Of a stretch of 34,448 nucleotides of DNA, positions 1-34,448 are shown piece by piece. The notes beneath the pieces are model-generated. The model worked only from the letters and a program-made list of their open reading frames with translations, did no database searches and had not been told where the DNA came from. Origin of the DNA: Streptomyces pathocidini (GTDB lineage: Bacteria; Actinomycetota; Actinomycetes; Streptomycetales; Streptomycetaceae); contig NZ_LIQY01000025.1 in NCBI RefSeq assembly GCF_001418495.1, positions 1-34,448 of the forward strand, in the 5' to 3' direction. The position numbers were made by a program, and so were the translations under genes. The number at the start of each line of letters is the position of its first letter. The stretch's first letter is position 1.

Positions 1-1153
1 GGCCGGGGTCGAACAGCTCGATGGGGTGCGGGGTTTCGCCGGTAAGGGCCAGGTCGGCGAGGATCTCCCCGACCACCGGTACGAACTTGAAGCCGTGCCC
101 GGAGAACCCGCAGGCCACCGTCACGGAGCCGGGGTGCGCGGGATGCCGGGCGATCACGAAGTGCTCGTCGGGAGTGTTGCTGTACATGCAGGTGGCCGCG
201 GTGAGGAACCGGCCGGGCAGGTCCGGCAGCCGGTCGGCCACCTGGCCGGCCATGGCGGCCACTTCGCGGTCGTGCACGGTGCGTTCGATGGTCTCGGGCG
301 TGCACACGGTGCCCTTGCGGAAGAACGCCACCTTCGCGCCGCCGTCCGGGCCGTCGATCGCGGGGAAGCCGTAGATCTGCACGGCCCGCGCGTCCTCCCA
401 GATGTAGATGGGGTGGCGCTCGGGCGCGAAGGCGTGCGTGCCGCCCGAGGGCTGGAACCAGTACATGACCTGCCGCTCGATCGTGAACGGCACGCCGAGG
501 TCGGTGAGCAGCCGCGGCGCCCAGGCCCCCGGGCAGATCACCAACTGCCCGGCGGAGTAGGTGTTCCGGGCCGTACGGACGCGCACGCCCCCGCCCGGAA
601 GGGCCTCCCAGCGGGTCACCGGCTCCTCGAAGCGCAGCTCCGCGCCGTCCCGGTCGGCGAGCCGGAGGTGCGCGGCGACGGTGTTCTCGGGGCGTACGAG
701 ACCGGCGCGCGCCTCGTACAGCGCGACCTCGTCCTCGGCCGGGGTGAGCGTGGGGAAGCGGCGGCGGACCTCCCGGGCGTCCAGCATCTCGTGCGGCAGG
801 TCCCACCGGCGGGCGGAGAGCAGACTGCCGGCGACCGTACGGCTGTCGGGGCGGCCGACCATCACGCCCCCGCACAGCGTGGCCACTTCGCACCCGGTGT
901 CGCGCTCCAGCCGCTCGTACAGCTCGTACGCGCGCAGCAGTAGCGGCACATAGGCCGGGTCCTCGAAGTAGGACTGGCGGGTGATGCGCGAACCGCCGTG
1001 GCTGGAACCGCGGTTGTGGGCCGGGCCGAACTTCTCCAGGCCCAGCACCCGGGCCCCGCGCGCGGCCAAGTGGTGGGCGGCGGCGCTGCCCATGCCGCCG
1101 AGGCCGAGCACGATGACGTCATAGGTGGGGGACACGTCATAGGTGGGGGACAA
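1..1153 (-). CDS. Monomeric sarcosine / N-methyl amino acid oxidase (SolA/MSOX family), 3' end cut by window
   Basis: This FAD-dependent enzyme would oxidatively demethylate sarcosine or a similar N-methyl amino acid to the amino acid, formaldehyde and H2O2 in the cytoplasm. The N-terminus has the dinucleotide-binding motif [10 protein letters not shown], followed by [13 protein letters not shown], typical of the family. Near the C-terminus, [11 protein letters not shown] carries a Cys (codon 322) that aligns with the covalent FAD-binding Cys315 of Bacillus MSOX, then GFSGHGFKF. About 384 codons are present, so only the last few residues are missing. A TTG start is chosen because GAGGAGG lies just upstream (1158-1164). 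A GTG six codons later is the alternative. The first six codons are an exact tandem duplicate of the next six (see repeat). It lies 14 bases after the dimethylglycine oxidase stop and is last in the operon seen here. The family is clear. The exact N-methyl substrate is inferred from context. Confidence 0.88.
1116..1151. repeat. Perfect 18-bp tandem duplication at the 5' end of the sarcosine oxidase gene
   Basis: Two exact, abutting copies of ACGTCATAGGTGGGGGAC occupy 1116-1133 and 1134-1151. The unit is 18 bases, so it adds exactly six codons. Read on the minus strand, the protein starts with the heptad-like SPTYDV twice. The duplication keeps the ribosome-binding site and TTG start in frame. 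Confidence 0.97.
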
Positions 1154-1167
1154 GAGGCCTCCTCGGG

Positions 1168-4727
<3,560 letters not shown>

Positions 4728-4842
4728 GGCTGCACTCCTTACGAACTGCTCGGCGGCAGGGAGTGGTCGAGAAACGCGGATGGAGCCTGTTGCGGAGACA
4801 CACGCAGTTGCGTCTTGCGCCATGCATTGCGCGATGGGAGAC

Positions 4843-4899
4843 ATCGTGGGAGCCGTGTGAACGCGGCGTCAATGGGGTGTTCGTAAACCATCTGTAAAC
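4843..4899 (-). promoter_or_regulatory. Candidate promoter and direct-repeat operator upstream of mscR
   Basis: On the minus strand, TTGACG (4867-4872) and CACGAT (4843-4848) are spaced by 18 bases, a plausible but weak sigma-70-type promoter. Just upstream are two copies of GTTTAC (4883-4888 and 4894-4899) whose starts are 11 bp apart, one helical turn, suggesting a regulator site. The IclR gene product is the obvious candidate, but nothing in the sequence proves the link. Confidence 0.35.
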
Positions 4900-5001
4900 G
4901 CCTGCCGACGGACGGTTCGTGAGGCGGCGACGGAGGGCGTACGGCGGTGGAGGGTCCGTGCGGCGGCGGCGATGGATGGGGCGGGGCAACCGGGAGTGGC
5001 A

Positions 5002-5061
5002 GGTGCGGGACAACGAGAGCGGCCGGTGCGGGACAACTGGGGGAGGCGGGTGCGGGACAAA
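5002..5061. repeat. Three spaced copies of GGTGCGGGACAA
   Basis: The motif occurs at 5002-5013, 5025-5036 and 5049-5060, so the spacing is 23 and 24 bp, with a weaker copy near 4981-4989. They lie in the 407-bp gene-free stretch (4728-5134) between iclR and mscR, about 300 bases upstream of mscR. The rest of that stretch holds the candidate mscR promoter, the iclR terminator and no convincing gene. The function of the repeats is unknown. Iterated regulator sites or simple sequence drift are both possible. Confidence 0.6.
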
Positions 5062-5063
5062 CT

Positions 5064-5117
5064 GGGAGGGGCTGGCGGGTTGACGGACGATCATCCGTCA
5101 ACCCGCCGGCCCCTCCC
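5064..5117 (-). terminator. Very long hairpin downstream of iclR
   Basis: A perfect 14-bp stem, 5074-5087 with 5094-5107, has a 6-base loop. It is extended by a G-T wobble and a further 9 bp (5064-5072 with 5109-5117), giving about 24 bp in all. It begins 17 bases beyond the iclR stop. There is no U-run, as usual in Streptomyces. The core, TTGACGGA facing TCCGTCAA, could also serve as an operator. Confidence 0.8.
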
Positions 5118-5134
5118 GGCCTCGCCGTGCCCCC

Positions 5135-5932
5135 TCAGCCGGGGAACCCCATGCGGCGGGACAGCTCCAGGGCCGCCTTCGCGGCGGACTCCGCCAGCTC
5201 GGGCAGTCGGCCGCTGGTCATCCGGTACGCGGGCCCGGACGCGCCGATCGCCCCGATGACGGCCCCGTCGTGACCGCGTACGGGCGCCGCCACCGCGTTC
5301 AGCCCGATCTCCAACTCCTCGGAGGCGCAGGCGAATCCGAGGCGCGCTGCCGACTCCAGCTGCTCCCGCAGCGCGGCCCCGTCGGCGATGGTGTGCTCGG
5401 TGAACCGGGCCAGCTTCCGCGCCAGCAGCCGCTCCCGGCGCTCGGTCGCCAGATGGGCGAGCAGCACCTTGCCGCTCGCGGTCGCGTGCAGCGCGGTACG
5501 CCGCCCGAGCCAGTTGTACGCGGTGACCGCCGCGGCCCCGCGCGCCTGCATGATGTTGACCGCCGCGTCCCCGTCCAGCACCGCGATGTTGGCCGTCTCG
5601 CCGGTCTCCTCGGCCAGCGTCCGGCACACCGGGGCACCCTCCTGGGAGATGTCGAGCCTGATGGCCGCCGCGCCCGCGAGTCTGAGCACCCCGGCGCCCA
5701 GGTAGTACTTGCCGCGCTCCTTCTCCTGGCCGACGAGACCGCGGTTCTCCAACACTCCGAGCAGCCGGAACGCCGTCGATTTGTGGACGCCCAACTCGTC
5801 GGCGATCTCGGTCACTCCGGCCTCGCCGAGTCTGGCGAGGATCTCCAGCACGCTCACCGCTCGGTCCACCGACTGCACTGCCCCGCCGGCCCCGCGTCTG
5901 TCCTCGGCCCGGTCATCGGTCGTGTTCGTCAT
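5135..5932 (-). CDS. IclR-family transcriptional regulator
   Basis: A DNA-binding regulator with an N-terminal winged helix-turn-helix (VTEIADELGVHKSTAFRLL, then ENRGLV) and a C-terminal IclR effector domain with ATASGKVLLAH. From the ATG at 5932 the protein is 265 residues, a normal size. An in-frame ATG at 5965 and one at 6025 would lengthen it, and none of the three has a strong ribosome-binding site. It sits between the demethylation operon, same strand and downstream behind a terminator, and a divergent Rieske ferredoxin. It therefore probably controls one or both in response to a methylated glycine or its breakdown product. This is inferred from position only. Confidence 0.88.
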   Translation of the reverse strand: MTNTTDDRAEDRRGAGGAVQSVDRAVSVLEILARLGEAGVTEIADELGVHKSTAFRLLGVLENRGLVGQEKERGKYYLGAGVLRLAGAAAIRLDISQEGAPVCRTLAEETGETANIAVLDGDAAVNIMQARGAAAVTAYNWLGRRTALHATASGKVLLAHLATERRERLLARKLARFTEHTIADGAALREQLESAARLGFACASEELEIGLNAVAAPVRGHDGAVIGAIGASGPAYRMTSGRLPELAESAAKAALELSRRMGFPG

Positions 5933-5987
5933 GGGTCTGAATCTCACCACCCGGTGGCTCTTCATGGCTCTTTGCGACAGCGAACTC

Positions 5988-6051
5988 TTGACGGCAACGG
6001 CCTGATTCTGGATTCTGTTGCGCATCGCGCGTCATGGTGCGTCATCCAGAA
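5988..6051. promoter_or_regulatory. Divergent control region between iclR and the Rieske ferredoxin
   Basis: For the plus-strand ferredoxin gene, TTGACG (5988-5993) and GATTCT (6011-6016) are spaced by 17 bases. The -10 element lies in two tandem copies of GATTCTG (6004-6010, 6011-6017). TTCTGGAT (6006-6013) and ATCCAGAA (6044-6051) form an 8-bp inverted repeat. Between them GCGTCAT occurs twice, 10 bp apart (6029-6035, 6039-6045). This density of repeats suggests IclR operator sites. Confidence 0.45.
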
Positions 6052-6082
6052 CACATGATACCGATCACCGTGTGGGGGACCA

Positions 6083-6445
6083 ATGACTCCCGTCTGCCGA
6101 ATCGAAGATCTGCCCGAGGGCGAGGCCGTGCGCGTCGAGGTCGAGGGCAGTCCTGAGCCGATCGCGGTGTTCCACGCCGACGACGGCGAGTTCTACGCCA
6201 TCGACGACACCTGCACCCATCAGGACGCCTCGCTGTCCGAGGGCTGGGTCGAGGGCTGCTTCGTCGAATGCCCGCTGCACACCGCGCTGTTCGACCTGCG
6301 CACCGGTGAGCCGACCTGCCTGCCCGCGCGCAGGCCCGTACGCACCCACCGGGTCACCGTCCTCGACGGGATGGTCCACGTCGAAGCCCGTCCCGTCGGG
6401 GAAGCCGGGGGAGTGGTCGCGGAACCGGCCGAAATCGTCGCCTGA
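6083..6445 (+). CDS. Rieske [2Fe-2S] ferredoxin (dioxygenase/demethylase ferredoxin type)
   Basis: A soluble electron carrier of 120 residues. The two cluster-binding boxes are CTHQDASL (about residues 45-52) and CPLHTALFDLRTGEP (about residues 65-79), giving the Cys-X-His / Cys-X2-His ligands of a Rieske centre. The length matches free ferredoxins that feed aromatic-ring dioxygenases or Rieske oxygenases such as glycine betaine demethylase. The start ATG has GGGGGA upstream (6074-6079). It is transcribed away from iclR. No oxygenase or reductase subunit is in the window, so its partner must be elsewhere, perhaps beyond the left edge with the other demethylation genes. Confidence 0.85.
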   Translation: MTPVCRIEDLPEGEAVRVEVEGSPEPIAVFHADDGEFYAIDDTCTHQDASLSEGWVEGCFVECPLHTALFDLRTGEPTCLPARRPVRTHRVTVLDGMVHVEARPVGEAGGVVAEPAEIVA

Positions 6446-6449
6446 GCGC

Positions 6450-6565
6450 CGGCACTTCAAGCCATCCCGGCGCGCTTCAAGCCGCCGCCCCGGCACCTAA
6501 ACCGCTTCCGACACCTCGCCCCGGCCCCGACATCTCGAACCGTCCCCAACACCTCGCCCCGCCCC
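6450..6565. repeat. Degenerate 19-bp tandem array (six units)
   Basis: Units start at 6450, 6469, 6490, 6509, 6528 and 6547. Five are 19 bases and the second is 21. The shared core resembles CGRCACCTCRANCCGNCCC. For example ACACCTCGCCCCG occurs at 6511-6523 and 6549-6561, and CTTCAAGCC occurs in the first two units. The array fills the gap between the convergent ferredoxin and membrane-protein genes. Confidence 0.65.
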
Positions 6566-6591
6566 CGCCGCCAAGGCCGCCTGATGGCGTG

Positions 6592-6927
6592 TCAGGCAGC
6601 CTGGTGGCGCTCGCCTATTCGGGGCCGGGCCGTGCTGCTGGGGACGGAGACCACGCCGTTCCGCTGGTTCCACACCTGCCGGGTCACCCACACGTCCAGA
6701 ACGCTCCAGGTGGCGACGATCGTGCTCGTGACCGTGCACAGCACGGCCGGGAACGCCAGCCACGAGCCCGCGAGCGTGCAGAGCACCGCCACCGTCGCCT
6801 GAACCAGCGTGACCGCCACAATGATCAATGCCCGCACCGCGGCCGTACGGATGGGGTCGGCCATCCGCGCCCGCGCCACCGGCTCCTCGGTCCACAGCGG
6901 CCGGTGCCCCGTTTCGTACCTGTCCAT
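6592..6927 (-). CDS. Small membrane protein of unknown function
   Basis: This is a 111-residue protein that I do not recognise by family. A hydrophilic N-terminus of about 26 residues is followed by two closely spaced hydrophobic segments (about residues 29-49 and 52-78), then a polar C-terminal tail, so it is probably an inner-membrane protein with a short loop. The ATG has GGGAG and AAAGG upstream. It is convergent with the ferredoxin gene and divergent from cvnA across about 300 bases. Codon use looks like the neighbours. It is possibly a companion of the conservon sensor, by position only. Confidence 0.65.
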   Translation of the reverse strand: MDRYETGHRPLWTEEPVARARMADPIRTAAVRALIIVAVTLVQATVAVLCTLAGSWLAFPAVLCTVTSTIVATWSVLDVWVTRQVWNQRNGVVSVPSSTARPRIGERHQAA

Positions 6928-7064
6928 CAGCCTTTCACTCCCCTCGCAGGGATCACGAACGGGAACCGCCGAAAGTTCCCGCTAGATCCGCCGTACCGAC
7001 CCCAACTCCCCGTCGCCGAACGGATTCCGATGTGGCGACGAAGGGGTCACAAACAAGGATGGGA

Positions 7065-7084
7065 TGTCCGACCATGATCGGACA
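7065..7084. promoter_or_regulatory. 20-bp palindrome upstream of cvnA
   Basis: TGTCCGA (7065-7071) and TCGGACA (7078-7084) are perfect 7-bp arms with a 6-base centre, about 138 bases before the cvnA start. It lies in the 294-base gap 6928-7221. The rest of that gap holds a TAGTAGGCT stretch near 7154 that could be part of a -10 region, and nothing else I can support. A regulator operator is possible. Confidence 0.4.
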
Positions 7085-7221
7085 ACTCCGTGCGAGCCGA
7101 CGCCTGAGCAGTCCGAACTCCCCTGGAGGGCTGTCGAGTTGGTGCACAGGCAGTAGTAGGCTCGCCACGATTATTGAACGGAACACCGCCCCGCACGTCC
7201 GGGGGTGACGTAGGAGACACC

Positions 7222-9828
7222 ATGCGCTTTCGCGGGAAATCCATCCGCAGGAAGATCGTGGGGCTGCTTCTCGTGCCGCTGGTGTCCCTCACCTCCATCT
7301 GGGCGTTCGCCACAGTGATCACGGGCCGCGAGGCCCAGCATCTGCTGGCGGCCGCCGAAGTAGTGGGGCAGGTCGGCGTGCCGGCCGAGGACACCGTCCA
7401 GGCACTCCAGCAGGAGCGCCGCAGGAGTCTGGTCTTCCTCGCGGACCCCCGGGACGACGGCGCCCTGGCCCGGCTGCACAGCCAGGAGCGGCTCACCGAC
7501 AAGGTGGTGGAACGATTCCGCCGCAACGCCGAGAACGAAGACGTCCGCGACGACCTCGGCCACGGCGCCAGTGCCGCACTGGACGAGGTGCTGCGCGGCC
7601 TGAACGACCTCGCCGACCTCCGCCGCAAAGTGGAGGAGCGGGCGGTCACCCGCTCGTACGCCTTCTCCGCGTACAACGTGCTCGTCGACCCCGGGTACGA
7701 GTTCCTGGGCGCGCTGCACGCCGTGAACGACACCGAGCTGGACAAGCAGGGCCGCGCGCTGGTCGGCGTCGCCCAGGCCCGTGAGGTCCTCGCCCGCGAG
7801 GATGCGCTGATGGCCTCGGGACTGGCCGCCCAGAGCCTGGACCAGCGTGAACTGCGGCAGATGTCCGACCTGATGTCGAGCCGCAAGCTGCTCTACGACA
7901 CCAACCTGCCGCTGCTCCCCAGCCAGGAGCGCATGGCCTTCGAGGACTTCTGGAACGGCCCGATCACGGCCAACATGCGCTCGGTCGAGGAACGCGTCAT
8001 CGCCGCGGGCTTCGAGGGCGTCCCGGCCGAGGTCACCGCGGACCGCTGGGAGTCCGCGGCCAGCAAGGTCCTGGACGAACTGGCCGAGCTGAACGCCCGG
8101 GAGGGCCGCGCCTACCAGGACCGGGTGGAGCCCGCCGGCTTCACCGTGCTCGCCCAGGCCGGCGTCTCCGCCATCCTCGGCTTCGCCGCCGTGGTCGCCT
8201 CCTTGGTGGTCTCCGTCCGCATCGGCAGCAGCCTGATCCGCGACCTCATGCGGCTGCGCAAGGACGCCCAGGAGGTCTCCGGCATACGGCTCCCCAGCGT
8301 CATGCGGCGCCTGGCCGCCGGCGAGTCGGTCGACGTCGAGGCCGAGACGCCCCAGCGCAAGCACGGCGAGGACGAGGCCGGCCAGGTGGCCAGCGCCTTC
8401 GACACCGTGCACCGGGTGGCCGTCGAATCCGCCGTCAAGCAGGCCGAGTTGCGGCGCGGTGTCTCCGAGGTGTTCGTCAACCTCGCCCGCCGTAGCCAGG
8501 TGCTGCTGCACCGCCAGCTCAACCTGCTCGACGCGATGGAGCGGCGTACCGAGGACTCCGAGGAGCTCGCGGACCTCTTCCGGCTCGACCACCTCACCAC
8601 CCGCATGCGCCGCCACGCCGAGGGCCTGGTCATCCTCTCCGGGGCGGCCCCCTCCCGGCAGTGGCGCAAGCCGGTCCGGCTGATGGACGTCGTCCGGGCG
8701 GCCGCCGCCGAGGTCGAGGACTACGAGCGCATCGACGTGCGCAGGCTCCCGAAGGTCTCCGTGGTCGGCCCGGCCGTCGGCGACCTGACCCACCTGCTGG
8801 CCGAACTCCTCGAGAACGCCAGTGTGTTCTCGCCCCCGCACAGCTCCGTCCAGGTGGTGGGTGAGCGGGCCGCGAAGGGCTTCACCCTCGAGATACACGA
8901 CCGCGGGCTCGGCATGGCGCCGGACACCCTGCAGGACGCCAACCTGCGGCTCGCCGAGACCCCCGAGTTCGAGCTGTCCGACACCGACCGGCTCGGCCTG
9001 TTCGTCGTCAGCCGCCTCGCCCGCCGCCAGGGCGTACGCGTCTCCCTCCAGGCCTCGCCGTACGGCGGCACGACCGCGGTCGTCTTCATCCCGGCCGCCG
9101 TCCTCATCGAGCCCTCGGACGGCGGGACCACAGGTGGCGGAGACGAGAGCGAGCGGACCGCCGGGCGGGGGGTGCCCAGGAGCGGCCCCGCCGCGAAGGA
9201 GCGGACTCCCGCGCCGCTGGCGGAGGTTCGCCGCCCCACGAGCGTCCCCGCCGGGCCCGCGGAGCGCGAGACCCCGGTCCGCTCCGCGCCGAGCCGCCTG
9301 GACGAACGGCGCGGACCCGTACGCCGTCCCGTCGAGGAGCACCAGCAGGCCCGCGAGACCGACGGGGCCGAGGTGCGGGCCGAGGGGCTGATGCCGTTGC
9401 CGCGCCGCCGCTCCCCGGTCCTCGTCTCGGACCACGGGCGGCCCGTCGAGGGGCGGCGGCGCCCGGAGCCCGCGGAGTCCATACGCCCCGCGGACGCGGA
9501 GACCATACGGGAGGCCGAAGGGACCGTGACGGTCACGGACCCCGCGGAGGACGCGGAAGCACAGCTGTCCGGATTGCCCCGCAGGGTGCGGCAGGCGAGC
9601 ATCGCCCCGCAGCTGAAGGACGATCCGGCACCGGAGGCCGGGCAGGACCCGGAGAGCGCGGGCTCGGCGCCCGAGCGCGACGCCGACCTGGTCAAGTCGC
9701 GCATGGCCTCGCTCCAGCGCGGCTGGCAGCGCGGCCGGGCGGACACCGGCACCGAGGGCACGCCCGAGGACGCCGGATCCGCCGGGGACACCGCACGAGG
9801 AACGACACCTGAGGGGGACGGTCGATGA
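7222..9828 (+). CDS. cvnA: Conservon sensor: nitrate/nitrite-sensing-type histidine-kinase-like membrane protein
   Basis: An 868-residue membrane sensor of the CvnA type. A first membrane segment (about residues 13-35) leads to a large extracytoplasmic NIT-type helical domain. A second membrane segment (about 303-330) and a HAMP-like region follow, then a kinase-like core. The ATPase motifs are visible: ELLENASVFSPP (N box, near 525), DRGLGM (G1, near 560) and LGLFVVSRLA (near 590). The phosphoacceptor region reads DHLTTRMRRHAEG, a variant H box. The last 240 residues are charged and proline-rich, probably disordered. The ATG at 7222 has TAGGAG at good distance, and the longer frame from 7174 does not. 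It overlaps cvnB by 4 bases. In studied conservons this protein works with CvnB, C and D in a membrane complex. Confidence 0.9.
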   Translation: MRFRGKSIRRKIVGLLLVPLVSLTSIWAFATVITGREAQHLLAAAEVVGQVGVPAEDTVQALQQERRRSLVFLADPRDDGALARLHSQERLTDKVVERFRRNAENEDVRDDLGHGASAALDEVLRGLNDLADLRRKVEERAVTRSYAFSAYNVLVDPGYEFLGALHAVNDTELDKQGRALVGVAQAREVLAREDALMASGLAAQSLDQRELRQMSDLMSSRKLLYDTNLPLLPSQERMAFEDFWNGPITANMRSVEERVIAAGFEGVPAEVTADRWESAASKVLDELAELNAREGRAYQDRVEPAGFTVLAQAGVSAILGFAAVVASLVVSVRIGSSLIRDLMRLRKDAQEVSGIRLPSVMRRLAAGESVDVEAETPQRKHGEDEAGQVASAFDTVHRVAVESAVKQAELRRGVSEVFVNLARRSQVLLHRQLNLLDAMERRTEDSEELADLFRLDHLTTRMRRHAEGLVILSGAAPSRQWRKPVRLMDVVRAAAAEVEDYERIDVRRLPKVSVVGPAVGDLTHLLAELLENASVFSPPHSSVQVVGERAAKGFTLEIHDRGLGMAPDTLQDANLRLAETPEFELSDTDRLGLFVVSRLARRQGVRVSLQASPYGGTTAVVFIPAAVLIEPSDGGTTGGGDESERTAGRGVPRSGPAAKERTPAPLAEVRRPTSVPAGPAERETPVRSAPSRLDERRGPVRRPVEEHQQARETDGAEVRAEGLMPLPRRRSPVLVSDHGRPVEGRRRPEPAESIRPADAETIREAEGTVTVTDPAEDAEAQLSGLPRRVRQASIAPQLKDDPAPEAGQDPESAGSAPERDADLVKSRMASLQRGWQRGRADTGTEGTPEDAGSAGDTARGTTPEGDGR

Positions 9829-10268
9829 CCGCACCGAACGCCGCAGCCAATCCAGCTTCGAGCGGCGGACCAGGGGAGCTCGACTGGCTCCTCGACGAGC
9901 TGGTCAAACACGTCGAAAGCGTCAAGATCGCGCTGGTGCTCTCCGGCGACGGGCTGCCCAGGGGCGCTTCACAGGACCTGACGCGGGAGGACAGCGAGCA
10001 TCTGGCCGCCGTCGCCTCGGGGTTCCACAGCCTGGCCAAGGGTGTGGGCCGCCACTTCGAGGCGGGCACGGTCCGGCAGACCGTGGTGGAGCTCGACCAG
10101 GCGTTCCTGTTCGTCACCGCAGCCGGGGACGGCAGCTGCCTGGCCGTCCTGGCCGACGCGGACTCCGACGTCGGCCAGGTCGCGTACGAGATGACGCTGA
10201 TGGTCAAGCGCGTCGGCGTCCATCTCGGCACGGCGCCGCGGGCCGGCGGCGCCCCCACCGGTGGGTGA
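9825..10268 (+). CDS. cvnB: Roadblock/LC7-domain protein of the conservon
   Basis: A 147-residue soluble protein with a roadblock/LC7 fold covering nearly its whole length: LDWLLDELVKHVESVKIALVLSGDG, and later the strand pair LFVTAAGDGSCLAVLAD. Such proteins regulate small GTPases as GAP-like or scaffold subunits, and in conservons they pair with the GTPase CvnD. The start ATG overlaps the cvnA stop (ATGA), so translation is coupled. A short proline/glycine tail ends the protein. Assignment is strong from the order A-B-C and from the sequence. Confidence 0.9.
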   Translation: MTAPNAAANPASSGGPGELDWLLDELVKHVESVKIALVLSGDGLPRGASQDLTREDSEHLAAVASGFHSLAKGVGRHFEAGTVRQTVVELDQAFLFVTAAGDGSCLAVLADADSDVGQVAYEMTLMVKRVGVHLGTAPRAGGAPTGG

Positions 10269-10278
10269 CGGTCCGGCC

Positions 10279-10734
10279 ATGAGCGAAGGCAACACGGGCC
10301 GCGACGGCGGCGGGGGGACGTTCTGGGTCGACGACGACGCCGGTCCCGTCGTGCGGCCGTACGCCATGACCCGCGGCAGAACCCGCAGCGAGGCCGAGGA
10401 GAAGCTCGACCTGATCGCGGTGGTCATAGCCGAGAGTGCCCACGGCCTGGACGAGGACGCGTACGACGCCGACACGTACGACGACCTCGACGGACCGGGG
10501 GCCGGCCACGACCTGTCACCGGAGCACCTGGACATCGTCGAACTGTGCCGGGAAGCGCCCCAGTCGGTCGCCGAGGTGGCGGGTGAACTGGACCTCCCGC
10601 TCGGCGTCGTCCGAGTGCTCCTGGGCGATCTGATCACCGCGGAGCTGGTCCGCGTCTCCCGGCCGGTGCCCCCGGCGGAGCTGCCGGACGAGTGGATCCT
10701 CCGCGAGGTGATCGACGGGCTGCGGGCCCTGTGA
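10279..10734 (+). CDS. cvnC: DUF742 protein of the conservon
   Basis: A 151-residue protein with the DUF742 hallmarks: VVRPYAMTRGRTR near the N-terminus and a winged-helix-like C-terminal half (LDIVELCREAPQSVAEVA, then LDLPLGVVRVLLGDLI). Between them is an acidic, Asp/Tyr-rich insert around residues 56-78. The role within conservons is poorly known. The helix-turn-helix fold suggests DNA or protein binding. The ATG at 10279 is 10 bases after the cvnB stop. A GTG at 10261, in the same frame and overlapping cvnB, is an alternative, and neither has a clear ribosome-binding site. Confidence 0.87.
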   Translation: MSEGNTGRDGGGGTFWVDDDAGPVVRPYAMTRGRTRSEAEEKLDLIAVVIAESAHGLDEDAYDADTYDDLDGPGAGHDLSPEHLDIVELCREAPQSVAEVAGELDLPLGVVRVLLGDLITAELVRVSRPVPPAELPDEWILREVIDGLRAL

Positions 10735-10796
10735 ACGGGGTACGGCCGCGCCGCGGGAACCACGTCGCGGAGCGGGTGCGCGGGGGCGATCGGGCC

Positions 10797-11042
10797 TTAC
10801 GGGACGGGGCGCGCCCGGACGGTCGACGCGGGGTTCTGGTGGCCGCCGCTGGCGATCATCCGGACCTCGTCGCGGTCGCTGATCTCGGCTCTGACGATGC
10901 CGGTGTCATCCGTGTACACCGGGTGACCGCCCGGGCCCTTGCCGTCCGTGCGGCGCACGGTGACGACGTCCTCCTCGGGGTCGGCCGGGGCCGTGCTGCC
11001 GGGGTGCGCGAAGACCAGCTCGTACTTCTCGCTCTGCGACAT
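10797..11042 (-). CDS. Small protein of unknown function, inserted between cvnC and cvnD
   Basis: An 81-residue protein starting MSQSEKYELVFAHPG, with later DDVVTVRRTDGKGPGG-like and GIVRAEISDRDEVRMIASG stretches. It has no signal peptide or membrane segment. It resembles small Streptomyces proteins that I recall as a domain of unknown function (perhaps DUF6296), but I am not certain of that name. The start is well supported: GAGGAGG lies 5 bases before the ATG. The gene runs against the conservon, convergent with cvnC (62-base gap) and divergent from cvnD (234-base gap). It may be under the same control region as cvnD. Confidence 0.75.
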   Translation of the reverse strand: MSQSEKYELVFAHPGSTAPADPEEDVVTVRRTDGKGPGGHPVYTDDTGIVRAEISDRDEVRMIASGGHQNPASTVRARPVP

Positions 11043-11087
11043 GACGCCCTCCTCTGCCGTGAGTCCCTTGTCCTGGCCCACAGCCCT

Positions 11088-11131
11088 GAATGCCCCAAAG
11101 GGGGCATTCCACACCCGTTCGGCCGGGTGTG
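11088..11131. promoter_or_regulatory. Two abutting 22-bp palindromes between the small gene and cvnD
   Basis: The first palindrome (11088-11109) has arms GAATGCCCC and GGGGCATTC around AAAG. The second (11110-11131) has arms CACACCCG and CGGGTGTG around TTCGGC. Both are 22 bases and touch without a gap. They lie 46 bases upstream of the minus-strand gene and about 146 bases upstream of cvnD, in a divergent promoter region where a terminator would not be expected. This favours operators or a 5' leader structure. Confidence 0.6.
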
Positions 11132-11276
11132 TACGGGTGGGCACCCAGTGCGACCGGCGGCGGAGTCCGGGACTCCCCGCCGGAACGCTTCCCGACAGCC
11201 GCCTGCCACATGGAAGTTGGCGGGGGCTACAGTCCTCCCGGAACCATCCCCGTACAGCGATTCGGAAGAAGAGACC

Positions 11277-11885
11277 ATGGTGCTCAGGGGCGCTGAGCGG
11301 CGTCGTGTGTTCCCCGTAGAACCGGTGACGCTCAAGATTCTTGTGGCGGGCGGCTTCGGCGTCGGCAAGACGACCCTCGTCGGCGCGGTCAGCGAGATCA
11401 AACCGCTGCGCACCGAGGAGTTGCTGACCGAGGCCGGACGGCCGCTGGACTCCCTGGAGGGGGTCGAGGAGAAACGCACCACCACCGTGGCGATGGACTT
11501 CGGCCGCATCTCGCTGCGCGAGGACCTGGTGCTGTACCTCTTTGGCACGCCGGGGCAGGATCGTTTCTGGTTCCTCTGGGACGAGCTGGCCACCGGCGCC
11601 CTCGGCGCGGTCGTCCTGGCCGACACCCGCAGGCTCTCCGACTCCTTCGCCGCCATCGACTACTTCGAGCGGCGCGGTATCGCCTTCACCGTCGCCGTCA
11701 ACTGCTTCGACGGCGCCGAACGCTACCCGGCGGACTCGGTGCGCGAGGCGCTCGACCTCGACTCGGGTACGCCGGTGGTGCTGTGCGACGCACGGGAGCG
11801 CGGATCGGCCAAGGAGGTGCTGATCGCGGTGGTCGAGCACGCGTTGAAGACCGGAGCGCTGCGCCGCCAGCCCGCCGCCACCTGA
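11277..11885 (+). CDS. cvnD: Conservon Ras-like GTPase (ATP/GTP-binding protein)
   Basis: A 202-residue GTPase. The P-loop is GGFGVGKTT (about residues 21-29). TTTVAMDFG follows, then the switch-II motif GTPGQDRFW near residue 90. The base-recognition motif reads NCFDG instead of the usual NKxD, as is common in CvnD proteins. GGAAGAAGAG lies before the ATG. It lacks a lipid-anchor signal. In conservons it works with CvnA-C, with nucleotide state probably set by the roadblock subunit. Here it is separated from cvnC by an opposite-strand gene, so it must have its own promoter. Its stop is 8 bases from the convergent glpK stop. Confidence 0.9.
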   Translation: MVLRGAERRRVFPVEPVTLKILVAGGFGVGKTTLVGAVSEIKPLRTEELLTEAGRPLDSLEGVEEKRTTTVAMDFGRISLREDLVLYLFGTPGQDRFWFLWDELATGALGAVVLADTRRLSDSFAAIDYFERRGIAFTVAVNCFDGAERYPADSVREALDLDSGTPVVLCDARERGSAKEVLIAVVEHALKTGALRRQPAAT

Positions 11886-11893
11886 GGGCCGGC

Positions 11894-13396
11894 TCAGTCC
11901 TCGAGCCAGCCGAAGCTGCGCTGTACCGCCTTGCGCCAGTTGCGGTACTCGCGCTCCCGTACGCCCGCCTCCATCCGCGGCGTCCACTCCCGGTCGTGCT
12001 TCCAGTGCGCCCGCAGCTCGTCCAGGTCCTGCCACACACCGGTGGCGAGACCTGCCGCGTACGCCGCGCCCAGGCAGGTGGTCTCCGTGATCGCCGGCCG
12101 GATGACCGGCACGTCCAGCACGTCCGCCTGATGCTGCATCAGCAGGCCGTTCGCGGTCATCCCGCCGTCCACCTTCAGTGAGGTGATCTTCACCCCGGAG
12201 TCCTGGTACATCGCGTCCACGACCTCGCGCGTCTGCCAGCTGGTCGCCTCCAGCACGGCCCGCGCCAGGTGGCCCTTCGTCACGTACCGCGTCAGGCCGG
12301 TGATGATGCCCCGCGCGTCGGAGCGCCAGTACGGGGCGAACAGCCCGGAGAAGGCCGGGACGATGTACGCCCCGCCGTTGTCCTCGACGCTCTCCGCCAG
12401 CGGCTCGATCTCCTCGGCCGCCGCGATGATGCCGAGCTGGTCGCGGCACCACTGCACCAGTGCGCCTGTGATCGCGATCGCGCCCTCCAGGCAGTAGACG
12501 GGCCGCTGGCCGCCGAGCTGGTAGCCCATCGTCGTGAGCAGCCCGCTCCTGGACTGCACGGGCCGGTTGCCGGTGTTGAGCAGCAGGAAACTGCCCGTGC
12601 CGTACGTGTTCTTGGCGTCGCCCACGCCGTAGCAGGTCTGGCCGAACAGGGCCGCCTGCTGGTCGCCGAGCGCGGACGCGACGGGTACGCCCGCGAGTTG
12701 GCCGACTGCCGTGCCGTACACCTCGGAGGAGGAGCGGATCTCCGGGAGGATCGCCTCGGGCAGGTCCATCGCGGACAGGATGGCCGGGTCCCACTTGAGG
12801 GTCACCAGGTCCATCAGCAGGGTGCGGCTCGCGTTCGTCACGTCGGTGACGTGTACGCCGCCATCGGGGCCGCCGGTGAGGTTCCAGATGAGCCAGGAGT
12901 CGATCGTGCCGAAGGCGATCTCGCCGTTCTCGGCGCGGGTGCGCAGGCCCGGCACGTTCTCGAGCAGCCAGGCGGCCTTCGGCCCCGAGAAGTAGCTGGC
13001 GAGCGGCAGGCCGGTGGTCTCGCGGAACCGGTTCTGCCCGACCACGCCGCCGAGCCGGGTGCACAGGGCCGCGGTCCGGGTGTCCTGCCAGACGATCGCA
13101 TTGTGCACGGGCTTGCCGGTCGCCCGGTCCCACAGGACGGTGGTCTCGCGCTGGTTGGTGATGCCCAGCGCGCTGAGCCGGTCCGGGCGGAGCCCCGCCT
13201 TGGCGAGCGCGCCCGCCACGACGGCCTGCGTCTTGACCCAGATCTCGGTGGCGTCGTGCTCCACCCAGCCGGGCTTGGGGAAGATCTGCCGGTGCTCGCG
13301 CTGGTCGACGGCTACGATCGCGCCGCCCCGGTCGAAGATGATGCAGCGGCTGGAGGTGGTGCCCTGGTCGATTGCGGCGACGAACGTGTCCGTCAT
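11894..13396 (-). CDS. glpK: Glycerol kinase
   Basis: It phosphorylates glycerol to glycerol-3-phosphate with ATP in the cytoplasm. This FGGY-family protein of 500 residues is full length. It starts [19 protein letters not shown] (phosphate-binding) and has [23 protein letters not shown], and the FGGY signature region [13 protein letters not shown] with [12 protein letters not shown]. The ATG at 13396 has CAGGAG upstream. No glycerol facilitator, glycerol-3-phosphate dehydrogenase or GylR-type regulator is adjacent, so this is an isolated copy. A short hairpin (GAGCCC/GGGCTC, 13425-13439) sits about 30 bases upstream of the start. Confidence 0.95.
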
Positions 13397-13489
13397 GGAC
13401 GTCTCCTGAGTGCTCGGCGGGGGCGAGCCCTCTGGGCTCCGATCCAGGATGGTCCGGCTTCTCCGTGGGCCGGAGGGGGCGCGCCGGGG

Positions 13490-13620
13490 CACTCCTCCAG
13501 CCACCGCTGGGGGACCCACCTCGGGCGGCGAACGTGCCGGTCGGTCTTGCCGCTGACCGTCGGTGTTTGTTCTCTCCCCAGCTACCGCTGGGAGGTGCCC
13601 CAGCCCTGCGGGGGCACCCC
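13490..13620. repeat. Streptomyces-type intergenic hairpin repeats
   Basis: Two copies of the hairpin CCAGCYACCGCTGG lie at about 13497-13510 and 13578-13591. Directly after the second, GGTGCCCC (from 13594) and GGGGCACC (to 13617) form another stem. I recall this CCAGCTACCGCTGGGAGGTG-type element as widely repeated between Streptomyces genes. The 440-base spacer 13397-13836 contains these repeats, the next entry and no convincing gene. Confidence 0.55.
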
Positions 13621-13720
13621 GGCACGCCCCCTCCTTCCGCCGTGGCCCTGCCGTGGGGGTGACGGCCCGTCGTCGGTCGGGGTGCCGAGGGGGCTCTGAC
13701 GAAGTCGACTGCGGTTCGAC

Positions 13721-13770
13721 AGCGCCCCGAAGGGGGAACTGCGCGACCGGCCACGACGGGCCCGCGGACG
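13721..13770. repeat. Dispersed GC-rich repeat downstream of the EAL/GGDEF gene
   Basis: The stretch containing GCGCCCCGAAGGGG, then GAACTGCGCGACCGGCCAC and CGGGCCCGCGGAC, matches by memory a very common Streptomyces intergenic element. It starts with a GCCCC/GGGGC-type hairpin, about 70-115 bases past the stop of the minus-strand gene, and may act as its terminator. Confidence 0.5.
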
Positions 13771-13836
13771 GTCGATGGCCGATTGCGGCACTTCTGGCGG
13801 AGCGCTGAGCCCGCGGCCGGGACGCGGCGCGGGGCG

Positions 13837-15543
13837 CTAGCCCGGGGCCGGCACGCCGTGTTCGGCAGCGGTGGGGCCGCAGGGGTCCGGGACTCGGGGG
13901 GACGCGCCGCGGCGGATCTCGTGGCGCGAGGAGTCCTGGCGGCCCAGCACCCAACTGGCGCCGTCCAGCGCCTTGGCGGCCTGCTTCAGCGGCGCCAGGC
14001 AGGCCGCCGCCTGGCGGTGCCCCTCCACGCTCTCCGGCCCGCACACCACGGTCGCCAGCGACAGCGTGACCGGTCGGCCGCCCGCCGACCACGGCGCGTC
14101 CAGCACCGCCGAGGCCAGCGGTTCCAGACCATCCGGATCGGCCAGCAGCAGGAAGTCGTCCCCGCCGATGTGCCCCACGCGCGCCTCCGGGCGCACGGCC
14201 GCCGCGTCCGCGAGCGTACGGCCCACCGCCCGGATCAGCTCGTCGCCCGCCGCGAACCCCGCCCCGTCGTTGACCTGCTTGAAGCCGTCCACGTCCAGCC
14301 AGCTCAGCGCGAACTCCCGGCCGTCCGCGATCCGCCGGTCCACCTCGGCGTTGATCGCGTCCGAACCGGGCAGCCGGGTCAGCGGGTTGAGCCGCACCGC
14401 CTCCTCGACCCGGCTCTCGGCGAGCGCCCGCACGATGTCCGCCAGGTGGACCACGCCCACGCAGCGGCCGTACGCGTCGACGACCGCCACGTCGTCACCG
14501 GTCCTGGCCCGTTCGTCGGCGGCCACCACGTTCAGCACCTCCCACGCCGTGGCGTCCGCCCCGACCGTGCGCGGCAGGTCGGCGAGGCGGACCGCGGGCC
14601 GGTCCGCGTACAGCGCGTGCCCGTAGCGCCCCGAGAGCGACAGCAGGAACCGGCCCCGGTCCACGGCCCGTACGGGCACCCCGTCCGCGTCGACCAGCAC
14701 CACCCCGGACACCCCGGGGGAGCCGGTGAGCAGCGACCGCACCTCCCCGGCCGAGGCGGTGACCGGGAGCAGCGCCGCGGGCCGGACGAACTCCATCACC
14801 AACGGGCCGCCGGCGCCCGGCTGTTGGGCGGGCAGCGCGACCGTACGGGACGGGCGGTACACGTCGGCGGCGGGCAGCCGCGCGGCCGGCGCGAACAGAT
14901 CACCCTGGGCGAGCTGCGCGCCCGCCTCGCGCACCGCCGCGTACTGCAGCTCGGTCTCGACACCTTCGACGGCCAGCCGGCTGCCCGCCCCGTCGCAGAA
15001 GCGGCGCATCCCGGCGACGACCGCCTGGCAGCCGCGATCCTCGGGCAGCCGGGCCACGACCGACGCGTCGACCTTGACCACGTCGGGCGCGAGCTCGGCG
15101 AGCAGCCGCAGCGGAAGGTCGCCGTCACCGATACCGTCGGCGCAGATCCGGAAGCCCTCCTCGCGCAGCCGCCCCACGGCCGCGAGCAGCGCGCGGCGCG
15201 GCACGTGCGTGAACGGCGTCCCGAGGTCGACGGTCACCTCCCACGGCTGCCGCCGCGCCTCGCGTACGGCCGCGCCGAGCGAGGCGAGCCCGCCCAGGTC
15301 GGCGGGCGTGCCCGCGAACACGTTGACGTGCAGCGGCAGCAGCGTCTCCTGCCGCGCGGCGGCCCGAACGGCGAGGGCGGCGAGCTCCCCGTCGAGGTCG
15401 GGGTTGCTCCGCGCCGTGGCCAGGACGTCACCCTGCTCCGGGCGGGCGAGGATCTCCAGCGCCGCCACGGAGCCGGTAGTGAGGTTCACAACCGGCTGGA
15501 AGGCGAAGCGGAGGTGGTCCGTCCAGGAAGGCACGCCCAGCAT
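13837..15543 (-). CDS. EAL-CBS-GGDEF protein, probably degenerate (c-di-GMP signalling)
   Basis: A 568-residue cytoplasmic protein with an unusual order: EAL (about 10-240), paired CBS (about 250-385), GGDEF (about 390-525). The EAL half keeps EIL, the Asn in HVNVFAG, the Lys in VVKVD, VEGVET and QG. Where active enzymes have DDFGTG it reads DGIGDG, and the mid-domain Glu is Asp in VTVDLG. Phosphodiesterase activity is therefore doubtful. The GGDEF signature is GGDDF, with no RxxD inhibitory site ahead of it, so cyclase activity is also doubtful. CBS domains often bind adenine nucleotides. It may be a c-di-GMP or nucleotide-sensing effector. The start ATG at 15543 has a weak ribosome-binding site, and a GTG three codons later is possible. 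Confidence 0.85.
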
Positions 15544-15575
15544 GATGGACCCAACCGGCGCTGAGTGAGGGGTGG

Positions 15576-15590
15576 TTCACGCAGAGTTCA
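15576..15590. promoter_or_regulatory. Candidate BldD box upstream of the EAL-CBS-GGDEF gene
   Basis: TTCACGCAGAGTTCA matches the published BldD consensus nTnACnCWGnGTnAn at 8 of 9 specified positions. Its centre is about 40 bases upstream of the ATG. It sits inside a wider inverted repeat, GGTTCAC (15574-15580) and GTGAACC (15599-15605). BldD, with c-di-GMP as co-repressor, is known to control several c-di-GMP enzyme genes. Confidence 0.5.
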
Positions 15591-15757
15591 TCCCCGGAGT
15601 GAACCCTTCCGGCCGGGCCCGCCCGGGTGGCGGGTGCCGTGGTCGGGCTTCGCCGGGCATCGCCGTACTAGATTGCGCGCCGCTGCGGCGGGGCGGCCCT
15701 GAGGACTTCGTCGGCCCCGGGCTGACTCCTCGCTCTCGCTCCGGCGGTCGGGAACAC

Positions 15758-15802
15758 GGAAGGCCTCTGTGGCATCCGGACGGATGCCACAGAGGCCATT
15801 CC
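15758..15802 (-). terminator. Strong terminator hairpin downstream of icd
   Basis: GGCCTCTGTGGCATCC (15762-15777) pairs perfectly with 15782-15797 across a 4-base loop. A GGAA/TTCC extension with one bulged base makes about 20 bp. It begins about 21 bases after the icd stop. There is no strong U-run. Confidence 0.85.
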
Positions 15803-15822
15803 CTTGCTCAGTCGACGTGGCG

Positions 15823-18054
<2,232 letters not shown>

Positions 18055-18070
18055 TCACGCGTTTACATCG

Positions 18071-18089
18071 TCTCGACGTCAAGATATCT
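18071..18089. promoter_or_regulatory. Overlapping palindromes upstream of icd
   Basis: TCTCGACGTCAAGA (18071-18084) is a near-perfect 14-bp palindrome, 12 of 14 positions, overlapping the perfect palindrome AGATATCT (18082-18089). It lies 30-47 bases before the icd GTG. On the minus strand it contains TTGACG, which could be a -35 element, but no good -10 follows, so I read it mainly as an operator. Confidence 0.45.
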
Positions 18090-18175
18090 CGTGGCCGACC
18101 CTCCCCGACACCGACCCCTGCGCCGCACGGCGTGAAGGCCCCGCAGCAGAGCGACGCCCGCCGGTCACCGCCGTA

Positions 18176-18209
18176 GTAGGTCATGGTCACCAGTAGGTCG
18201 TGGTCACCG
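18176..18209. repeat. 17-bp tandem duplication at the thiolase stop codon
   Basis: Two abutting 17-bp copies (18176-18192 and 18193-18209) share GTAGGTC and TGGTCACC and differ at two positions. The thiolase stop (18204-18206) lies within the second copy. Apart from this repeat and the icd palindromes, the 161-base gap 18043-18203 shows nothing I can support. Confidence 0.8.
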
Positions 18210-19394
18210 CACCGCGATCACCGACGAGCCGTGCCCGAACAGCCCCTGGTTGGCCGTGATCCCTGCTCGCGCCCCTGCCACCTGGCGCCCGCCCGCGGTG
18301 CCCCGCAGCTGCCAGGTCAGCTCGCAGACCTGGGCGATGGCCTGGGCGGGTACCGCCTCGCCGAAGGAGGCGAGGCCGCCGCTGGGGTTCACCGGGACCC
18401 GGCCGCCGAGCGCCGTGGCGCCCTCCCGCAGCAGCTTCGCGCCCTCGCCCGGCGCGCACAGGCCCAGGTCCTCGTACCACTCCAGCTCCAGGGCCGTGGA
18501 CAGGTCGTACACCTCGGCCAGCGACAGGTCCTCGGGGCCGAGCCCCGCCTCCTCGTACGCGGCCCGCGCGATCGAGGCGCGGAAGCCCACCGCAGGGGGT
18601 TCGACGGCCGCCGCCGAGTCGGTCGCGATGTCCGGCAGGTCCAGGACGGTGCGCGGATAGCGCGGGGTGACCGTCGAGACGGCCCGGATGCGGACCGGGT
18701 CCGCCACCCCGTGGCGCCGGGCGAAGTCAATGCCGGAGAGGACCAGCGCCGCCCCGCCGTCCGAGGTCGCGCAGATGTCGAGCAGCCGCAGCGGGTCGGC
18801 GACCACCGCCGAGGCGGCCACCTCCTCGGCGGTGACGGCCCTGCGGTAGCGCGCGTTGGGGTTGAGCGCGCCCGCGGCCGCGTTCTTGACCTTCACCTGG
18901 GCGAAGTCCTCGACCGTGTCCCCGTGCAGCGCCATCCGCCGCCGCGCGTAGAGGCCGAAGTACGCGGGGTTGGTCGCGCCCAGCACCCGGAAGCGCAGCC
19001 AGTCCGGGTCGTCCGGCCGGTCGCCGCCCGCCGGGGCGAAGAAGCCCTTCGGCGCCGCGTCCGCGCCGACCACCAGCACCACGTCTGCCATGCCGGAGAG
19101 GATCCGCGCGCGGGCCGTGTCGATCGCCTGGGCGCCGGCGGCGCAGGCCGCGTACACGCTGGTCACGCGCGCCCCCTGCCAGCCGAGAGCCTGGGCGAAG
19201 GTCGCGCCCGACACGTAACCCGGGTAGCCGCCGCGCACGGTGTCCGCGCCGACCACCGAGTCCACGTCCGCCCAGTCGACACCGGCGTCCGCGAGTGCCG
19301 CGCGCGCGGCCGCCGTGCCGTACTCGACGAAGCTCCGGCCCCATTTGCCCCATGGGTGCATCCCGGCCCCGAGCACCGCCACGTCGCCGGTCAC
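18204..19394 (-). CDS. Thiolase family protein (lipid-transfer/SCP-x type)
   Basis: A 396-residue thiolase-fold protein. The N-terminus reads DVAVLGAGMHPWGKWG. The central YAACAAGAQAID holds the candidate nucleophilic Cys, and C-terminal motifs include NPSGGLASFGEAVPAQ and NQGLFGHGSS with the expected His. This subgroup often lacks classical thiolase chemistry. In sterol side-chain degradation, related proteins act as aldolases together with a DUF35 partner. The GTG start overlaps the stop of the upstream DUF35-type gene in GTGA, with GGAGGAGG just before it, so the two are coupled and probably form a complex. The substrate is unknown: an acyl-CoA or 3-hydroxyacyl-CoA is likely. Confidence 0.85.
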   Translation of the reverse strand: MTGDVAVLGAGMHPWGKWGRSFVEYGTAAARAALADAGVDWADVDSVVGADTVRGGYPGYVSGATFAQALGWQGARVTSVYAACAAGAQAIDTARARILSGMADVVLVVGADAAPKGFFAPAGGDRPDDPDWLRFRVLGATNPAYFGLYARRRMALHGDTVEDFAQVKVKNAAAGALNPNARYRRAVTAEEVAASAVVADPLRLLDICATSDGGAALVLSGIDFARRHGVADPVRIRAVSTVTPRYPRTVLDLPDIATDSAAAVEPPAVGFRASIARAAYEEAGLGPEDLSLAEVYDLSTALELEWYEDLGLCAPGEGAKLLREGATALGGRVPVNPSGGLASFGEAVPAQAIAQVCELTWQLRGTAGGRQVAGARAGITANQGLFGHGSSVIAVR

Positions 19395-19843
19395 GCGGCC
19401 TCCTCCGGGGTGACGGGGCGCCAGTGCCAGGTCGTCCAGACGCGCTCGGAGTCCTCGCCGAGCACCCCGGGCACCACCTCGACCTCCCTGCCCACGGCGA
19501 GGTCGGCCGGGGTCACCCCGGGCGCGGCCTGGCCGAGTACGACCATGCGCTCGGCGGCCAGCTCCACCGCGACCAGCGTGTACGGCTCCCACTCCACGGC
19601 AGGGTCGGAGACGTACGGCGCCGGGGGCCGGTAGCGGCAGTCGGTCCAGGACCACACCGTGCCCCGCCGGGAGAGCGGCACCTCGATCAACCCCGTTCCC
19701 GCGCAGGCGGGGTTGCGGCAGAAGGCGTCCTCGCGCGGGAAGAACACCGACGCGCAGTCCGCGCAGCGGGTGCCGACGAGCCGAAAGCCGCCGCCGTCCT
19801 CGCGGAACCAGCCGTCCACCACGGGTGTACGCGCGCGTGCCAA
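19391..19843 (-). CDS. Zn-ribbon/OB-fold (DUF35-type) partner of the thiolase
   Basis: A 150-residue protein with an N-terminal rubredoxin-like zinc ribbon (CADC, then CRNPAC) and a C-terminal OB-fold beginning at about GTVWSWTDCRY. Proteins of this type bind acyl-CoA and form heteromers with SCP-x-like thiolases. The TTG start at 19843 is chosen because GGGAGG lies 4 bases upstream, giving an N-terminus ARARTPVVDGWF that fits the family. The long upstream frame is antisense to the transporter gene and is rejected. It is first in a two-gene operon with the thiolase and diverges from the polyamine-type transporter. Confidence 0.83.
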   Translation of the reverse strand: MARARTPVVDGWFREDGGGFRLVGTRCADCASVFFPREDAFCRNPACAGTGLIEVPLSRRGTVWSWTDCRYRPPAPYVSDPAVEWEPYTLVAVELAAERMVVLGQAAPGVTPADLAVGREVEVVPGVLGEDSERVWTTWHWRPVTPEEAA

Positions 19844-19885
19844 CGGTCCTCCCAGGCATCGGACTTCGGCGAACGATTCACCGAA

Positions 19886-19900
19886 CTGACGAATCGTCAG
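19886..19900. promoter_or_regulatory. Perfect 15-bp palindrome between DUF35/thiolase and the ABC transporter
   Basis: CTGACGAATCGTCAG has 7-bp arms around a single A. It lies 43 bases upstream of the TTG start of the DUF35 gene and about 140 bases upstream of the transporter ATPase. The shape suits a TetR-family operator, but no TetR gene is in the window. The remainder of the 198-base gap is C-rich with no gene. Confidence 0.5.
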
Positions 19901-20041
19901 AAGTGTGCCACGCGTCCCCGAGGGAGAGGAATACAGCGTCAGCGCTCGACCCAACCGGCCCCCCAACCCCCGCACCACCCACACAACGAAAACCCCACGG
20001 CAACCCCAAGGCGAGGGTTCGCACACCCGGGAGGCGCACGC

Positions 20042-21154
20042 ATGGCGCAAGCTGATCCGGCGGCAGTGGCCGGCACCCTCACCATGGGCGCCCCCGCACT
20101 CCGACTCACCGCCGTCTGCAAGGAGTTCGGCGGGACCACCGCCGTCGACGGAGTCGACCTGGAGGTGCGGGACGGCGAGTTCTTCTCCCTCCTCGGCCCC
20201 TCCGGCTCCGGCAAGACCACCCTGCTGCGCCTCGTCGCCGGCTTCGAACACCCCACCGCCGGCCGTGTCGAGCTGGCCGGCCACGACGTCACCGGCAGGC
20301 CCCCGCACCGGCGCGACGTCCACACCGTCTTCCAGGACTACGCGCTCTTCCCGCAGATGACCGTCGAGCAGAACGTCGCCTACGCCCTCACCGTGCGCGG
20401 CGTCCGCAAGGCCGAGCGGCTGGCCCGCGCCCACGAGGCGCTGGAGACCGTACGCCTGGCCGGCTACGGAGGCCGCCGCCCCGCGCAGCTCTCCGGCGGC
20501 CAGCGCCAACGGGTCGCCCTCGCCCGCGCGCTGGTCGACCGGCCCGCCCTGCTGCTCCTGGACGAGCCGCTGGGCGCCCTCGACCTCAAGCTCCGCCAGG
20601 AGATGCAGACCGAGCTCAAACAGCTCCAGCGCCTCACCGGCATCTCCTTCCTCCTGGTCACCCACGACCAGGAGGAGGCGCTGACCCTCAGCGACCGCAT
20701 CGCGGTTCTCCAGGGCGGCCGGATCGAGCAGATCGGCACCCCCGCCGAGGTGTACGAGCGTCCGGCCACCGCCTTCGTCGCGGGCTTCGTCGGCGACACC
20801 AACCTCCTGACCGGCCAGGACGCCGTACGCGTGGTCGGCCGCCCCGGCACGTACAGCCTCCGCCCGGAGCGCGTCCGGCTCGTCGCCGCGGACGCTGCGG
20901 GCGCCGCGGGCGCCGCGTATACCCAGGCCGCCCCGGACCTGCCGGGCCCCGGCGAGCGCGCCGTGCGCGGCCGGATCGCCGACATCGTCTACGCGGGTCC
21001 GCACGCGCGCGTGCGGGTCGATCTCGACGGCGGCGGCCGGATCACCGCCGCGCTCCGCGGCGACGACCCCGTGCCGGGTGGGCCCGGAACGCCCGTACTC
21101 GCCCTGTGGCGCGACGAATCCGCCTACCCCGTACCGGACTTGACACAGGATTGA
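20042..21154 (+). CDS. potA: ABC transporter ATPase, polyamine (PotA) type
   Basis: This cytoplasmic subunit powers uptake. At 370 residues it has Walker A GPSGSGKTT, Q-loop VFQDYALFPQ, signature LSGGQRQR, Walker B LLLLDEP and the switch His in THDQEEA. A TOBE domain in the last 90 residues is typical of spermidine/putrescine and related importers. The start ATG at 20042 has GGGAGG upstream. It leads a four-gene set with its own binding protein and two permeases, so the transporter is complete. The symbol reflects family resemblance. The true substrate could be another amine or a modified amino acid. Confidence 0.85.
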   Translation: MAQADPAAVAGTLTMGAPALRLTAVCKEFGGTTAVDGVDLEVRDGEFFSLLGPSGSGKTTLLRLVAGFEHPTAGRVELAGHDVTGRPPHRRDVHTVFQDYALFPQMTVEQNVAYALTVRGVRKAERLARAHEALETVRLAGYGGRRPAQLSGGQRQRVALARALVDRPALLLLDEPLGALDLKLRQEMQTELKQLQRLTGISFLLVTHDQEEALTLSDRIAVLQGGRIEQIGTPAEVYERPATAFVAGFVGDTNLLTGQDAVRVVGRPGTYSLRPERVRLVAADAAGAAGAAYTQAAPDLPGPGERAVRGRIADIVYAGPHARVRVDLDGGGRITAALRGDDPVPGGPGTPVLALWRDESAYPVPDLTQD

Positions 21155-21231
21155 CCACCGGGTGCACTTCCAGCCGCACCTGAAGATCGGGATACTGGCG
21201 AACCTCAACACCCACGCCGTGGAGGACCGGA

Positions 21232-22440
21232 ATGCGCACCACCCCCGTCCTGCGAGCCGCTGCCGCAGCTTGCGCCCTGCTACTTGCCGCCGCCTGCAGC
21301 TCAGGCTCCGGCGAAGGCAACGATTCGGCCGGCAGAGCGCACGGCTTCCACGCGCCCGACCTGCCCATGCAGAAGAAGGTCGGCAAGGGCGAAGGCGAAC
21401 TCAACATCGTCGCCTGGGCCGGCTACGTCGAGGACGGCTCCAACGACCCCGACGTCGACTGGGTCACCCCCTTCGAGAAGAAGACCGGCTGCAAGGTCAA
21501 CTCCAAGGTCGCGGGCACCTCCGACGAGATGGTCTCGCTCATGAAGACCGGCCAGTACGACACGGTCTCCGCCTCCGGCGACGCCACGCTGCGCCTGATC
21601 GCCTCCGGCGACGCCGCCCCGGTCAACACCGGCCTCGTCCCCAACTACCGCGACATCTTCCCGAGTCTGAAGCGGCAGCCCTTCAACTCGGTCGACGGGC
21701 AGATGTACGGCATCCCGCACGGCCGCGGCGCCAACCTCCTCATGTACCGCACCGACGAGGTCCTCGACGAGCCGGACTCCTGGAGCGCGGTCTTCGAGGA
21801 CGCCGGCCGGCATGCCGGCTACGTCACCGCGTACGACTCGCCCATCTACATCGCCGACGCCGCGCTCTACCTCATGGAGACGCGGCCGAAGCTGGGGATC
21901 AAGGACCCCTACGCGCTCGACGAGAAGCAACTGGAAGCCGCCGTCGACCTGTTGAAGAAGCAGCGCAAGTCGATCGGCGAGTACTGGAGCGACTACCAGA
22001 AGGAGGTCAGCGCCTTCAAGAGCGGCGACAGCGTCGTCGGCACCACCTGGCAGGTCATCGCCAACCTCGCCGCCGCCGAGAAGGCCCCGGTCAAGGTCGT
22101 CCTCCCCAAGGAGGGCGCCACCGGCTGGTCCGACACCTGGATGGTCGGAGCCAAGGCCAAGAACCCCAACTGCGCCTACCAGTGGCTCGACTGGATCGTC
22201 TCGCCCAAGGTCAACGCCCAGGTCGGCGAGTGGTTCGGCGAGGCCCCGGCGAACCGGAAGGCCTGCGCCGAGACCTCCGACCCGGGCTTCTGCGACACCT
22301 TCCACGCCGACGACGAGGCGTACTTCCAGCGCGTCCGCTTCTGGACCACCCCGGTCAAGGAGTGCCTCGACGGCCGCGAGGACGTGACCTGCACCGACTA
22401 CGCGCGGTGGACCAAGGCCTGGACCGAGATCAAGGGCTGA
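21232..22440 (+). CDS. potD: Extracellular solute-binding lipoprotein, spermidine/putrescine (PotD) type
   Basis: This is the binding component of the importer, anchored outside the membrane. The signal peptide ends in the lipobox LLAAAC, with lipidation Cys at residue 23. The mature protein has the PotD-like start LNIVAWAGYVED, and further on GIPHGRGANLLMYRTDEV and WSDTWMVGAKAKNP. At 402 residues it is somewhat longer than E. coli PotD. Five further Cys residues near the C-terminus (for example EVLxx-free stretch around PGFCDTFH and DVTCTDY) may form disulfides outside the cell. GGAGG precedes the ATG. It lies 77 bases after potA. Confidence 0.84.
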   Translation: MRTTPVLRAAAAACALLLAAACSSGSGEGNDSAGRAHGFHAPDLPMQKKVGKGEGELNIVAWAGYVEDGSNDPDVDWVTPFEKKTGCKVNSKVAGTSDEMVSLMKTGQYDTVSASGDATLRLIASGDAAPVNTGLVPNYRDIFPSLKRQPFNSVDGQMYGIPHGRGANLLMYRTDEVLDEPDSWSAVFEDAGRHAGYVTAYDSPIYIADAALYLMETRPKLGIKDPYALDEKQLEAAVDLLKKQRKSIGEYWSDYQKEVSAFKSGDSVVGTTWQVIANLAAAEKAPVKVVLPKEGATGWSDTWMVGAKAKNPNCAYQWLDWIVSPKVNAQVGEWFGEAPANRKACAETSDPGFCDTFHADDEAYFQRVRFWTTPVKECLDGREDVTCTDYARWTKAWTEIKG

Positions 22441-22453
22441 GCGGACACCGGAG

Positions 22454-23293
22454 ATGACCACGCGTCACGGCGAGCGGCTGCGGTTGGCGGGACTCCTCGC
22501 GCCACCCCTGATCTGGCTGGCGGCCGCCTACCTCGGTTCGCTCGCCGTGCTGTTCCTCTCCGCCTTCTGGACCACCGACAGCTTCACCACCGACGTGGTG
22601 CGGATCTGGACGACCGACAACTTCCAGCAGGTCCTGACCGTCCCCGTCTACCGCACCATCGCCCTGCGCACCCTCTCCATCGCCGTCGCCGTGACCGTCG
22701 TCGACGCGCTGCTCGCCCTGCCCATGGCGTACTTCATGGCCCGCGTCGCCCCCGCCCGGCTGCGCGGCGCCCTGGTCGTCGCCGTGCTCACCCCGCTCTG
22801 GGCGAGCTACCTGGTCAAGGCCTACGCTTGGCGGGTCATGCTCGGCGAGCACGGCCTCATCAACGCGCTGGCCGCCCCGCTCGGCCTGCACGGCCCGGGC
22901 TACGGCACCACCGCCGTCGTCCTCGTCCTGGCCTACCTCTGGCTGCCGTACATGATCCTTCCGGTGTACGCGGCCCTGGAGCGGCTGCCCGAGCAGCACC
23001 TCGAAGCCTCGGCCGACCTGGGCGCCGGCGCCTGGCAGACGCTGCGGTACGTCGTCCTGCCCGCGGTGCGCCCCGCGGTCCTCGCCGGTTCCGTCTTCAC
23101 CTTCTCGCTCAGCCTGGGCGACTATGTCGCGGTGCAGATCGTCGGCGGGAAGACCCAGATGCTCGGCAACGTCATCGCCTCCCAGGTCACCCTCGACCTG
23201 CCCATGGCGGCGGCGCTTTCCGCGGTCCCCGTCGTCCTGATCGTCTGCTACCTGACCGCAGTGCGCCGCGCCGGCGCGCTCGACTCGCTGTGA
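22454..23293 (+). CDS. potB: ABC transporter permease, PotB type
   Basis: A 279-residue inner-membrane subunit with about six hydrophobic segments. The cytoplasmic EAA-loop reads EASADLGAGAWQTLRYVVLPAV, which docks on the ATPase. The N-terminal segment LIWLAAAYLGSLAVLFLSAF and SYLVKAYAWRVMLG are typical of PotB-like proteins. It follows potD by 13 bases. The GGAG directly touching the ATG is too close, so AGCGGA slightly upstream, or translational coupling, is more likely used. Confidence 0.85.
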   Translation: MTTRHGERLRLAGLLAPPLIWLAAAYLGSLAVLFLSAFWTTDSFTTDVVRIWTTDNFQQVLTVPVYRTIALRTLSIAVAVTVVDALLALPMAYFMARVAPARLRGALVVAVLTPLWASYLVKAYAWRVMLGEHGLINALAAPLGLHGPGYGTTAVVLVLAYLWLPYMILPVYAALERLPEQHLEASADLGAGAWQTLRYVVLPAVRPAVLAGSVFTFSLSLGDYVAVQIVGGKTQMLGNVIASQVTLDLPMAAALSAVPVVLIVCYLTAVRRAGALDSL

Positions 23294-23327
23294 ACGGACC
23301 ACTCAACCGGCAGGAGGTGTGCGGACG

Positions 23328-24140
23328 TTGCGACTCTCCCGTACCGCCCGCGCCGTGCTCGGCGGCTGCATGGCGCTGGGCCTCGCGGTCGTCTACGTAC
23401 CGCTGCTGCTCGTCCTGCTCAACTCCTTCAACGCCGACCGGTCCTTCGCCTGGCCACCCTCGGGGTTCACGGGGGAGTGGTGGCGGCGGGCCTGGCACAG
23501 CGCGGGGGCGCGCGACGCGCTGCTGACCTCGGTGCAGGCGGGGCTCGCGGCGACCGCGGTGGCGCTGGTGCTCGGCAGCCTGGCGGCCTTCGCGGTGCAC
23601 CGGCACCGCTTCTTCGGGCGGCAGACCGTCTCGTTCCTCGTCGTGCTGCCCATCGCGCTGCCCGGCATCGTCACCGGCATCGCCCTCAACGCCGCCTTCC
23701 GCACGGTCCTCGAACCGCTCGGTATCGGGTTCGGGCTTTTCACGGTGGTCGTCGGGCACGCCACCTTCTGTGTTGTGGTCGTCTTCAACAACGTCGCCGC
23801 CCGGCTGCGCCGCCTCGCGCCCGGCACCGAGGAGGCTTCCGCCGACCTGGGCGCCCGGCCGCCCCAGACCTTCCGTTACGTGACGCTTCCGGCGGTCCGC
23901 TCGGCGCTGGTCGCGGGCGGGCTGCTGGCGTTCGCGCTGTCCTTCGACGAGATCGTGGTGACCACCTTCACGGCGGGGCCGGGCACCCAGACCCTGCCGA
24001 TCTGGATCTACTCCAACCTCTCCCGCCCCAACCAGGCGCCCGTGGTCAACGCGGTGGCGGCGCTGCTCATCGCGGTGTCGGTGCTGCCGGTGTACATCGC
24101 GCAGCGGCTGTCCTCGGACGCGGCGGGCGGCCGCCTCTGA
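23328..24140 (+). CDS. potC: ABC transporter permease, PotC type
   Basis: The second inner-membrane subunit, 270 residues, with six predicted segments and the EAA-loop EEASADLGARPPQTFRYVTL. FDEIVVTTFTAGPGTQTLPIWI is characteristic of PotC-type permeases. A TTG start at 23328 is chosen because AGGAGGTG ends 8 bases upstream. A GTG at 23319 falls inside that ribosome-binding site and is unlikely. It ends the four-gene transporter set. The next gene is on the other strand. Confidence 0.83.
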   Translation: MRLSRTARAVLGGCMALGLAVVYVPLLLVLLNSFNADRSFAWPPSGFTGEWWRRAWHSAGARDALLTSVQAGLAATAVALVLGSLAAFAVHRHRFFGRQTVSFLVVLPIALPGIVTGIALNAAFRTVLEPLGIGFGLFTVVVGHATFCVVVVFNNVAARLRRLAPGTEEASADLGARPPQTFRYVTLPAVRSALVAGGLLAFALSFDEIVVTTFTAGPGTQTLPIWIYSNLSRPNQAPVVNAVAALLIAVSVLPVYIAQRLSSDAAGGRL

Positions 24141-24179
24141 GGCTTCTCCACGCGGTACCCCAGGCTGCTTCCGGACGTC

Positions 24180-24566
24180 TCAATCGCCGTTCTCGGCCAG
24201 CCGCTTGGCGGCGATCTCCGCCAGCTCGTGATCGCGGCCCGCGAGCATCATCCGGATCATCTGCGCGTCCCCGCGCAGCGACCAGGCCGGGTGCCCGAAA
24301 GTGGCCGGATTGTTCTTCTCGATGAGGAAGTGCGCGGGCCAGGCGGCGCCGTAGCCGATGACGGGCAGTCCCAGCAGGTACTTCGGGCGACGGGCCAGCA
24401 GCCCGTACGTGGCGACCGCGAGGCCGGTGAGCGTCCCGGCGAGGTGGACCCAGCGCGTGGCAGCCTTGGAGTGCATGGCGACGTAGTACGGCCAGAAGTC
24501 CTCGTACGTCTCGAAGTGCCGCTCGGCGGGCGCCGCTTGGGCCGGTTCGGATGTCCCCTGAGTCAT
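24180..24566 (-). CDS. DUF962 / Mpo1-like membrane protein
   Basis: A 128-residue protein of the DUF962 family, which includes yeast Mpo1, an iron-dependent dioxygenase in 2-hydroxy fatty acid alpha-oxidation. The family motif is visible as VAMHSKAATRWVHLAGT, with the two His residues. Two hydrophobic segments follow (about residues 45-58 and 66-83), then HFLIEKNNPATFGHP. The function in bacteria is unproven. The ATG at 24566 has no clear ribosome-binding site. It is convergent with the PotC gene and divergent from the LacI operon. Confidence 0.8.
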   Translation of the reverse strand: MTQGTSEPAQAAPAERHFETYEDFWPYYVAMHSKAATRWVHLAGTLTGLAVATYGLLARRPKYLLGLPVIGYGAAWPAHFLIEKNNPATFGHPAWSLRGDAQMIRMMLAGRDHELAEIAAKRLAENGD

Positions 24567-24607
24567 GACCGCACCGTAGTACGGGGCGACGGAGTGCGGG
24601 AGACCTC

Positions 24608-24637
24608 TTGACAGCCCTTCGCCTGAACCGGTTTAGT
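24608..24637 (+). promoter_or_regulatory. Promoter of the LacI sugar operon
   Basis: TTGACA (24608-24613) is a consensus -35. TTTAGT (24632-24637) is a reasonable -10 with an 18-base spacer. The -10 lies inside the first LacI palindrome, so binding there would block RNA polymerase. A leader of about 90 bases precedes the lacI start. Confidence 0.6.
24623..24636. promoter_or_regulatory. LacI-type operator 1
   Basis: CTGAACCGGTTTAG is a 14-bp near-palindrome with central CCGG, as in many LacI-family sites. It overlaps the -10 region. Its centre is 34 bp from that of operator 2, about three helical turns. Confidence 0.7.
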
Positions 24638-24656
24638 GCTCGTCGTTGCCCACGGA

Positions 24657-24670
24657 TTAAACCGGTTTAG
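24657..24670. promoter_or_regulatory. LacI-type operator 2
   Basis: TTAAACCGGTTTAG shares AACCGGTTTAG with operator 1. It lies downstream of the -10 and upstream of the lacI start, so it would block early elongation or cooperate with operator 1. Confidence 0.7.
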
Positions 24671-24734
24671 ATTCGAGAACTCGCGGGCTCTTCATCTCTT
24701 TTGGTCGTTTTTGTCGCAGAAGTGAGTGCTGCCC

Positions 24735-25784
24735 ATGGACCGTCGCCCCACCATCGCTGACGTGGCGAAGCTGGCCGGTGTGTCCAGGAGCGCCGTCTCC
24801 TTTGCGCTCAACGACCGCCCCGGGCTCGCCCAGGAGACCAGGCGCCGCATCCTCGCCGCCGCCGCGGAGCTCGGCTGGCGGCCGAGCCGCCCCGCCCAGG
24901 CGCTGTCGCGCGGCAAGGCCGGGGCCCTGGGCCTCGTACTCGCCCGGGAGACCGACCTGATCGGCGCCGACCCGTTCTTCCCCGCCTTCATCGCGGGCGT
25001 CGAGTCGGTGCTCTCCCGGCGCGGCGACGCCCTCGTCCTGCACGTCACCGATCCCGCCGACGAGGCGGCCACCTACCGGCGGCTGGCCGTCGACCGGCGC
25101 GTCGACGGCGTCCTCCTCACCGACCTGCGGGTGGACGACCGGCGCCCGGCCCTGATGGCCGAACTCGGCCTGCCTGCTGTCGTGGTGGGCGACCCCGAAG
25201 GCGCCCAGGGTCTGTGCGCGGTCAGCCTCGACGACCGCCCGGCCTTCGCCGCCGCCGTACGGGAACTGGCCGCGCTCGGCCACCGGCGCATCGCGCACGT
25301 CGCCGGGCCTCAGGAGTTCCGGCACGCCCGCCGCCGACGCGAGGCCTGGGAGCAGGCCATGCGGGCGGCCGGGCTCGAACCGGGACCCGTGCTGCCGGGC
25401 GGCTTCACCGCCGAGGGCGGCGCGAATGCGACCCTCGAACTGCTGGCCCGCGGCGCGGACCGGCCCACGGCGGTGATCTACGCGAACGACCTCTCGGCCA
25501 CCGCCGGCTTGGCCGTCGCCCAGCGCCAGGGCTTCACCGTCCCCGGCGACCTGTCGGTCGTCGGCTACGACGACACCCCGCTCGCCGCGTACACCCACCC
25601 GCCGCTCGCCTCCGCCCGCGCGGACGCGCAGGGGTGGGGTGCCGCGGCGGCGCGCGCCCTGGACGAGGTCATCACCGCCGGCCGCGCGGACCACGTCGAA
25701 CTCGCCCCCGCCGAACTGCGGATGCGCGGATCGATGGGCCCGGCACCCGAGGCGCCGTCCGGCGCCGCGAGCAGCACGCACTGA
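24735..25784 (+). CDS. LacI-family transcriptional regulator
   Basis: A 349-residue repressor. The N-terminal helix-turn-helix is RPTIADVAKLAGVSRSAVSF. The hinge region lies near SRGKAGALGLVL, and a periplasmic-binding-protein-like sugar-sensing domain includes VSVVGYDDTPL-like SVVGYDDTPLAAY near residue 275. The ATG at 24735 gives the standard N-terminus MDRRPTIADVA. A GTG three codons upstream is possible. It is the first gene of the sugar operon and is preceded by two LacI-type palindromes, so it probably represses itself and all downstream genes until the transported sugar or a product binds. Confidence 0.92.
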   Translation: MDRRPTIADVAKLAGVSRSAVSFALNDRPGLAQETRRRILAAAAELGWRPSRPAQALSRGKAGALGLVLARETDLIGADPFFPAFIAGVESVLSRRGDALVLHVTDPADEAATYRRLAVDRRVDGVLLTDLRVDDRRPALMAELGLPAVVVGDPEGAQGLCAVSLDDRPAFAAAVRELAALGHRRIAHVAGPQEFRHARRRREAWEQAMRAAGLEPGPVLPGGFTAEGGANATLELLARGADRPTAVIYANDLSATAGLAVAQRQGFTVPGDLSVVGYDDTPLAAYTHPPLASARADAQGWGAAAARALDEVITAGRADHVELAPAELRMRGSMGPAPEAPSGAASSTH

Positions 25785-25809
25785 GTACAACGACGTACGG
25801 AGAACCACC

Positions 25810-27096
25810 ATGCCGAGGAAGTGGGGAGCGGCGCTGCTGGCGATGACGCTGGCCGCGGCCACCGCCGCCTGCGCCAGACCGGGCCCCGATCCCGCGACCG
25901 CCACGACGTCCCGCGGGTCGATCACCGTGTGGCTGTCCAACAACGCCGCGGAGGTCGCCTGGGGCACCAAGATGGTCGACGCCTGGAACAGGGCCCACCC
26001 GCGCGAGCGGATCAAGGTCCAGCAGATACCCGCGGGCAAGACCTCCGAGGAGGCCCTGAGCGCCTCTATCATCGCGGGCAGCAGCGCCTGCCTGGTCTTC
26101 AACACCTCGCCTGCCTCGGTGCCCCAGTTCCAGAAGCAGGCCGGGCTGGTCCCTCTCGACGACTTCCCCGGCGCCGAGCGCTACATCAGGGAGCGCACCG
26201 GCCCCCGCGCCGACCAGTACCGCTCCGAGGACGGCCACTTCCGCCAACTCCCGTGGAAGAGCAACCCGGGGATGATCCTCTACAACAAGAAGATATTCCG
26301 GAAGGCTGGACTCGACCCCGAGCACCCGAAGCTGGCCACCTACCGGGACTTCCTCGACACCTCGCGGAAGATCGTCGAGAGCGGCGCCGCCCCGGCCGCG
26401 ATCTGGCCCTCCGCCGGGTCCGAGTTCTTCCAGTCCTGGTTCGACTTCTACCCCTCCTTCATCGCCGAGAGCGGAGGTAAACCGCTCGTCGAGGACGGCA
26501 GGCCGCAGTTCGACTCCCCGGCGGGCCGCAGGGCCGCCACCTTCTGGCGCACCCTCTACCGCGAGAAGCTCGTCCCCCAGGAGACCTTCCAGGGCGACGC
26601 CTTCGGCATGGGGAAGTCCGCGATGGCCTCGGGCGGCCCCTGGGCGATCGTCGCCTACAAGCACTCGATCGACTGGGGTGTGGTGCCCTTCCCGACCTCC
26701 GACGGCCGCCCCGCCTCCCGGATCAGCACCTTCAGCGACGAGAAGTCGGCCGCCATGTTCAGCGCCTGCGAGCACCGGGCGACCGCGTGGGACGTGCTGA
26801 AGTTCGCCACCTCCCGGCAGCAGGACGGCGCGTTCCTCGCCGCCACCGGCCAGATGCCCATGCGTGAGGACCTGGCGGGTACCTATCCGGACTGGTTCGC
26901 GAAGAACCCCGCCTACACCACGTACGCCGAACAGGCCGACCGCACCGTCGAGGTGCCGAACGTCGCCGGATCCATCGACGTCTGGCAGACCTTCCGGGAC
27001 GCGTGGACGCGCTCGGTCGTCTTCGGCCGCGAGCGGCCCGAAGCGGCGCTCCGCGGAGCGTCCCGCGACATCGCGTCGATCCTCGCCGAGTACTGA
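25810..27096 (+). CDS. Sugar ABC transporter substrate-binding lipoprotein
   Basis: This extracellular binding protein is 428 residues long. The signal peptide ends in a lipobox (AATAAC, Cys near residue 21). The mature start ITVWLSNNAAEVAWG is typical of carbohydrate-binding family 1 proteins, as are LPWKSNPGMILYNKKIF and GGPWAIVAY. GGAGAA precedes the ATG. It lies 25 bases after lacI and is followed by two permeases, with no ATPase gene. The sugar is unknown. The co-transcribed GH130 and GH13 enzymes suggest an oligosaccharide. Confidence 0.9.
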   Translation: MPRKWGAALLAMTLAAATAACARPGPDPATATTSRGSITVWLSNNAAEVAWGTKMVDAWNRAHPRERIKVQQIPAGKTSEEALSASIIAGSSACLVFNTSPASVPQFQKQAGLVPLDDFPGAERYIRERTGPRADQYRSEDGHFRQLPWKSNPGMILYNKKIFRKAGLDPEHPKLATYRDFLDTSRKIVESGAAPAAIWPSAGSEFFQSWFDFYPSFIAESGGKPLVEDGRPQFDSPAGRRAATFWRTLYREKLVPQETFQGDAFGMGKSAMASGGPWAIVAYKHSIDWGVVPFPTSDGRPASRISTFSDEKSAAMFSACEHRATAWDVLKFATSRQQDGAFLAATGQMPMREDLAGTYPDWFAKNPAYTTYAEQADRTVEVPNVAGSIDVWQTFRDAWTRSVVFGRERPEAALRGASRDIASILAEY

Positions 27097-27112
27097 GCAC
27101 CGAGGTCCCCCC

Positions 27113-28081
27113 ATGAGCATCCCCGCCATCAGAGCCACCGGTGACGCGCCGACCCCCGCGCCGACCGGCCAACGTGCCGATACACCCACCCAACGCACGC
27201 GACCCCGCCGCAAGTTCCCGCTCCCGCGGCCCGGCGCGCTGTTCGTGTCGCCCTACGCGCTGTTCCTGCTCGTCGTCTTCGCCGTGCCGCTGGGCTACAC
27301 GCTGTGGATCTCCTTCCACCGCTTCTACTTCACCGCCCCCGGCGCCGAGTTCGATGCCCCCTGGGTCGGACTGCGCAACTACCAGGACGTCTTCAGCGAC
27401 CCGGTGGTTCTGCGCTCCTTCCTCAACATCGCGGTCTTCCTGGCCATCAACGTGCCGCTGACCGTGGTCCTGTCCCTCGTCCTCGCCTCGGCCCTCAACG
27501 CCAAACTGCCGATGCGCTCCTTCTTCCGGGCCGCCTACTACGTGCCCTACGTGACGGCGAGTGTGGCCCTCGTGGCCGTGTGGCAGTTCCTCTTCGGCGC
27601 CGAAGGCCTGGTCAACAACCTCCTCGGCGACCTCGCCCCCGACCCCTCCTGGCTGGTCAACCCCGTGCTGGCGATGCCCGTGATCGCGGTCTTCGTCGCA
27701 TGGAAGCAGCTGGGCTTCTTCGTGATGGTCTATCTGGCAGCCCTGCAGAGCGTCTCCAAGGAGCTGTACGAGTCGGCCGCCCTCGACGGTGCCGGCCGCG
27801 TCCGCAGCTTCCTGTCCGTGACTGTGCCCGGCGTCCGCCCGGCCACCACCCTGGTCGCCGTCTACGCGATCATCACCGGTGCCAACCTCTTCAGCGAGCC
27901 GTACCTGCTGACCGGCGGCGGCGGACCCGACCACGCCTCCGCCTCGCCCGTACTGGTCATGTACCAGAGGGGGATCGAGCAGGGGCACCCGGACTTCGCG
28001 GCCGCCCTGGGCGTCGTCCTGGTGCTGTTCGTGGTCGTGCTGTCCCTGCTCGCCCGCAAGCTCACCGAGAAGGAGGGCTGA
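27113..28081 (+). CDS. Sugar ABC transporter permease (MalF-like)
   Basis: A 322-residue inner-membrane protein. A basic, proline-rich N-terminal tail of about 40 residues precedes six predicted membrane segments, the first near FVSPYALFLLVVFAVPLGY. The EAA loop reads ELYESAALDGAGRVRSF. It follows the binding protein by 16 bases and pairs with the next permease. CUT1-type Streptomyces transporters commonly share the ATPase MsiK, consistent with the absence of an ATPase here. Confidence 0.9.
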   Translation: MSIPAIRATGDAPTPAPTGQRADTPTQRTRPRRKFPLPRPGALFVSPYALFLLVVFAVPLGYTLWISFHRFYFTAPGAEFDAPWVGLRNYQDVFSDPVVLRSFLNIAVFLAINVPLTVVLSLVLASALNAKLPMRSFFRAAYYVPYVTASVALVAVWQFLFGAEGLVNNLLGDLAPDPSWLVNPVLAMPVIAVFVAWKQLGFFVMVYLAALQSVSKELYESAALDGAGRVRSFLSVTVPGVRPATTLVAVYAIITGANLFSEPYLLTGGGGPDHASASPVLVMYQRGIEQGHPDFAAALGVVLVLFVVVLSLLARKLTEKEG

Positions 28082-28084
28082 CCC

Positions 28085-28945
28085 ATGAGCCGCACCCCCG
28101 GTGCCATGACCCGCCTCCTGGGCGGCCGTTCGGCCCGCCTGCTGGTCCTCACCCTGGGCGCCGTCGCCTTCCTCTTCCCGTTCCTCCACATGCTCGTCGG
28201 CTCGCTCCAGAAGACCACCACCGGCGACCTGAACGGCGCGATCCCCACCCCGGGCACGCTCACCACCGACAGCTACGCCAACATCAACGACACCATCTCC
28301 CTGGGCCGTTCGCTGCTGAACTCCGGCGTCGTCACCATCGGCGTCCTGCTCTCCACCCTGGTCTTCGGCGTCCTCGCCGGATACGCCCTGGCCCGGCTTC
28401 AGTTCCGCGGCCGGGGCACCCTCTTCGCCGCCCTGCTGCTCGTCCAGACCATCCCGTTCCAGCTCCTGATGCTGCCGCTGTACGTGCTGGTGGTGCGGGA
28501 CTACGGGCTCGGCGACAGCTACCTGGGCATGATGCTGCCGTTCGCCGTCAACTCCACCGCCGTCTTCCTCTTCCGCCAGTTCTTCCTTCAGATCCCGGGA
28601 GAGATCTTCGAGGCCGCCCGGATCGACGGCGCGGGCGAACTCGCCGTCCTGTGGCGGGTCGCCGTCCCCATGGCCAGCCCCGCCCTGCTGACCGGCTGCC
28701 TGCTGACCTTTATCGGCCCCTGGAACGAGTTCCTGTGGCCCTTCCTGGTCACCAAGGACGCCGACATGCAGCCGCTGGCCGTCTCCCTGGCCGGCTTCAT
28801 GAGCAACCTCCAGGGCACCGTCGACAACCCCACCGGCGCCCTCATGGCGGGCGCCTGCGTCCTGGCGGTCCCCGCCGTGGCGCTGTTCCTGCTCTTCCAG
28901 CACCGCTTCACCCACACGAACATCGACTCCGGAGTAAAGGGCTAG
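28085..28945 (+). CDS. Sugar ABC transporter permease (MalG-like)
   Basis: The second permease, 286 residues with six predicted segments. The EAA loop is EIFEAARIDGAGELAVLWRVAVP, and GPWNEFLWPFLVT is a typical MalG-class signature. Its ATG is 3 bases after the previous stop, so translation is probably coupled. The protein ends in HRFTHTNIDSGVKG, a normal C-terminus. Confidence 0.9.
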   Translation: MSRTPGAMTRLLGGRSARLLVLTLGAVAFLFPFLHMLVGSLQKTTTGDLNGAIPTPGTLTTDSYANINDTISLGRSLLNSGVVTIGVLLSTLVFGVLAGYALARLQFRGRGTLFAALLLVQTIPFQLLMLPLYVLVVRDYGLGDSYLGMMLPFAVNSTAVFLFRQFFLQIPGEIFEAARIDGAGELAVLWRVAVPMASPALLTGCLLTFIGPWNEFLWPFLVTKDADMQPLAVSLAGFMSNLQGTVDNPTGALMAGACVLAVPAVALFLLFQHRFTHTNIDSGVKG

Positions 28946-28951
28946 GCCACC

Positions 28952-30031
28952 GTGCTCGACCGCACCACCACCCCCGCCGCCATCCCGTACCGCCTCGTCC
29001 GGCAGGGCGTCGTGATGTCGCCCGAGCCCGGCGTGCCCGACGAGGTCGAGGGGGTCCTCAACCCCGCCTCCGGTCGCACCCCCGACGGCACCCTGCACCT
29101 GCTGCCCCGGCTTGTGGCCGAGGGCAACGTCTCGCGCGTCGGCCTGGCCCAGGTCCTCTTCGAGGACGGGGTCCCGTCCGGCGTCGAGCGGCGCGGGGTC
29201 GTCCTCGCCCCAGACGAGGGCTGGGAGCGCGGCAAGAACAACGCGGGAGTGGAGGACCCCCGCATTACCTGGGTGCCCAGCCTCGGCCAGTACGTCATGT
29301 CGTACGTCGCCTACGGCCCCCTGGGGCCCAAGCCCGCGCTGGCCGTGTCCGGCAACCTCACCGAGTGGCGCCGCCTCGGGCCCGTCCAGTTCGCCTACCA
29401 GCCGGACCTGGACACCGACCTCAACCTGTTCCCCAACAAGGACGTCGTCCACTTCCCCGAGCCCGTCCCCGGCCCCGACGGCGAGCCCGCCTACGCGATG
29501 CTGCACCGGCCCATGTGGGACCTCGGCTGGTTCCGCCCCGGCGAGGGCGTCCACCTCCCGGCCGGGGTGACCGACGAGCGGCCCGGCATCTGGATCAGCT
29601 ACGTGCCGGCGGCCGAGGTCGAGAAGGACATCACCGCGCTCGTCCGGCCCCGCGACCACCGCCTCGTCGCCCTGTCCGAACACCCCTGGGAGAGCCTGAA
29701 GATCGGCGCTGGCCCGGCCCCCATCCGCGTCGAGGAGGGCTGGCTGATGATCCACCACGGCGTCTCCGGCCACATCGAGGACCCCTTTGCCCAGAACCAG
29801 AAGGTCAGCTACGCGGCCGGCGCCATGATCCTGGACCTGGCCGACCCCTCCAAGGTGCTGGCCCGCTCCTCCGAACCCCTCATGAAGCCCGAGACGGAGG
29901 AGGAGCTCTCCGGCACGGTCCCCAATGTCGTCTTCCCGACGGCCATCGAGGAGATCGACGGCGAGCTGTTCGTCTTCTACGGGATGGCCGACGCGCACAT
30001 CGGCGTCGCCCGCCTGGAGCGCACCGGATGA
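28952..30031 (+). CDS. Glycoside hydrolase family 130 protein (beta-mannoside phosphorylase or mannosidase)
   Basis: A 359-residue five-bladed propeller-type enzyme with no signal peptide, so intracellular. The GH130 signature GVEDPRIT carries the Asp that acts as general acid. NKDVVHFPE and MLHRPMWD are further family features. Known GH130 members phosphorolyse or hydrolyse beta-mannosides (mannobiose, mannosyl-glucose, mannosyl-N-glycan cores). The sequence does not let me choose between phosphorylase and hydrolase. The GTG start is 6 bases after the permease stop. It overlaps the next gene by 4 bases. Confidence 0.85.
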   Translation: MLDRTTTPAAIPYRLVRQGVVMSPEPGVPDEVEGVLNPASGRTPDGTLHLLPRLVAEGNVSRVGLAQVLFEDGVPSGVERRGVVLAPDEGWERGKNNAGVEDPRITWVPSLGQYVMSYVAYGPLGPKPALAVSGNLTEWRRLGPVQFAYQPDLDTDLNLFPNKDVVHFPEPVPGPDGEPAYAMLHRPMWDLGWFRPGEGVHLPAGVTDERPGIWISYVPAAEVEKDITALVRPRDHRLVALSEHPWESLKIGAGPAPIRVEEGWLMIHHGVSGHIEDPFAQNQKVSYAAGAMILDLADPSKVLARSSEPLMKPETEEELSGTVPNVVFPTAIEEIDGELFVFYGMADAHIGVARLERTG

Positions 30032-31263
30032 CCACCCCGCACTCTGGAGCAACCTCCGCCGGGGACATAGGGCTTGGCTTGGTGGGCTGCGGCGCGTTCG
30101 GAGCGTACGTCCTCGACGCCGTGGCCTGCCTGCCAGGTTTGCGGATCGCCGCCGTGGCCGATCCCGACCCCGTGCGCGCCCGCTCCCTCGCCGCGGCCCA
30201 CGCCACGGACGCCTGCGGCAGCCTGGACGAGTTGCTGGCCCGTCCCGACGTCCAGGCCGTCGCCCTGGCCACCCCGCCCGCCACCCACGCGCGGATGGCC
30301 GTCACGGCCCTCCGCGCGGGCCGGCACGTCTTCTGCGAGAAGCCGCTCGCCACGACCACCGAGGACGCCGCCCGCGTACGCGACGAGGCCGCCCGTGCCC
30401 CCGGCGTCCTCGTCGTCGACCACGTCCTGCGCTACAACCCGATCCTCAGGATGCTGGAACGGCTCGGCGCCGAAGGCCTGTTGGACCCGCTGCGCCGCTT
30501 CGCCTTCGAGAACGACGCCTCGGACCAGGACCTGGGGCCCGGCCACTGGTTCTGGGACCCCGCGCACAGCGGCGGCATCCTCGTCGAGCACGGCGTCCAC
30601 TTCTTCGATGCCGCCCGCGCCCTCATGGGCAGCGAACCGCAGTCCGTCCAGGCCACCGCCGTGCACAGGGAGGGCGGCCCGGCCGACATCGTCGTCGCCA
30701 CCGCCGTCCACCCCGGCGGCGCCGTTGCCACCCACACCCACTCCTTCACCCACGCCCACCGCTGCGAACGCCAGCTGATGCGCCTGGACTACGGCTTCGC
30801 CGAGGCCCGTGTCACCGGTTGGATCCCCACGCACGCCACCCTGACCGCCTGGACGGACGACGCCGGAGCCGAACGCTGGGAGCAACTGCCCGTACGCGCC
30901 CGCGACCTGCTCGCGGTGGAGGGCCACACCCCGTACGGCGATGAGCGCGTGACCGTCACCGTCCACCGCGACGCGGGCTCCGCGGAGGCCGCCGGCGGCC
31001 GCGGGGTGAGCCGCAGTGTCCCGCACCGCGTCGACGCACTGGTCGACCTCGGCGGCGAGCCCCGCAAGCCGTACGTGTACGCGCAGAGCGTCCGCGCCGC
31101 TTTCGCCGACCTGCTGCGCTGCGCACGGGAGTGCGGAGTCCCGGTGGCCGACGCGCATGCGGGTCTGACGGCCGTGGCGGTCGCAGAGGCGGCGACCCGC
31201 TCGGCTGCGACCGGCCGCACGGAACGCGTCGACGTGCCGACGGCCCAAGGGACTTCGGCATGA
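30028..31263 (+). CDS. Gfo/Idh/MocA-family NAD(P)-dependent sugar oxidoreductase
   Basis: A 411-residue cytoplasmic dehydrogenase. The Rossmann motif is LGLVGCGAFGAYV (near residue 16). The family Lys is in CEKPLATT (about 111), and HVLRYNPILRML and GGILVEHGVHFFD line the sugar site. It is probably an oxidoreductase acting on a sugar released by the GH130 or GH13 enzymes, or on the intact glycoside. The start ATG overlaps the GH130 stop and its own stop overlaps the GH13 start (both ATGA), so the three enzymes are translationally coupled. It is slightly longer than the usual 330-390 residues. Confidence 0.88.
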   Translation: MTTPHSGATSAGDIGLGLVGCGAFGAYVLDAVACLPGLRIAAVADPDPVRARSLAAAHATDACGSLDELLARPDVQAVALATPPATHARMAVTALRAGRHVFCEKPLATTTEDAARVRDEAARAPGVLVVDHVLRYNPILRMLERLGAEGLLDPLRRFAFENDASDQDLGPGHWFWDPAHSGGILVEHGVHFFDAARALMGSEPQSVQATAVHREGGPADIVVATAVHPGGAVATHTHSFTHAHRCERQLMRLDYGFAEARVTGWIPTHATLTAWTDDAGAERWEQLPVRARDLLAVEGHTPYGDERVTVTVHRDAGSAEAAGGRGVSRSVPHRVDALVDLGGEPRKPYVYAQSVRAAFADLLRCARECGVPVADAHAGLTAVAVAEAATRSAATGRTERVDVPTAQGTSA

Positions 31264-32897
31264 ACGCACCCTGGTGGACGCACGCCGTCTGCTACGAGGT
31301 CTACCCCCGCTCCTTCGCCGACTCCGACGGCGACGGCATCGGCGACCTGCCCGGCGCCACGGCCCGCCTCCCGTACCTCCGAGACCTGGGCGTCGACGCG
31401 GTCTGGCTCACACCGTTCTACCCTTCGCCGCTGGCCGACGGCGGCTACGACATCGCCGACCCGACAGCCGTCGCCCCGGACCTGGGCACCCTGGAGGACT
31501 TCGGCGAACTCGTGGCCGAGGCCCACCGGCTGGACCTGAAGGTCCTGGTCGACCTGGTGCCCAACCACGTCGCCCATACCCACCCTTGGTTCGCCGAGGC
31601 GCTCGCCGCTCCGCCTGGGGACCCGGCCAGGAAACGTTTCCTCTTCCGCGATGGACGGGGCCCGGACGGCGTCGAGCCGCCCAACGACTGGCGCTCCGCC
31701 TTCGGCGGTCCCGCCTGGACCCGAGTACCCGACGGACAGTGGTACCTCCACCTGCACGCGCCCGAACAGCCCGACCTCGACTGGCACGACCCGGCCGTCC
31801 ACGCCGAGTTCGAGCGCGTCCTCCGCTTCTGGCTGGACCACGGCGTCGACGGCTTTCGTGTCGACGTCGCACACGCCCTCTACAAGGACCCGGAACTCCT
31901 CGACGCGGGCCCCTGCCAGCACCAGGACGTCCTCCGCAACCATCTGCTGCCCTACTACGACCGGGAAGAGCTGCACCCCCTCTACAGGCGCTGGAGGGCC
32001 CTCCTCGACACCCACCCGGTCGTTGAAGGTGCCGCGCCCCCGGGCGAGCGCCTCCTGGTCGCCGAGGCCGCCGTCTTCGAACCCGGGCGCCTGGCCCGAT
32101 ACGTCCGCCCCGACGAGATGCAGCAGGCCTTCAACTTCGCCTTCCTGGAATGCCCCTGGGACGCGGCCAGAATGCGCCGCGTCGTAGAGGACTCCGTCTT
32201 CGCCATGGCTCCCGTAGGAGCCCCGGTCACCTGGGTCCTCTCCAGCCACGACGCCGTACGCCCGGTCACCCGCTACGGCGGCGGCAGGACCGGCGAGCGG
32301 CGGGCCCGCGCCGCCGCCCTGCTGATGCTCGCCCTGCCCGGCGCCGCGTACGTGTACCAGGGCGAGGAACTCGGTCTCCCGCAGGCCGAGTTGCCCGACC
32401 ACGTCCTGCGCGACCCCGTGTGGGTGCGCTCGGGGCACACCGAGCGCGGCAGGGACGGCTGCCGCGTGCCCATGCCCTGGAGCGGCGCACGGCCGCCCTA
32501 CGGCTTCGGCAGGGCCGGCCCCGAGGACTGCTGGTTCCCCCAGCCGGAGGGCTGGTCAGGGCTCACGGCGGCGGCCCAACAGGCCGACCACGGCTCGATG
32601 CTGGCCCTCTACCGCCAGGCCCTGCGCCTGCGCCGCGAGCGCCCCGTCGCGCCGCACGGCACCCTGCGCCTCCTCTCGCCGCCGGACGCCCCGTACCTCG
32701 TCTTCGACCGCGGCGACACCTTGCGCTGCGTCGTCAACTTCGGCCCCGCGCCCCTGCCCCTGGAATCCGGTGCGGAAGTGCTCCTGTCGGCCGGGCCGTT
32801 GGAGGAGCAGGGAGACGGCGGGGACGGCGGGCCAGGGGAGTGGAAGCTGCCGGCCGACACTGCCGTATGGCTGGAGATCCCGGGGCCGTACGGGTGA
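31260..32897 (+). CDS. GH13 alpha-glucosidase-like glycoside hydrolase
   Basis: A 545-residue intracellular enzyme of the alpha-amylase family, close to actinobacterial alpha-glucosidases and oligo-1,6-glucosidases. The N-terminus WWTHAVCYEVYPRSFADSD and GIGDLPG are typical, as is VDLVPNH. The nucleophile is the Asp in GFRVDVAH, the acid/base the Glu in LLVAEAAV, and the third Asp is in SSHDAV, where NHD is usual. The stretch after VPNH reads VAHTHPWF instead of the common TSDQHPWF, hinting at an altered active-site loop. It is the last gene of the LacI operon. An alpha-glucoside is the likely substrate. Confidence 0.88.
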   Translation: MNAPWWTHAVCYEVYPRSFADSDGDGIGDLPGATARLPYLRDLGVDAVWLTPFYPSPLADGGYDIADPTAVAPDLGTLEDFGELVAEAHRLDLKVLVDLVPNHVAHTHPWFAEALAAPPGDPARKRFLFRDGRGPDGVEPPNDWRSAFGGPAWTRVPDGQWYLHLHAPEQPDLDWHDPAVHAEFERVLRFWLDHGVDGFRVDVAHALYKDPELLDAGPCQHQDVLRNHLLPYYDREELHPLYRRWRALLDTHPVVEGAAPPGERLLVAEAAVFEPGRLARYVRPDEMQQAFNFAFLECPWDAARMRRVVEDSVFAMAPVGAPVTWVLSSHDAVRPVTRYGGGRTGERRARAAALLMLALPGAAYVYQGEELGLPQAELPDHVLRDPVWVRSGHTERGRDGCRVPMPWSGARPPYGFGRAGPEDCWFPQPEGWSGLTAAAQQADHGSMLALYRQALRLRRERPVAPHGTLRLLSPPDAPYLVFDRGDTLRCVVNFGPAPLPLESGAEVLLSAGPLEEQGDGGDGGPGEWKLPADTAVWLEIPGPYG

Positions 32898-33007
32898 GTG
32901 CGCCGCCCGCTCCAGAACCGGAGAGGGCCATTCCGCGTCAGACACGGCAGATCGGCGGTCCGGACCGACGGGAGTGGCCCGGGGCCGCCGCTCTCTTCAA
33001 GCCCCGG

Positions 33008-33811
33008 CTACCGCGAGAGCGAGTGCCGCGAGACCGGGAAGTCGAAGTAGGTGTCCGGATAGAGCTCCGGCTTGTAGGTGAAGTGCCACCACTCCTCGGG
33101 CAGGTTGGTGAACCCCAGCCTTTCGAGGGTGCCCTTCAGGAGCAGCCGGTTGGCGCGCTGCTTGCCCTGGACGCGTGGATCGAGCGTGTGGGACAGGGTG
33201 TCGAAGCAGTCGAACCCGGTCCCCATGTCCACGGAGTTGTCCGGAAACCGCTCCTCCTTCGGCGCATAGCACTCCACCAGGGGCTGCCCCGGCACATAGG
33301 GGTGGGTGGGACGCGCCGGGATCTTCACGATCGTCAGGTCGACCGTGCTGCCGCGGCTGTGGCCGGACTTCTCGGCGATGTAGCCGTCCTCGAACAGCCG
33401 CGTCTTGTCGACCTGCGGGTAGAACTCGCCCTTCATGGCCTGGTCGTCGAGGTCCTTCGCCCACCGCACGAAGTGGTCCACCGCGCGCTGCGGCCGGTAG
33501 CAGTCGTACACCTTGAGGGAGTAGCCCCGGCGCAGCAGCGAAACCTGCGCCTTATGGAGGGCCTTGGCGGCCGGGGCGGTGAGGATGCACATGGGTTGCC
33601 GGTAACCGTCGATCGGTTCACCGACGAAGTTGTGCGGCGTGAAGTAGCGCATCTCCTGAAGGATGGTCGGGTCGACGTCCCGCAGGGCCACGAACCCCTC
33701 GGGAGCCGTCGGCTCCGAACTCGCCGCCGCCACCGAGGGAGCGGCGGTCGCGGTGACCAACGCGGCGACGGACAGGGCCAGGGCACGGACTGAGGCGGCA
33801 AGTCGTGGCAT
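33008..33811 (-). CDS. Secreted VanX-type D-alanyl-D-alanine dipeptidase
   Basis: A 267-residue protein with an N-terminal signal peptide (hydrophobic ALALSVAALVTATAAPSVAAA), so exported. The zinc-peptidase motifs are SGHSRGSTVDL (two metal ligands, SxHxxGxxxD) and EWWHF (catalytic Glu and third ligand). It would split D-Ala-D-Ala or related dipeptides outside the cell. Unlike cytoplasmic VanX of resistance clusters, it has no vanH/vanA neighbours, so a cell-wall recycling role is likelier than glycopeptide resistance. The ATG at 33811 is chosen to give a normal signal peptide. An ATG at 33886 with AGGA upstream would add 25 residues. It lies 80 bases after a GH31 gene on the same strand. Confidence 0.87.
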   Translation of the reverse strand: MPRLAASVRALALSVAALVTATAAPSVAAASSEPTAPEGFVALRDVDPTILQEMRYFTPHNFVGEPIDGYRQPMCILTAPAAKALHKAQVSLLRRGYSLKVYDCYRPQRAVDHFVRWAKDLDDQAMKGEFYPQVDKTRLFEDGYIAEKSGHSRGSTVDLTIVKIPARPTHPYVPGQPLVECYAPKEERFPDNSVDMGTGFDCFDTLSHTLDPRVQGKQRANRLLLKGTLERLGFTNLPEEWWHFTYKPELYPDTYFDFPVSRHSLSR

Positions 33812-33871
33812 GGACAAGGGGCCTATCAACGGAACGTCCTCCGGGGAAGCGGAACTCACACCACAGGGCGA

Positions 33872-33884
33872 GTTGTTGAACAAC
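33872..33884. promoter_or_regulatory. 13-bp palindrome upstream of the dipeptidase gene
   Basis: GTTGTTGAACAAC has 6-bp arms around one base, between the GH31 stop and the dipeptidase ATG. Just upstream on the minus strand is TAGGAT, a good -10-like hexamer overlapping the GH31 stop, but no matching -35 is visible. Confidence 0.35.
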
Positions 33885-33891
33885 ATCTGAT

Positions 33892-34448
33892 TTATCCTAT
33901 AACTCCCCGAATTTGTACTGCATACCCGATCTCCCCACCGCCCTCCCGCTCGACAACCACCTTCCCGTCCACCACCCGAGAGTCGAACCGCTCCACCCGC
34001 GCCCGCTCCCAACCGTCCCCCGGATCGGCCACCACCAGTCCACCGCCCCTGCGCCCGGCCGGCGGCGCCCACACCTCGAGCTCCACCGCGCCGGAGTCCC
34101 CCGCGACCGGCAGCACCGCACCCGCCCGCACCAGCACCGGGATCCGTGACAGGGGCGCGTCCAGAACCACCTGCCGCGGCCCCTCGTACGCCTCGCCGGT
34201 CGCCAGGTCGTACCACCGGCCGCGCGGCAGCCGTACCGCCCGTCGCCTCACACCGGCCTCCAGCACCGGCGCGACCAGCAGCGCGTCCCCCAGCAGAAAC
34301 GCGTCCTCACAGTCCCGCAAGCGCCGGTCGCCCGGCGTGGACCACCACAGCGGCCGGGCATACGGCGCCCCCGTACGGTGCGCGAGATGCGCCAGCGTCA
34401 CGAAGTACGGCAGTAGCCGCTCCCGCTGGAGCAGCGCCACGCGCGCGT
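33892..34448 (-). CDS. GH31 glycosidase (alpha-glucosidase/alpha-xylosidase type), C-terminal part only
   Basis: The last 184 or so residues of a glycoside hydrolase family 31 enzyme. The window cuts off the N-terminal part, including the catalytic Asp pair. LLPYFVTLAHLAHRTGAPYARPLWW is the familiar end of the catalytic barrel, and FLLGDALLVAPVLEAGVRRRAVRLP and GRWYDLATGEAYEG are typical of the C-terminal beta domains. The final 50 residues form a charged beta-rich tail. It is on the opposite strand to the GH13 operon. Specificity cannot be judged from this part. Confidence 0.85.
   Translation of the reverse strand, partial: ARVALLQRERLLPYFVTLAHLAHRTGAPYARPLWWSTPGDRRLRDCEDAFLLGDALLVAPVLEAGVRRRAVRLPRGRWYDLATGEAYEGPRQVVLDAPLSRIPVLVRAGAVLPVAGDSGAVELEVWAPPAGRRGGGLVVADPGDGWERARVERFDSRVVDGKVVVEREGGGEIGYAVQIRGVIG

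Follow-up and report, generated by a model that had tools for sequence, protein, structure and literature searches.

A DUF6296 gene on the opposite strand between cvnC and cvnD of a Streptomyces conservon: probably a lodger at a recurrently opened seam

The closest described systems are the conservons, the actinobacterial G protein systems represented by cvn1-13 of S. coelicolor, among which cvn1-6 encode a CvnA of the NIT type (PMC8510531). Extra genes have been described at some conservons. The genes cvnE (cytochrome P450) and cvnF (GAF) follow cvnD and are described as going overwhelmingly with a CvnA that has no sensory domain (PMC13343842). The mycobacterial mfp conservon likewise has an extra gene, mfpA, beside the conservon GTPase; this gene follows the operon, and its product binds to or otherwise interacts with the GTPase in its GTP-bound form (PMC4316618). 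MfpA is described as a pentapeptide protein.

Here we describe a conservon in a 34,448-nucleotide stretch of DNA from Streptomyces pathocidini (contig NZ_LIQY01000025.1; hereafter the window), whose features are collected in Table 1. As in S. coelicolor, the four core genes lie in the same order on one strand and encode the same domains: Pfam searches identified NIT and HATPase domains in CvnA, Robl_LC7 in CvnB and DUF742 in CvnC, and the GTPase CvnD matched ATP_bind_1 with 118 bits, above the cut-off, and GTP_EFTU below the cut-off. The NIT domain scores 143 bits, and CvnA also contains, as LPRR, the C-terminal LPxR motif described for CvnA (PMC4316618). The cvnA reading frame opens at TTG 7174, and the ATG at 7222 has a ribosome-binding site. 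A sequence-only reading of this DNA had stated that cvnA, cvnB and cvnC overlap or nearly touch and that cvnD is set off by 542 bases holding a reversed gene of 81 codons. Both statements are borne out by the sequence and its reading frames: cvnB starts at 9825, before the cvnA stop at 9828, the start of cvnC (GTG 10261 or ATG 10279) overlaps or nearly meets the cvnB stop at 10268, and positions 10735-11276 separate the cvnC stop from the ATG of cvnD. This conservon differs from the usual one in that a gene on the opposite strand parts cvnD from cvnC, and cvnD probably has a promoter of its own. The contig does not look chimeric, because the flanking genes, IclR on the upstream side and glpK and EAL/GGDEF genes on the downstream side, are in the same order in two orthologous loci (L105 and L107).

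Table 1. Features of the conservon and its surroundings (positions in the window)
Feature	Position	Strand	Basis
Promoter-like element 5' of cvnA, GTAGTAGGCTC, conserved	7153..7163	+	
cvnA, sensor with NIT and HATPase domains, histidine-kinase-like	7222..9828	+	Pfam, translation
cvnB, roadblock/LC7 protein	9825..10268	+	Pfam
cvnC, DUF742 protein	10261..10734	+	Pfam
Gene for 81-aa DUF6296 protein, ribosome-binding site AGAGGAGG	10797..11042	-	ORF, Pfam
Two adjacent perfect inverted repeats, DUF6296/cvnD divergent region	11088..11131		
Putative cvnD promoter, -10-like TACAGT then CGGAAC, TACAGTCCTCCCGGAAC	11228..11244	+	
cvnD, small Ras-like GTPase, P-loop intact (GGFGVGKTT)	11277..11885	+	Pfam, translation
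glpK, glycerol kinase, convergent with cvnD; marker of the orthologous locus	11894..13400 (start approximate)	-	

An 81-codon reading frame by itself is within chance in such GC-rich DNA, and the same frame is open far longer. That the small gene is a chance reading frame is ruled out by its match to Pfam family PF19813 (DUF6296), which covers the full profile (1-78 of 78) with 109.1 bits against a gathering cut-off of 27.2 (E 1.1e-31) and is the only family matched by the protein. We regard the gene as real because of this match, its gene-like composition (GC of 0.70, 0.52 and 0.96 at codon positions 1, 2 and 3) and the 65-69% identity of its product to four named homologues. The ribosome-binding site, AGAGGAGG, had been noted as excellent, and its GGAG is invariant across eight aligned leaders; part of the leader aligns with the leaders of DUF6296 genes elsewhere. 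The gene thus resembles other PF19813 members in its full-length match, and differs from them in its location between cvnC and cvnD and in its upstream region, since seven aligned homologues carry CATAAT, GATAAT or GATAGT upstream, whereas TAnnnT is absent from the 100 bases upstream of this gene. For this last reason its expression is uncertain.

DUF6296 is an already named family of unknown function, and we found no paper on it in the open-access library searched. An AlphaFold2 model built from five sequences was weak and beta-rich (pLDDT 66), its Foldseek comparison with the PDB gave nothing at E <= 0.001 (best 0.79), and a profile search gave no relative of solved structure (best E 0.66). 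We therefore claim no function for the protein. A phage origin was rejected: a scan of viral contigs with a sequence alignment gave no relative.

The small protein had been put forward as a new conservon component or regulator, which our data do not support. It belongs to a family that is found away from conservons in the neighbourhoods checked. When genomes of the genus were sampled, 83 of 199 contained DUF6296 in one set and 150 of 392 in another. A tblastn search found no cvn match beside DUF6296 in 24 neighbourhoods of 8-12.5 kb, and no conservon gene lay beside it in 29 neighbourhoods of about 3 kb, some genomes being present in both sets; the annotation of four plasmid neighbourhoods, which is incomplete, shows none either. 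In 30 genomes in which both genes were read on one contig, the minimum distance between them was 143,645 bp. Nor does DUF6296 recur between cvnC and cvnD, as none of 100 orthologous conservons has it at this position. The linkage data (0/24, 0/29, 0/100) do not support a conserved conservon component, and we rejected this reading on their account. Clustering of reading frames from 28 DUF6296 neighbourhoods gave groups of at most 15 loci that, judged by their loci and sequences, looked clade-specific or spurious, and we drew no hint of function from recurrent neighbours.

The junction between cvnC and cvnD, here called the C-D seam, is variable in the orthologous group. Among the 100 orthologous conservons, the two genes overlap in 43, are separated by a short gap in 18 and flank whole genes (cargo) in 39, so that the seam is open in 57. 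The cargo consists of an oxoprolinase gene in 28 loci, a hydrolase gene in eight, a TauE-like gene in two and Usp/dehydrogenase genes in one. The oxoprolinase gene mostly starts 23-29 bases past cvnC and mostly overlaps the start of cvnD at its end, and these relatives have what is apparently a five-gene conservon with an embedded oxoprolinase gene; the open-access library searched gave no paper on a conservon with a 5-oxoprolinase or with glycerol kinase. The view that conservons are tightly packed holds for 19 of 20 paralogous conservons, which have no cargo and an estimated C-D distance of at most 194 bases (the remaining one was not callable), but not for the orthologous group. A split C-D seam is therefore not unique to this conservon. 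On each of two trees, at least four changes between open and overlapping seams are required. The insertion event itself is not bracketed, because the nearest tree relatives of the window, L101 and L157, are not close (path >=0.6).

It had also been suggested that cvnD, being set apart, is expressed from its own promoter. This is plausible in view of TACAGTCCTCCCGGAAC. Its pattern, TAnnGT-N3-8-CGGAAC, which was identified post hoc, occurs nine times in the 100 loci (2.24 Mb, both strands): five occurrences lie just 5' of cvnD in open-seam relatives, and the other four represent one antisense site within cvnA of related loci. In the window, the sole occurrence is the one ahead of cvnD. The five relatives belong to two lineages, and their seams hold cargo other than DUF6296. 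The element is absent 5' of cvnD in the other 95 relatives, including all 18 short-gap loci, all eight hydrolase loci and 25 of the 28 oxoprolinase loci. Its -35 region is poor by eye, and a standard promoter scan of 10600-11400 returned nothing. Upstream of cvnA, 69 of the 71 loci whose sequence there is readable have the GTAGTAGGCTC element, and 37 of these 71 also have CGGAAC in the cvnA leader. CGGAAC was considered as a possible operator common to cvnA and cvnD, but so short a word was judged to be frequent by expectation in such DNA.

Taken together, we consider it probable, with good confidence, that an independent DUF6296 gene was inserted at a recurrently opened seam, and that cvnABC and cvnD form two transcription units. 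An intact NIT-type conservon would have had its C-D seam opened, and a free-standing DUF6296 gene would have been inserted there on the opposite strand, together with a portion of its 5' leader. The cvnABC transcript would start at the conserved element 5' of cvnA and head convergently towards the small gene, and that of cvnD would start at a separate promoter, some 40-50 bases 5' of the ATG and divergent from the small gene. The four Cvn proteins would still act jointly, the small protein acting independently of them: it is probably a lodger and no new part of the signalling system.

Rather unlikely, in our view, is a lineage-specific role of the protein in this conservon, as an accessory or regulator that was recruited into the seam and might, for instance, bind CvnD or CvnC or control cvnD via the divergent promoter region. 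Its position between cvnC and cvnD is consistent with such a role, as are the two perfect inverted repeats in the 234-base divergent region (9-bp arms with a 4-nt loop and 8-bp arms with a 6-nt loop, with 22 bp between the two centres); shuffling gave at least two such repeats in 4 of 2000 cases, and none of 48 other distinct DUF6296 upstream stretches had such a pair. Moreover, other conservons do have accessory genes, and CvnF8 acts on CvnA8 (PMC13343842). However, these known genes are described as following cvnD, overwhelmingly with a CvnA lacking a sensory domain (PMC13343842), whereas the gene in the window is reversed and lies inside a conservon with a NIT-type CvnA. In all other neighbourhoods checked its family had no conservon beside it, and none of the 100 orthologous seams contains the gene. 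Directly 3' of cvnD there is no P450 or GAF gene but glpK, on the other strand. MfpA, unlike the DUF6296 protein, is encoded after its operon. It should be noted that a lineage-specific role here may be compatible with the lack of linkage elsewhere.

A broader proposal, which we regard as speculative, is that the glpK-linked conservon has in its C-D seam a docking slot in which lineages install different genes, some of them true operon members such as the oxoprolinase gene. Through these genes, DUF6296 included, the GTPase would acquire an input, output or expression switch that is specific to the lineage. Very improbable is antisense control, in which the small gene would act mainly by way of its collision with the convergent cvnABC transcript, damping cvnC or itself. 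The two stops are 62 bases apart, and a scan found no terminator-like site between them, but terminators without T-runs are invisible to that scan, expression of both units is putative and none of the 100 orthologues conserves the arrangement. We give hardly any credence to an artefact, with cvnC and cvnD misjoined or the small reading frame not a gene: the assembly is in draft state, with 743 contigs, but the gene order on both sides fits the orthologous loci L105 and L107, and the small reading frame has a full-length Pfam match.

Because of the small gene, cvnD is here the fourth gene after cvnA. A recent survey assigned conservon genes via strict gene spacing, and cvnD of a split conservon can therefore be missed; by inference, the same rule would also overlook cvnD wherever whole genes fill the seam. 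Our results suggest that the GTPase gene can become a separate transcription unit, and that extra genes repeatedly enter one orthologous conservon exactly between those for the DUF742 protein and the GTPase. The oxoprolinase version provides a candidate for a further conservon protein that can be put to the test, and the DUF6296 version, which looks like a passenger, is a warning against reading meaning into position alone.

The anatomy described in the sequence-only reading, in which packed cvnA, cvnB and cvnC genes are followed by 542 bases holding a reversed 81-codon gene before cvnD, agrees with the coordinates and open reading frames of the window. The first three genes overlap or touch their neighbours, and the junction between cvnC and cvnD (the C/D seam) is open. 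The product of the small gene matches Pfam DUF6296 (E 1.1e-31, 109 bits), and CvnD additionally matches GTP_EFTU, below the cut-off. The conservon is flanked by a gene for an IclR regulator upstream, and by glpK and an EAL/CBS/GGDEF gene downstream.

Features of the conservon region in the window
Feature	Position	Strand	Description
Element upstream of cvnA	7153-7163		GTAGTAGGCTC
cvnA	ATG 7222, inside ORF from 7174; stop 9828	+	NIT and HATPase (Pfam)
cvnB	9825-10268	+	roadblock (Pfam)
cvnC	10261-10734	+	DUF742 (Pfam)
Small gene	11042-10797	-	81 codons; preceded by AGAGGAGG
Inverted repeats	11088-11131		two, adjacent and perfect; centres 22 bp apart
Element upstream of cvnD	11228-11244		TACAGTCCTCCCGGAAC
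cvnD	start 11277	+	ATP_bind_1, 118 bits (Pfam)

Of 392 genomes of the genus, 312 contain a relative of cvnD at E <= 1e-94. We took 100 orthologous loci, 99 of them within this threshold and one (L203) included at 2.7e-94; these were mostly the top-scoring ones, so that the sample is biased towards the window. Seam states, assigned by tblastn and state coding, were an overlap of cvnC and cvnD in 43 loci (estimated distances of -17 to -23), a short gap of 36-338 bases in 18, a match to oxoprolinase, a fused hydantoinase A/B protein of about 1,200 residues, in 28, an alpha/beta hydrolase, in some loci together with a TetR regulator or SpoIIE and MASE1 genes, in eight, a pair that we named TauE-like ourselves in two, and Usp and dehydrogenase genes in one (L157). 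Of the 28 oxoprolinase loci, L148 shows a short low-identity match only, and L160 is truncated by a contig end and shows no cvnC. Among the hydrolase-bearing seams (L103, L104, L115, L128, L131, L133, L135 and L140), five have the TetR regulator beside the hydrolase, and three also contain reversed SpoIIE-phosphatase and MASE1 genes. The L148 seam measures 763 bases, and its short match may be what is left of a cargo gene that has disappeared; by eye, the short gap of L134 contains tandem repeats with a unit of about 25 bases upstream of cvnD.

On a FastTree tree of CvnA-B-C-D, the seam states require at least 14 changes overall, and at least four between open and overlapping seams. A second tree, made quickly with IQ-TREE from 98 rows that exclude the sparse L111, L154 and L160, agrees. 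The window adjoins L101 (overlap) and L157 (cargo), a placement that is unsure because its support is 84 and its branch is long. As a control, we analyzed 20 regions with paralogous conservons, drawn from ten genomes. In the 19 where cvnC could be located, the estimated C-to-D distance was -38 to 194 bases, and these seams therefore hold no cargo; the remaining region, L205, has no recognisable cvnA, cvnB or cvnC in the 5.2 kb upstream of its cvnD-like gene. Thus, carrying cargo in the C/D seam appears to be a habit particular to the orthologous group of the window.

The proposal that the small protein is a conservon component or regulator is not supported. None of the 100 orthologous seams contains DUF6296, and probing DUF6296 neighbourhoods with the cvn, glpK, EAL and IclR proteins of the window gave no match in 24 loci of 8-12.5 kb or in 29 loci of about 3 kb, two sets that have some genomes in common. 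Likewise, the annotation of four plasmid neighbourhoods, whose gene table is incomplete, contains no conservon genes. The closest DUF6296-cvnD pair, in 30 genomes chosen among the matches listed for having both on one contig, lies 143,645 bp apart. Within the genus, DUF6296 is common, not universal (the Pfam model detects it in 83 of 199 genomes, and a similarity search with the window's protein in 150 of 392), and at the order level it occurs in 106 of 293 genomes and five of nine genera; the window's own genome has one copy. The best reading is that an independent DUF6296 gene was inserted into an opened C/D seam. The leader of this gene is partly alignable with homologous leaders, seven of which, when aligned, have CATAAT, GATAAT or GATAGT about 55-65 bases before the start; no TAnnnT is present in the 100 bases upstream of the window's gene. 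The two inverted repeats between the small gene and cvnD set the window apart from all others among 49 distinct DUF6296 upstream stretches, two of which have one repeat at another place in the stretch; of 2000 shuffled sequences, 4 contained at least two repeats of that size, a number obtained post hoc.

The separate cvnD promoter that had also been suggested is plausible: the element upstream of cvnD, which contains what we read as a -10 of the sigma-70 type, has a pattern common to five open-seam relatives, but a scan for both promoter hexamers at 10600-11400 found none. The pattern TAnnGT-N3-8-CGGAAC precedes cvnD in L110, L152, L111, L116 and L139, and in none of the 43 overlapping, 18 short-gap and eight hydrolase loci, nor in L157. 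It occurs nine times in 2.24 Mb; five occurrences precede cvnD, and the other four represent one antisense site within cvnA of related loci. GGAACnATC also precedes cvnD in the window, L157, the TauE-like pair and four short-gap loci of one clade. The promoter-like element upstream of cvnA is conserved to an unusual degree: of the 71 orthologous loci in which the upstream sequence could be read, 69 have it and two (L171 and L189) lack it. Together, these two elements indicate that ABC and D may be two transcription units. In the best reading, the seam opened and received the small gene, with ABC transcribed separately from D and the Cvn proteins presumably continuing to act together.

The oxoprolinase is co-directional with the conservon in all 28 loci (L111:1298-4885 and 27 others among L101-L204), and in most of them it is packed tightly on both sides. 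Its start, placed by the position of the query's first residue, lies 23-29 bases past the cvnC stop in 20 of 27 measurable loci; its stop codon ends 20 bases inside cvnD in 16 of the 27, with two further loci overlapping, which resembles the cvnC/cvnD overlap of plain conservons. In the open-access library searched, we found no account of a conservon joined with a 5-oxoprolinase. A 2026 survey treats cvnD as syntenic only if it lies three genes from cvnA (PMC13343842); under this rule the cvnD of oxoprolinase-bearing conservons would go unregistered. cvnABC, oxoprolinase and cvnD look like a five-gene operon, and the oxoprolinase is a candidate fifth conservon gene.
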